Of a stretch of 64,000 nt of DNA, positions 1 to 64,000 are shown one piece after another. This DNA comes from Diphasiastrum complanatum. Taxonomy: Eukaryota > Streptophyta > Lycopodiopsida > Lycopodiales > Lycopodiaceae. Below the pieces are notes generated by a model. It was not told the origin of the DNA and did no database searches. It saw nothing but the letters and a program-made list of their open reading frames with translations. The stretch's first letter is position 1; each line of letters begins with the position of its first letter. Where the stretch lies: the NCBI GenBank assembly GCA_029204225.1, contig CM055099.1, forward strand, positions 53,669,470-53,733,469. Reading direction: 5' to 3'. The translations under genes and the position numbers were made by a program.

Positions 1-1202
1 CTACTCTAAGTCCGATCAGCTGATTTATTAAGTGGAGGGGAACTATCACACACACCTCTCTCTTGGGGCAAATTTTAAATGAAAGTTGATCAAAATGGGG
101 GCAAATTCAAGGTGACCTAGCCATACTCACACGAGGAGACTGGCGAACTTTGGACCTAATAAGTTGACAAGTTTTTGTTGTGGAAAGGAAAGTTTGTTAT
201 AGGCTTTCTCTGGACCAGCAATGATGAGGAAACATATGAGTACGCTGGCTTGTGTTACGTGTAAGGCAGCTGATCAATGAAGGAACTATGAAAGTTGAGT
301 CTTGCATGAGAGACTTGGTATTTCGAACGGACGCTAAGGGACAGTTCGCGTTGAGATCGGATTAGTGCAAACTCTGGGTGCATGTTTCTGATTCAAAGAG
401 AGCTACTTGAAGCCAAGCTCGATGTACACTTCTTGTTTTGACTGTGAGGCAACTAACCAGTGATGGAATTGTGAAAGTCAAGTTTTGCACGACGGACATG
501 GTGCTTCAAACAAACGCGAAGAGATAGTTCGGATGCGGATCAAACTGGTGCGACCCTTTGGCTTTCCACGAGGTCAATGGTTACATTTGGGCTGATTCAA
601 AGAGCTACTTCAAGCTAAGTGAGAGGTGCATTGCGGAGTACTCAATCTTTGCCTACCTTAAAGAGCCAAGATGGAAAAGTATCAAGATCAGGCTTGGACA
701 AGGAGAGAAATCAAGGTGCAGAAGCAACAAGGCACGGAGTGGACCATAAAGTGGGCAATCAAACGATAAATCCTTCGGCTCAGGGAACCTTGATACCTGT
801 GCGGAACTGAACAAATCTGGAGCTCAGGGAGCTCAACACAAAGTGCATCAAGGACAAATCAGGAGCTCAAAGGAGTTCCAAAGTCGAAAGTCAGAAGCGA
901 CAGGGGCGAACATTTCAAAGAAAGGCCTCTGTCACCAGTTAATAAGGTTCTCGGGTTTTACGAAAGCGATATCAAATCTACGCTTTTCCCAGACAAAGAT
1001 ATATTTTCAAGTTATGTAATTTTTCAGTACAAAGAGCTGAGCCTCCGACTTGTGGTGTGCCAGCTTCAATGTTAATAAAAAGTGGCCAGTAAATTGAGTA
1101 CTGTGCCAAGTAGCTTAAATGTATAGTTATTTTAATTGGGAGACACCTTTACTTTAATCTGACATCTGATGAGGACATCAGATTTTGTAAAGGTGGGGTG
1201 GA
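1..1202 (+). mobile_element. 3' internal region of a GC-rich LTR retrotransposon, with polypurine tract
   Basis: No protein domain is recognisable here. The segment ends in a purine-rich stretch (AAAGGTGGGGTGGA, about 1189-1202) immediately before TGTTGTAAAG. That is where a polypurine tract should lie in front of a 3' LTR. Short open frames at 558-810 have no family features and look fortuitous. A stretch near 1034-1062 (GAGCCTCCGAC...GCCAG) recurs inside the related LTR at 63027-63053, so the two copies differ in structure at this point. I infer the untranslated 3' part of an element whose coding region lies left of the window. Confidence 0.55.
254..640 (+). repeat. Two imperfect direct repeats of about 185-200 bp
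   Basis: Units at about 254-436 and 440-640 share an ordered series of words: AACTATGAAAGTTGAGT versus AATTGTGAAAGTCAAGT, then the 'cagttcg' block, then GATTCAAAGAG-AGCTACTT followed by CAAGC. They are diverged, so this is an old tandem duplication inside the element's non-coding 3' region. No function is evident. Confidence 0.5.
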
Positions 1203-2406
1203 TGTTGTAAAGCTACCTTTACAAGCTTTACTTCCGGCGCCATAGGCGCCAGCTATGTCCCCGGCGCCGCTCCCCGGCGCTACTGTGACCAGAAATTAGC
1301 CGGGCGCCAAGTTCCTATGGCTGAAAATCTTTGATCGGTTCTAGCGAAGTCCAGAGAGCTCAGATCGATGTGCAATCACCTCACATGATCTAGGCATGAT
1401 TAAAGGAAGCCTGGGGATTAATAAAATCTAGAGAGAGAAAATGACTTTCTAGAAAGAGAAAATCCTAGGGAGAGAAAAACGTGCTTTACCAGCTTGGGTA
1501 GAGTGCTTGGTATGAGGGGGGGTGCCGAATCACACCATACTATAGGGGAGTGCGGGTTGCGACTCAGGGCGAGCTCCAACCAAGTCTCAGCCTCCCTTGC
1601 TGGAATGTTGTCATGGCTCTCGCCTTGGCATGCTAGCGCCCCGGAGACTAGGGTCGGTCACACACTTGAAATGTAACCTTCTCAGATTTATCAATAAAGT
1701 GGGATTTTTCTCAAACTGACTCTGATTACCTTTTGGGTTTCATTGTTCGGTAAAAGCGCCAGTTGTAAGGCCGCTTTCAAAATTTTTAACTTGGCACATA
1801 GCTGAGGGTCGTATCCCGGGACGCCAGCGATATGCCGTCGGGACCATTCGGTCCGTGGCGCCAGCGGTATGCTGTTGGGACCATTCGGTCCAGGAACTGG
1901 TTGTTTCCATATCTGTCGCGGCTTGTGGTTCTGAGTGTGCCTTGCATGAACGTGAATGGGTTAAGCTCTTGGGGAACGGGCTCTAACCTGTCGGCTGAGT
2001 TGGATGGCTTGCTTGGGTGGATGTTACCTGTTTATGGCTGTCCAGTCCGGCGTGGCGCCAGGTTGGCTTCCAGCGCTCGTGACGAAGCTTTCAGTTGGTT
2101 AAGTCTGATGTAAGTCAAACCGCTTGCTTGGAATGGATGTTACTCGTTTGTAACGAAGCTTCGAGTTGGTTAAGTTTGATGTATGTCGGGCGGCTTGCTT
2201 GGAGGGAAGTCACCCACGTCGGGACCCCCGATCTGGCATGGCGCCAGGTTGGATCTCAATGTTGGTTTTCGGAACTTCAAGTTGGTTAAGTCTGATCGTT
2301 GTTGGCGAGTTGGCTGCTTGTATGTCAAGTGGGTTTGGATGGCAAGAGTTGAAGGCTGGGAAGCTAAGTCGTGGTTCCCGGCTCCCTTTGGGATGCCTGC
2401 GCTACA
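1203..2406 (+). mobile_element. 3' LTR of a GC-rich LTR retrotransposon
   Basis: The LTR starts with TGTTGTAAAG directly after a purine tract and ends near GCGCTACA. Its interior aligns in patches with the LTR at 62930-63847: GTGCTTTACCAG, GCCGAATCACA..ACTATAGGGG, a polyadenylation-like CAATAAAG (about 1691; CTAATAAAG near 63450) followed by GATTACC..TTTCG-like text, and the final CCCTTTG-GGCG block. It is about 290 bp longer than the right-hand copy and clearly diverged. GGCGCC is strongly over-represented. The ends are set by homology and terminal TG/CA, so the exact 3' boundary could be off by a few bases. Confidence 0.7.
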
Positions 2407-3199
2407 CTATGTAGGTTGCACTTGTCTCAGCAACATCTTCAAACATATGATCAACAATTCGAGTAATTGTTCTAGCCATAATGTCGGCCTCAGATTCATT
2501 CAACAGCTCTAGGTGAGCGATGTCGCTTATTGGCACTTATTGGCCCGGGAGGGGGAGTAACGCCCGTTGCCGTGCCTATGCGACATGTGGATCGTGTGCC
2601 CGAGCCCTCAAAATTTTCTTGGTGACATGCTATCGCGGATCTGGGCACCCAAACCCTAGCGTCTCGCGGTTCGGGGCACCCTGCCCTGGGGCCGCGCAGG
2701 GCGCAGGCTGGCGCCGCACGGGCAGGAAGGGGGGGGGCGAGCGTAGGCCCAGGGTGGCGCCGGGCAAACGCGGCGCCAGGTGGGCAGGTGGGCGCCGGGC
2801 AGCTGGAGCCTGAAATTTTCCCGAGCATAGGGCGTGACCCGGGCGTGACTGGTGTGCCCCCGAGCACGCACACATGGTAGCAATGAACAATTTCTGTAAT
2901 ATATACATAAGTTGCTCACTCCATAGGAAACTTATGGGACAAAGCTGAGCTTTGCAGGAAGGTGTGTAGGTGCCTGGCAGGGGGCAGATGATGGGGACAA
3001 GGTGGGGACACGCGGCTGTGATGCATTGGGGCGGGCGTCATCGTTGCGTCCCAATAGGAGACCAGGCTAGGTGAGAAGCCAGATGACTCAGTTGGACTCC
3101 GCACAATCTAGCATGCTAGGACTTTTTCAACGCTTTCAAAAACATCCGATAGGAGATCGTGGAAAAGTCCACCGGTTCTTCATCATGTGATTGCAGCAA
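2407..3199. other. Gene-free segment with a GC-rich island
   Basis: No recognisable protein. Positions 2540-2870 are much more GC-rich than the surroundings, contain several GGCGCC words and a run of G near 2730, and have open frames on both strands because stop codons are rare there. The segment may be part of another GC-rich LTR, but I see no matching ends. Confidence 0.4.
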
Positions 3200-3685
3200 T
3201 TATCGAAGATTCGAAAACGATATGGTAGCGTTTCTATCTGCGTCAAACACCATATCGCACATCCGCCTGACAAAACCTATGCATGCAGGATTCTTCAAAT
3301 AGATAACTTTATAACCCTTCGTTTCTAGGTAAATAGAGTCTTCTCCTTCTGATAAATCAAACCATTCTTCAAGAAGGGTAGAGTCCGTTATCTTCTTTGC
3401 TTTCTTCGTTGAACCCTACACTGGCAGTCCAAAACATTCCCCATAATCTTCTGTGGTGAGCTCGATAGTGCGATGGCGTACTAAAAAATAGCAGATATTT
3501 CCTCTGATTTTTACTCCTTTTGCCATTTTATTGCAGATATATGTCATCAGCAACGAGTTATCCTTATATTTGATTGTAGTAAGCTTGAACAACTCTGCTC
3601 CTACTCTCCACTCTTCATACGGAATTTCCGTCCTAGTTTTCCATACTCGGTGAGATGCCATTTCTCTGTAAAGTGAAGATGACAA
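3200..3685 (-). pseudogene. Retroelement ORF1/gag-like fragment with an internal amber stop
   Basis: On the minus strand an open frame of 89 codons ends in TAG (3416-3418). The same frame then continues for about 70 codons to TAA at 3200-3202. The part before the stop ends in ELTTEDYGECFGLPV, which resembles the 'LTxxD...LGLP' stretch of plant retrotransposon ORF1 proteins of the Athila/putative-plant-transposon kind (family recognised from memory, weak). The part after it remains protein-like, which argues for a nonsense mutation in one coding unit. No catalytic motif is visible. The assignment as gag/ORF1 is tentative. Confidence 0.4.
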
Positions 3686-4307
3686 ATCCGCAACGCTATT
3701 ATAGAATCAAGAGGAAAGCGGCTTGAAAAAGAGAATCCGAAAATCGCGATGATAGCTTGCAAGATGTGCTATAGCACAATAGGAAGACAACAAGAAAAAG
3801 TGACGGAAGTGACAAGAGAGGTCTAAATCGCTCTTAATTTGGGTGACGTCAGCTTAGGACAACGAGGTATAATAACCGCCAGGGGTATTAATAATAAGGG
3901 TACCACAGCCGTCAATTGAGAAAATATGAAGGATCTAAAATGTTGAAGGTGGTCAAAAAATGATCTTTGGATCGAAAATTTAAAAGATCGATTTTATTTG
4001 AACATATCCGAACCAAGATCGGATCAAATCGGTTCTAATATTTTTCGATACTTCATCTTGAGGACATGAATTTGGGCTGTGAATAAATTCAAGAATGCTT
4101 AAAAAAAATAAAAAATAAAAAATCCTACTTATTTAAAGCCTCTCCTCCCCCTCAAATAAGAAAACGTCCTCGTTGACTGAGAAGAGAATAAGAATAAAAA
4201 TAAAAGAGAAGATAAAATCAAATAAAAATAATAATCAATATTCTCTTGGAAAAACATAAATTTGGAATTGCTTACGTAAAACCAAGGGTTTATTTGTAAA
4301 CCACTTT
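3686..4307. other. Non-coding segment with a minus-strand polypurine tract
   Basis: No open frame of note. On the minus strand the stretch around 4138-4160 reads as a purine run (TTTGAGGGGGAGGAGAGG). It lies downstream of the gypsy integrase end at 4308, where the polypurine tract of a minus-strand Ty3/gypsy element would be. A clean LTR start (TG) next to it is not visible. A and T runs follow (4095-4125). Confidence 0.4.
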
Positions 4308-5150
4308 CTATGGTTGATGATGTTTCTTGATACGATAGCCATTTAATCTTGTATCAAGTAGATTTCCTTCGAGATCATCCAGTTGGATCGAATTATTTGA
4401 GAACACCTCAATGACTTTGTATGGCCCCATCCATCTTGTATGTAGTTTCGCAAGAAACTTTAGATCTCTATTATCATATAATAATGCTAAGTCCCCAGCT
4501 TTAAGAGAAATCTTCTTCAAACGTGTATCATATTGCTCTTTTCTCTTTTTCTGCACCAATACTGTTTCTTGTAATGCACTGAATCTATCCTCCTCCAATC
4601 GAAAAATCTGATGTAGTCTTTCGTTGACCGTGTTATGTGATTCCTCACGGTCTGCATGTTGAATTCGATATGTCAGAATTTCAAATTCAATTTGGAGTAT
4701 TGGGTACATTTCATAAACCAAATAGTATGGAGTCTTTTTAGTCGTGAATTTTTCTATATCGGTACGCCCAAAGAACTGTAGGTATTTTTGTATCCCAGTC
4801 AGTGGAATGCTGATTTGTGATTTTATTTAGAATCTTGCATAGAATATTGTTTGCTCTTTCTGTTAATCCAACTCTTTTTGCATCATTTTTCTTTGTAGCC
4901 TCGGCTTCCACCATTTTTGTACAATAATCTGTGGCTACCAGTATGTATCGATTTTTGCTTTGTCTTCTAGCCGATTTGATTGGTCCAACAAAATTGATAC
5001 CCCACTTTCAAATGGTGCCAATGGTAAGATTGGTACTAATGGCCAATTTGTTGACTTTGCTGGTTTTTCCATCCTTTGACAAGGATCACAGTTTAGAATA
5101 AATTTATGCACATCTTTGTACATTGTGGGCCACAAATATCTCTCATTCAT
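4308..5150 (-). pseudogene. Ty3/gypsy integrase fragment (H2C2 finger and post-integrase domain)
   Basis: Two minus-strand pieces belong to one integrase. Frame 5150-4935 carries the second half of an HHCC zinc finger: YLWPTMYKDVHKF then NCDPCQRMEKP. Frame 4721-4308 carries the C-terminal module, with the plant gypsy signature WMGPYKVIEV...LNGYRIKKHH. Between them (about 4720-4930) fragments of the rve core are broken by frameshifts and no complete D,D,E triad can be read. The piece continues the RNase H/finger text of the chimeric ORF just upstream (5178-5560). It is the 3' end of a minus-strand gypsy element and is not functional. Confidence 0.8.
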
Positions 5151-5177
5151 AATTTTCCGAACTGTGTTCTTTAAAGC

Positions 5178-5999
5178 CTAGTGTCCACCAGCTTCTTCTT
5201 CATGGAAAGACCTGATTACTATTTGTATTTCTTCTAGTTCCAAGCATCTTTGAAGTTCATCATCACTTCCAAGTTTGTAAAGCACACCTGATATAATAGT
5301 GTATGGTGCTACTTTATATTGAAAAACATTCTTCACTTCTCGAGTCATTTCTTCCGGATATAGCAATGTTTGCAAATACTGAATAATATCACCATATATT
5401 GATTTTTTTATGTTTAACATCAGTTCTTCATCAAGTAGATTATCCGAAATAGGGTCTTTGGGTTCAGTAGTTTCCAATCTCGATAGATAATCCGCATTTG
5501 CATGATGTTTGCCAGGTTGGATTTCCACTATATAATCGAATTCTGATAGTTCGACAGTAAATCTTTGAGTAGATGTTCTACTTGAAGAACCAACACCAAT
5601 TGATCTGGAAGATTGGCCTTCATCAGGTGTTAACGCATATATGAAGAAAACAAAAGCTGTGCCCTCAGCTATAAACCTACATGATCTTCTATGGGATTCA
5701 CAATATTGTACCACCTTCAGGCTCTCATCAAGCTTGGTAAACTTCCTATCATGTTTGTGCTTGGGTTCAGGCTGGGCAACTATCAGTTCATGGAAATGAA
5801 TAAACTTCAGGCCATCAATAACAAGAGATAATTTGAGGATGCTAGTTCGAAACTTTTTGAATAATTCTAATAGGTGAGACCTGTGCTCAAGCACAAATCT
5901 ATCGACATCAAATTTAAGACGAAAAAACGATGAAAAGTACTCAGTCCTGTCTAGAACACCAGCGTCAGAGAGAAATTTATGCAGCTTGTCAGATTCCAT
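5178..5999 (-). CDS. Chimeric ORF: unknown-family N-terminus joined to a gypsy RNase H end
   Basis: The open frame can start at ATG 5999 (MESDKLHKF...). Residues 1 to about 140 match the unknown protein at 45182-46740: both have a KHK..RK stretch, a YC..H.R.CR stretch and AFVFFIYALTPDE versus AFVFYISAEIPDD. Residues after about 145 switch to Ty3/gypsy sequence: EFDYIVEIQPGKHHANADYLSRLE, the end of RNase H, followed by the first His of the H2C2 finger (SFHEEEAGGH). The gypsy RT expected here is absent. The frame also extends upstream to 6299, but that part overlaps a motif cluster and looks untranslated. The in-frame join may be accidental. Confidence 0.65.
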   Translation of the reverse strand: MESDKLHKFLSDAGVLDRTEYFSSFFRLKFDVDRFVLEHRSHLLELFKKFRTSILKLSLVIDGLKFIHFHELIVAQPEPKHKHDRKFTKLDESLKVVQYCESHRRSCRFIAEGTAFVFFIYALTPDEGQSSRSIGVGSSSRTSTQRFTVELSEFDYIVEIQPGKHHANADYLSRLETTEPKDPISDNLLDEELMLNIKKSIYGDIIQYLQTLLYPEEMTREVKNVFQYKVAPYTIISGVLYKLGSDDELQRCLELEEIQIVIRSFHEEEAGGH

Positions 6000-6029
6000 A
6001 TCAGAAATGACAGACAACATTGGATACTG

Positions 6030-6222
6030 GATATTGCAGGCACGCGAGGAACGGAGATAATTTGGATCGACAAAGAGACTGTCGTGTGACAGCAATATCA
6101 AACAAAACATAATGTAACAATATCGCAGGCACGCGACGGTGTGCAAAAAAATAGAGAAAAGTAGCAGTGTTGCATTGTAGCGAACACAATTGAAACGAAT
6201 ATCCGATATCGCAGGCACGCGA
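6030..6222. promoter_or_regulatory. Three copies of a GATATCGCAGGCACGCG motif upstream of the unknown gene
   Basis: Near-identical words sit at about 6030-6046 (GATATTGCAGGCACGCG), 6120-6135 (ATATCGCAGGCACGCG) and 6203-6222 (CCGATATCGCAGGCACGCGA). They end 31 bp before ATG 5999 of the minus-strand unknown-family ORF. A related motif clusters immediately upstream of the homologous gene at 45182. I infer a promoter or element-protein binding site. No binding protein is known to me. Confidence 0.5.
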
Positions 6223-6404
6223 GGGAGTGATGGCAAATAAAATCGAACGTAGTGGACTCGCGTGGTAGTGATATTGCCTTGACGATCTCTGAATAGCAAA
6301 ATGTTTTATGATGCTGTTTAGCCCTTATATAGATCCCGCAGATTCATCGCAGCCGTTCGAAAATCACCGTTAGATATGCGACACTTCAGAGATACGTCAA
6401 GTCA

Positions 6405-6827
6405 TGTAACGCGTCTCTTCCATTTGTCTTCTTTGGATCCCTCTAACTGCTGCTTTCGATTTTGTCTTCTTTTGCTTCTCTTTGTTGTTGTAGAGAGCTT
6501 GATCAGAGCTATCCTTGTCATCAAGATGTTTACGGGCTTTCCTGATCTCGATTACAGCCTTCTCAAATGTAGCGTTGCAAATCGAATCTTGGAATGATTT
6601 GGGTATCTACTCTTCTCAAAGCAAGTATCAACATTTCGAATCCAGACAAGCAAACTCTCTTCATTGCTACTATCTCCATCGAACTTAGAAAACTTAAAAA
6701 GTTTATTATCAATCTTAGCAAACCTCCTTTTCCTAGATCAAGTAGAAGAAGTTGACTTGGAGGAAACATGAGGAGATGACGACATAGATGAAGAGGAGCT
6801 TGAAGAGCCTCGTGAGGAGCTATCCAT
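6405..6827 (-). pseudogene. Ty3/gypsy gag N-terminal fragment
   Basis: Minus-strand reading from ATG 6827 gives a Ser-rich leader (MDSSSRGSSSSSSSM) and a stop. It then gives FSKFDGDSSNEESLLVWIRN, the typical plant retrotransposon gag opening (KFDG...WI.N...F.....KI.FA). After a frameshift near 6570, lysine-rich sequence follows (FEKAVIEIRKARKHLDD). It lies 350 bp downstream of a minus-strand Met-tRNA PBS, as expected for gag. The rest of gag, the protease and RT are missing, and the segment with the unknown-family gene follows instead. Confidence 0.65.
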
Positions 6828-7178
6828 ATTTGATTGGAGTTTTTTTGGAATTCACCTGAAATACACAAACTCAAGGCAAAAAGTACGAATAGATTGGAGA
6901 TTCAGAGAAATTCCATTCTCCAAAAAGGAAGAAGCTCGCATTAACAAAGTATTGTCTCTAAAATAGAAAGCAAGTTGGAGATCCAATTCTTGAGGATCCC
7001 CCAAATGGAATTTATTAGCTTTAATATTAAAGAGATATTGTAAGAAAAAGAAAATTTGAGCGGAAGGGAAATCTATTCGAAAGTAAACATACAAAGTCCT
7101 ATGCATTGGCATTTGTTTTAAGAATGAATACACAAGGCCCTCACATCAACTTCACAAAGAAAGAAAAATAATAGACCT

Positions 7179-7480
7179 TGGCTCTGATACCAAACTGTGA
7201 AGTTGAAGTGAAGGTCTACTAATTCTAAAGACCTGACTTTAGAAGTTGTGACTTAAAAAGACCAAATCAACATAACACTGTTGAATAGAACTTGAAAAAA
7301 AAAACTCAAAAATCTTAGCAAGTTTGATCAAGTTCTATTAGTGTTTGCATCTCATTTTGTGTGTAGATGCTGATTTTTCTACATTGGTGAGACTGGTAGT
7401 GTATTTCTCTTTCTAACCAAAGATCTTTCAAGTGGATTGGATCTTAATGATTTGAAAAACCTACCGATTGATAAGGGTAT
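7179..7480 (-). mobile_element. Minus-strand primer-binding site and adjoining LTR remnant
   Basis: The plus strand reads TGGCTCTGATACCA at 7179-7192, the complement of the plant initiator-Met PBS TGGTATCAGAGCCA. Two or three bases further right a TGTGAAGTTG start (7195) is a plausible LTR terminus. This PBS suits the gag fragment at 6827-6405. The LTR's far end is not clear because copia sequence appears from about 7480. Confidence 0.65.
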
Positions 7481-9450
7481 TTTCTTTCTTGACTTGTCAC
7501 TATCCGTCTGCTTGCTCTGTCTCTAGATATCTTGATCCCGAGGAGGTAGTGCATTGGGTATGAATCGGTCATTTCGAATTCGTTCGATAATAATGATTTT
7601 GTCTCATGAAGTAATTGATTCAAATTGTTGATGATCAGAGATTCATCAACATATAGAGCTATTATAACATAGCTTGGTCCTCTGTGTTTGAGATAAACAT
7701 TAGAGTTTGTAGAATTTGGAATGAAGTCGTGCTACAACAAGAATCGATTGATTCTATCGAACCAGGCCCTTGGAGCTTGCTTTAGCCTGCAAAGAGCTTT
7801 CTACAGCTTACATACCTTGTGTTCTTGGCCTTGGAGGATGTAGACTTCGGATTGGTAGATATAGATGTCTTCTTGTATGTATCCATTCAGAAATGTTGTA
7901 TGAACATCCATTTGATGAACTTCCAAATCTTCGAGAGCTACGATCGAATCGACTGAAGTCTTATTACTTAATTGAACGTCTCAGTGTAGTCAATTCCATA
8001 AGTTTGTTCATATCCTTTGACGACTAGTCGAGCTTTCCATTTGGTTATACATACGTCTAGATTGAGCTTCAACTTGAAGATCCACTTAGTATCAATAATC
8101 TTTGCATCAGGAGGAGCTTCAACAAGATGCCAGGTCCTGTTCTTCATCAATGAATTATACTCAACATTCATGGCAATGTGCCAGTTGTCTGCATTTGAAC
8201 TTCACAGTGCTTCTGCTACTAAGGTAGGTTCATCATAATTGATGAATGCACAGGGGATATAATGATCAGGCTCTTGTTGAATGTCGAGTAGACCTTTGAA
8301 CAATACTCGGGAACAACGTGAAAGTCACACTTTGGCTTCCCAAGAAATTTCCAACATTTTGGCTTCCCAACAAATCTCCAACAAACAACAATGCAAAATC
8401 CCATAGCATTTGTTTTGTTTTGTGAATGTTGTGTGACTTCAATAAATTCCTTGTAGCCTTGTTAATTTGGCACACCAATGTTCAGATGGTTGTTGAGATG
8501 ATGATTCTCCTTGTTGTGCGACATGGGTATCTTTGATTGTTGTCGGAACAGTCGTGGGTCGAAGCCTGTCGATGGTAATGGGAGTTGTTGGAATGAATTC
8601 TTGCATTGGTTGCTTCTGCTTGAAGTCATTAAATCTATCTCCCGGGAAGACGACGTCTTGACTGACTATGATTCAGCCTTGTTCGACATCGTCGATTCGA
8701 TAGGCTTTGTGTGATGTCGAATATCTGATGAAGAAACTTCTACAACTGACGGGATCAGGCCTCTTTCCCAAGTAAGACATAATCTGCACATAACAAAGAC
8801 AACCAAACACTCAAAGGTGCTTCAGACTCGGTTTGTATACATAAAAAGCTTCGAATAGAGTCTTTGAGTCAACTACTTTAGTTCTTGAATAATTTTATAG
8901 ATAGGAAGTTGTTGAAATTGCCTCAGCCCAAAAATTCTTGGGTAGTTGAGCATTTGATATCATTGATCGTGTAACACTGAGTAGTCTTCAATTCTTCCTC
9001 TCAACTATTCCATTCTGTTGTGGTGTATAGCTGGTGGTGAACTGATGATGAATGTCGCATGATGATAAGTAGTTGGACATTTCGTCTAACAAATACTCCC
9101 CCCCACTATTTGTGTATAGGGTCTTGAGTTGTTTACCAATCTGTGTCTCATCAAACTACTTGAATTCATTGAAACAGTTGAATGTTTCAGACTTGTTCTT
9201 GATGAACATTATATTGGTGAATCTTGAATAGTCATCGATAAAAGTGAAAATTATAGTGTTGAACCCAAAGAGGGAGTAATCATAGGGCTGCACAGATCTC
9301 TATGTATCAATCCTAAGATGGACTTAGCTCTAGTGGCTTCTCCCTTTGGGAGTCTTGATCTAGGTTGTTTGCCTAGTAAGTACATCTCACAGACATGTCA
9401 AATGTCAGTGGATGCAGCATCAATATTTAAGTCCTTAACCATATTGTTAT
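7480..9450 (-). pseudogene. Ty1/copia pol fragment (integrase to RT)
   Basis: Reading on the minus strand from 9.3 kb downward gives copia integrase core text (TFIDDYSRF, GGEYL, TPQQNGIVERKN) with stops. A weakly readable integrase C-terminal part follows. Frame 8171-7968 is then a clear RT start (NRTWHLVEAPPDAK, KWIFKLK, KARLVVKGYEQTYGIDYTETF). Further on, at about 7640, the RT active-site loop reads YVDES where copia RT has YVDD, so the second catalytic Asp is lost. Many stops and frameshifts interrupt it. Gag, RNase H and recognisable LTRs of this copy are absent. Confidence 0.75.
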
Positions 9451-9576
9451 GATGCATCTACAAGATGTTGGAGTTAATCTTCACTTCGACTCATCCGAAT
9501 TCAATTCTTGAGCACCAGTACACTATGTAAATATTCTCTCTCTACAACGACATGCAGTCTTACTCGTGTGCAAAAA

Positions 9577-10335
9577 GTACAAAAAGTACCAAGAGTGGAT
9601 CCTAATCTGATCCTCAAGAGGGATTGGGTGTTAGATTTACTTGATCTATCAATCTACTTGAGATTAAGATCAATCTAGATCAATTCTAGACACAAAATCC
9701 TAACAAGAACAATCATTAATTGAAGGTAGGTGTACTTTCTAGTTTCACACATGTAAAACTCTGTCTGAGTATAAACTCCAACCTGAAAATCAAGTACACT
9801 ATGATAAAACCTCAAAACAATCAAAACAAATGTAGACAAATGGAGAGAATCACACAAAATTGCTTCCAAAACCAAGATTGGTGTCACACATTGATTATGG
9901 CCAAATAAGCCTCTATATATACACTTCTTGGAGCTCGAGGTACTGATCATGCATCAGATCTCACACGTGTAAGGATGCCTTTTCACCATCATGCAATTTG
10001 ACACTTGGATCAAAACTTTCCATTTTGGGCATTTTTGGTCTATTTTCCTACTATATGGAGATCTTCATGGAAATCTTCTAGAAGCAAGAACTTGCGTACT
10101 TCAGCTATTTCCACACATGTGAGCTGTCCTCTACACATGGGATGTGACACCTATTCAAAATATTCGGCTCATGCAATCAATACATTGGTCCATGTGTCAT
10201 ATCTCTAGAAAACTAGTTTTTGGCCATTTTAGCCACTAGAATTTGAATTAAATCGTATGTACAACATATATGATTATGGTACATGAAAAGTACACTAGTT
10301 TCACACGTGGGAAAAGGCTCCACACATGTGTGTCT
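9577..10335 (-). mobile_element. 3' LTR of minus-strand copia element
   Basis: The LTR begins on the plus strand with TGTGCAAAAAGTAC and matches 13649-14398 almost end to end, with small indels (for example extra bases around 9703-9718). Both copies end at GTGTGTCTA. The neighbour on its right is RT sequence cut off right after ETFAPIAKLVTI, so the 3' half of RT, the RNase H and the polypurine tract are deleted and the LTR abuts mid-RT. Short words CACACGTG and CACATGTG recur and could be regulatory E-box/G-box-like sites. Confidence 0.8.
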
Positions 10336-11929
10336 ACTAATGGTCACAAGCTTTGCAATGGGTGCAAAGGTTTCATCATAATTTATGCCTTTGACTTGCA
10401 AAAACCCTTTTGCTACAAGTCTAGCTTTGTACTTATGAATGGAACCATCTTGATTATATTTCAATCTATATATCCATTTACAAGTAAGAGGCTTCTTTCC
10501 ATAAGGTAAATCAGCAAGCTTCCAAGTTTGATTTTACATTAATGCATCAAACTCTACTTGCATAGCTTTCCTCCAATATTGAGACTTATTTGCTTCCTCA
10601 AAACTAGTTGGTCCTTCAAGCATTGTAGTCAAGAAAGTATAAGAGTTGAGTAGTTGAGAATCTTTCCTGTGCTCCCCTTTGTCACTATAAGTGAGCCTTG
10701 ATGGCTCAATCCTTGTCCTTGTTGATCTTCTTGGCACCCTTGGACTTTGAGTAGGTTCCACTTGGTCTTCATCTTCATGAAGCTCCTCCTCGGCCATAGC
10801 ATGATCCTTGACAAGTTGAGTGTTGTTGGAAGTCACCTTTCCTTTGGCTTGGAGAGATTCATCAAAAAGTACATCTCTACTAGCAACAACTTTTTTTTGT
10901 AATAGGATCACATATCCTATAAGCTTTCTTACTTTCACTATAACCAACAAATATGCCTTTGAAAGAAGCGGCATCTTCCTTTTTCCTTGTTTCTAAAGGA
11001 ATATGTACATAACAAGTACATCCAAAAACTTTCAAATCACTAAGATTTGGCTTTTTGCCAAACAATACTTCATAAGGTGTAAGTCCTTTAATGGCACTAT
11101 TAGTCATTCTATTACAAAGAAAGTTTGCACATAAAATAGCTTCTCTCCAAAATGAAATAGGAAGAGATGCATTTAATCTCATAGCTTTAGCACACTCACA
11201 TATTGTCCTATTCTTTCTCTCAGCTACTCCATTTTGTTGTGGAGTATATGTACAAGTAAACTCTCTCTTAATGCCATTAGTTTCTCTCAGCTACTCCATT
11301 TTGTTGTGGAGTATATGTACAAGTAAACTCTCTCTTAATGCCATTAGTTTCACAAAACTCTTTCATCCTATTGGAGATGTACCCCCCCCCTTTGTTTTTC
11401 CACAAGAGTTTTGAGCTTTACAAAGGACTCAAAAACTTCACTTTTCTTAGACGAGATAAACCCAAGAGTATCTTGATTTATCATCAGTAAAAGTGACATA
11501 CATAAGAGCTCCACCATTTGATCCATGTGAAAATGAATGAATATCCGAGTGTATAAGGTCAAGAGGAGAGCTAGATCTTATCAAAGATCTCTTGAAAGGA
11601 AGCTTATGAGATCTGGAAAGTCCACAAGCTTCACAAAGCTTGCCACACTTGGATATGGTTTTGGGAAGTCCTCTTGCTAGCTCCTTTGTCACCATAGTCT
11701 CCATAGCTTTGTAGTTAGGATGGCCTAACCTTTTGTGCCATAATTCCACTTGAGTGAGCTCCTCCCTTGCCATGTTCACACTTCCAACCATCACATCAGC
11801 ATCCAATTTGAATAACCTCCCATGCTTGAAACCACTAGCAATACATTTTTCATCTTTCAAGATAGAACATGCTCCATGCTTGAAATGCACATCTAATCCA
11901 CTATCCATAAGTTGTCCTACACTCAACAA
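10336..11929 (-). pseudogene. Ty1/copia pol: integrase and 5' part of RT
   Basis: Frame 11929-11447 carries GAG-pre-integrase (ELWHKRLGHPNYKAM, CEACGLSRSHKLPF) and the first integrase aspartate (LIHSD), then TFTDDKSRYSW. Frame 11182-10880 carries the integrase C-terminal part (GLTPYEVLFGKKPNLSDLKVFGC, FVGYSESKKAYR). Frame 10974-10534 carries the linker and RT start (EEANKSQYWRKAMQVEFDALM). After a TAA stop, frame 10464 onward gives KYKARLVAKGF and GINYDETFAPIAKL. A 67-bp tandem duplication at 11214-11347 breaks the frame at the third catalytic block. RT ends abruptly at the LTR. Confidence 0.85.
11214..11347. repeat. 67-bp perfect tandem duplication inside copia integrase
   Basis: Positions 11214-11280 and 11281-11347 are identical (each contains CTACTCCATTTTGTTGTGGA). 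The unit codes on the minus strand for the integrase stretch with TPQQNGVAERN, so the catalytic Glu block is doubled. As 67 is not a multiple of three, the frame shifts. The perfect identity points to a recent slippage-type event or an assembly duplication. Confidence 0.9.
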
Positions 11930-12070
11930 GTTCTTTGTAATTGAGGGTACATAAAGAACATTGTCTAGATCTACTTTTTTAGATGATCCTAGACATAAAG
12001 GAATGGATCCAACACCTACAATCTCACATTCTTGATCATTTGCAGTGAAGATAAATCTCTTAGAACTATT

Positions 12071-13044
12071 TTAAGAAAGTAGATTAGAGAAGTAGTCTTT
12101 TTGGTGAGTCATGTGAGAGCTTGCCCCACTACCAATCCACCAAGTGTCTTGATTAGATGTTTGTGGTGAGGATACCATCAAAGATAGATTTCCTTTTTCC
12201 TCCTCCTCAAGCACAAGACTGCCTTGATTGTCCTTCTCTTGGGCATTATTCTTCTTGTAGCATTCGGATGCAAAATGTCCCTTTTTTCCACGAAAGAAAC
12301 ACTTTAGCTTCTTCTTGTCCTTCTTGCTCTTGCCTTTGGAACTTGATGCTCCATCTTTGTTCTCCATCTCCATGTCTTGAGTCTTCTTGGATTGAAACTT
12401 CTTCTTCTTGCCTTTTCAAAGAAAATTTAGCTTTTTCATCACCATCATTCAAAGGTAAGGAACTCATCCTACTTTTGATATGAAGCATTCTACTCTCCTC
12501 ACTAACAAGCACACTTTGTAGTTTTTCAATACTAGGAAGTGAATCTTGAATAGCAAAGATTTGAACAAGATTGGAATAATCATCTCCTAATCCATTCAAA
12601 ATGATTTGAACTAATTCATCATCTTTGATTTTATCATCTATAGAAGACAGCTCCTTATTCAAAGATTTGATCCTAGAAACATAATTTTGGGCACTTTCAC
12701 TACTTCCTTTCATGCTTTGAAGGATTTGATTCCTAAGCATGAGTATCCTTGAAGTGTTCTTGGATCCATAAATGGCTTTTAATGAATCCCATGCCTCTTT
12801 GGATGTGGTACAAGATGAGATTTCTTTCAAAAGTTCATTACTTACATTCATTTTTATGCAATGTAATGCAACTCTACGTCTCTTTTTGTACTTATCCAAC
12901 TCAACTCCTCCTTGAGGTTCTACTTCCACCTCAAGTACTATGTCATAAAGATCATGAAGTACAAGAAAAGACTCCATTCGAACTATCCAAGTAGCATAAT
13001 TAGTGGATGTAAGTCTTTCACTAGCTTCAAGCAAAAAACCACCC
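12071..13044 (-). pseudogene. Ty1/copia gag (UBN2-like) with CCHC knuckle and protease start
   Basis: The first ATG left is in MGGFLLEASERL. The gag body shows the UBN2/copia pattern (TSTNYATWIVRMES, EAWDSLKAIYGSKNTSR, LRNQILQSMKG, DELVQIILNGLG). A frameshift near 12400 leads to the zinc knuckle, read as CFFRGKKGHFASEC: the second Cys is Arg, so zinc binding should fail. Then comes the protease motif WWIGSGASSHMT, where the expected catalytic D of D-S-G is G. It is therefore inactive on three counts. The MAS codons present in the second copy (15637-16185) are missing here because of a short deletion. Confidence 0.85.
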
Positions 13045-13630
13045 ATTGATGTAAAAAAGCACTAGAAACTCTTATGGTTTCTCAAAGAGATCTGAACCTA
13101 AATTCTTCTAGCAATTTAGAAAGCTTATAGACTCGATCCTATCACTCATGAACCAATCTAGAATGATGGAAATTTAGATTCTAGTCTCAAACTTGCAAAA
13201 TCACTCCTTAATCTATGATTTTTAGCAATTTCTCTTTTCAACCTCAACATACACTCAAAAAATCAGAGAAGATCAATTCATGCACCTAATTTAAGCTTCA
13301 ATTTTAATTTTCTGGCTGATCTAATCCAAGAACTAATCAAAAGATTAGATTCACTATAGAAAATGCTTGTTTTTGCACCAAAAATCACTCAAATTGAGTA
13401 TGTGAGTCAAATTGTACAAATTTTTGAAATTTCTCAATCAAAACTGGTGCTGTACGGCCTCACGCGTGTGAAAAGGGTTCCTACAGCCCACAACAAGTTT
13501 TGGACCAAAAATTTTGAGGATAGCTATCAAATCCAACTCGCTACACAAAATTTGACTAGTTTCTTAAAAAACTACTAATTTTGGCTTTCATTTGGATCAA
13601 CGCTATCAATTTCAACAAAACCTCTTGTAC

Positions 13631-13645
13631 TTGGCTCTGATACCA
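13631..13645 (-). promoter_or_regulatory. Initiator-Met tRNA primer-binding site of copia element
   Basis: The plus strand reads TTGGCTCTGATACCA, complement of TGGTATCAGAGCCAA, three bases from the LTR start at 13649. It primes minus-strand cDNA synthesis for the element whose gag lies at 13044-12071. Confidence 0.9.
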
Positions 13646-13648
13646 TCA

Positions 13649-14398
13649 TGTGCAAAAAGTACAAAAAGGACCAAGAGTGGATCCTAATCTGATCCTCAAG
13701 AGGGATTGAGTGTTAGATTTACTTGATTTATCAATCTACTTGAGATTAAAATCAATCTAGATCAATTCTAGACACAAAATCATAATTGAAGGTAGGTGTA
13801 CTTTCTGGTTCCACACTTGTAAAAATCTGTCTGAGTACGGACTCCAACTTGAAAATCAAGTACACTATGATAGAACCTCAAAACAATCAAAACAAATGTA
13901 GACAAATGGAGAGAATCACACAAAATTGCTTCCAAAACCAAGATTGGTGTCTCACATTGATTATGACCAAATAAGCCTCTATATATACACTTCTTGGAGC
14001 TCGGGTGATCATGCATCAGATCTCACACGTGTGAGGATGCCTTGTCACCATCATGCAATTTGACACTTGGATCAAAACTTTCCATTTTGGGCATTTTTGG
14101 TCTATTTTCCTACTATATGGAGATCTTCATGGAAATCTTCTAGAAGCAAAAACTCGCCTACTTCAACTATTTCCACGTGTGTGAGTTGTCCTCTACACAT
14201 GGGATGTGACACCTATTCAAAATATTTGGCTCATGCAATCAATACATTGGTCCATGTGTCATATCTCTAGAAAACTAGTTTTTGGCCATTTTAGCCACTA
14301 GAACTTGAATTAAATCGTATGTACAACATATATGATTATGATACATGAAAAGTACACTAGTTTCACACGTGGGAAAAGGCTCCACACATGTGTGTCTA
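13649..14398 (-). mobile_element. 5' LTR of minus-strand copia element
   Basis: This is the partner of 9577-10335, with the same TGTGCAAAAAGTAC start and GTGTGTCTA end. The two differ at scattered positions and indels, so insertion is not very recent. No matching target-site duplication is seen at the outer ends (CTCG before 9577, TCCTA after 14398). This suggests later rearrangement or that the LTR ends here are truncated. Confidence 0.8.
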
Positions 14399-15548
14399 TC
14401 CTATATACAAGATTTTTGGCTTCTACCAAGCTTATTTTTGCATTTTTCACAACTCGCATAAGTCGAATAGTCTTTGCAATACATCGACTTGAAGCAGAAG
14501 CATGATCGACTTTGTCGATGTCCACATCATCGACTTTACCGACTCGACTTCGTCGACATCCTAACATCAACTCCATCCACATCAACATTTTCTCAAGAGC
14601 GAGCCAATCGACTCGACTTGCTCGACAATCATCGACTGTTACCATTCAAAATAGAGCTCTTCCTCTGCCTATCACGCAGACCATGTCACAGTTCATTTCA
14701 GTACTTTGCAGTAACACTACTTCACGCTCATTGCCCACACAGTTGTTATAATTCTTGTATGTATATGGATCGACACAATCACCACAATACAACATCAAGT
14801 ACTTCGAGACAAGAATCCCAGAATTGCTAACCTCCAACTGTATATTCACACTCTTATATTCACAAGTACAAAAGAAAAGCAACTTAAGTGCTCAACATGG
14901 GCTCATAAAAGAATCAGCCCAATGACTCTAGGACTAAGCAAAACCTGTCACTGTCAAACTTAGAAAGTAGCGTGATAAAATTACATGTTGATTATTGCTA
15001 ATTAATCTAAAATTGCCCACCTTCTTTAGGCCTTCTTTCATTTCTCTTTTCACCCCCCTCCAGCCTCCATCTTGGAAAAGAAAAGTACTATAAATAATCA
15101 AAATCCAGACACCACATAGCGGTGCACTTGTAATGCGTAAAGCGCCAAATACGCCTCAAAGCATTAAATAGAATAAGTGGCTAATTTTGATAAAGTGCCT
15201 TGAAGCACCATAGAATATTTTGTGACATGGCTCAATAGTTTTATTACCAAGAGCATTGTAAAGTCAAGGCAGTTGCCAAACAAAGAAAAATCCAAGAAAC
15301 TTAGACTATGAAGTTGTTAGCCAATTTTTCAGCATGCTAAATCGGCTAAAATCGATATTTTTCAGCTGTTTTTTAGGATAGACTATATTTAGAATTACCA
15401 GATGTACTGCTTAATTGACAGAAAATTGGCCTGTATAGCCTAAGCTGATGGGGTCCCAGTTTGTCCCAATGGACTATCGATGTAGTTTTTGTGAATTGGC
15501 CTTAGAAGTGGCCTTAGTAATTATTATATCTTTTTTTTTTTGCATCAT
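14399..15548. repeat. Non-coding repeat block, first copy
   Basis: No protein family is seen. The first 200 bases are rich in TCGAC words (ATCGACTT, GTCGAC, CTCGAC). The block from about 14527 to 15548 recurs almost identically at 16807-17830, including a stem-like CTAAATCGGCTAAAATCGATATTTTTCA stretch (here split over about 15340-15367) and a final T-run followed by GCATCATC. It follows the copia LTR in both copies, so it was probably the original flank of that element and was duplicated with it. Confidence 0.7.
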
Positions 15549-15551
15549 CAG

Positions 15552-15640
15552 TTTCTATGAGATACCCACTGATGTAACCTCGTTTGATATAAATATAACG
15601 GAATGCCTGAGGTTTTGCAGGGCCCTCCTTTGCCGTAAGC
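15552..15640 (+). repeat. 89-bp inverted repeat, left arm
   Basis: It starts TTTCTATGAGATACCCACTG and ends TGCCGTAAGC. It is the inverted counterpart of 18228-18316 with about two mismatches. The inner end abuts the second gag copy at the shared letters AAGC. It may be the arm of a foldback/TIR element or a filler copy made during break repair. Confidence 0.85.
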
Positions 15641-16185
15641 ACACTTTGTAGTTTTTCAATACTAGGAAGTGGATCTTGAATAGCAAAGGTTTGAACAAGA
15701 TTGGAATAATCATCTCCTAATCCATTCAAAATGATTTGAACTAATTCATCATCTTTGATTTTATCATCTATAGAAGACAACTCCTTATTCAAAGATTTGA
15801 TCCTAGAGACATAATTTTGGGCACTTTCACTACTTCCTTTCATGCTTTGAAGGATTTGATTCCTAAGCATGAGTATCCTTGAAGTGTTCTTGGATCCATA
15901 AATGGCTTTTAATGAATCCCATGCCTCTTTGGATGTGGTACAAGATGAGATTTCTTTCAAAAGTTCATTACTTACATTCATTTTTATGCAATGTAATGCA
16001 ACTCTACATCTCTTTTTGTACTTAGCCAACTCAACTCCTCCTTGAGGTTCTACTTCCACCTCAAGTACTATGTCATAAAGATCATGAAGTACAAGCAAAG
16101 ACTCCATTCGAACTATCCAAGTAGCATAATTAGTGGATGTAAGTCTTTCACAAGCTTCAAGCAAAAAACCACCCATTGATGCCAT
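15637..16185 (-). pseudogene. Second copy of the copia gag, N-terminal part
   Basis: Near-identical to 12507-13044, read on the minus strand from ATG 16185 (MASMGGFLLEACERL). It ends abruptly at 15637 inside the stretch LPSIEKLQSVL, where the inverted-repeat arm begins. It keeps the MAS start codons lost in the first copy but lacks about 85 bp of the 5' leader that the first copy retains (about 13085-13165). Neither is a direct copy of the other in present form. No knuckle or protease is present. Confidence 0.85.
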
Positions 16186-16697
16186 TTTTGAATGTAAAAA
16201 AGCACTATAAACTCTTATGGTTTCTCTGAATGATGGAAATTTAGATTCTAGTCTCAAACTTGCAAAATCACTCCTTAATCTATGATTTTTAGCAATTTCT
16301 CTCTTCAACCTCAACATACACTCAAAAAATCAGAGAAGATCAATTAATGCACCTAATTAAAATTTCAACTATAATTTTTCGGCTGATCTAATCCAAGAAC
16401 TAATCAAAGGATTAGATTCACTATAGAAAATGCTTGATTTTGCACCAAAAATCACTCAAATTGGGTATGTGAGTCAAATTGTACAAATTTTTGAAATTTC
16501 TCAATCAAAACCGGTGCTGTACGGCCTCACGCGTGTGAAAAGGGTTCCTACAGCCCACAACAAGTTTTGGACCAAAAATTTTGAGGATAGCTATCAAATC
16601 CAACTCGCTACACAAAATTTGACTAGTTTCTTAAAAAACTACTAATTTTGGCTTTCATTTGGATCAACGCTATCAATTTCAACAAAACCTCTTGTAC

Positions 16698-16806
16698 TTG
16701 GCTCTGATACCATCATGTGCAAAAAGTACAAAAAGGACCAAGAGTGGATCCTAATCTGATCCTCAAGAGGGATTGAGTGTTAGATTTACTTGATTTATCA
16801 ATCTAT
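16698..16806 (-). mobile_element. Second PBS and truncated LTR (about 91 bp)
   Basis: TTGGCTCTGATACCA at 16698-16712, then the TGTGCAAAAAGTAC LTR start at 16716. The LTR breaks off after ATCAATCTAT near 16806 and joins the TCGAC-rich block. About 650 bp of LTR and the beginning of the flank are deleted relative to 13649-14527. Confidence 0.85.
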
Positions 16807-17830
16807 TTTTTGTCAACTTTACCGATTCGACTTCGTCGACATCCTAACATCAACTCCATCCACATCAACATATTCTTAAGAGCGAGCCAATCGACTTGAC
16901 TTGCTCGACAATCGTCGACTGTTACCATTCAAAATAGAGCTCTTCCTCTGCCTGTCACGCAGACCACGTCAGAGTTCATTTCAGTACTTTGCAGTAACAC
17001 TACTTCACGCTCATTGCCCACAGTTGTTATAACTATTGTATGTATATGGATCGACATAATCACCACAATACAACATCAAGTACTTCGAGACAAGAATCCC
17101 AGAATTACTCACCTCCAACTGTATATTCACACTCTTATATTCACAAGTACAAAAGAAAAGCAACTTAAGTGCTCAACATGGGCTCATAAAAGAATCAGCC
17201 CAATAACTCTAGGACTAAGCAAAACCTGTCACTGTCAAACTTAGAAAGTACCGTGATAAAATTACATGTTGATTATTGCTAATTTAACTGAAATTGCCCA
17301 CCTTCTTTAGGCCTTCTTTCATTTCTCTTTTTACCCCCCTCCAGCCTCCATCTTGGAAAAGAAAAGTACTATAAATAATTAATATCCAGACACCACATAG
17401 CGGTGCACTTGTAATGCGCAAAGCGCCAAATACGCCTCAAAGTGTTAAATAGAATAAGTGGCTAATTTTGATAAAGTGCCTTGAATTACCATAGAATTTT
17501 TTGTGACATGGCTCAATAGTTTTGTTACCAAAAGCATTGTAAAGTCAAGTCAGTTGCCAAACAAAGAAAAAACCAAGAAACTTAGACTTTGAAGTTGTTA
17601 GCCGATTTTTCAACATGCTAAATCGGCTAAAATCGATATTTTTCAACTATTTTTTAGGATAGACTATATTTAGAATTACTAGATGTACTGCTTAACCGGC
17701 ATAAAATTGGCCTGTATAGCCTAAGCTGATGGGGTCCCAGTTTGTCCCAATGGACTATTGATGTAGTTTTTGTGAATTGGCCTTAGAAGTGGCCTTAGTA
17801 ATTATTATATCTTTTTTTTTTTTGCATCAT
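16807..17830. repeat. Non-coding repeat block, second copy
   Basis: Collinear with about 14527-15548 at high identity, including CATTCAAAATAGAGCTCTTC and the terminal T-run plus GCATCATC. Together with the preceding gag, PBS and LTR stub it forms a partial tandem duplication of the 12507-15548 block. It contains no coding sequence I recognise. Confidence 0.8.
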
Positions 17831-18227
17831 CTTTGTTTCTTGCAATTTAGTTTATTGGTAAGACCGGTACCTCCCAGTCAACTTTGGACTCTAGTCAAAG
17901 TCTTTGGGGATTTTTAATCTATTCCATTCCCTTGCTAGGTGCTCGATTAAGTCGATTTTGGTTTTTCCATGCTAGCAACTGACCTTCAATGGACCGTGGT
18001 TTCATCGATTTTTCCTTAGCTTGATATTTCTCTACCATGCACCATTTTGCCAAATGGATATCTTGGCCACTAATTCCAACTTCTCCGGTTCCCATGGCTC
18101 TTGTCACAAATGTTTGCTTGATATCCCATTGATAGATTTGTCGATTTTTGTACTCTTTCGATCATCAGCATTCATCGGTCCTTCGTAATCTTCAGTATCG
18201 TCTTCTTGATCCTTGATTTCTGAACAA
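17831..18227. other. Unassigned segment between repeat block and inverted-repeat arm
   Basis: The minus strand has a 62-codon open frame (18107-17919) without recognisable features. On the minus strand the text has codon-like words of gypsy gag/linker type, but nothing definite. It is unique within the window. Confidence 0.3.
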
Positions 18228-18316
18228 GCTTACGGCAAAGGAGGGCCCTGCAAAACCTCAGGCATTCCGTTATATTTATATCAAATGAGGTTACATCAGT
18301 GGGCATCTCATAGAAA
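18228..18316 (-). repeat. 89-bp inverted repeat, right arm
   Basis: Begins GCTTACGGCAAAGGAGGGCC and ends CTCATAGAAA. It is the reverse complement of 15552-15640. The outer end abuts copia pol sequence (GTGAAAGATTGTAAG), so this arm marks a breakpoint inside a copia element. No clear target-site duplication is seen beside the two arms. Confidence 0.85.
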
Positions 18317-19090
18317 GTGAAAGATTGTAAGGGGATTGACACCCCTATGGAGCATGTTGTGAAAGCAACTAATGAAGGTGATGAAGCATCCTTTGAGGAC
18401 GTCACCCTCTTTAGGAAGCTTATAGGCTCTCTAATCTATTTAACCATCACTAGACCTGACTTAAGTTTTTGTGTAAGCAAGTTGAGTCAAAGTATGCAAG
18501 CTCCTTTAGTTCATCATTGGAAAATTGCCAAGAGAGTACTTAGATATGTTTCTAGTACTAGATTTTTTGGCATACTTTATGAAGGATCTAACTTGCACTT
18601 GAGAGCCTACTCGGATTCAGATTTTGTAGGTGACAAGATGGATAGGAAGTCCATTAGTGCATTTGCAACATTTCTTTCTGGAGGAGTGATATCTTGGCTT
18701 TCCAAAAAGCAAGATCCAATCTCACTATCTTCTTGTGAAGCCGAGTACAAGGCATTGACTTCAACAACCAAAGAGCTCCTATGGCTAAGAAGACTCTTGA
18801 TGGAACTACATGTGCTAGAGGCCGAGGAGATCCCTTACATATTTTGTGACAATCAAGCTTCTCAACAAATTGCTTCAAATCCTATCTTCCATGCTAGAAC
18901 AAAGCATATTGAGATAGCTCACCACTTTGTGAGGGAGAAGGTACAATCCAAGGACGTGCAACTACATCATGTACCATCATCCGAATGCATAGCTGATATC
19001 TTAACCAAATCATTGTCCAAAGATCCATTTTTTAAGTTAAGATATGCTTTTGGAATTGTAGATAGATGTACACTAGATTTGCCAAGTTAG
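18317..19090 (+). pseudogene. Ty1/copia RT end and RNase H, otherwise intact frame
   Basis: A 257-codon frame reads MKDCKGIDTPME, IGSLIYLTITRPDLSF, WKIAKRVLRYV, then RNase H: AYSDSDFVGDKMDRKS, SWLSKKQDPISLSSCEAEY, FCDNQASQQIASNP, HARTKHIEIAHHFVRE, ADILTKSL. RNase H acidic residues are present. It is truncated at its 5' side by the inverted-repeat arm, so gag, integrase and most of RT are lost. A polypurine tract (AAGTGAGGAGGAG, 19091-19103) follows the stop and leads into the 3' LTR. No stop or shift is seen within the remaining frame, so this truncation is fairly young. Confidence 0.9.
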
Positions 19091-19103
19091 AAGTGAGGAG
19101 GAG

Positions 19104-19900
19104 TGTTGAAAATTGTCACTTCTCACTTGACATTGGTTCATGTAAATATTGATCAAACATTAGAATATGTTGATGATATGATTTCACACGTGTGGAGCCT
19201 GTTCCCACATGTGAAAGAATGTACTTTTCATGTTTGTATATATCCAAATTGATTTTGTATCATTCTAGTTAGTGTGAACATGAAATGACTAGTTTTTAGT
19301 CAAGTTGACTAGTCACCTACAAATTAGCTTTTCCTTGCATGTGCATGAGTAAATTCTCCCACATGGCAAGTGGATGTTCACACGTGTGTATAGAGTACTA
19401 GAAGATAAGAGTTGACCATTTTCCTTAGATCCTATTTTGTAGGGAATATTCCTATATTCTAGGAGACTAGCTTTTTGGATTTTAGCTATATTCTAGAAGG
19501 TCAACTATTGGATAAGGATCAAGGATGGATCAAATGGATAGATCTGAGTGATGTGGCACTTCACACGTGTGAAGACTTGCTGGACTATACCAGACTCATG
19601 GATGTACTTGATCCATAAAAGGATCATCATTTTGCTAAGAAGATTGATGAGACTTTTGCACTCTACACTCTTGTGAGGTTTCTAGTCATTTGTCTTGTGA
19701 TTTTTATGTATGATTGCTATCTAGTATCATTGTACTTGTTGTTTCAGGTGTAGGCCGTACTATGGACAGTACTCCACGCCGCTCTCACTAAAAAAATGAT
19801 GTGTTGATCCATTGCTCTTGCTTAAATCCAAGTGTAGTGAATCTAGATCAAGATCTAATGTGTAGAACTTGATAGATTCATTGATTAAGCAACCAATAAC
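19104..19900 (+). mobile_element. 3' LTR of plus-strand copia element
   Basis: It starts TGTTGAAAATTG directly after the polypurine tract. It contains CACACGTGTGGAGCC and ACTTTTCATG, which recur reverse-complemented in the 9577-10335 LTR, so the two families are related. Short CACACGTG palindromes recur (about 19192, 19380, 19565). The right end is uncertain because another copia fragment begins by 19953. Confidence 0.65.
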
Positions 19901-19952
19901 TCTCTATGATTGTAAAGTACAATCATTATTGTCCTAAAAACTGTAAAATTTA

Positions 19953-20489
19953 TCACTCAAAGTCATCAGATTTGTATTTGCCCCCTCTATCAGATCTTAG
20001 CACTTTGATGCGTGCATCCAGTTGGTTCTCTACCAAAGTCTTGAACTCCTTGAAGCGAGCAAAAGCATCAGATTTATTCTTCAAGAAATAAATCCATGTC
20101 CTCCTAGAGTAATCATCTATGAAAGTCATAAAATAATATGCTTTTCCCAATGACATGGTCTTCATTGGGCCGCACAGGTCGCTGTGAATGAGTTCCAGTG
20201 GTTTCTTAGCTCTTGCAGCTCCACCTTTCTTGAATGTCTCCCTGTGATGCTTTCCCATGACACATCCTTCACATATTGCATGATGATCATCCTGCAATGC
20301 CAGTAACCCTATTACCATCTTTAGCTTCGCCATCAATCTCAAGCTACCATAGTTCAAATGACCAAGTCTTTTGTGCCACAACTCAGATTGAGATGCTGTT
20401 GAGATAGACAAACCATATTCGCCTGGTTTTGCAGCATCCAATTTATAAAGGCCACAATCGACGGAAGCTGAATATCGAGCACTTAGCAA
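19953..20489 (-). pseudogene. Ty1/copia GAG-pre-integrase and integrase core fragment
   Basis: A single open frame of 178 codons: ELWHKRLGHLNYGSLRLM, CEGCVMGKHHRETF, LIHSDLCGPMKTMS (first Asp), FMTFIDDYSRRTWIYF, and VLRSDRGGKYKSDDFE (second Asp; the usual GGEY is GGKY). It ends before the catalytic Glu block. It is bounded on both sides by plus-strand copia 3' pieces, so it is an isolated insertion or inversion remnant. Confidence 0.9.
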
Positions 20490-20790
20490 TGCTACACAAG
20501 AAGCGATATGGTTACGAAGATTGCTTGTGGATTTAGGTCAACCATAGATGGATGCAACTACTATATCTTGCAACAATCAAAGCTGCATTCACCTTGTCAA
20601 AAATCCAGTTTTACATGTTTGAACCAAGCACATCAAAATTTTGTTTGAGAGAAAATTCTTGGTGGAGCCATTGATCTTGTTTTCTGTAAATCTGAAGATC
20701 AAATGGCATATATTTTTACTAAGTGATTAGGTAGATGTAAATTTGAAAAGTTTTGTACTCTACTAGAAATAGAAGAATGTAATTTTATCA
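20490..20790 (+). pseudogene. Ty1/copia RNase H C-terminal fragment
   Basis: Reads ATQEAIWLRRLLVDLGQP, then a stop, then a degenerate 'D-NQSCIHLVKNPVLH...TKHIKI' stretch with the usual CDNQ/NP/RTKHI landmarks. Several stops interrupt it. A purine-rich GAGGGAGAG (about 20794-20802) follows and precedes an LTR start. Confidence 0.75.
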
Positions 20791-20802
20791 TTGAGGGAGA
20801 GT

Positions 20803-21060
20803 GTTAGAAATCAATGATAAACTTCATTGTTACACATCTTAATTACATTTTACGATGTACTTTAATATTGACAGCTATTACTAGCTTTAACTAGCCGTAG
20901 GCTAGTCTAGTAGTCTACTCTTAGGTTTTCTCTCTCTATCAAGGTTCAGGGTTTATATGTAAATTTTACATTCAGTATGAAGTTAGTGTGATTGAGTGAT
21001 ATTGCGTGTTTTTCTTCCGCCTCCTTGTTTGGTGATTGCTTATGGTGAATACTTGATGTT
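20803..21060 (+). mobile_element. Partial 3' LTR after copia RNase H
   Basis: It starts TGTTAGAAATCAATG after a purine tract. It contains a run of CTAG-containing words and a pyrimidine-rich TTTTCTCTCTCT stretch. The right boundary is not resolved. Confidence 0.5.
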
Positions 21061-21200
21061 GCATATCTGATTATTGACAAAGTTTTATAGAATTTTTGCC
21101 TTTAAAAGTTCTAAGTGTAAATTCAATCCGGGTCAAGTTCTGATTGGCTCGAAAAATATTCCAACCAATCTTGTTCGGATATGCTCGGAAAATATACGAT

Positions 21201-21224
21201 CCGAACCGAACCGAACCGAACCGA
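21201..21224. repeat. CCGAA pentanucleotide microsatellite
   Basis: About four and a half perfect copies of CCGAA at 21201-21224, in a stretch that also repeats CTCGGA/TCGGAT words. Confidence 0.85.
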
Positions 21225-21527
21225 TCAGGGTCAAAAAATTATTCGAATCCGAGCATAACAGTTATAGTAGTTATAGCAGCTATAACGGTTTTGGATCAGT
21301 CACGAGACTATAAAGAGCCATTGTATTTACAATTTTTAATAAGAATAGTTTTATTGAGCAGATACCTTGGTGCTTATCTTTATGAGTGCTGTAATTGATT
21401 GGTTAATCACTTGATCCATGCATAGCTAATGGATGGGAGAGAATCAGTATCACTAATCTATTAGACATTGGTGAAATCATTATTTAATATTGGAAAGGTT
21501 GTACTGGCTGCCTGAAACCAATGCCAT

Positions 21528-22592
21528 TTGATAACCAGATATATATCTTTTACACATAATGGCAATTTTCATGAGTTTAATGTCATTAATTCTCTCTATT
21601 TGGGGAACGACATCTTATATACTGCATTAAATACCTTAAAATGTAATTCGGTGAGCTACGACATGTTCAATATGGAATTCTTTTTGGGTAAAAAAAAAGA
21701 TTGGCATCCTAATGTTGTACTTTTTTGGCTGGATCGGTGGAATAGCCATTTTTCCATGCATTATCCGCCTGATAGTACAAATATCACAGCTGCTCTTATG
21801 TTCTTACGTGAGAAGTATACATGGTAGCATGATATGAAGGCCATTATGCAAATGGGTGGTAGACCATTAGATGTCTACATTCATGAGTTCTAGGAAATTT
21901 CGCCTCCATTCGCTTCACGAATAGACCCTATTTTGATAAAAGTACACTTTATCTTGGGTCTTTGTAAGAAATTCTAACTTGAACTGCGACATAACCAACT
22001 GCAGACAATGGAGGATGCCATTCGCTTTACGAAGATCTTTGATGATAGTGAAAATGGCGTTAGAGGGAAGATCGGCAAGCTTGGGACTAGCTTGTTCCTC
22101 AATTGCCGCTCAGAATTTAAGATTACATCGAACTAGTAGACTTTTAGATTATGAATTTAAATAGTGTAGACATAATCTTAGGAAAGGAGTGGTTTTACTC
22201 TAGTAATAAGTCCTTAAGAAAGGAGAATGTAACTCATAGTATAACCTTTTTGCATAATGGATCATTTGCTAAAGTAAAAGGTGATGTAAATAGGCCTTTT
22301 GATCCTGTTGTTTTTGCTTTAGAGGTTGTTTAATATTTGAAAGAGTCTGGAAATAAAGTTTATCTTTGCTTTCTTAAACATGATGTCTATGTGGATGATC
22401 ATGTAGTTTGGAGTCCAAGTATTGATTTATCACATTTGCCTTTGAATGTGTCTATAAATAATCTCTTAAGTGTTAATTCACCTGAAGTTAGAAACTTAGG
22501 CAACAGTATAGTGATGATTTTATTCAAAAACTACTTGATGGCCTACCTCCTGAAAGGAGTGTCGACCATTAGATACAGTTTGATCCAGGTGT
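21528..22592 (+). pseudogene. Ty3/gypsy gag-protease-RT linker remnant
   Basis: Pieces in shifting frames: a gag-like stretch near 21690-21825, a protease end with VDIILGKEWF (plant gypsy proteases read DIILGMDWL), and an RT N-terminal approach (DDFIQKLLDGLPPERSVDH at about 22512-22575, in another frame from the surrounding open frame). Many stops. RT itself is absent; unrelated sequence follows at about 22593. Confidence 0.65.
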
Positions 22593-23381
22593 GACCATTA
22601 TGTGTTTTTAGTTTTACTCTTTAAAAAATTACTTGTTTTTTTCATGTGTATGTGCAAAACTTGCTTGTCTTTGGATGATCATAACTTGTTGTGTGATTGA
22701 TGTCTTGCCTAGATTCAAAGTGTGTTAGAAGGCCTTAAAAATTTTGGTTGATCTAGAATAGACGGTAGATGTTTGTAAGGTCCTCAAATCTTTATTTTTT
22801 AACATGGTATTAGAGCCTAGCCATGAAGCAATATTTTGAGTGAAAAATCTAGGTTTGAGAGTGCTCTTGGATCTCAATTGTCTCCTAGCTTCAAATTGGC
22901 TAATGATGGCTAGTTTTGGTTGTTTCTTTGGATCATTAGTGAGCATTTGATGTGTGAAAAGTACAGGCCACATGCAAGTTGACCTGAATTTGGCTTTTTG
23001 TAGCAATCTCAATTTTGATCCATTGAGTCCAAGTAGACATTTGATGGAAGGAGCTTCAAGTGTATATTGAGAAGGTTGTTGATGCATCTAGTAGATCTTT
23101 GGATCTAATCTTTGAGAGTAGGTAGTGCTTGGGGAGTGCAGACTAGGAAGTGTGGATTCCCTCAGTGCGTGCACTATCGGTTGACAGTAGGCAAACACAA
23201 GATAAGTTTAGAGCTTAATGTGCGGTGGTAGAGGAAGCAATGAGCAGACAATCAGACAAGTCAATCAGATAGTCAGACAGAACGTAGAAACATGGATCAT
23301 GCAGGTGAGCACAAGACAATAGTGGACGAAAATGTGTGCTCACAAAGCTGGGTATCGGGGTCGTATAGCTTGTAAGTGTTG
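22593..23381 (+). mobile_element. LTR-like stretch with a variant Met-tRNA PBS
   Basis: No coding sequence. AACA-TGGTATTAGAGCC at 22801-22817 matches the initiator-Met PBS with one change, so 22593-22804 may be the tail of a plus-strand LTR. Near 23300-23336 the words GCACAAGACAATAGTGGACGAAA and TGTGTGCT recur in the LTRs at 38766-38800 (same strand) and about 50030-50060 (complement), showing a trace of that copia family. Confidence 0.45.
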
Positions 23382-24239
23382 TCAGATGAAGTGTATCTGA
23401 TGAGGATTGTCTTGAGACCTTGGAAGTCGAATTTCTTCCTCATCTCCTTCGAGATCTACGCATAGGCGATGCATCCAAATACTTGAAGGTATTTCATTGA
23501 AGGCTTTAGAGTCCGTCCAAAATTCATGTGGTGTTTTGTCAAACATCAGTGGAGACAACTTCAGCCCAAAAGCTCTTTGGCAATGATGCATGTGCCAGCA
23601 TACATTTAGCTGACTCAACAAGGGTGCGATTCTTTCTCTCGGCTAAGCCATTAGACTGAGGTGAATAAGGAGTGATAAACTATTGTTCAATGCCTTGGAT
23701 ATGGTGGTAGTCCTTAATTTGGTAGAGATGTACTCTCCACCATTGTCGAACCTCAAGGCTTTGGTCTGTTTATCAGTCTCTTTCTCCACACGCTTCTTGA
23801 AGATTTTGAAGCAATTGAAAGCTTCTGATTTCTTCTTGATAAAATAAACCATAGTCCTTCAAAAAATTCATCAATAAAAGTTATAAAGTATTTTGCATCT
23901 TTTAGTGAAGGATTTTGCATTGGACCACAAATATCAGTAGGTACAACATCTAGTAATCCTCTAGCAGTATGTTGATGGCTTGATCTAAATGGCTTCCTGA
24001 CCTATTTACCGATTAGACAGTCATGTAATTCGACTTTCCTTTCAAGATAGTTGAGATCAAGAAGAAATGGATTGCTTAGACCTTTGTTGTACAGAAGCAT
24101 GATTCAAATGACCAAGTCTATAATGCCAAAGTAAAATTTTATTGATTTGAATCATAAGTACTAATAGCCTCACTAGAGACAGAAAAGCAATGACTTAATC
24201 TGTACAAGTATCCATGCCTCTTTGTGAGTGTTAGGATCT
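23382..24239 (-). pseudogene. Ty1/copia integrase fragment
   Basis: From 24239 downward the minus strand reads a GAG-pre-integrase (KRHGYLYRL; LWHYRLGHLNHAS in shifted frame) and a core with DICGPMQNPS. It continues with a damaged TFIDE, then VYFIKKKSEAFNCFK and ALRFDNGGEYIS, and a C-terminal piece. Frameshifts and stops are frequent. It ends at about 24232 against non-coding LTR-like sequence. Confidence 0.75.
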
Positions 24240-25650
24240 TGCTTGTCCTATTGACTAAAGTCACCAAAGAAAAATGTTGTAAAAAATTGGGGCCGAAAAA
24301 TATTGCGGTAGAGCCGAAAAACGGTGGAAACCTTAATGGCAAAATTTGGGCAAGTTTTGTAGAGGCCATCTACAACCATAGGGATTGTCAAAGGGTACCA
24401 GCCAAACATTTGGATAATAATGGAGAAAGGGCCTTGGATGCACAAAGACCTAGGATGAGAACAAACTACTTGGTTTAAAAGACTTGACCTAGACCAACAT
24501 TCAATACCTCCACCCACCTATTTAATAAGAAACCAACTTGCAGGACATTCCAACTTGGGAAACCTTCCAAAACCCCATCTTGAAGGGGGGCCATTGGAAT
24601 TTAGCTATAAAAGGAGCCCTCCCCTTAGAATGTTGAATCTAATGAATTAGAGAGTTAGTGGATTTCTTGTAATAGTGTGGGGTTGAGTATGATTAGTAGG
24701 GTTGAATTGTAATTGCCTTGTATGGTTGAGAGATTGCTTTGTATGTGAGAGGTTATTTGTGGAGTGATAGATGTTATCAATATTGATTTTTATGAGTAAG
24801 TTTGTCATGGAGGTCTTTGATATTTACTTTCCTTTGATGTGTGCTTATGATTTTGTAAGTGAGGTATAGTTTTGGATCATGATTTGAGAGCTTTCTTCAA
24901 TCAAGTGTTATAGGTGTTGTGGATTTGTGTCACCCTTTCATCAAGTTCATAGTGAGGAAGTTTTCTAGTATTGGAGATTCTTCTTTGATACATGTTTGTA
25001 TGTGTCATTCCTTCAATCTCAAGTTGAGAGAGTCATCAAGGGCTGAGAGTTTCACTTAGTCAAAGTATCATGCCTTATGTCATTTCACTCTTGAAAGAAG
25101 ATATGAGTAAGCATCATGTATGAGGAGTGTGGAGGTGTATGTGATATTTAGAGGTTCCATCCTATTTTATTTTATTCTAGGTTGAGAACTTTCTTTTCTT
25201 AAAATTCATTCGATGTAAAGAAATTATCATTGTGAAGTTGAAGTTTTCTTAGAGTGAGTCTGTCGAGGGTCCAATACTGACTCAATCATATCTTCAAAAG
25301 TGTGCAAGAGTTAGAATGCATTGTATCATTAAGAAAATCTTTACCATCTTTTTAGATTCCATTCGTGAGAAAAGATATGAGCATCATCCCAAGTCTCACA
25401 TTCACAAAAGAGGAAGAGGAGCTAGAGCTCCATGTTTTCTGAATTTGCAAATGAGCCAGAAGATATCCAAAATGGTCTCACTTGACTACTTATAAGTCTT
25501 ATTACTTCTTGGCATATTATCCTTATTTAAGTACTTTGATGGGTCTAAAGATAGAACTATCTTTATTCTTAAGACCAATTGTTTTTGGGCCCAACAAAGC
25601 TTACATTAGATATTATGTACATTATTGAGCGCTTATGTACTAAAAGTACA
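24228..25650 (-). mobile_element. LTR-like non-coding block beside minus-strand copia element
   Basis: Bounded on the left by TGTTAGGATC and on the right by ATGACA. Just beyond the right end lies CTCCCCCTTACTT, which on the minus strand reads as a polypurine tract followed by TGTCATG. That fits the 3' LTR of a minus-strand copia element whose RT and integrase lie at 26890-27990. A TATA-like GCTATAAAAGG at about 24604 lies on the opposite (plus) strand, which does not fit and leaves the orientation uncertain. No open frames of note. Confidence 0.45.
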
Positions 25651-26889
25651 TGACACTCCCCCTTACTTGAACATTTTTTGTCCTGAAAAATGAACATGCT
25701 TGTTTGATAAGCTTGAATGCTCCAATTCTATAATTTAAGTACTGATGTTTGAGGATGTCATGTCTAGCTATTTATCATATTTTATAGTTCCAAAGATGTC
25801 TGAATTGAAACCACATGATAGCTTCAATTTGCAACTTATTTTCAATAAGATTAAAAATGATGGCTGCAAAACAAGATGATCTTAAAATTTGATCTCAACA
25901 AACTTTGTCATACACTTGTATGGTCGAAGTTAAACAATAAATTCAAGTGCTAAAAAATGTTTTGAAATTTAAAAACTACAATATAAATGAGTGAAAAATA
26001 ACAAGCATTTTGTGCTCAAACTCACAAAGTAGAAACACATCAAGTTAGAAAATGCCTCACAATAGCTTACCACTTCATGCCAAGTTGAAAAGGGAATGTC
26101 ACATAGCATTGATTCAACGATATACACCTTTGAGTTGGAAATGTCAAGTTATAGTTTAAATTTACAATAGAAGAAAATGACAAGCAAAATTGGGCCCCAG
26201 TGACCTAACACTTCATGCCAAGATGAAAAGGAATGGTACATAGCATTACTTCAATGATATACACCTTTGAGTTAGAATTGTCAACTTACAATAAAATTTT
26301 AAATTTACAATAGGAGAAAATGACAAGCAAAATTGGGCCCCAATAACCTAACAAGTTAATCAAGCCCATCACGTACACATGCCTTTTGTCACATGATTTT
26401 CATGTTCATGAACTTTCTTGTCATGAAAAGTCGTAGATGCAAAATTGTATGTTTATACATTTGGATGATATTTTAATGCAAATGTTTTGTGTTGTTACAT
26501 GATTGGTTCATTCCAAACTTTGGTACCCATTAGATGTGTGTGCATACATGCATCATGCATAAACAATGAGAATAATTGAGACTAGGACTAGGCTATTTAG
26601 TATCTACTATTCATCATTTATAGAGGTACTAAATGCAAGAATTTTGTTTAAGCAAAGTGGATTAGAAAAATTAGTAAACAATGACAACAAAATAATACTT
26701 CGACTATTTTGTATCAATGCTCAAAGAACCCCCTTGGAGATGGTCTATAATATGTATTATTTTTCTAAGATTGTCAATTCATAAAAATTGTTGGCTTTTA
26801 AATCTTGCAACTCAAAAGTATTTTGTGTTGAAATCCTTCAAATAACAATATTTTTCATAATTACTTTCTAAAAGAACTATGAAATAAGT
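25651..26889. repeat. AT-rich non-coding segment with a 138-bp tandem repeat
   Basis: No gene is seen. Units 26071-26208 and 26209-26351 share CACTTCATGCCAAG, ATATACACCTTTGAGTT, GACAAGCAAAATTGGGCCCC in the same order with moderate divergence. The rest is AT-rich and without landmarks. Confidence 0.65.
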
Positions 26890-27990
26890 TTAAATTTTCT
26901 TGACAACATGTCTATTGCATATGATTATAGATTCTCTGACTTTTCCCATTGGCACAAAAGTTTCTTTAAAGTCATCTTGTCGTTGCTCAAATCCATGAGC
27001 TACTAGTCTAGATTTGTATATATCTAATGAACCATCAACATGGTTTTTCATTTTATACACCTTCACAATGAATAGCTTGCTTACTATGAGACAATTCAAT
27101 TAACTCCCAAACATCAATTCTCTTCATAGAATCTATTTCATTCTTCATAGTAAGCAAGCTATCCTTGTGAAGGTGTATAAAATGAAAAGTCATGTTGATG
27201 GTTCATTAGATAGATGCAAAGCTAGGCCACTCATTTTGTAAAACAACTTATCTGGATATTTGGGCTCCTCAACAACTTCCATCACACACATCAAGGCCAA
27301 ATTAATCTACCTCATACCTATCAGGTTGTCTTCATTCTGTTATTGAGATATGTGGCATCTTGTATCCTTTCTATCTTGAATCTCTTCTTGCTTCGCATCC
27401 TTGTCACCTTTAAATACCACTTGGGTATCATATTTGATGTCTCTAATGTACATACATTAATATCATTTGGTCATTTTTCACTGCATCATTCTTTCCACCT
27501 CTATTATATCTTCATGATCAAATGACAATACATCCAAGTCCATATTAACAAGACATCCATCAATCTCATAATAATAATAATCATGAATGATGATAATCTT
27601 CTTAGTATCTTGACCATACAATATGTACCCCTTAGTTCTACCATCATATCCAAAAGGAAATACACTTAGTGGACTTAGCATCGACTATCATCTTTTGATA
27701 CATGTGCATAAGCTTTACAACCAAATACTCAAAGATGAAAATTCTTTGATTTTATGCTTGTGAAGGCTTTTTCATTATTTTTGAACTCCACTACTTTCAT
27801 TGGACATATATTCAATATATAAATCATTGTGTTGCATGCTTCCATCCAAAAGCTTTTGAATAAATTCATGTTCTTCAACATTGATTGTGGTATTTCCACT
27901 ATCATCATGTTCTTTCTTTTAGCAACTCTGTTCTTCTCAAGTGTGTGAGAAGTATTAACTTGCTTTTGAGTGCCATGATCAATGCGTGAA
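26890..27990 (-). pseudogene. Ty1/copia integrase tail and RT start, with a hairpin
   Basis: Frame 27099-26890 reads VYKMKNHVDGSLDIYKSRLVAHGFEQ, then FKETFVPMGKV, the copia RT opening. Around 27700-27480 the minus strand carries the integrase C-terminal part (YGYDGRTKGY-like text, YGQDTKKI). A large inverted repeat (27020-27090 with 27146-27213) sits at the RT start. It makes the RT N-terminus appear twice on opposite strands. The rest of RT and all of RNase H are missing before the presumed 3' LTR. Confidence 0.7.
27020..27213. repeat. Inverted repeat (arms about 70 bp) within copia RT
   Basis: Arm 1 (27020-27090) contains TGAACCATCAACATG, TTTTATACACCTTCACAA and GCTTGCTTACTATGA. Arm 2 (27146-27213) is its reverse complement with few mismatches. 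The 55-bp spacer is unrelated. This is a possible foldback product of reverse transcription or repair. Confidence 0.85.
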
Positions 27991-28381
27991 AAATATCAAG
28001 TAGCTTAGTTTAGTTTAGTCAAGTTGAGTTTATTTGGCAATTTGAGGCCAATATGCATTTTTATCTTAGAGGTGGACTTTTTTAAGTTAATAAGGCCTAA
28101 GAATATGTAGGAAAAATAGTAATAATTCTTCCTCAGAGAACACGATGAAAGTTCAAATAAATCAAACAAATATCAGTGTCTTCAATCAGGTCTGTTTCTG
28201 GTCTATGTACTAATAGAATAGTTTTGGCCTTGATTGAATTAAGTATGCAGAATTAAGAGACAACTTTAGACAATAAAAAATTGAGAAACTTTGATCAAAA
28301 AATGAATTTTATGATTCTGAATCTTAATCATCAGTATACATCTCTTGTTGTCTTATTTCTCTATTGTGTCTCTATGATTGA
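27991..28381. other. Non-coding segment left of a copia LTR
   Basis: No open frame or domain is seen. It may be the 3' part of the minus-strand LTR described at 28382-28952, but no matching copy is available to define the end. Confidence 0.3.
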
Positions 28382-28952
28382 GTGAGTTACAATGAACACT
28401 GCACATGTATTTATATTGCTACAGGACAGGTCTTTTGGCTTTTTAATTCTGTAACAATAGATCTAACCGTTATGATAGTTGATATTCAAATAAACACTCT
28501 GTTTTTAGGCTCGAATAATTTCTGTTCACGAATTGTTCGAGACAGTTTATCTCTTCGTCTAAGCTTCGTGTTTCGCGAATTGTTCGTGACACTTTGTCTC
28601 TTTGCGACATCTTCATGTTTCGCGAATTGTTCGCGACAGTTGACACTTTTGAGCTTGAAAAAGAGTTAAAAATATTTTGCGAATTGTTCGCGACAGGCGA
28701 CAGTTTCACGACAGGTGAGGTTTGAACAAGAAACAAAATATTTTGTGAAAAGATTTTGTTCATGAATCTTTCAAGTTTCAACAGGATATATTTTGCGAAT
28801 CTTTCGAGTTTGAAACAAGATATATTTCGCAAATCTTTCGAGGTTGAACACGAATAGAAATGTTTCGAGTTCAAGTTCATTTCTCATTCTTTGTCAAGTA
28901 AATTGTGCACTTTGTTAGTAGAATAGAGATTTGTCTGATCAGGTGTTCTACA
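28382..28952 (-). mobile_element. 3' LTR (part) of minus-strand copia, with TCGCGAA repeats
   Basis: Minus-strand start TGTAGAACACC follows a purine tract (TTGAGAGGGA) after the RNase H stop. Between about 28505 and 28700 the palindromic half-sites CGCGAATTGTTCGCGACA and variants occur four or five times. Between 28740 and 28860 another motif, TTTGCGAATCTTTCGAG and variants, occurs three times. Comparable TTCGCGA-type words occur in the LTR at about 50255-50345. Confidence 0.6.
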
Positions 28953-30098
28953 AGTCCCTCTCAAAGTGGATAGTTGGATTAACCCCAATCTTCTTCGTTG
29001 CTTCTTGAACAAAGCTTTAATGAGTGGCTTTGTAAAGATATCAGTTATCATTTCATCTGTGGGTATGAAGACTATCTTCATTATCTTCTTTTCGACTAAG
29101 TCCCAAATAACATGATACTTGATAGCTATATGCTTCGTTTTTGAATGAAATATAAGATCTTTTGTAAGATAGATTGCTGAAGTGTTATCCATTAACAAGA
29201 CATAAGACTCACAAATAGCATCACCAAATCCTTCCAACATCTATTTGATCCATATCAGCTCGTTTGCCATCTTGGCTGCTGCTATTCGGCTTCACAAGAA
29301 GATTGAGCTACTGCTGTTTGCTTCTTGCTTATCCAGAGTATGGATGTGCGGGATGCTAAAGTACAACCTCCTAAAATACCTATCATCCTTCATGGATGCC
29401 CAGCTTGCGTCACTGTAAGATTTGATCCGAGATCTAGCTTCCTTAGAATAACACAGTCCATAGTCTTTTGTTTCCTGGAGATATTGTACTACTCTCTTTG
29501 CTAATTTCCAATGCAACGATCTTGGGTTTTGATTAAATTGGCTCAGCCTTTATACTGCAAATGCTATATTAGGTCTGGTGTTGTCTACAAGATATAACAA
29601 TGATCCAATCAGCCTGCAATAGGGTGTATTGGCCATTCGCTTCTCTTCCTCGAGAGTCTGCGGACAATCTGCCTTGCTCAGTATTGTTCCAGATATCATG
29701 GGAGTATGCACACCTTTGCATTTGAGCATGTTGAAATCTTCAATGATTTTACGAGTGTACTTCTGTTGGTGAAGATACAACTTGCCACCTTCAAAGTCTC
29801 TCTCGATTTGCAAGCCTAGATAGATTTTTGCTTCTCCCAGGTCAGCGATCTCAAATATTCCAAAAATGTCTTTTTTGACATCTGAAATTAATTTATCTTT
29901 TCTTGAGAAGATTAGCGTGTCGTCAACATAAACAACTAGAATGATTATTTTATTTTGGACAAATAGAGGTTCGAAGCCTAAAGAGCGTAGTGTTTTGTCC
30001 TTCTTTCTATACCATTGTCTGGCTGCTTGTTTCGGACCATAAATGCTCCAAAGATGAAGATTCTTATGGATTTGGTGAATTGGCAAGCTCTCGCTCAA
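28953..30098 (-). pseudogene. Ty1/copia RT and RNase H
   Basis: Frame 30098-29550 holds RT from GPKQAARQWYRK through VVYVDDTLIFS (YVDD intact), DLGEAKIYLGLQIERD, YTRKIIEDFNM, CKGVHTPM and GSLLYLVDNTRPNIAF. Frame 29516-29292 continues (HWKLAKRVVQYLQETKDYGLCYS, SYSDASWAS). A shifted part of RNase H follows to about 28953 (LLMDNTSAIYLTKD, FHSKTKHIAIKYH, DIFTKPL). It is truncated 5' of GPKQAAR. A few frameshifts are present. The catalytic RT loop is still intact. Confidence 0.85.
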
Positions 30099-30290
30099 AT
30101 GTATTTACAAGTGCTATGAAAGTGTTGTGAAGATTATCAAATGCTTCAGGACTTAATCTAACTCTTATTGGTGAATTTCACAAATTTCGAAAATACAAAT
30201 CACGTGTCTTTTTATAAGCTTCTAATCGCTATGCTCGTTCTAAATGTTTCTGCTCAATAGTTGTGCGTGGTTGATCTCTTGGCATACATT
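30099..30290 (-). pseudogene. Short gag-like start of a minus-strand LTR element
   Basis: From ATG at about 30284 the minus strand reads MPRDQPRTTIEQKHLERA, a stop, then further protein-like text ending at the copia junction at 30099. Its place just downstream of an Asp-tRNA PBS suggests the start of gag. No known gag domain is visible. Confidence 0.4.
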
Positions 30291-30350
30291 ATATGAATAA
30301 GATTCAGCGGACTTAGTACACTTAAAAATCATAAAAAGATGAAGATTCAT

Positions 30351-31311
30351 CTCCTCGGCAATGGCGCCAAGTTATGTGGTAGCCTAGTCATTATAGATTT
30401 CTACAAAATCAGTGAATAAAGTAGTATAAATGGTTTTATCATTCCCCAAGAGAGAGAGAAATCTCCTCTTTTAGATGATAAGTGTACAAAGGTGATGGAG
30501 AGATGTGGATGTAATATTCAACACAAAATACTACAATGACAAATCAGGTTATCCAAAGATATTGAGTAAATTGTCGTCCAGAAACACCAAGATTAATCAA
30601 TTTGGCCAAGATCTAAAGGTATAGAAGGATATGTTATCTTCCAGTCTCTTAGGATAAAAGTAAGCAACTTAATCTGGTAGCAACAAGCAAAAAGATCCTT
30701 CCCAACATAATATGTTCGACTTTGATTCCTCTTAACAAGCACAAGGAATCAGTTCCTATCACATAAAGCAAATAGAGCAGAATGTCAATTAAGTTCTTTA
30801 TTAGAGCACGTAGCTCATTCATAACTAAAAGAGGTTTTGTTTAAGGTTAGGCTTTAGACTTCGGCTGATTCCCTGCACACATTAGTTAGAATTGTCACTC
30901 GCGGATGTTGCTTGTAAATCCACATTAGAAAATTTGGAATTCAGTGTAAGGTGAAGAGTGTATGCCGCAGACAGAAGCCTATCAAGATCAGTTACATAAT
31001 AACTCAAAGTGTGTTCGCTCAATTGATAAGAAGAGTAACTATAACAGATAACAGAGGAAAGGAATGCACAAGCTTATAAAAACTGGCTCTCTTCTCTCTA
31101 TTGATAGTTGAATCTCTACGTAAGTACAATGGCTCTGAGTGTTGCCCTTATAGAGTCGAACACCAAGTTCTAGCGTCACTCATTGACTGTTCAGGCGTCG
31201 ATTGGGATCAGCTACTGTGTCACTCTAAAATGTTGCAAGTCTTAATTGCAATGAATTTACAAAATGCAAATAGGCCTTTACATTGATTTAGGCACTATCG
31301 CATATTTACAT
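30351..31311 (-). mobile_element. Asp-tRNA PBS and 5' LTR of a minus-strand gypsy-type element
   Basis: On the minus strand 30370-30351 reads TTGGCGCCATTGCCGAGGAG. Plant tRNA-Asp ends GGCAACGGCGCCA, so TGGCGCC-TTGCC is its complement with one mismatch; such a PBS is typical of some plant gypsy lineages (Athila/Tat type). The plus strand starts the LTR at TGTGGTAGCC (30375). The other end is placed near TTTACA at about 31311 by terminal CA only. The LTR body has no coding sequence. Confidence 0.6.
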
Positions 31312-31351
31312 GTGCAAAAATTTCAAAAATTTACAATGAAAAATATTTAAT

Positions 31352-32110
31352 TTGGATAATGTGGAATCAGAGGCCTCCACAAATTATAACGAAGCTGAAA
31401 CCTACTTTGATAATCTTCTTGCTAATCTTGATAATTTACTTGAAATATTTCGTCTTGAAGCTTCTGCTGTAGTTGAACCAGGTTTTGATGCTGTAAATCC
31501 AGTTCCTGATTCAGATCCTGAACCTGAACCTGAATCTGAATCTGAATCTGAACCTGAACTTGATCGTGAACCAAATCTTGAATCAGAACCTGATCTAGAA
31601 CCAAAATTGAATATAGAATCTCTTGCTCCTCATTTCACGCCTATTTCAAAGATCAAATACGACTATTTGAAAGGAACAGATATGATGCTGATATTAATGT
31701 TCAATAAATTGTGACTTCAAACAACGAAGGTACTGATGTTGACAAGCTGTGGATTTTTCATGTTCTTCTCATAAAACAAGCACGCATATGGTACAGCCAA
31801 GTTAAACTAGGACGTGTTGCTACTTGGTTATTGCTAAAAGATGAGTTTCTATAGCAGTTCAGAGAAATTGGTTATTCATCCTGAGTACTCGGAAGACTCA
31901 ACAATGTGCAAAAGAAGAGTCGAGAATCTTTGTGAAGGTATACTCGAAAAGTAAAGAACCTTATTGGAAAACTAACTGGAGTATATCATGCGATGCACAA
32001 ATGGTTTCTAGCAGGTTGACCACCAAACATTGATCAATACTACAGACAAGGTAATATGAGTTCTTTCTCAGCAGTCATTGAAAGTGCAAAGAATTATGAA
32101 ATTTTGAAGT
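31352..32110 (+). pseudogene. Retrotransposon gag with an acidic Pro-Glu-Ser repeat
   Basis: Residues after about 45 form an alternating acidic repeat (DSDPEPEPESESESEPELD). A gag capsid-like part follows in another frame: KLWIFHVLLIKQARIWYSQV, WLLLKDEFL, QFREIGYSS (pattern W...L...F..QFRE, retrotransposon gag). Several stops and shifts follow. It is the presumed gag of the plus-strand gypsy element whose protease starts at 33.3 kb. Confidence 0.6.
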
Positions 32111-32579
32111 TAGCATGAAAGAGATGATCTATCAGTTACTCAAAGATAGTTTAGAGTACACGGTTGTATTCGCTATTGTTTTGTACTCGCATCATCTGAT
32201 TTGTACATGCTACTTACTGAATCAGTTATACCTTCTTATTGCATTCAGTATTATGTCAAATTGTATGCATGCTTCTATGAAGTTATTGTATATGATAAAT
32301 CTCTTATTGTCTAGCCTGAATTGTTGAATGTTTTGATACTGCAATATTCTATATATCACATACACTTTTTAATTGTTTGTCTACAAAACCTCTTTTAGTA
32401 CTAATGATATTAAAGTTAGTCACTAAAATATTTGAACGTGACAATTGTTATTACTATTGTTCCTCTTTCTTTCTTCCAACATGGTATCAGGACATTTTGC
32501 TTGTCATCTTCAATATGTGGTATCAAATTTTAGTATCAAAAATTTATTTTCCAATTACAGCGTCGCACTGTATCAGTTC
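32111..32579 (+). mobile_element. Partial copia LTR and degenerate PBS
   Basis: Pyrimidine-rich CCTCTTTCTTTCTTCCAACA precedes TGGTATCAG at 32482, as at 50560-50591. The PBS is damaged after TGGTATCAG. This marks the 5' end of the copia gag that follows and splits the gypsy element. Confidence 0.55.
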
Positions 32580-33190
32580 ATTCTTAAGTCATCGATTCAT
32601 CAATAGACCAATTTCAGATAAATCTACAAAGCAATGCCGACCTTATCACAGACAAGCTAAATGGATCCAATTACTATTTGTGAAAATTTAAGATGAAGAC
32701 CTTGCTAATTGTCAACGAGTTTTAGAATGTTGTCATAGGCATCAAATTAAAGCTTGAAGACGACACAATTGACTCTAAATGGAAATCTAAGGATAGTAAA
32801 GCTTTTGCGTTCATTATTCTCAATATATTCAACACTCAAATTGGCCATATATCTGAAGCTCAAACTTCGAAAGATGTATGTGACATCCTAAGTGCACTAT
32901 ATGATGTGAGAGATGTGACTTCGAAGTTGCATCTTAGAAAGAAATTCTTCTCACTCAAGATATCGAATGGTGATTTTTTTCAAAATCACGTTAACTAATT
33001 TAAGAATCTCTTGCATTAGATGGTAGCTATCGGCGGATCAAGACTCAATTATGAAATTGCTATCGAGCTTGTCTTCTACATATGAAAACTAGGTGACAAT
33101 CATGACCGAGAAAAGCTCATTATTGTCTAAGTATTCAAATTCAAAGAGCCAGAAAGTAGAAGTTGATTTACATTACGTAGCAGAGATACA
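32580..33190 (+). pseudogene. Ty1/copia gag fragment
   Basis: In shifting frames: KDSKAFAFIILNIFNTQIGH, SEAQTSKDVCDILSALYDVR, DVTSKLHLRKKFFSLKI. The homologous gag at 50734-51300 has HVPEA, TLKEVWDILGTLYEVRDITSKL and YLRKKFYSLKM, so this is an older copy of the same family. Multiple stops. Confidence 0.75.
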
Positions 33191-33299
33191 TTTACAATAT
33201 GTTGATCATATATAATATGATAAATTGCAAGTTAGCTCACTCACCAATGGACCCAAGACACAAATTGTTGAAGGACCAGTGTCATCAGATGACAGAAGA

Positions 33300-34478
33300 G
33301 AAAGTGAAGATGTGTGAGTAACTTTATCAGATCAAACGACAGTTCGTCCATGAGGAATGGTGGAAGATATATCTGTCAGGATTGTAGGAGTACAGTTCGT
33401 CATTACTTTCGTCGTGATGGACTTACCAGAAGCACCAAATGTCTACCGAGTTCTATTAGGACGTCCATGGTTACGAGTTGTGCAAGTAATTCATAACTGG
33501 AGTACTAAAAAAATCACTTTTGAAAATCGTGAACATGCAGTTAAAGTTGATCCTACGACTTGGACTGTCAAACTAGTGGTTCAAAAAGCGGATGACGATT
33601 CATCAACAATGGATCACACTTGTGATCGACCAGAGAAAAAATCGAGAGTTCACTACGATTCTCAAATGGATACTGTCAATTGGAACGAAGCTCTTGCAAC
33701 AATTGATTGTACAACAGGATATATGTGTCAACAAGATATTCAATCAGAGATGAGCGAGATTTTCTTATTAGATCGAACATTGGATACACCAATCACATTT
33801 TCACTAAATGTGCTAAATGTAGTCTGAATATCAACAGAACCTATACCAGATCCAATTGAGGATGATCTCATACCAGTGAGCCATGTCTTAAATTATGATG
33901 ACAATGTAGAACTTACGGATGAACAGATTCTTCATCATATAGATCGGACTAGATTTGGAGTGCGTAATGTTCCTGTTGAACCAACAATCAAATCGCCCAA
34001 GATAGTTATATTGAAGGGAGACATGATCACATATTTGATGACAAAAAAACAAGCTAAGCAACATTATACTACGGTCCTGAAATGAGAAAATCCCCCTCAA
34101 AGATTGATTCGAAGGAAGTGCCACCTCTATTGGATAAAGGCAAAGGAAAAGTCAAGAATGATTCTTCAAGTCAGATTTCCAGCAAGACATCATTGTCTAG
34201 GAAGTCTTTACCTATGAAGAAAGATTTATCATCCTGCTAAGAAGGCTAAATGAAGATCCAAGACAAGTCCTTTTGTAAAAGAACAAGCAAATGTAGTCCA
34301 ACATGATATGCCAGAGCATTTTAAACATTATACACTGGATGATGTGGTTATCATGTTACCTAAAGCACATCGTGAACCTGAAGAACACATGCCATAATCT
34401 AAAGAGGTTTACGATGCCCCAGCTAGGATGCAACCAATGAATCTTCTTGAACCATAAGAACCGAAAAAGATTGTACAA
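33300..34478 (+). pseudogene. Ty3/gypsy protease and protease-RT linker
   Basis: Frame 33357-33827 contains FVVMDLPEAPNVYRVLLGRPWLRVV, the plant gypsy protease C-terminal signature (dLP..Y..LLGRPWL). The linker to RT shows repeated stop codons but keeps acidic, protein-like text (NVELTDEQILHHID, DRTRFGVRNVP). The upstream protease active site (DTG-like) is not readable, having been replaced by the copia gag insertion. Confidence 0.65.
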
Positions 34479-35816
34479 GTGGGATCACAACTTACTCCTG
34501 AACAGTATCAAGCACTCCGTTTGTTACTTATTAAGTATCAAGATTGCTTTGCATGGACTTATCAAGATTTGAAGGGTATTCCGACATCAGTGATTGAACA
34601 TACCATACCTTTAGTACCTGATGCAGTACCAAAGATTACAAAGTTCTATCGCTGTAATCCTAATATGGCAGATCTGATAAAGAAAGAACTTCAAAGATTG
34701 CTTGACGCCGATTTCATTTATGAGATCGAGCATACCGAATGGATTTCACTGATTGTCATTGTTCCTAAGAGAAATGGGAAATTGCGAATCTGTGTGAATC
34801 TCAAAGCATTGAATAAAGTGACACGGAAGGATCACTTTCCGTTACCTTTTACTGAAAGCATTTTGGATCATATTGCTAGAGCAGAAGCTTATAGTTTCTT
34901 GGATGGATTTAGTGGTTACAACCAGGTTAAGATTGCACCCGCCGATCGCCACAAAACTGCTTTTGCAACAGAATGGAGCACCTATGCTTACAAAGTAATG
35001 TCGTTTGGACTCTGTAATGCACCAAGTTCATTCCAAAGAGTAATGCAATTTGCCTTTAAAGATTATCTGCATAAATTTCTTGAAATTTACTTGGACGACT
35101 TGGGAGTTTATAGTATAGATACAGACCACCTGGATCAATTGGAGAAAGTATTTGAAAGATGCCGCAAATATCATATTTCTCTAAATCTAGAAAAATGCCA
35201 GAGATGGGTTTCGCACGGAGTCGTGCTTGGACATGTGATATCAAGACATGGTATTTCCATCGATTATTCTAAAATCAAAGTTATTGTGGAATTGCCACCG
35301 CCAACAACAATTCGAGGAGTTTATGTATTTATGGGTCATGCGAACTACTATCGAATTTTTATTATCTTCTTTGCGGATTTAGCACGACCTATATACAAAC
35401 TAGCTATTGTTCCTATTTGGACAATAGAGGCGTTAGAAGCCTTTGAAAAATTAAAAAAAACATTATTTTCAGCACCAATACTATGTTCTCCAGATTGGAC
35501 ATTAGAGTTTCATGTTCATACGGATGTCTCAAAATATGCCATTGGGTCAATTTTGACGCAGCCAGGTGACTATAAGAAGGATTATCCTATACGATTTGCA
35601 AGCAGACAGCTTACAAATTCAGAGAAGAATTATTCAACAACAGAACGTGAAGCGCTAGTCATGATTTTTTCTATTCAAAAATTTCGTCACTACCTCATGG
35701 AAACGTACTTTGCATTTTATACAGATCATCAACCGTTACTTTACCTGGTAAACAAGACGTGTAATACTGGACGTATTACAAGATGGTTATTATTATTGAC
35801 TGAATTTGACTTTTGA
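34479..35816 (+). CDS. Ty3/gypsy reverse transcriptase-RNase H
   Basis: A 445-codon open frame, the longest pol frame here, with RT motifs in order: LDADFIYEIEHTEWISLIV, NGKLRICVNLKALNKVTRKD, FPLPFTESILDHIA, YSFLDGFSGYNQVKIAPADR (catalytic Asp), TAFATEW, VMSFGLCNAPSSFQRVM, EIYLDDLGVYS (YLDD intact), VVLGHVISRHGI, FMGHANYYRIFI. RNase H follows: FHVHTDVSKYAIGSIL, SEKNYSTTEREALVMI, YTDHQPLLYLV. The true polyprotein would extend on both sides; the ATG is only the first Met after a stop. RNase H is cut at its C-terminus by a stop after LLTEFDF. Confidence 0.9.
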   Translation: MGSQLTPEQYQALRLLLIKYQDCFAWTYQDLKGIPTSVIEHTIPLVPDAVPKITKFYRCNPNMADLIKKELQRLLDADFIYEIEHTEWISLIVIVPKRNGKLRICVNLKALNKVTRKDHFPLPFTESILDHIARAEAYSFLDGFSGYNQVKIAPADRHKTAFATEWSTYAYKVMSFGLCNAPSSFQRVMQFAFKDYLHKFLEIYLDDLGVYSIDTDHLDQLEKVFERCRKYHISLNLEKCQRWVSHGVVLGHVISRHGISIDYSKIKVIVELPPPTTIRGVYVFMGHANYYRIFIIFFADLARPIYKLAIVPIWTIEALEAFEKLKKTLFSAPILCSPDWTLEFHVHTDVSKYAIGSILTQPGDYKKDYPIRFASRQLTNSEKNYSTTEREALVMIFSIQKFRHYLMETYFAFYTDHQPLLYLVNKTCNTGRITRWLLLLTEFDF

Positions 35817-36804
35817 ATTGTGGTCAGAAAGGACACAAAAAAATTTATTCAGACATGTGATGTCTGCCAGCGAGCACGACGGCCTACTTGACAGAATTAC
35901 GAACCCTTACATCCGATTTTATCGCCAGCACCGTTTGAAAAATGGGGACTGGATTATGTTGGTCCTATTCATCCTGCTGCGCAAGGATCTCAGGCCCAAT
36001 ACATTATCGTCGCAACTGATTGTATGACCAAGTGGGTTGAAGCCAAAGCTGTCAAAGTGGCTGATGCAAAATCTATGGCCAAGTTTCTATATGAAAATAT
36101 TATAATCAGATTTGGATGTCCGATCGAAATTGTCAGTGATCGGGGTACACACTTTGCTAATCAAACAATCAAGTGTTTACTGGAAGATTTTTTTGTTATA
36201 CACAGATTTAGTACTCCCTATTATCCCAGAGAGAATGGCCAAGCTAAATCTTCCAATAAGATTCTATGCACCATTATGACAAAGACAATTGAAGCGAGTC
36301 GGTCTGATTGGGAACATAAACTGTATGCAGCATTATGGGCATTCAGAACCGCTTACAAAAATAGTACAAATCAAACACCTTTTCAACTGGTTTATATCAA
36401 GATGTTGTTATGCCAATTGAATTTTTAATCCCATCTTTACGCATAGCAGCAACCGAACGATTAAATGATGATATGTCTTTACAACTCCGTCATGAAGCGT
36501 TGCACATATTATGTGAAACCCGATTGATGGCAGTTCATGTCTTAGTAATAGAGAAAGCCGCCGCAAGGCATGGCACGATCGTCGATTGCACAAGAAATAT
36601 CTGGAAGCAGGAGATCTTGCATTGATGTACAAAACCAAGCTGATCAAGGATAAGTTGAAGTTTACCGGGGAAGGCCCATATAAAGTGAAGGAAATCTTGA
36701 ACTATGGCGCAGTAATTCTTGAGCACTTGGATGGAAAACAATTTGATACTCCGGTAAATGGCAGTCGATTACGCAAGTTTTGGCAGCCTGCTCCGCCAGT
36801 TTAG
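35817..36804 (+). pseudogene. Ty3/gypsy integrase with catalytic Glu replaced
   Basis: After a junction lacking part of RNase H, the text reads CDVCQRARRP (zinc finger end) and, from about 35930, EKWGLDYVGPIHPA with the first Asp. Frame 36024-36428 holds MTKWVEAKAV, IVSDRGTHFANQ (second Asp), and YYPRENGQAKSSNKIL. Gypsy integrases read GQ(A/V)E here, so the catalytic Glu has become Lys. The C-terminal module follows in two shifted frames, ending GEGPYKVKEI...PVNGSRLRKFW. This integrase should be inactive. Confidence 0.85.
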
Positions 36805-37774
36805 CAAGCCTGATCTCAATATATTTTTTAATTTTATTTGTTTTTCAATTTTTTGTTTTCAGTATTTAATTTGCTGACTTTTTTGGAAAAAGACAGTTAC
36901 AAAAAAAAAAAAGAGAAAAAAAGAAAAACAAGAAAAGACTGATGAGCAAAAGTCAGGAAGTCATCAGCATAAGAAAAAGAAAGCGCAGTATTTGTTTTGA
37001 ATCCAAAGGCACATTGTATTCAAGGTCCAAGTCCTACTAAAAGCATTGGATTGAGGGAATTCTAAATACAAAGTGTCTATTATTTTATTTTTGTTTTTAA
37101 GCGATTGGGAGGACCAATCGATAATGTAACCTTTACCAAAATGTGATTATTTACTTTGTGGTTTACAAGTAAGTTTAATCTCAATTTAATTAAATCTTTG
37201 ATTCTATTTTGTAGAGAGGCTTTACAACTTCAAGTGTTCGTGATGTGGAAGAAAATGTGAAAAATGTGGAAGAGTACGTGAATGAGAGCGAAGGGGACTT
37301 TGAAGATGTGGACACCAACGTACACCTACAAGATGAAGGAGGCGAGGAGGGAAGAAGTGATGATGAGTAGAGGTTTTTAAATTAAATGTAAGGCCTTGTA
37401 GAAGGCAATGTAGGAAGAGAGAATTTATTCTCTCGTCAATGTAATATAATGTTTTGGCATTACATCATTGTTGCAAAATTTTTGAATGCATATATTTTTA
37501 ATCCATGAATGCAAATGTATAGTCTATTGAATGCACATCTATTGATTGCAAATGTATCTATTGATGTATTTAATGCAATGTATAGTCTATTTAATGCACA
37601 TCTATGCAATACAAATGTATCCATTGATGATTTCAATGCAATGTATCTATTTTAGCACATGATTTGCATGCTAGAATGCACAATAAAAAGTAATGGAAAG
37701 CACAATGAAAAGTAATGGAAACCACAGTATAATGCATCAATAGATAACACATTAAGTTATCAACTAAATATCAA
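36805..37774. repeat. Non-coding tail: A-rich tract and minisatellite-like repeats
   Basis: An A/G-rich stretch at 36899-36990 (long A run with AAGAAAA words) could be the purine-rich 3' part of the gypsy element. At 37480-37650 the words AATGCAAATGTAT(A)GTCTATT and AATGCACATCTAT alternate with a period of roughly 70-80 bp. No gene is seen and no clear 3' LTR start. Confidence 0.5.
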
Positions 37775-38103
37775 ATGAATCAAAATAAATGTGAATTTAC
37801 CTTTACTATTGTATCTCCATTGTTTTGCTATCTTTGCTTTTCCTTTTGCATGTACTTGATCTTTGAATCCTTTGCAATGAAAGCTCATTTTTCATTTTTC
37901 ATATCCAAACCTACATCACAAACAAAAAAGATCTTCAAACTTATGATCACAAAACACATACTATTAACATCCATCAATGAACTAAAAATCCTAAACACTA
38001 TCAATCTTCTCACTCACATTCATCCTCATCTCATTCTCACTCCCCTTAATACTCTTTTCTCTCTCTCTCACACAAGACAAAAATAGAAAGTCACCTCTAG
38101 TTT
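37775..38103. other. Pyrimidine-rich non-coding segment
   Basis: T/C-rich sequence with CTCTCTCTCTCACAC near 38057-38075. The open frame at 37775-38086 has no family features. It could be an LTR 5' leader. Confidence 0.3.
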
Positions 38104-38590
38104 CGGAGCGAACCACATTTTGGTTCGCGTCAAATGTTTTTTTTTTTGGACAAAAAGTTTTGTGTGGATTATCCACGCGTGGATAATCCACGTAAATTCT
38201 AGAAACCTATCTGCGTGGATACCATGTGGATATAAAAAAAAAATTATCCCCGTGGTATCCATGGCCTCAACTCTCTAGATTTTGCGTGGATAATTATCCA
38301 TGCAATATCCACGTGAAAGTCGAGCCTTTTTTATTTAATTTTTACTATGACATGGATAATCCATGCATGGATTATCCACGCAAAATTAGAATTCCAATTT
38401 TCAGCTCCAGGTGTCGAAGGTTTGTCCGGCTGCCGGTAGTCGGACTTGGCATGGATAATCCACGCATTTTGAATTTCACGACATCTGACCGATCTGTTGT
38501 CGGAAATGACATTTACGTGGAATATCCACGTGTGGATAATCCATGCGCTTGTATCCATGCGTATATCCACGACTATATCCACGCAAATTC
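38104..38590. repeat. Array of GTGGATAATCCAC palindromes
   Basis: At least eight full palindromes of the form (c)TGGAT-ATCCA(g) lie between about 38162 and 38545 (TGTGGATTATCCACG, CGTGGATAATCCACG, ATGGATAATCCATG, CGTGGAATATCCACG and similar). Several half-sites (TATCCACG, TATCCATG) run to 38585. Spacing is irregular, so it is not a simple tandem repeat. A further inverted pair, GCGAACC/GGTTCGC, lies at 38108-38130. The array sits next to the inverted copia LTR at 38640. Open frames on both strands full of 'WIIHAWII' are by-products of the palindromes. Confidence 0.85.
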
Positions 38591-38639
38591 TTTTTTGCCC
38601 GCGTGTCCTCCTTTGTATTGTGCGTGCTATATGTGTTCT

Positions 38640-39200
38640 TGTGAGAGCAACTAGAAAGATCAAACAGAATGAATAATAAGCATAGCAGTATTAATACAAA
38701 TCTGAGTGCAAAACAAAGAACTAGATTAAGTATATCAAGTATACATGTCAATAATGCGGTAGAGCACAAGACAATAGCGGACGAAATCGTGTGCCCTACG
38801 AAGCTTATTCAATTTATAAAGGAATGAAACCTTATTATTGACAAAAAAGAATCAATGCACAACGCATCTACTTCGTCTATCTCGCTAATAAGCTTCTGAT
38901 GCTAATTTACATACACTCTCATTTGCTCATCTTTAGTCATGACTCAAATCGTCCAATACTCGACCTCTTGATGATTACTCTATAATCTCCACTATATGGA
39001 AATGATATTCAGTATCTATATATATACATCATGTTATAGGTGTGCAGATGAAGAAAGTACAGGATGCATGTGCTGTTTGTAAGAGATCGTGGGTGGTTGC
39101 AATCGTTGTCCAGTCTATTAGCGTAGCTGCGTAGGGTGAGCGTGAAGAGGGTGTGACGTCAGCCTTTGCTTTTCGTCCTTTGCAAATTCTTCATATGAGA
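38640..39200 (-). mobile_element. Inverted copia LTR fragment matching 49700-50180
   Basis: In reverse complement this aligns with the plus-strand LTR at 49.7-50.2 kb through GAGCAAC, CATTCTGT, GACATGTATA, GCACACGATTTCGTCC, GATAGAC-AAGTAGATGC, GAAGAAAGTAC and the GGCTGACGTC block. Identity is moderate. The internal coding region expected on its lower-coordinate side is absent, and the palindrome array is there instead. Confidence 0.75.
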
Positions 39201-39433
39201 ATTTGCATGTTAATATGCAGACTACGCGACAACTCGAGTAAATATGTAGCATGAATGGAGGCAGATTAAAAAATGGGATTTGGTAGAGTAGAGGAAACAA
39301 ATCCAACAAGTTATACCAAACTCAGTGAGAAAATTGGACAACAAATGCTCCCAACTAGGATCAGAGGCGGAAGCCATTACTATTATCAGTTCTATGTGAG
39401 AGGGGTAACCGAGATAAAGGGAGTATACTATGC

Positions 39434-39928
39434 ACGCACAGAAGCGATATGTACGATCGACGTATTGCTCTTTGCGCACAAAGAAAGACATGAGAATGAG
39501 GGAACTAACGGGACGCACACAAAAGTGGTATGTGACGAAAATAGTTAGAAAAATACTCGGGCACATATTTGATATGAGCGAAAATTGAGAAAGTACTCTG
39601 ATTGGCTCAAATCTGCCACAAGTGTGAAGCCATACAATCGCCATGTGTCGTGTGGTGATTTGTTGACCTACGACATGTGTCGACATCTGATTGGTTCACT
39701 TTAATACATGTGTGACATCCACGTGGCGATCATTGATTGGGTTACTTTGGTCACACGTGCAAAAAATTGAGTACACATATTCGCAAGATCGAAGTCATTT
39801 TCACTTTTCTTCTTCCGATTTTCGTGCCGTATCGCTTATCTACGCGCCCTATTTCCTCCCTCGCCACCTCCTCCTTATGCGTGTGCACAAGAGCGATACT
39901 ATAGACCGTACATATTGCTTCTGTGCAC
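39434..39928. repeat. Inverted repeat (46-bp arms) upstream of the plus-strand H3-like gene
   Basis: Arm 39434-39479 (ACGCACAGAAGCGATATGTA...TTTGCGCAC) is about 80% reverse-complementary to 39883-39928 (GTGCACAAGAGCGATACTAT...CTTCTGTGCAC). A third partial copy, CCGTACATATCGCACCTCTG, is at about 39990-40010. The repeats lie within 640 bp of ATG 40071 and could be subterminal or promoter repeats of the element. Confidence 0.65.
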
Positions 39929-40070
39929 CATTACCTCTCTCTCTCTCACTATTTTCTTTGTAGACACTTGTACAAGACCGATACGGCCGTACATATCGCA
40001 CCTCTGCGGGACTAGTTACCCTCTTCTCATCACTGTTAGAATAACTGCGCACTGATCTGATACTACGCTG

Positions 40071-40600
40071 ATGTCTAGGGTCAAAGAAAACCGAAGAGAT
40101 TTCTTCTCTCCTGGAACTGTATCCACTAGTACCCTTGCTATTAATGCTCCATGGTAGACCAGACGTAATAGGAGCAGATGGCTCTCTGAGATTAAGAAAT
40201 ATCATAGATTCACCTTGCTCCTGATACCAAGGGCACCATTCTACATAACTAACCGTAATATTATCTAGGATAGTCTGCAAAGTCTTGTCACATTCACACC
40301 TGAAGCATTGTAGTGCTTGCAAGAGTTCGCGGAGGACTATTTGGCTCTTTTTTTTTAAGATTCTTTTTTGCTTTGTATCCAACTAAGCGGGTCACCATAA
40401 TGCCCAAAGATTTTTAGATTTTGTATAGAATGAGGGAGAGGTTCTGTAAACCTCACAAGGGTGAACCCTTAGCTCCCCGGAACGAATCCCTTGACAGGAC
40501 TAACCTTCTCACTAGCAGGCCTCGCAAGCAACCTGCCCCTAGAAGGAGCAAGAAATCCTCTGCTCAGGCTCCCAAAAAGGCCCGACGCATGGACCTCTAA
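40071..40600 (+). pseudogene. Histone H3-like protein, copy 2 (degenerate)
   Basis: From ATG 40071 the frame gives a basic leader and a TAG (about 40152). It then aligns to the histone H3 core: SEIKKYHRFTLLLIPRAPFY against H3 [20 protein letters not shown], then a TAG, 'D....LVTF', a TAG, then LQEFAEDYL against LQEASEAYL. After a one-base shift in a T run (40348-40356) comes TKRVTIMPKD, identical to H3 KRVTIMPKD. A basic tail follows (RPRKQPAPRRSKKSS, APKKARRM). Four in-frame stops and a frameshift make it a pseudogene. It is followed by a protease-like gene, the same order as on the minus strand. Confidence 0.75.
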
Positions 40601-40748
40601 CCTTCCTCATCTGGAGGAGATCAAATTGTAAATACTATAGCCCTAGATATTGTGGTCAATTCAGCCACAAAAATTTTGGACATTCCATCCATTGTGAATA
40701 CTCTCCCCCCTCCTCCCGTTTGTGTCAAACCTATAGTATATTTAGATT

Positions 40749-41320
40749 TTGATGATGAAAGATATTTTAGATGCTATAGATAATATTGGCATGCCAATGC
40801 TCTTCAAAATAGACGAAATTGGTTTCGAGCTTAACTTTAGAATCCCAGATTGTATTCAGATGAAGGATAGAAGGGCCTCTATCAGTGATCCAGTGATTGA
40901 GGCGGGTCTCCCCTTACTACAATATGATATTGCAAGGGATTCCAGGAAAGATTTGTTGCTTCTCAGCAATGTTTTTCTGCAGGGCATCGAGGACAACAAT
41001 GACACTTTGTCACACTGTATCCTTGGTGCTTGCTCACCAGCTGTGAAGTTTCTGTTGATGCCTTATCATACCAAGTATGTCTATTTCTTTACTTGTAATC
41101 ACTGTATTATCTATCTAATGGAATTCTTCATTGTTTTTTGTAGTGATCACTGGAGTAGTAGGATAGTAATCGAATGCTCAGTCTGGGGAGTCATGTGGAG
41201 TTTTAGTAGTAGACAAAAAATGCTCAGATATAGGAGTGGGTAATAATCGCCACTCCACACTACACATGATAGATGAAAAGAGGTCTGTCTCAGAGGCTCT
41301 CAAAACACTCCTCCGGGAAG
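40749..41320 (+). pseudogene. C48/Ulp1-like protease, copy 2 (partial)
   Basis: Frame 40749-41074 ends LSHCILGACSPAVKFLLMPYHT. A GT-AG intron is predicted at 41075-41143 (GTATGT...TTTTGTAG). Joined, the exons read PYHT-NDHWS, matching PYIT-NNHWSLYVV of the minus-strand gene with the intron at the same codon position. H of DHW would be the catalytic His. Further on, in a shifted frame (about 41256-41315), MIDEKRSVSEALKTLL resembles the Asp box. No Q..SCGW cysteine box is readable, so the C-terminal part is lost or scrambled. The upstream part (DPVIEAGLPLLQYD, LLLLSNVFLQGIED) has no known motif. Confidence 0.55.
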
Positions 41321-41701
41321 TCTTTTGTTCTTATGTTATCAGCGCAGATCACTGTCACAACACACACTAGCATTGATTACTTTATGTTAATTGCTCTTTG
41401 AACAAGAACGCTCCATATCTGCAGGTAAGAGTAAGGCAGGAAGAGCATATAAAATGCAAAGACATTGGAACATCCATCGAAATTGAAGATCCATAGATTA
41501 TGAACTATGAAATTTTGTATTATGTAGTACAATTTTTTGTATACATCATTTTTGAAAATATATGAATGAATCATAACCTGAATTGATAAGAGGAAAAATA
41601 ACAAGTAAGAACAACCACAGAAAAACTGTAAGTATATTTCTATTAAAATTTTCTGTACATGTGTCTCAACCACATCAAGTGAGACGAATATTTAAACAGA
41701 A
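41321..41701. other. Spacer between two convergent gene pairs
   Basis: AT-rich, with no recognisable coding sequence. It separates the 3' ends of the plus-strand H3-like/protease pair and the minus-strand H3-like/protease pair. It may hold terminators for both. Confidence 0.4.
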
Positions 41702-42828
41702 TCAACTATCTATGATCCCTAAATCCATTTCTCCAGTTGGAAGTAGCTTGGGTGGAGAACACTCAGCCACTGCAATTGGATATGAACTTTCGATCACAAG
41801 CTTTATGGTCTCCTGCCTGAAGTGCATTATCTCCATTGGGGAGACCTTCGGGCATTTAAACTGAAAAAAAACATAAACACAGTTAAATGTAATTAATCGA
41901 AGATCAATTAATAGGAGTTTGTATATGAAAAAAACAAAAACACAATTAAAAGTAATTAATCGAATATTACCTCTTCCAGATTTGAAAGTCCATCTTGTAA
42001 TGCAAGCCAATTAAAAAAGTGTTTGGCATTGCATACAGTATACCAACCACAGCTGACAGAATCAACTTGCTGGGAGGACTGCAGAATCCAAATTCGAACA
42101 TTATGAGATATCGGATCAATGCGCAAGATGTAAGAATAAAATCTACAATGGAAACAAGCGCGCGTCAAAACGATATCAAAAATTTTTGATTGAATATCGG
42201 ATCAGCACGCACATTGGAAAAATAAACCAATCAATAACTACAAGGGCGCGTCGAACCGATATTGAAAAATCTATACCTCTGCATCAACCATTTTCAGCTT
42301 CGAGTATGCTTTTGCATTTGGTACTCGAAAGAGTTCCAGTATTTTCTGTATATAGGTCCTGGCAATTTTGTGTGTGTATCTGTAATAGAGTTCATCTTCA
42401 AACAAACTGAATTACACACACCCTCAACATTGACATACATGGACACCACATATAAGCTCCAATGATTACTGAAATCAAAAAACAAGAAATTTATGAGAAT
42501 CAATGTGAAATCAAAATTCATATGAAAAATTCAATATAATAAAATCTAAAAAATAGACACTTACTTTGTTATGTATGGTAGCACGAGAATTGGAGTCCCC
42601 ACTCTGACTTATTGGAGCATATCATCATGCAAACTAATCAAGAAAATCAAATAATGCCATGAATTGAAGGGGAAACAATGAAACATCTATAAACAATCGG
42701 GTTTGGAAGAACTCCATCCAGTACTGAATTGTCCCACCTCCTACATTGTCCCCTAGCATTTTATCCCTACTTTCTAATTCACCAGTATCTAAACTAGAAA
42801 GGGGGAGACCAGCATTGGTCTTCGGCAT
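41702..42828 (-). pseudogene. C48/Ulp1-like cysteine protease gene, multi-exon
   Basis: Minus strand from ATG 42828 (MPKTNAGLPL...). Predicted GT-AG introns: 42469-42564, one ending at 42143, and 41861-41970. Exons read GTPILVLPYIT-NNHWSLYVVSMYV (His box), YILRIDPISHN (Asp box) and SSQQVDSVSCGWYTV (Gln and catalytic Cys), then a C-terminal FKCPKVSPMEIMHFRQE to a TGA at 41702. The His-Asp-Gln-Cys order and Q-to-C spacing fit the C48 (Ulp1)/adenain-type fold, a desalting of SUMO- or polyprotein-cleaving enzymes seen in several DNA transposons. Frameshift/stop near 42625-42645. The middle intron carries copies of the 18-bp motif. Confidence 0.6.
42107..42263. promoter_or_regulatory. Four 18-bp motifs in the protease gene
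   Basis: GATATCGGATCAATGCGC (42107-42124, within the Asp-box exon), GCGCGCGTCAAAACGATATC (42158-42177), AATATCGGATCAGCACGC (42193-42210) and GGCGCGTCGAACCGATATT (42245-42263), the last three in the preceding intron. They are variants of the motif clustered at 43744-45173, in both orientations. Confidence 0.6.
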
Positions 42829-42962
42829 CCTAAAACTATATCAAGGACCTAAACCTTTAAGATACATGTTTAGCAATTGGTCATATTGTACATATTGAGA
42901 ACTGTTTACAAAGGAAAGTGCAGGGGGTGACGGAAGTAACACTGATAAACCACAAATAATTG

Positions 42963-43730
42963 TCATTCAAATTGATCTAAATCGCTTCCAACGGGTTTAG
43001 GAGGAGGAGAAGATTTAGGAGGTGGAGATTGGTTAGGAGAGGAAGATTTAGCAGGAGAAGTTAAAGATGGAGTGGAAGGAGAAGAAGGAGACTTAGGAGG
43101 AGAATTAGGAGGAGAATGCCTAGAAGAAAGAATAGTATTCAGAGGAGATGGCTTGGAAAAATCCCCTGCTTTAGATGGAGGGTCAAGAGACCTCCTCTTC
43201 TTTGAAACACTCTCGTTATGTATACAAATAACAAGCCAGGTTGGTTGAGATTGCTTTCGTTTTCTCCTCTCTGAATCTTGTTTTGGAGGAGAGGAGGGAG
43301 CAAGTCTAAAGTATTCAACAAACTTGTCATATGTGTCCCAAAGCCTAAACACAATGTTGAAATACTTGGGCATGATGGTCACCCTCTTGGCATGGACAAC
43401 TGCAACAATAGTATCAGAAAACAATTTCATGTAGAAATCCTCATATGTTGTGTGCAGCGTCTCAATTGCCGTTACCGTCCATCTCACATCTATAGACAGA
43501 CTTCTTGTCACCTACCTGATGGACGTCTGTATGTGAGATTTCGGAATCAGAAGATTATTTGTCTTCTGAAGCTTTTGAATATCCTTGAGCCAAGGTGGGT
43601 CTCTTCTTCTGCCCCTTGGCCTAGGAGGATGTGGTAGTGGACGAGGTGGTGGTTGTGGATTTCCTTGACCCACACCTAAAATTGGTATTCCACCTGAATG
43701 CCCTTGTGTTGTCTGCTTGGTCTGCGCCAT
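42963..43730 (-). pseudogene. Histone H3-like protein with long Ser-Pro tail, one in-frame stop
   Basis: ATG 43730 begins AQTKQTTQGHSGG, aligned with H3 ARTKQTARKSTGG (K4 kept; R2, R8 and K9 changed). A Pro/Arg-rich linker follows, then WLKDIQKLQKTNNLLIPK against ALREIRKYQKSTELLIRK. TAG (43512-43514) stands exactly where H3 has the Glu of LVREIAQDF. The same frame continues SLSIDVRWTVTA against DFKTDLRFQSSA, then TYEDFYMKLF and VVHAKRVTIMPK against AIHAKRVTIMPK. After the histone fold comes an extension of about 120 residues with basic clusters (ERRKRKQ, KKRR) and many SP/SPP motifs, like linker-histone tails. Nucleosome or DNA binding is inferred. Confidence 0.75.
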
Positions 43731-45181
43731 TACTGTGTAGTAGCGGATCAGCGCGCGATAATGTTGATTTCAGGATCAGACCTCAGGTCGGACGTGTCGA
43801 AGCGATACATGAACTAAACAATTCCGTTAGCTGATAGCTGATGGGCGCGAGCGAGTAGGAACGGATTGAAGGAAGTTGTTTTGGAGTGCGCTGAATTGAT
43901 ATCGCATGGATACAAATAACTATAAGAAAAAAAATTTCAGTGTCGTTGATCAGTTTATATAGAGAAAATAAAAAATGATTGCAAACGTGGTGGCTTGTAT
44001 TACAATGATGAATACTCAGAGGCTTGTCAATCAAATCAATCTAATTATCCATCAGTCATCAAAATGATTAGTCCATATCGAATTAACTAGAACTAATTTC
44101 AAATAAAGTATGGTCACATCTACAATTAATCACACTTCTACCATTTAATGCTGAAATTGACAACGTTAAGCTTTAAATATAAGACCTTTTTTATATCCAA
44201 TAATTATAATTTTGAAAAATTTCAAAGGCCAGATTCTCACTCGATAGCTAATCAACGCGCATATAAAGCATTTGACAACCATAGTATGTATTCTTGCGCG
44301 CTCATCCGATATTGGGCGCAATATGAATGATTGGAACTTGATTCGATAGATTCTACATAACTTGGGCTAGTATGAAGAGTCTTTCGAATCAAGCTTTGAT
44401 CATGCATATAGGGTCCAATAGCTTTGAAAATTTCGATAATATTTTGGTCCTGGAATAGCAATTCGACGTGCGCAGTCCAAATGCAGCAAATACATCATCT
44501 GCCAGGCGCGCTGATCCGATATCCCATACACCGAAAAATCATACTGGAACGCATAATGAAAGACTTATGAAAATGTTCTGAATGAACATTATCTCAAAAG
44601 GAAAATTTTTGTCTTTACAGTGCTTAAATAGGGCAAGAGACTGTAATAATTCTCTTCGTTCACATTTTTCAATGATATTCATTAGTCAATTGTTTATGAT
44701 TTTTTTAATGATTATTCTAGGAGGCTAGTGATTGTCTATTTAATGTATTCCAGCATAGGGCTGATGATGATTCGTTGAATCTAGTACTAGACTAGTTAAT
44801 GTATTTTGGCGTAGGTACAAATTATTCTCATTCTGATTGGTGGATAAATATAGGCTGTAAATCACAATTCATTATTTGACAAATGTATGGCTGTGATCAA
44901 CAGGAATTGGCTATAAATATGTGCACCACTTTTCATTTTTTGATTCCGTAATCTTTTATTCTGAACTCTCTAGCCTTCTTGTTTATCTTCATTCTCTTGA
45001 TATCAAATCAACGCGCGCCATCCCTTGTTGTGCATACTCGCATTCATTCAGGCACGCTGAATCGATATCAATCACTTTCGACCAGTGCTTTTTGGAAAAT
45101 TTCATTCTCGGCCTTACCATATCGAATCAGCGTGCCTCTACCGATATTTATCTGATGCATTGAATCGATATCGGATTCAAT
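43731..45181. promoter_or_regulatory. Divergent intergenic region with nine 18-bp motifs
   Basis: The region separates the minus-strand H3-like gene (start 43730) from the plus-strand unknown gene (start 45182). Motif copies of GCGCGCTGATCCGATATC or its complement are at 43744-43756 (partial), 43886-43903, 44242-44260, 44296-44313, 44506-44523 (consensus), 44999-45016, 45052-45069, 45119-45136 and 45154-45173. The last four lie within 185 bp of the unknown gene's ATG. Otherwise AT-rich and non-coding. Likely a bidirectional promoter; what binds the motif is unknown. Confidence 0.6.
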
Positions 45182-46740
45182 ATGGCTAGTTCCTCCATGG
45201 CCTCAGATGACAAACTTATGGATTTTTTTAATACTAGTGACATTCCATTTGACAAATTAGAGTATTTTGCCAGTATTTTTTTTCTCGCTTCGATATCGAT
45301 AAGCTAGTTTATGAGAATCGTTATAATTTAATTTCTTATCTTGATAATTTTTCTCAGATTATTAGTAGTCCTGTCATGGATATAGATAATTTTTGTTTCG
45401 TTCATTTTCAGGACCTTGTACATTCCCAACCATCCTCTAAGCATAAATACAATAGAAAGTACTCTAACCTGCATGACCATTTCAAAAGAAATATATACTG
45501 TGATATCCACAAAAGAATATGTCGCCTTCTAATCAAAGGAATGGCTTTTGTGTTCTACATATCTGCTGAAATTCCAGATGATGAGTTTGTTGAATCTTCA
45601 AGTGATCCAGTGATCGAAGCAACTACACATGCTCTAGTTGATGTAAATGATGCAGATACTGATATAGGGATTGAAGCTGAAGCTTCTGTGGCTTCAAATT
45701 ATCAAAAAACTCTTCCTCGTTCTATAATCCTCTCTGATTCTCTTTCATCTGCATCTTCTATTAATCAATTAACTCTACTCGATGTTCCTTTATATTTTAT
45801 AAATAATGAATGTTATATTTCATTTAATGATATAGAAGATGTATTGAATTTGAGAGATTACGCAATCCTCTCAATTTTTGCTCAAAATTTATCAAAATTT
45901 TCTGACATTGTTGATTACTCATATGATGACCTTGAAAGTGAGATAGATTATGATAAAGATCGCAATTGGAAATCTGGCAATGAGGCCTTGGAGGCCATGA
46001 TTGAAAAATCTAAAGCCTATGAAAAGACTTTGCCTACAGAGGAGGAATTTCTGGAATTTCAAAAAAGATATCCCTCTAGGGCTAGATATATCCCCTCCAG
46101 AAATGTAGAGGCCATTGGAGGACATGACATCAGCAGAACAAACGTCATTGATTACGATGATTATGATCTGGTAAGTAGATATTATATTGGTATTGATATT
46201 GTTCAGTTTTCTTATTTTTTATTGGTATTGATATTGTTCAGTTTTCTTATTGAGTTTGCAGTGTTATGTATCATTCTAAATTTATTTTCTTTTCTCGTAC
46301 AGGATGCTATTGAAATAGATGCCTTTGGTATGAGACATGGAGGCGTCCGAAGTATATCAGCCGGGGGAAAAGATGTTTCCCTATCTCATTATTTGAAAAA
46401 CTTTCAAAATCATGAGATTTGTATATATCATTCATCTTATAATCCATATGCAACCACTGTCATTATGGCCATCAAATCATTATCGGTTTGTTTAGGAGGC
46501 CATAAGCACGCAAGAGGAACATATAAAATAATTTTTGTAAAGAGAGATTTGGCTATTAAGATATTGGGTTATACTCCCAATGAGACTACCAAAAGATCAT
46601 CTTCAATGGCCCTTTATTCGGGTTACATTGATATGAGCAAGAGGAAAAGTTTAGAATTTTTGGATCCATATGAAAGGAGATTATTCCTTCAAGACAATAT
46701 CATCCGTCTGAATCTTGAAGAGGATGATGATGATAATTAA
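45182..46740 (+). CDS. Unknown-family protein, two exons, one homopolymer frameshift
   Basis: I do not recognise the family. ATG 45182 (MASSSMASDDKLMDFFNT) is supported by homology to MESDKLHKFLSDAG of the ORF at 5999. A frameshift lies in the T run 45276-45283, after which the frame that opens fully at 45376 is homologous to the 6-kb copy (HFQDLVHSQP, KHKYNRKYSN, AFVFYISAEIPDD). A 132-bp intron, 46171-46302 (GTAAGT...TACAG), is stop-free and divisible by three, so retention would also be translatable. The C-terminal part (GMRHGGVRSISAGGKD, SYNPYATTVIMAIKSL, acidic end EEDDDDN) has no known motif. The gene faces the transposase-like gene, 30 bp apart. Confidence 0.6.
46186..46255 (+). repeat. 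35-bp tandem duplication in the intron
   Basis: ATTGGTATTGATATTGTTCA plus following bases occurs twice, at 46186-46220 and 46221-46255, inside the predicted intron. Near-perfect copies. Confidence 0.85.
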
Positions 46741-46769
46741 ATAATTTTCTGTAATAGATTTTTGATATA

Positions 46770-49120
46770 TTACAAGGACCTCTCTTTTGTAATGAATTTG
46801 AATGCCTTACAAAATATCGTAATACTTGACGAGTTTTTAGCTTGATATCTAAATTGTGCTCTTCTGTAAAACCACTGAAAAAGTTGAACTAAATATTTAT
46901 TTCTTGAATTGTGTCCTCCATGATTTGTTGCTCTATGAAATGCTCCCCTTGCTTTCCAATGAGATTTTTCCATGCCTTGTAATGACCAGATACTTAAGCT
47001 CCTATATTCCTTTGCAAAATAAGTTGCATGATGAAGAAGGATGTGCTGCAAACAACAGTTTTGATTAGTTACATCAGTAGAAAAATATATAAGCTTGAAT
47101 GAGAAAAGTACTAGATAATGATATAGATTAGCACCATGTAATGAGTAACGTTGTCTTTTCCCCAACAATCATATACAGATTTTACAAATGTGGTGCAATG
47201 ATTTTGCAAAGTCCTCATATCTTCTAATGATAGGTTTTCTTTCCTGATAACACCTATGAGTTTGTCTAAGTTGGTCCACACTTGTCCCTTTTCCACTCGA
47301 TTACTTCCTTCCAATGTTCGTGTGGCTTGAACAATTTCTCTCCAAATTTTGTATCTGACACTTGATTCTTTGCATGTGTGATTGGATAAAAATCTTCTTG
47401 CTTTAGCACCTCCAATTGATGGCTTATTAGGAACGCTTCCTTTTTTCTCAGAGAGTCTGTCACTTTTTTCAATTGTGACATTTCCTTTATGTAGTTCTGC
47501 ATTTGACAGAACTATTTCCAACCTCCTAATTGCCACTACTCTGGTTTATGATTCCATGCTAGTAGAATATGCAGGTAAATTAGTTTTTCAATAATACGAA
47601 CCTCAGCATGCAATGTGCATATGTGAAAATATTTTAATGGAATTGGCAGAACACTTTTCATATTTGGATCTTCAGCTTCTCATGTTGGGCCAGTGTTTGT
47701 TGATCATCCCAAATTCATATTGTAGCAATCCTTCATGCAATAAAGACATGGATGCTTTGATGTTGTCCCATGAGAGACATTATACATGCATTTTAATGTT
47801 TTCAAATCCCCTACAAGATGCCATTGAACTTGAAAACTTTCATGATTTTCGACTGTAAATTTCTGACCCTCCAAATGTCTCTTTATAATCTCGCCATAGT
47901 TTGTTCTTGAAAATATCCATGATAGTATTTTATGGTCCTCTTTCAAGACCTGTAGAGAAACAAGTAATGCATCACATGTCAATAAAAACTGGCAAGGTAT
48001 GAATTGTTAATATAGATATTTTAAATGAAAATTGAAATGTATACCTGGGATGCCGTCAACCACCATATGTGATTTTCCAATTGAACACTAAACGTTCGAT
48101 CATCTGTATCCGAAATTTTGTTCATCAAAGTGACACTCACACGTTCCAACTTCTGACCCTTGATGATTTTAGATTCATCCAATTTTATTACAATAATAAT
48201 CTTTCCATTTACTTGATGTTCGTCTAGTTTATAGAATCGAAGAATGTATTTTAGAACATTTTCAATATCAAGGAAAATATTATTGCAATTGTTGTAATTG
48301 AGCTCACCATATTCTGATTTGTATAATTCAGTTATATGAAGTGGTTGGCCAACTACTTTGAACATTCCGTCATCACTTGGGAAAAAGCTTCTTTAACTAT
48401 TCTAAAAAAAGTAGAATAAGCATTTCTGCTAATTTCAGATACATCACATGCACCTTGTATCACATTCGCATCCAAGTATGATTGAACCTTAATCAAAACA
48501 GTCTCTACAATTTCATTTTTCATTTTTTCAAACCGAGCATTTTTTATCATTTCCTTTGTTGACTTTCTTGGTAAAACATGTTGTTGATTAGCAAATTGTA
48601 ATTGCTGATTCAGACAATATATGCTATGCATTCCAATATCTCGCAACCTTTGACAATATCCAAGTAATCCGCTATTTCCTTCACATACATATCTGAGAAG
48701 ATGAGTTATGGACTTAAAATCTGGATACAAATTGGTAGCTGGATCATTAGGATAAATTGATCCATCCACCCACAAATCTATATTCATATGATTATTCATT
48801 CTCAATTCTCTAACTATTGCTGCAACATTCTCTACAACTTTCGCATTTTTTTTAATAATTGGAGTGCATTCCATCGGAAGAACAACATGCAAATGGAACA
48901 TTGCCATTGTTAAAGCTACAATCATGTAAATGAATCTACCTACAGTAAATCAATATGAATAGATCTAGCATTTCTTACTTTTGTAATGTTTATGTTGCAT
49001 TGAAAAATCGTCTCACCTCATATTTCATTATAAGCATACAGTGATTTCAAAAGTTTTGTCTCTCCAGCTTCAGTTTTTGCATTGAGCACACCAAGATTTT
49101 CAGTCTTAAAGCTCTAGTCC
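46770..49120 (-). pseudogene. Transposase-like multi-exon gene with frameshifts
   Basis: Minus-strand exons with plausible GT-AG introns at 48940-49016, 47950-48044 and 47046-47134. Text in order: LLKSLYAYNE; FIYMIVALTMAMFHLHVVLPMEC; MFKVVGQPLHITELYKSEYG; IIIVIKLDESKI; VGDLKTLKCMYNVSHGTTSK with HPCLYC; LPIPLKYFHICTLHAEVR; HILLHHATYFAKEYRSLS; WSLQGMEKSHWKARGAFHRA; TNHGG. Asp in KLDES and GDLK, the CxxC and HxxxH pairs and the TNHGG end recall large DDE-type transposase-derived proteins; this comparison is from memory and the catalytic set is not proven. Frameshifts near 48370 (T run), 47700 and 47590-47540. An F-box, kinase or other host enzyme signature is not seen. Confidence 0.5.
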
Positions 49121-49409
49121 CGAATTTGGGAACGAGCATGAAGAGAAATTATTCCATCTCATGCTAAACTAACTATTGTCTGAAGTTAACCATACTAGTT
49201 AAACGTCATGCAAGGCCGAAAACTTGGAAAACGGTGACCAGAAGTTACCGGTTTGTATTCTCTCTCTACATAACCTCTCTCTAAAGTAAAATTTCTTAAA
49301 GGGCCCATTTTGAGCCCATATTTCTCCTAATGTCAAAACAAAGAAGTGTCTTTGGAGTAGGAGCGCTGACACTCCTGCTTCAGAGGCACCAAACAAGCCA
49401 GGGCATTTT
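49121..49409. other. Spacer upstream of the transposase-like gene
   Basis: Non-coding; a possible first exon or promoter of the minus-strand gene. No copies of the 18-bp motif are seen here. Confidence 0.35.
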
Positions 49410-50579
49410 TGTTGGATTTATCTCCTCTACTCTCCTAAATTTCATTTTATTCTGCCTCCATTCCTGCTCCATTTTCACTCACATTGTCGCACAGTCTGCA
49501 TAAATACAAGTAAACTCTCACATGCGAAGAAAAGACGAAAAGACCGTGACACTATGTTTTTACATGCGTTTTGTGATAGGCGAAAAAGATGACACTGCCT
49601 CACAAAATGCCGAAGGTGCCCTAGGAAAAGTGAAGGCACCCTGTAAATCAAATCCTAAGGCATTTCGTCAGAGTGACGCATTTTTCGCATCTCCACCAAT
49701 GTTCATTTCAGCGAAGGCTGACGTCGCGGCCTTTTCACGCTCATCCCATATAACTGTGCTAACGAATTTGACAACGACAGCAGCCACCCACGATCTTCTA
49801 CAGACAACACATCCACTTTGTACTTTCTTCATCTGCACACTTGTAACATTGTGTATATATATTGAATACCATTTGCATATTCAAAGAATTGATGAATGAA
49901 GTGTGTGTAAGATAGAGCATGTATTAGAAGCCTATCAGAGATAGACAAAGTAGATGCCCTCGAGAATTGATTCTTTATTGTCATTAATAGGTTCATTCCT
50001 TTTATAGATTGAATTAGCTTTGTAGAGCACACGATTTCGTCCACTATTGTCTTGTGCTCTGCCGCATTATTGACATGTATATTTTGCTATACTTAATCTG
50101 ATAACAACTCCCTTGTTTTGCTTTCAGATTTGTGTGAATATCGCTATGATTTTCTTCATTCTGTCTGACTATCTTGTTGCTCAATCTGCTAATCTGTTCT
50201 TAGCAAGTTATTATTAGTCTAGCTGTTGATGACTAATATTTAGTCATGTCTTTCGCAAATCATTCGCGACTGATTATCAGTTGAGCTCAGTATAGCTCTT
50301 TCACGAATTATTTGCGACTAATAATTTGTCTAGCTATTCGCGACAAATTATTCTTATGATGTTCAATTAGGGTTTGGCTACGTAATCAGATCAATCGTGA
50401 TTTCTATATGTTCTGTTTGTTTCTGATAGGCGTAGTCATACTTAGGGAAAGAGTAATATAGGTCATTCCGCTGCACACAAACACATTCTGTTCGAGTTTC
50501 AAGTTTGTTTCTTTTCGTGTTTGTTTTCTTTTCGAGCTATTTTCATTTCTCACACACGACACACCCTCTTTCTCCAACA
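49410..50579 (+). mobile_element. 5' LTR of plus-strand copia element
   Basis: It ends CTCCAACA directly before the PBS at 50580. A TGTTGG at 49410 mirrors the CCAACA end and is the likely start, though not confirmed by a second full copy. 49700-50180 matches the inverted LTR at 38640-39200. Between about 50255 and 50345 it has TTCGCGACTGAT, TTCACGAATTATTTGCGACT and ATTCGCGACAAATTATT repeats. Confidence 0.65.
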
Positions 50580-50591
50580 TGGTATCAGAGC
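50580..50591 (+). promoter_or_regulatory. Initiator-Met tRNA PBS
   Basis: TGGTATCAGAGC immediately follows the LTR end AACA. Standard plant copia primer site. Confidence 0.9.
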
Positions 50592-50733
50592 ACTTTTCGT
50601 AGCCTGATAAGCTTCCACAGTACAAGACTCTACTAGTCGATAGAGTAATTGTCTTCTTTTTCTATAATTCTATATCATATTTTCATACTTAAGTCACCGA
50701 TAGTTTTTCCTATCACCTAGACTAATCTATTAC

Positions 50734-51563
50734 ATGGATTCCCAAGGGAAAGCCAGTCCTATCATGGACAAGCTTGATGGAGCAAATTAGCATCTGTGAA
50801 AATCTAAGATGAAAACAAGAGAGCTGTTTAGGATTTAGGGTTTAGGAAAACCCGAAGCAGACGATGCTGCAATCGCCAGATGGAGGCTGAAGGATGGAAA
50901 GGCTTTCGCACTGATCATCCTTAACATTACGAATACCCAGATTGGCCACGTACCCGAGGCTTAGACATTGAAAGAAGTCTGGGACATCTTGGGCACATTA
51001 TACGAAGTGCGAGATATAACTTCCAAGCTATATCTCAGGAAGAAATTTTACTCCCTCAAGATGGCGAATGGTGATTCCTTACAGAGTCACATCAACCAAT
51101 TCAAGAGCTTGCTGAAGCAAATGGCCACTGTCGGATCTATCATAGACGATCAAGACACAGTGATGCAACTGCTTACAAGCTTGTCAAGCTCATACGACAG
51201 CTGGGTGATGATCATGACGACACATCTAGAACTGACTCTTTCGAGAGTCATTACTATGTTGTTGCAGGAAGACACGCGAAGGAATGAAGCCTCGAGTTCC
51301 TGAGCTGATTCTCACGCCTTATACACCAACAAGAGCATGACTAAGCAAAAGAAGAAGAAAGGCCCGAAGCAATCAAAGCCAGACCAGAAACCAGCACAAC
51401 ACAAAGAACAGTCGAATCCACAGACGAAGAAGAAGTTGTTCTGTAACATGAAATTCAAGACTGTTGGATATTGCAAGCGAAGAACAACAACAAGGGGCAG
51501 TCGAATCAAGTGGCAAATACAGCTACAGAAGCTCCACAGCCTAGTCAAGAACCTGCAGAAATG
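50734..51563 (+). pseudogene. Ty1/copia gag
   Basis: ATG 50734 (MDSQGKASPIMDKLDGAN) is followed by stops where W codons are expected (N-stop-HLW context), then KDGKAFALIILNITNTQIGH. The longest open piece 50968-51303 reads KEVWDILGTLYEVRDITSKL, YLRKKFYSLKMANGDSLQSH and MQLLTSLSSSYDSWVMIMTT, the UBN2 gag pattern. A lysine-rich C-terminus and a damaged zinc knuckle (FCNMKFKTVGYCKRR) follow. Pol is missing; another LTR begins. Confidence 0.8.
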
Positions 51564-52473
51564 AACTATGTTTGAGACAGTTTTGCGAAAGTTTTGCGAC
51601 AGCTCAAAAGTTCAAATAATTTTTAACACCTTCAACTTTGTTCACGAAAAGTTTGCAAAGAGAGAAAAATCCCGAAGTTCATCCATTTTTATGTTGAACT
51701 GTTTTAAAGACACATTCTATTTTTAAGGGCACCTTCGTCTTTTTCGCAAAATTTTGAAGAGAGAGAAAAATGCCAAAGCTCATCTACTTTGAGCCAGGAA
51801 CGTTCCCAGCCACTTCCCAAATTTGCGAAGTGAGAGAAAGCCACTTCACTTATAAAGTGAAGTGAGAGAATTTGCAACACCCTCATCTTTACCTAATTAG
51901 GTGACAATCATTTATTGTAATTAATACACGGAGCCTCCCAATTACGCCATCAATTTTTGGTTGTAATTGCTATTTATATTGTGCTTCAATGTAATATAGT
52001 AGCAGCTTGCCTTTTATCTGTGTACTACGTAGATGAATGCTTGTGGTGATTGAATGCACTTTCATTGTTGTTTAATCGCGCTTGTATACTCACCCTGATC
52101 AGAACACTTTTGTCTACAACTCCTCAATTTTTTATCAGACGATGGTCATCTTTGGCGCCTGAGGAACTCACGATATCATACTGCTCTTCCATTTATTTTA
52201 GAACTATACTTCATGTTGAATTTGATTTCAGTAGAACCACACACAAACCATCTCCAATCTCTTCGGTGGACTATAATCTTGTTTTAGAGTATGAAAAAAA
52301 TTTTCAGATCATGTTTGGGCAATCAGAACGCATAAGGATGTGATTATCTTTAGCATAAATTGTCTATTAGACTGTTTTGCAGCTAGCAGCCGATTAGAAC
52401 GGAAGAGCTGTTCCGCAATAGTTTTGCTCTCTTCTCTGTTCTCGTTCTTCCTATCTCTCTTGCCCCATCAAAT
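51564..52473 (+). mobile_element. LTR region of the next copia element
   Basis: Non-coding, pyrimidine-rich at its end (TTCCTATCTCTCTTGCCCC) just before the PBS at 52474. Start not defined. The first part repeats TTTTGCGAAAGTTTTGCGACA and the words GAGAGAAAAAT..CGAAG/CCAAAG..CTCATC, twice (about 51660-51690 and 51755-51790). Confidence 0.55.
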
Positions 52474-52485
52474 TGGTATCAGAGC
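52474..52485 (+). promoter_or_regulatory. Initiator-Met tRNA PBS
   Basis: TGGTATCAGAGC, 52 bp before the gag ATG at 52538. Confidence 0.9.
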
Positions 52486-52537
52486 ATAGCTCAAATAAAT
52501 CGAGAGATTAAATTTGTCCTATTTGTGTACTGTTATC

Positions 52538-53515
52538 ATGTCTCATATAGGTAGCTCTTCATCTTCATCACTCAGTGAAGCTAGAGTTATTGACAAGTTC
52601 AATGGTTCTAACTTCTACATTTGGAAGTTGAAACTTAGAATGATGTTGATAGATAGAGATCTTTGGGATGTAGTAGAAGGTGCAGACCTGAAACCAGAAG
52701 ATGGTGATCAAGCAAAGACCTGAAAGATCAAAGATCAAAAGGCCTTAGTATGTATCACACTCAATCTGGCCGACTCCCAAATATCTCACGTTACTATGTG
52801 CAAAACCTCTAAGTAAGATTTGGACTTGTTATCAAGTCTCTATAAGACTCACGATGTAACCACGAGATTACATCTTAGAAGGAAGTTCTTTACTCTTAGC
52901 ATGTCTAATTCTACTACCATCACTTCTCACATCAACAACTTCAAGTCCATGTTAGATCAGTTATCAGCTGTAGGATGTTCTATTCAAGATGATGATGCCA
53001 TCATAACCTTGCTTTCTTCTCTTCCAAAGTCCTATGAGCACTTTGTGGTGATGATCTCCACACAACCGGACCTCACCCTTCAAAAGGTGATTGGTCATCT
53101 TCTTCCAAAAGAAATACAGAGAAAGACTAGCATCTTGTCCATCAAAGACAAATCCATGGCTCTATACACCCAAAAGAAAGATCATTTCCAGGGCAAGAAT
53201 TAGGTATAGCAGCAACAGCAGAAGCCTCACACTCAAGGTGAGCATGGTGGATCATGCAAGGAGCTTTTATGCAGATATTGCAAAAGAGCTAATCACGACA
53301 TCAAGGAGTGTCGCATCAGAATCTATAATGAGGCAAAGAAGCAACAACAACAGCAACAACCAGACTCCTCCAACGCGGCCGAATTCAAGGAGCAAGACAC
53401 ACACTTGTTAATGGCTTACAACAGCAGCGAAGATTGTGATAGATGGTACCTGGACAACGGTGCTACCCAACACATGACCTCTCGCAAGGAATGGTTTACG
53501 TAGTACACAGCTTAC
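52538..53515 (+). pseudogene. Ty1/copia gag and protease start
   Basis: ATG 52538 (MSHIGSSSSSSLSEARVIDKF) opens gag: NGSNFYIWKLKLRMMLIDRD, LWDVVEGADLKPEDGD. A stop follows, then the block DLLSSLYKTHDVTTRLHLRR, INNFKSMLDQLSAVG, DAIITLLSSLPKSYEHFVVM. After a frameshift the zinc knuckle is intact (CRYCKRANHDIKEC, C-x2-C-x4-H-x4-C). The protease start is WYLDNGATQHMTSRK, with DNG in place of DSG/DTG. A poly-Gln stretch lies between. About three stops. Confidence 0.85.
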
Positions 53516-54853
53516 AATAGAGACTAGTTTATCTACCTCGGAGATTCTAGCACCATACGCGTGGAAGACAAAGGAGTAGTGAAGATCAGCTTCAACAACG
53601 ATTTGTCCATTTGTGTTCCTAAGATCCTTCATGTTCCTCAGTTGTCAAAAAATCTATTGTCATCTCTAAGATAACTAATGAGGGCTACACTGTTACTTTC
53701 TCATCTAAGCAGTGTACAATACTCAAGGAAGATACTACTTTGACTACATGCACTAGAGTCGGAAATCTTTATGTACTCTCGAATTCAGTTGCATTAGCTA
53801 GTATCTATAATGAAAATATAAACGACAGTGTTGTTCTATGGCATAGTTGATTTGGACAATTGAATACAAGATCACTTTCTTATATGCTTTGTAATAATTT
53901 AGATGATGGTTTGAATTTCCCATCTTCATTAGATAGAAAATCTTTCTTTTGTGAATCATGCATCTACGGGAAGCACTCTAGAAGCAAGTTTCCACAATCA
54001 CATTCCATCAAATCAAAGCATGTATTAGATCTTGTACATAGTGATCTCTGTGGTCCAATGCCAACTCCACCCTTAGGTGATGCAATATATTTTATCACTT
54101 TCATAGATGATTACTCCAGATGGTCTACAGTCATGTTCATTAAGCACAAATTTGAAGCCTTTGAATGCTTCAAGAGATTGGCCATGGTTGAGACACAAAC
54201 GTCTAAGAAAGTGAAGGCACTCCAAACTGACGGTGGTGACGAATACATCTCCAACAAGATGTTTGACTACCTAGTTGAACATGGCATCAAGAGACAGTTC
54301 ACTACTTTCTATTCACCTCAACAGAACGGGATTGCAGAAAGGAAGAACTGAACTCTTCTCAACTCAGCCAAATCAATGCTACATCAAGCACACCTACCTG
54401 CGAAGTTCTGGGCAGAAGCTACTTCCACAGCCTGATGGTTCCATTGCCAAATGGAAAGCACGGATGGTGGCTAAAGGATTCACTCAAGTCCAAAGAGTGG
54501 ATTATCAAGAAATTTTAGTCTTGTCGTCAAGATGGAGTCAATCAGGACTTTGATTCTGTTAGCAGCCGCAAAAGACCTCGAAATGCACCAAATGAATGTC
54601 AAGACAACATTTCTCAATGACAATGTCGAAGAGGCATTGTACACGTTCCAACCAGAAGGATTCAAAGTCAAAGGCCAAGAGCACAGAGTGTGCAAGCTAC
54701 ACAAAGCAATCTACGGTCTGAAACAGGCCGCAAGATCATGGTTCGATAGAATCAACTCTTATCTCATTCAATTGGGATTTGCAAACAATTCAACTAACTG
54801 TAATGTTTACTCAAAGCATACTAAGTCGGAAACACACATTCTATTTTTGTAAA
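53516..54853 (+). pseudogene. Ty1/copia integrase joined to RT by an internal deletion
   Basis: Frame 53860-54351 has an intact integrase core: CESCIYGKHSRSKF, LVHSDLCGPMPTPP, FITFIDDYSRWSTVMF, LQTDGGDEYISNKMFDYLV, YSPQQNGIAERKN (D, D and E present). It stops, continues AKSMLHQAHLPAKFWAEA, then jumps directly to RT text (DGSIAKWKARMVAKGFTQVQ), so the integrase C-terminal half is deleted. Frame 54532-54852 gives RT up to YGLKQAARSWFDRI and stops before the YVDD loop, where a minus-strand gypsy element begins. Confidence 0.85.
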
Positions 54854-54884
54854 GTATATATTCATCTTGAATGGAATATTATTT

Positions 54885-56400
54885 TCACTTGAATCCTCGA
54901 GAACTGGATCCCTCAACCTCATTGATATGCTTAGAATCTACAAACTCAGAATCCTCAACGCAAGCTGGTGTATGCTTGGATCCTGCATCTTCAATGAAAA
55001 CTGTCTTATACTTGGATGAATCTTCCCCAAGCCTAGGAACTAGTTCAGAAGTCTGCACATCTATGTTCTGGACTATCTTTAAGATTATGGAGAAACAATG
55101 ATCACTCATACATTTCCCTCTCAAGGACTCGAGTAACTCATTCCAGAAATGAGTAAAACTCAACTCATTTACCATTGGCAGTCTACTAAGAGCATCTGCC
55201 ACTATATTGAACTTTCCTTGTCTATATCTGATAGACAAGTCAAATTCTTGCATTAGTTCAGCCCATTGAGCTTTCCGACCTCTAAGCTCAGGCTGATTAC
55301 ACAAATATCTAAGGCTTTCATGGTTAGTCAGAATCTCAAATCTAGCACCATACAAATAATGTCGCCAACTCTTAAGGACATGAATAATAGAAAAAAGATT
55401 CTTTTCATAAGCACTATATCTAGTTTGAATAGGTTCGAGCTTTTTACTTTTGAACGCTACTGGTCATTTGTTTTGGTTCAATAACGCACCTACTGCAAAG
55501 TTGCTAGCATCTGTTTCGACCACAAAAGGCTGATTTGGATTTATGACTTTCAGTATTGGTGTTGTAACCAAGGCTGCTTTGAGAGCATCAAAACTCTCCT
55601 ATTGCTTTGGCCCCCAAAGGAATTCTTTTTCCTTTCCCTTGAGAAGATTTGTGATGGGAACTGCTATTTAAGCATCATCTTTGTTAAATCGTCTGTAATA
55701 TCCTGAAAGTCTAAGAAAGTCCTGAAGATCTATTTTACTGTTTGGTCTTGGACAACTGAATATGGCTTTGACCTTATTTGGATCCATTTTAATCTCATCT
55801 TTGGAAATAATATGGCCCAAATATGCTATTTCTTTGGTAAAAACTTCACATTTAGGTTTCCTTGCGAATAGCTTATGCTTTATAAGCAAACAAAACACTT
55901 TTCTGAGGTGAGCCGAATGCTCTTTCTTAGTCTTGCTATACACTAAGATATCATCTAGAAAAACTACCACAAATTTTCCTAGATATGGTCTCAGAACACT
56001 GTTCATTAGCGTCATAAAAGTTGTCGGAGTGTTGATGAGTCCAAAGGGCATCACCTTAAACTCATAATGACCATGACGAGTTCTGAATGTTGTTTTCGAG
56101 ACATTTTCCACCTTAATACATATGTGATGATACCCCGACCGAAGATCTATTCTACTAAAATATATGGCCTCGTCGATTTGATCAAATAACTCATCTACTC
56201 GAGGCATAGGGTATTTGTTCTTTATTGTGACTTTATTCAAGGCTCTGTACTCTACACATAAACGCATAGACCCTTCTTTCTTTTTAACTAAAAGGACAGG
56301 TGCTGTCCAAGGAAAACTGCTTGGTTTTATTTGTCATTTACTTAGATTTTTTGTTAATTGTCTATTTATTTCCATATCTTCTAATTGACTAACGCGAGAG
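54885..56400 (-). pseudogene. Ty3/gypsy RT and RNase H
   Basis: Frame 56267-55668 holds RT: MRLCVEYRALNKVTIKNKYP, MPRVDELFDQ, FSRIDLRSGYHHI (catalytic Asp), FKVMPFGLINTPTTFMTLMN, VVVFLDDILVYSK (FLDD intact), IAYLGHIISKD, FLRLSGYYRRF. RNase H is split by frameshifts at about 55480-55660. Frame 55355-54885 gives its end: ILTNHESLRYLCNQPELRGR, EFDLSIRYRQGKFNIVADAL, SRLP. Integrase is absent, cut by the copia junction at 54870-54884. Confidence 0.85.
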
Positions 56401-57960
56401 GGTGGCTTAGCTATGGGTGTTGTACTAGCAGGTACTAAGTTAATAGCATGATCAACTCTCTACTAGGTGGTAAACCATTAGGCAAATCATCAGAAAAACA
56501 TCATTGTATTTACTTAATGGAACATCTAACTTTTTCTTTTGATGAAAGATATCAATGAAAACAGTCATCAGAAATAAACTGTAAGTCACATAAAAGTACC
56601 TCATGTTGATCATCCTCCATAAGCTGAACAAGCTCTGAGCTGCACACCAAAGGACTGTTGGGAACTCCATGCTCCCCATGCAAATGAACCTCTCAACCAT
56701 TTAGCTAAAAACTGAGGGTATTATCTTGATAATTCCTTTGGAGAGTGGGGCAAACTATAGAGCCAATCCCTCCCTAGTACTAGGTCGGTATGGTCCAAAT
56801 GCATAATCTAAAAATTCAGGTTTTTTTGATAAACTTGAATTTTCAGACCTAAATTACTGACCATGGTTTCCCACACTTTATTATCTTAACCCTTCGCCAA
56901 AGAAAATATATAACTATGCTGACTAGGTATTTCTGGAAGCTGTAGTATCTTGAGTAGGGTATAATTGCTGAAATTACGGGTTGTCCCATCATCCACTATT
57001 ATTCTGACTGACTGATTACCAATTTTTCCATGCATTCGTACTAGGTCGTGAGGCCCAAAACTGGAGGGTCTCCCTAGCATAGCAGACGTCACCTGGAAAT
57101 GGTGTTTCTGATCTTCATAACACCTCAATTTTGGTAGTTGCCGAATCAGTGGGGAATATTACGATTTGGACTAGGTGCACTTGCTTGTTATCTTTCTTGT
57201 TATTAAAAGGTCCTTTAGGGCATTGTCTGACTGTATGTCCTTTATCCATAAAAACAAAACACAATTTTTCTTGTTTTTCTTTTCCATAATCTTCATTCTT
57301 TAATGGTTGTATGATTTTAGGGCGTTTCTGAGGACCATCATTAGATTTATCAAAGTTTTTTTTTTAAAAGAATTTTTTCTTAAAGGAGGAATCTGACTGA
57401 GAAGGTTGCTCAGTGCTAGATTGTTTGGCCTTTCGCCTGCCTACTAAGGAAAGTTTGAAGAATATCAGTGTTTCAGTCCTTTTCTTTTCCGTTAAAGATT
57501 GGCGGTTTCAAATCTTTAAACAAACTTGGGTTTACTCTGGTATCTCTCGATGAGGTGGGAACTCCGGGAGGTACAGATAACAGAGATACCATAGGTACTG
57601 TAGCTAAGTATGGAACTGAAATTGAAGCTATAACTGGAATGAAAGATGTAGGAGGTACTAATGTTGCAAACAAGCTCTTAAGTACTGCAAATGACTTATC
57701 TTGCTTCATTTGCATGCTGTTTAAAGTTTGTTTTAGATTAGTAATCTCAATTTCTAATTTCTGATACTATTCTTTAGAAACAAAATCATCTTCATTAAAG
57801 TTTCGAATTCTTCAACAACATCCATAGCTACTTTTTCCTCCTGAAAATGAAGAGCTTCCTCTTCGAGCTCGTCAATGGCTTTTCCTGGGGAAATTTGAGT
57901 TTCCACGGGAGTCATCAGTTGAGGTTCGAAGAGAGTAGTAAACGTTAAGCAAATCAAAAG
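56401..57960 (-). pseudogene. Ty3/gypsy gag-protease remnant
   Basis: Frame 57128-56886 is the aspartic protease: MHGKIGNQSVRIIVDDGTTR, NFSNYTLLKILQLPE (pattern V.ILID-S-G-[AT]-T-H-NF; here DDG replaces DSG and R replaces H). Around 57215-57260 a knuckle-like CFVFMDKGHTVRQCP lacks the second Cys. Frame 57715-57473 is a gag stretch ending KPPIFNGKE. A coiled, acidic stretch 57957-57754 precedes it. Stops and shifts throughout. 56401-56885 is the degenerate protease-RT linker. Confidence 0.65.
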
Positions 57961-58740
57961 GAGAAAGACTTAGCTCTAAGTGATCCCCTTTCGTCGATGG
58001 AAATAGAAGACAACCCCTCATCTTCCGAGCCGCTTGACCCCCTCTTGAACTCTACACTTTATCCAACTCCTAGCCTTGTCTTATGATATTCATGTAGCTT
58101 CTTCCCAAGTGGTTTGGTGAAGATGTCTGCTGACATCTTAGTGGTACTTACAAACTGGATTGCTATTTCCCTTTTTTGTATCACATCTCTTATGTGATGG
58201 TACTTTAATGGAATGTGTTTTGTCTTGGAGTGAAACACTAGCACTCTGACTGTCCATGTCAATAGCAGTTGGATGATCTTGTTTAGCTCCTATTTCTTCA
58301 AGCAGTCTTCTAAGCCATACTACTTCATTGGCATTTCTTGAAGCTACTACATATTCAGCTTCACAGGATGACTGGGCAATGAGTGTTTGTTTTTTACTAG
58401 TCCAGCTTATAACACCATTGCACAATAGAAAACACCCACCTGTTACAGACTTGCAGTCATCTTTACCACTCGCCCAGCTTGCATCACTATATGCACACAG
58501 AGTTAGATTAGCTTGGCCATCATATGATAATACCTTCATCGGATGTCCCTTTTAAATACTGCAACATTCTCTTGGCCATTCGCCAATGCACCTTTCCTGG
58601 GTTATTTGCAAATTGGCTCAATGAGTACACTGGGAATGCAATATCAGGTCTCATGCAAATAGTTAAGTACATGAGGCTTCCGATTAGGCTTCGATAGGGA
58701 ACTTTAGTCATCTATGCCTTCTCTTCATGGCCTTCTACTT
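57961..58740 (-). pseudogene. Ty1/copia RT end and RNase H
   Basis: Frame 58711-58520: PYRSLIGSLMYLTICMRPDIAF, HWRMAKRMLQYLKGTSDEGI. Frame 58539-58138: LCAYSDASWASGKDDCKSVTGG, SWTSKKQTLIAQSSCEAEYV, EVVWLRRLLEE, DMDSQSA (normally CDNQSA), and in the next frame FHSKTKHIPLKYHHIRD, ADIFTKPL. A purine tract, GTTCAAGAGGGGGTCAAG on the minus strand (about 58050-58033), follows the stop. One or two frameshifts. Confidence 0.85.
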
Positions 58741-59500
58741 CTAACATGTCGCTATATTGTCTCTGCTCCATGTTGCCCTTCTAAACCAATTGTCTGAATC
58801 AATTCAAGGTTTTGGACCCCTTCCTGCTCCAATTCTTCAGGCTGCTGATTTATGATTTGTGGAGTAGCTACATCATTCTGATGTTGCTCCTGTTCCCCCT
58901 ATATATCATGATTTGATATTGGATGGGGATGCTCCATTATTTCCATGTCAATTTTGTAAAGATTATCCGGAATGTTCTCTTCATCAAACCTTACGTCTCT
59001 GCTCACAAGTATCTTCTTGTTAGCGGGATTGAATAACCTGTATCCATGGTGTTCAGGTGAATATCCAACAAACACAGTTCTCAAAGATCTTTCATCAAGC
59101 TTTGATCTCTTGTCTTGTGGTATGTGCATGTATGCAGTACATCCAAATAGTCTGATGTGAGAGAGATCAGGTTTCTTTCCAGACCATACTTCAACAGGGG
59201 TTTTTCCTCTTACCATTGTAGTTGAGGTCTTGTTCCGCAAATACACAACTGTGGCAATTGATTTAGCCCAGAATTCCTTTGTCAGCCCCGACTGTGCTAA
59301 CATGCATCTTGCAGCATCCGTAATGGTTCGATTCATTCTTTCTGCTACTCTGTTGTGCTGAGGAGTATAAGGTACTATATACTATAGCACAGTCCCTTCG
59401 TTCCTACAAAAATCTTTGAACTCATTACTTGTGTATTCTCCTCTGTTGTCTTTTGATCCGCATGCATTGATTCCTTGTTTGTTATCCTTTCACTCTTGCT
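58741..59500 (-). pseudogene. Ty1/copia integrase C-terminal part
   Basis: Frame 59336-58899: MNRTITDAARCMLAQSGLTK, EFWAKSIATVVYLRNKTST, GKTPVEVWSGKKPDLSHIRL, FGCTAYMHIPQDKRSKLDER, FVGYSPEHHGYRLFNPANKK. Upstream (59340-59460) the catalytic Glu block reads only in part (HNRVAERMNRT). The next pol text is the end of RT, so most of RT is deleted between about 58899 and 58711. Gag and N-terminal integrase are replaced by the leader-like stretch 59500-60080. Confidence 0.85.
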
Positions 59501-60081
59501 TGCTAGAACCGTTGCCAAGCTTGCTTATAACATTCAGATTTAATCTCACTGAAACATACTCCATCAAATTAGTGAGTAAATTCTGACGAGGTAACTTGCA
59601 AAAATGCGCTGATGGGCAGAAAACATCTGAAAATTAATGCGCTCAAATTGTATGAAACTTCCCTTTAGTAATGCGCTGGACAGTTCAACAAAGATGCCTC
59701 TTGAATGCACATGAAAATAACTCAGAACCTTTTGGAAAGTGCGCTTGAAAAACTGATCTATTGCTCATAAAATCATGAGCAGAATACCCAATTTGCTTGA
59801 CCAACTCGCTGATTTTTCTGATCAAAAAATACACTGATTTTTGCAGGTATTAAAGCGTTGGAGTCCAAAATGCGATGGACCTGCCAAGAATGGACCAAAA
59901 CAAATGCGCTGGAAGTCCCTTTATCTGCTCGTTGGAAAAAACCTCTGAAGTCTGGTTGGAAAATGCCCACAAAAAAGCGTTGAAAGAGCAGTACAGAGGG
60001 CGCCTAATTCTTTTCCATATTCTTGTAGATATCACCTATGAAAATGTATAGGATGCCACTACCACAATGTGGATCTAGCAA
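59501..60081 (-). mobile_element. Leader-like segment with repeated AATGCGCTG words
   Basis: Non-coding. Words of the type AATGCGCTG (variants TGCGCTC, TGCGCTT, TGCGATGGA, AAAGCGTTG) occur about eight times between 59607 and 59985, spaced 25-90 bp. It lies between the PBS of a minus-strand element (60082) and the integrase remnant, where the 5' leader and gag would be. Confidence 0.55.
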
Positions 60082-60471
60082 GGCTCTGATACCAATGTTA
60101 GAAACAACATAATGACAGGAAGGCAAAGCTAGTCTGATCCACCCAGCCAATGCACTATCTTATCGAATGCCCCTCGTATCCCAATGTGAGTTTGCATGGG
60201 AACCGTAGGTGGGAGTTGCTACCAACACCCACTGTTCCCATTGAATGCACTAGATAATTGTTACATGTGGGTCCCAATCCGTCATTGATGGATTGCATGG
60301 CCCCATATTGTCATGCATGCGTCCGCATGTGTCTGCATGGGCATTATTGGCCCCATACAAATCAAGTAGATTTGTGTCTTTGGAGGCATCTTTGAGTGCT
60401 CCACATGTGATTAGAACAAAGTTAATCAAAATCTTGTTGTGTCTCTTTTTTGAAAAGAAGATAGATCTAGT
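60082..60471 (-). mobile_element. Minus-strand PBS and LTR
   Basis: GGCTCTGATACCA at 60082-60094 is the complement of the Met-tRNA PBS. The LTR start TGTTAGAAACAAC follows at 60096. The LTR contains GGCCCCATA..GTCATGCATGCG and CATGTGTCTGCATGGG words. Its other end is not defined, but the plus-strand copia gag leader begins by about 60470. Confidence 0.65.
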
Positions 60472-60573
60472 TTGAGTGAGATTGTCAAAGCCATTATCAA
60501 AGCATCTTTTGAGAGAGAAGCAAGACTTGTACTTGTTTTTTGGATCTTTCACAAGTCAATTTCTCAAGTGATT

Positions 60574-61730
60574 ATGGCATCCATGGGATCCTTTCTCTTG
60601 GAGCAAGGAAAGAGATTGAACACTTCCAATTATTCTATTTGGAAAGTGAGGATGGAATTAATTTTGATTCTCCAAGATGTGATGGATATGGTACTTGGAA
60701 TTGAGGAGTCGTCTCAAGTACTTCAAGAAGTACAAAGGTACAAGAAAAGGGCAAGAATGGCCCTTCACTACATTAAGATGAATGTCTCAAATGAAGTTTT
60801 GAGAGAGATTAGTGGTTGTACCTTGGCCAAGGAGGCTTGGGACACTCTCCAAGCCATCTATGAAGCCAAAAATACTTCTAGACTACTCACTCTTAGAAAC
60901 CAAATTTTTCAAATTTATCAAAAGAGTGATGAGAGTGCTTCCAAATTTTTTCATGAGAGTTAAGGATCTTCATGGAGAGCTTGCATGCATAGGAGATCAT
61001 CTCAACCAAAGTGAATTAGTTCAAGTCATCTTTAATGGATTGCAAGATGAGTTTGAGGAGATTCCAAGTTTGGAGGCACTTCAAGGAGTCCTCATTTCTG
61101 AAGAATGTAGGCAGGAGAAGAAGCTCATGAGATTAAACAAGCTTTCATTGAAGGATGGTGAGAGTATTCACCAAGGAAAAGCAAAAGGGGAGGAACAAAA
61201 GACAACAACAACATTTCAAGAAGTAAAAGGACAAAGACAAAGCCAAGGATGGAGATGAAGACCATTCATCTCAAGATTTAACATATAATGGAAAGAAAAA
61301 GAAGATCAAGTGCTTCTTTTGTGGCAAGAAAGGCCACTATGCCTCTAATCGCCTCAAAAAGAAGAATCAATTCAAGCAAGCTAATGTCACTAATGAGAAA
61401 GAGAATGGTGCTAATGAGAGTGATAGGGAAGATTCACTAATGATTTCTAGTTTTTCTTCATCTTCCTTCAAAAATGATAATTTGTCGTGGATTGATGGTG
61501 GTTCTAGTTCTCATATGTCTAGTTCCAAGAGTCTTTTTTCTAGTCTCAAGCCTTATGATGGTGTAAAAATTTTTATCTATACTGCAAATGATTTTGAGTG
61601 TAGTATTGAAGAAATAGGAAATATCCCTTTGGATGTAGCATCATCAAAAGTTTTGTCTTTCAAAGATGTGCTTTATGTGCCAAAACTAACAAAGAATCTC
61701 ATTAGTGTTGGACAATGGTCTTGATGTCAA
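60574..61730 (+). pseudogene. Ty1/copia gag and protease start
   Basis: ATG 60574 (MASMGSFLLEQGKRLNTSNY) is homologous to the gag at 16185 (MASMGGFLLEACERLTSTNY). UBN2 gag continues: MALHYIKMNVSNEVLREISG, EAWDTLQAIYEAKNTSRLLT. A frameshift near 60935 precedes LHGELACIGDHLNQSELVQV. The zinc knuckle reads CFFCGKKGHYASNR, with the last Cys replaced by Arg. The protease reads LSWIDGGSSSHMSSSKSLF, with DGG in place of DSG. It ends at about 61725 (LTKNLISVGQW), where unrelated sequence follows. Confidence 0.85.
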
Positions 61731-62929
61731 GTTTGATGTGGATACATGCGTATCATCAAGAGTGAGGATGAGGTGATAGCTAGAGGATCTAGATTGAAGA
61801 AGATGAAGAGATTGGAGAAAGCTCAGCACATGCAGCGAATGAAGACATTTGTGGAGATAAAACAATAGGCCTTGGAAAACATCATAGAGTTAAGCAAAAA
61901 ACTATCGCTCTTGCGGATTTTTTTTAAGACGAGTTATCTAACTTCCTAGTAGAATGTCAATTTTTCCTATGTTTAAGATTTTTGTCATGTTATTTCTATA
62001 TCATATCTCCTTGTTTAATTTTGTTTCAATTTTCAAATTTTATGGACAAAAATTTATTAGTATTATATTTTCTTTAGTCATTGTCAATTGTTATTCTTAA
62101 CTTCAATTTATTCTTATATGCATCTTAGGTTTATGTTTGAATTTATGAACCCTAGGATACAATAACCTCATAATTTTTTTTGGTTAATAAAACTATTGAA
62201 AAAACATAGTAATCAAAGGACAATATATTATGTTGTATTATACATATTTATATAATACGTCAATTATATGGTATTTTAATATATAATACGTATTATATGC
62301 AACTGTGGGTTGAAATGTACAGTGGATGCATTCAATTTGTAAAATTTGAGTTCTTATTTGGTAGGTTATTTATGTTGAAGCTAAATGGCTAGTTCATCTA
62401 ATGGTAAAGGTTTCCGAACTATTATCAATGCCATGGCCCCATGGTTTTTTAATCTCATACAACTTTCCTAGATAACATGAGTGCCTTGGCTCCATATATT
62501 GTAAATGTGTACATGACATTTTGTTAGTAATTCACACCTTGGAGAACAGAAGAAGTGATTGTTTAATCATAACAAAGTTTGGCATTCAAAAAACAAAACA
62601 CTTAACAATAATTTGCTAATAAAGATAGATGCGACAAACTCATGTTTGCACAAATGTACACTACTGTTTCTCACTCTTGTCAAGGAGTATATTATTTTGA
62701 TTTTGAATAACTAAAGGGACACGCACCATTATCTTTTGTGACTAATTAAACTATTAGGAATATGTACAATGTGTACACTTCACGTGAAAAGTATATGCAA
62801 AACCCAAAGAGCACAAGGTATCAAGTGTCACACGGGAGCCCTTACTTTCTTATGTGAAATGATATACTGACCTTATTTTTCTCTCCAGTAAGCTTCGAGT
62901 TTTCTGACAAATAGACATGGCGTACTCAC
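61731..62929. other. AT-rich gene-free segment
   Basis: A short lysine-rich open stretch after 61740 is not copia-like. From 61930 on the sequence is AT-rich, with a TATAATACGT/ACGTATTATA-type alternation at about 62225-62300. No domain, LTR end or RNA gene is seen. Confidence 0.5.
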
Positions 62930-63847
62930 TGTTGTAAAGCTGACTCAGGTGCACCCAACGTGCCCTGTAAGACTCTAAGGGGTGACACTCCCTAAAGTCC
63001 CAGAGCAAGTTAGAACATCAAGGACTGAGCCTCCGACCTGTGGTGAGCCAGTCAAGTAGTCACAAGTCATGAGCTAGCTCTGGAGCTCGAGTCATGGCCT
63101 AGTCAGGAAGCAAGTTGATTCTGCCACCGGAACGGCTCCCGGGACCCATGTCCGGGAGCCAGACTGATTCTGCCAGGCTTGCCAGGCTTAATCAGCAAAA
63201 TAAAAACTAAGTCCCAAAAAGCGTGCTTTACCAGAAAGCACTATGTTTCAGAACAGAGGGGGTGCGCCGAATCACAGCAGAACTATAGGGGGAGTCCGGC
63301 AGACAGAAACTTGGGCAGCTCAACCAGCGCCAGGAATCCAGTCGCCAGGTCTCAGCTCCCTCTACCAGCACGAGCCAGGCACAATGCCCAGCACGTGTTG
63401 GTGGCCCCGAGACCGGTCAGTCTATGTATGAATGTAACCTCTTCCAAATCTAATAAAGTTGATCCTTGGGGATGATTACCATTTCGGTTTCGCCTCCGGG
63501 ACTGGTCCAAGTGGAAGGACCCTTACTACAACCTTTTTGCGTCGCTGGCGCCTAAGGGTCCCTGTCATCGACATGGGGCTTGCCGCTATGCTAATTGGTC
63601 AGTTTGGCGACCACTATGCCTTGGGTTTCATGTGTGGCTTGTCTTTGCCTTTGGTTACCTTTTGGGGACGGATTCTGAGTTGGCTTTCGGGTTGGTTGGG
63701 ATTCCAGTTTTCTTAAGTCTGAATGGTTAAGCTTGTTACGATTCTGAGTTGGCTTTTACGTAAGTGCATGATGGATGAATGTTAGACTTAAGCGCGTGTT
63801 GGGGAAACCGCTCAAGTCCCAGCGCCCTTTGAGGCGCCGGCGCAACA
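62930..63847 (+). mobile_element. 5' LTR of a GC-rich LTR retrotransposon
   Basis: Starts TGTTGTAAAGC and ends GGCGCAACA, a 5-bp TGTTG/CAACA inverted terminus. The PBS follows after two bases. Related to the LTR at 1203-2406 (see there). Contains CTAATAAAG (about 63450), a likely polyadenylation signal in R. It belongs to a separate insertion, not the partner of the left LTR, because 60 kb of mixed elements lie between and the LTRs are diverged. Confidence 0.8.
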
Positions 63848-63849
63848 TG

Positions 63850-63862
63850 TGGTATCAGAGCC
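63850..63862 (+). promoter_or_regulatory. Initiator-Met tRNA PBS
   Basis: TGGTATCAGAGCC two bases after the LTR end. Confidence 0.9.
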
Positions 63863-63895
63863 GACTAGCCGGTCAGCTACGCAAGTCTCACAGGG

Positions 63896-64000
63896 ATGGC
63901 CACGTTTTTGGGATTTGTCAGGACAACCGTTGCGCAAGGTGCTGCCCACAGTGTAAGCACGGGTGCGTCCACGGTCGGGGTGGTCGGCAGAACGGGGGAC
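63896..64000 (+). CDS. Start of an open reading frame, probably gag, cut by the window edge
   Basis: ATG 63896 is the first start after the PBS. The frame is open for all 35 codons to the window end (MATFLGFVRTTVAQGAAHSV...). Position alone suggests gag; no domain is visible in this short piece. Confidence 0.5.
   Translation, partial: MATFLGFVRTTVAQGAAHSVSTGASTVGVVGRTGD

Follow-up and report, generated by a model that had tools for sequence, protein, structure and literature searches.

A histone H3-like gene carried by a family of DNA transposons with terminal inverted repeats in Diphasiastrum complanatum

A family of DNA transposons with terminal inverted repeats (TIRs) in the genome of the lycopod Diphasiastrum complanatum carries a histone H3-like gene in three subfamilies, and we are highly confident that this gene is an integral and selected core gene of these elements, which are cut-and-paste-like. 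The gene was studied in a stretch of 64,000 nucleotides (contig CM055099.1, positions 53,669,470 to 53,733,469 of the forward strand), here called the window, and genome-wide searches covered the window's own genome of 1.74 Gb. The three subfamilies are referred to as the window type, the L005 type, and the L009 type. In the best overall explanation, on which our judgement is evenly balanced, the transposons would encode an H3 variant that has kept K4, has lost K9, and escapes K9-based silencing.

The H3-Like Gene of the Window

On the reverse strand of the window, positions 43730-42963 form a single frame that contains, in this order, MAQTKQTTQGHSGG, LQKTNNLLIPK, and VHAKRVTIMPK, with one in-frame TAG within the fold (Table 1). 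The first-pass annotation had noted these H3-like motifs and placed them in one register, which is borne out by the common frame, by a match to the Pfam Histone profile, and by the alignment of an open relative to H3. The profile, which had been proposed as a check, recognizes one half of the gene and not the other: the part after the TAG matches PF00125 with an E-value of 2.7e-07 and 31.3 bits (cut-off 26.4), and the part before the TAG, searched alone, has no Pfam match. The open relative of the window gene, L031, aligned with solved H3 chains over H3 positions 1-132 in a phmmer search (best E-value 3e-18, chain 9mb2_A). Thus, the H3 likeness of the window gene is not due to chance.

The similarity of the window gene to L031 extends past 42963, where the frame is lost, to 42564 and includes a C-terminal region, the D domain. 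The stretch described at first as a tail of about 120 residues is therefore a linker ahead of more protein; it is SP-rich and basic as reported, but the gene does not end at 42963. Its supposed likeness to linker histones was not upheld, because the basic SP-rich stretch is almost neutral (dN/dS 0.99) and is followed by the conserved D domain. In addition, Pfam found no linker-histone domain (Linker_histone) in the tail-bearing window frame (E-values up to 1), in L007, or in L009. The only Pfam match in the window frame was Histone (E-values up to 1), and L007 and L009 matched histone-fold families only. A 99% identical copy of the broken window gene is located 0.4 Mb away (C8:53251861-53252406) and may represent a segmental duplication or an unmerged haplotype.

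Table 1. Positions of the H3-like gene, the surrounding elements, and related features in the window
Feature	Position	Strand	Remarks
Empty site in a Copia copy for the element at C8:36.89 Mb (L007)	18874..18986	-	Target without insertion
Long inverted repeat, left arm	38645..39309	+	Outside the inner element; arms 72% and 77% identical, gapped
Second H3-like and D-domain relic, L009-related	40065..41075	+	Several stops; 57%, 44%, and 60% identical to L009 in three stretches
Window-type element, left-truncated copy	41420..49332		Without gene A and left end; right end kept; blastn against E12, E16, and E8
H3-like gene, broken	42564..43730	-	TAG in frame within the fold; frame lost near 42963; open copies elsewhere
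C-terminal D domain, remains	42564..42957	-	tblastn, L031 residues 285-417, 83-86% identical
H3 alphaN and histone fold	43323..43601	-	PF00125 match after the TAG; relative L031 aligns with host H3 without gaps
H3 tail peptide, M-AQTKQTTQGHSG	43692..43730	-	K4 retained, G in place of K9
Gene B	45253..46740	+	495 codons open; no Pfam match above cut-off
Gene C, transposase-like, in pieces	46863..48949	-	Pieces 40-59% identical to gene C of the L005 type and of the relative beside L018
Right terminal inverted repeat, inwards CATTAGGAGAAATATGGGCTCAAAATGGGCCC	49301..49332	-	Matches the right end of copy E8
Long inverted repeat, right arm	49409..50182	-	Same inverted repeat as 38645..39309

The Element in the Window and Its Surroundings

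The element that contains the gene was matched by blastn to three other copies, E12 (L024+L025), E16 (L026+L027), and E8 (L028+L029), with pieces that are 85-98% identical. Its right end is CTCCTAATG, and its gene B is 57-88% identical to pieces of E16 and 35% identical over 91 amino acids to gene B of the L005 type. On the strand opposite to the first H3-like gene lies the L009-related relic, which was overlooked in the first-pass annotation. The window reads, apparently, as one H3-bearing element inside the remains of another, an account that leaves the long inverted repeat outside. A second gene-B-like open reading frame (ORF) at 5178-6305 on the reverse strand, which shares 38.7% identity over 106 amino acids with gene B of the window, is, judged from its sequence, what is left of another member of the family. 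Just beyond the left arm of the inverted repeat, a cluster of GTGGATTATCCAC-like palindromes (38165-38590) could mark where a different type of element ends. Direct duplications of approximately 2.1 and 0.5 kb, which are 92-94% identical, adjoin the window-type H3-like gene in E12 (L024+L025 8091-12936). By eye, the host H3 and the elements of the Copia and Gypsy classes all look plant-like.

Copies and Subfamilies Across the Genome

Further copies, some possibly intact, had been anticipated, and more than 100 of each of two types were present among the matches listed, open copies included. A search with PF00125 yielded at least 153 matches in the genome (150 of 6,325 candidates scored), which are distributed over every large contig (C1-C23) and many small ones. 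In this search, 13 canonical H3 genes with 163.7-165 bits are followed by a long series at approximately 95-110 bits; the three lowest matches listed (82.8-84 bits) span half of the profile, and the two that were inspected are exons from H3.3-like genes of the host. The window-type protein had at least 153 matches (150 of 9,567 candidates scored). Those listed are 73-86% identical to the query, cover it mostly at nearly full length, and occur with and without stops, the exceptions being the window itself and its 99% identical copy. For the L009 type, at least 122 matches (9,665 candidates) were 84-98% identical to the query copy, and 21 of the 122 listed are free of stops. Copies of the L005 type are mutually 91-98% identical in aligned DNA. 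Between the three subfamilies, the fold is 34-48% identical (43/89, 31/90, and 41/92 positions), and we infer a single capture before the subfamilies split. Capture of a histone by a mobile element, as initially proposed, is strongly supported by the number of copies, the defined inverted-repeat ends, and the companion genes, as well as by the purifying selection that acts on the fold. The two outcomes named beforehand as contrary to it, absence of any H3 profile match and a unique host pseudogene, did not occur: one part of the gene matches the profile, and the copy is not a unique remnant of host H3.

Element Ends and Insertion

The elements terminate in CATTAGGG, and TIRs were found at both ends of L019-L022. 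Three elements of the L005 type (L019-L021) are 7.4-8.7 kb long and carry at both ends the largely palindromic sequence CATTAGGGCCCTTTTTGGACTCAAAAAGGGCC. With up to 2 mismatches, the L005-type end TAGGGCCCTTTTTGGACTCAAAAAGGGCC occurs at 1,757 places in the genome (888+869), and the related left end of the window type, CATTAGGGGATATTAGANCTCAAAATGGGCCC, at 967 places (473+494); the reversed pattern gave 0 places in each case. Four of the H3-like copies listed sit 2.6-3.8 kb inside a window-type left end when the coordinates are compared by eye. Both the L005-type and the window-type ends contain TTAGGG, which is like one telomere repeat unit.

Four insertions were compared with empty sites, the ends being taken as CATTA...TAATG. 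For L022, comparison with four empty copies revealed 0 bp of target duplication, and for L019 the duplication is 0-1 bp relative to one empty copy, with one base that differs. L007 on contig C8, compared with the Copia copy within the window, also shows a duplication of 0 bp with TATTG as the right end, a 2-bp parse with uneven ends being possible, too. For L023, whose right end is about three bases short, two empty copies indicate a duplication of at most 2 bp. No empty site for L020 and L021 was found among the matches listed. Thus, the elements insert with little or no target duplication, which amounts to 0-1 bp at three of the four insertions with empty sites. At C6:6.13 Mb, an L005-type element that is internally inverted (L011 with L017 and L018) is inserted in gene C of a relative, and its flanks form one continuous frame by eye, with no duplication. 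L022 and L023 are 1.1 kb long and have L005-type ends, and their interior ORFs are by eye unlike those of the large elements and unlike each other; they read as putative MITE- or Pack-like derivatives.

Companion Genes

The gene set of the L005 type consists of gene A, the H3-like gene, gene B, and gene C. Among window-type copies, E16 matches all four genes, E12 matches A and the H3-like gene, and E8 matches the H3-like gene, B, and C. One L009-type copy contains B, the H3-like gene, and A, in a comparison whose stretch excludes the side where C would lie. Genes A and B and the H3-like gene are thus common to three subfamilies, and C was seen in two. The gene orientations of the L005 type are unlike those of the window and L009 types. 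None of the genes A, B, and C has a Pfam match near the cut-off.

Of the 113 places listed for gene C, at least 22 are no more than 10 kb away from one of the H3-like genes listed (compared by eye). Gene C has no family match, but candidate acidic residues are conserved by eye in KLDE, DLK, and GMEKSH, and these acidic places would suit a DDE transposase. Three pieces of gene C matched no hAT family by Pfam up to an E-value of 10, in searches whose HMMER filters drop most weak matches. The order of short motifs in gene A of L019 (603-915 joined to 1014 onwards) and of E12 resembles that of a BAH domain. This likeness is a hint only and was not retained as an assignment: Pfam gave no match up to an E-value of 10, the best PDB match had an E-value of 0.57, and a profile comparison gave P 0.041 and a probability of 1.3, with shuffled controls that were without usable values.

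Protein Architecture and Membership in the H3 Family

Measured from stop to stop, open frames of the window type comprise 417 codons in L031 and 426 in L038, and the methionine of the tail lies 13-15 codons inside. They encode the H3 tail peptide, a Pro/Arg-rich linker, alphaN and the histone fold, an SP- and K-rich linker, and the D domain, which ends in VLPYI(T/K)K. The L009 type shares this order, and its D domain ends mostly in VIPYHTK. In the longest frame of the L005 type, approximately 300 residues lie between the tail peptide and the fold, and nothing follows the fold. The D domain has no Pfam match, and two single-sequence AlphaFold predictions gave no confident fold (mean pLDDT 43.1 and 44.4).

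The core histone fold was recognized by PF00125 with E-values of 3.7e-29 in L007 and 3.8e-28 in L009, and the H3-type tail start ARTKQTAR is present in L005, L006, L007, and L039. Identity to host H3 in the fold is 40-55%, with 49/89 positions for L005, 48/89 for L009, and 36/89 for the window type. Six residues which we take to be important in H3 (H113, K115, R116, T118, K122, and D123 in the presumed H3 numbering) do not vary among the three folds aligned; at D123, the window copy itself has Y. Compared with two segments of plant CENH3 other than that of the host, the fold is identical at 46/89 and 42/89 positions (L005), 46/91 and 43/92 (L009), and 31/90 and 37/91 (window type). The LLIP motif is shared with CENH3, and the tail is H3-like. 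An origin from viruses was considered and set aside, as three H3-like proteins and one piece of gene C had no relatives among the virus contigs of IMG/VR in a search that detects close relatives only.

Selection on the H3-Like Gene

Pooled pairwise dN/dS, with bootstrap over codons, reveals purifying selection on the fold of every subfamily and near-neutral linkers. For the fold, the values are 0.45 (interval 0.30-0.69, n=13) in the window type, 0.35 (0.20-0.60, n=11) in the L009 type, and 0.32 (0.15-0.81, n=6) in the L005 type, in sets that were mostly picked for open frames, which favors low values, but with linkers drawn from the very sequences that gave the fold values. The linkers have values of 0.99, 0.79, and 0.74, and the tail together with the first linker 0.79 and 0.58, with intervals that include 1 in all cases. 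The D domain has dN/dS values of 0.51 and 0.30. Left out were the window copy, L030, and E8 of the 16 window-type copies, 7 of the 18 L009-type copies (broken or short frames, and two with internal length changes), and L011 and L019-L021 of the L005 type. Among the companion genes, exon 2 of gene A has a dN/dS of 0.49 (0.30-0.85) and exon 1 of gene B of 0.50 (0.34-0.78). Constraint on gene C is not clear in the L005 type (0.72, 0.41-1.49), and three window-type copies of this gene gave 0.50 (0.27-1.06).

Tail Lysines and Methylation Footprint

Among the tails matched by pattern in the individual copies examined, 13 of 13 window-type, 26 of 28 L009-type, and 9 of 9 L005-type sequences have K4, and none of the 50 has K9, one false match of the L009 pattern in the window having been dropped. 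Genome-wide, tail patterns that leave codons 4 and 7-9 unspecified were found at 130 (window type), 79 (L005 type), and 429 (L009 type) places; the reads listed comprise 100, 79, and 100 of these. Among these reads, K4 was present in 99/100, 79/79, and 96/100, respectively (274/279), and K9 in 0/279 across all three types; these tallies are conditional on the neighboring codons, which the patterns fix, so that copies with other neighbors are uncounted. Codon 9 in the reads listed encodes mostly G in the window type (94/100) and D in the L009 type (90/100), and in the 79 L005-type reads it encodes D, or G in two cases, as judged by eye. Tails could be cut out by script from 5 of 13 open window-type and 10 of 11 open L009-type copies, and K4 is the sole lysine before alphaN in 4/5 and 9/10 of these (13/15). 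The L005 type has an in-frame MSEE ahead of MARTKQ. If this upstream start is used, the N-terminus of the tail would be hidden in this subfamily.

The three subfamilies bear a footprint of DNA methylation. At CG, CHG, and CHH sites, C-to-T changes per site amount to 8.84, 7.74, and 2.25% in 28 L009-type genes, to 12.03, 10.07, and 3.37% in 12 window-type loci of 1.4-1.8 kb, and to 4.16, 2.87, and 0.57% in five L005-type elements; other changes at these sites amount to 0.19-1.87%. In each set, C-to-T changes are thus 3-7 times as frequent at CG and CHG sites as at CHH sites, which is the signature of CG and CHG methylation and identifies the elements as its targets. In plants, CHG DNA methylation depends on H3K9me2. 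In the window-type copies examined, 23 of 33 stops are TAG and stand where the reference copy encodes Q or W, as expected from C-to-T decay at CG and CHG sites. In the L009-type copies examined, 9 of 12 stops fall on a single codon inside the fold, codon 100 (L051, L067-L072, L075, and L076). Programmed read-through of a stop at this codon was considered and rejected: the codon follows a T run and varies between GAG, TAG, TAT, AAG, and GAA, and is thus read as a hot spot of mutation or base calling and not as a regulated stop.

Possible Role of the H3-Like Protein

The H3-like protein probably works as a chromatin-forming H3 variant. It would pair with host H4 and enter nucleosomes, probably on the element's own DNA. 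Since K4 is nearly always the sole lysine of its tail and K9 is missing, nucleosomes of this kind could receive the activating mark but not the K9 mark, which in plants is coupled to CHG DNA methylation. The element would hereby supply its own silencing-resistant H3, and the variant would be anchored to element proteins or DNA by its D domain or by the long linker rich in Pro. That escape from K9/CHG silencing is the purpose of the protein is plausible, if somewhat short of probable; as a best guess, it would be one form of the role in targeting or shielding its DNA that was suggested for the captured histone at the outset. Any escape must be incomplete, given the heavy methylation footprint on the elements. 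Still more tentatively, the family may be a new plant DNA transposon superfamily without target duplication that lays a dedicated H3 variant, made from the captured H3 and markable at K4 and not at K9, on its own DNA, and so breaks the loop between H3K9 and CHG methylation. To our knowledge, few ways are known by which transposons counter silencing. If true, this one would strike silencing directly at the level of histone marks, and K4 and K9 would be naturally separated within a single H3. It can be tested by means of the ends, the empty sites, and the open copies, and the prediction would be that the element H3 is found on element chromatin and that K9 methylation is missing there.

The absence of K9 might be a side effect of tail decay, and K4 might be retained for a different partner; the dN/dS intervals of the tail with the first linker include 1. 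Alternatively, the protein might be an architectural or transpososome part whose fold bends or wraps the element ends, or dimerizes with the products of gene C or A, and has no role in silencing. Such a part would fit the constraint on fold and D domain next to freer tail and linker regions, the palindromic ends of the L005 type, and a D domain that lacks a Pfam match; however, it leaves unexplained why the K4 peptide is kept in all three subfamilies despite the replacement of the rest of the tail, and we regard it as unlikely. The same peptide is central to a reading as H3-tail mimic, which would bait host K4 readers or writers, for recruitment of the transcription machinery or as a decoy, and use the fold only to fold or dimerize the protein. 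The N-terminal KQT is indeed kept across the subfamilies, even in the L005 type with its distant fold, but a pure mimic needs no constraint on the fold, which belongs with the D domain to the most constrained parts of the protein, so that this role seems distinctly improbable.

A passive hitch-hiker, that is, a host H3 transcript captured once and copied without function, would have a precedent in the RIP-inactivated hAT elements of fungi, as described in the available text of PMC6710886, and most of the L009-type copies listed do contain a stop. Against such an origin without function, to which we assign only a marginal chance, stand the low dN/dS of the fold (0.32-0.45), with the near-neutral linkers as an internal control, and the retention of the gene in three subfamilies with folds so far diverged from each other. 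The preferred reading remains a transposon-encoded H3 variant that would resist K9-based silencing.

Relation to Known Systems

In the open-access literature, the terms used retrieved two fungal cases of transposon- or virus-borne H3 and no plant case. The hAT elements of Pyrenophora tritici-repentis contain 26 H3-like (H3L) genes (PMC3538342), and hAT elements with H3-like genes are also described from Pseudocercospora fijiensis and relatives, with 784 copies in P. fijiensis, whose amplified copies are reported to have been inactivated by RIP (PMC6710886). According to the available text of these reports, the elements of these Dothideomycetes resemble the present ones in being multi-copy TIR transposons with an H3-like gene beside the transposase (intronless in P. 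fijiensis), and those of P. tritici-repentis also have an ORF of unknown function. Full fungal elements are about 5.6 and 9.5-9.9 kb long, with up to 784 H3-like copies; their transposases have hAT domains, and in P. fijiensis the TIRs measure 20 bp and the target duplications 8 bp. In contrast, the host of the present elements is a plant, their gene C matches no transposase family of Pfam, their ends are CATTAGGG, and insertion duplicates 0-1 bp of the target. Their H3-like gene differs in the K9-less tail, the D domain in two types, the purifying selection on the fold, and the presence of several diverged subfamilies. Assignment to the hAT elements was therefore rejected, as no hAT domain was found and the four insertions show 0-2 bp in place of an 8-bp duplication. 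The present elements belong to the same broad kind as the H3-carrying TIR transposons of fungi, yet fail the tests for hAT. H3 capture by DNA transposons, known from fungi and mostly inactivated there, thus occurs also in a plant, and here the gene looks kept for use.

The VANDAL transposons of Arabidopsis resemble the present elements in encoding a protein against host silencing, a function that is proposed here; their VANC proteins are sequence-specific anti-silencing proteins, and the available parts of the reports (PMC10398659, PMC5735166) mention no histone. H3 proteins encoded by viruses (xenomavirus, Sylvanvirus) are a further parallel, being parasite-encoded and thought likely to join host histones in nucleosomes (PMC9145170, a review of viral histones whose available text mentions no transposon-borne H3). 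The viral proteins are 75-77% identical to cellular H3 and reside in virus genomes (PMC9145170), whereas the H3-like proteins described here share 40-55% of their fold residues with host H3 and are encoded in chromosomal transposons.
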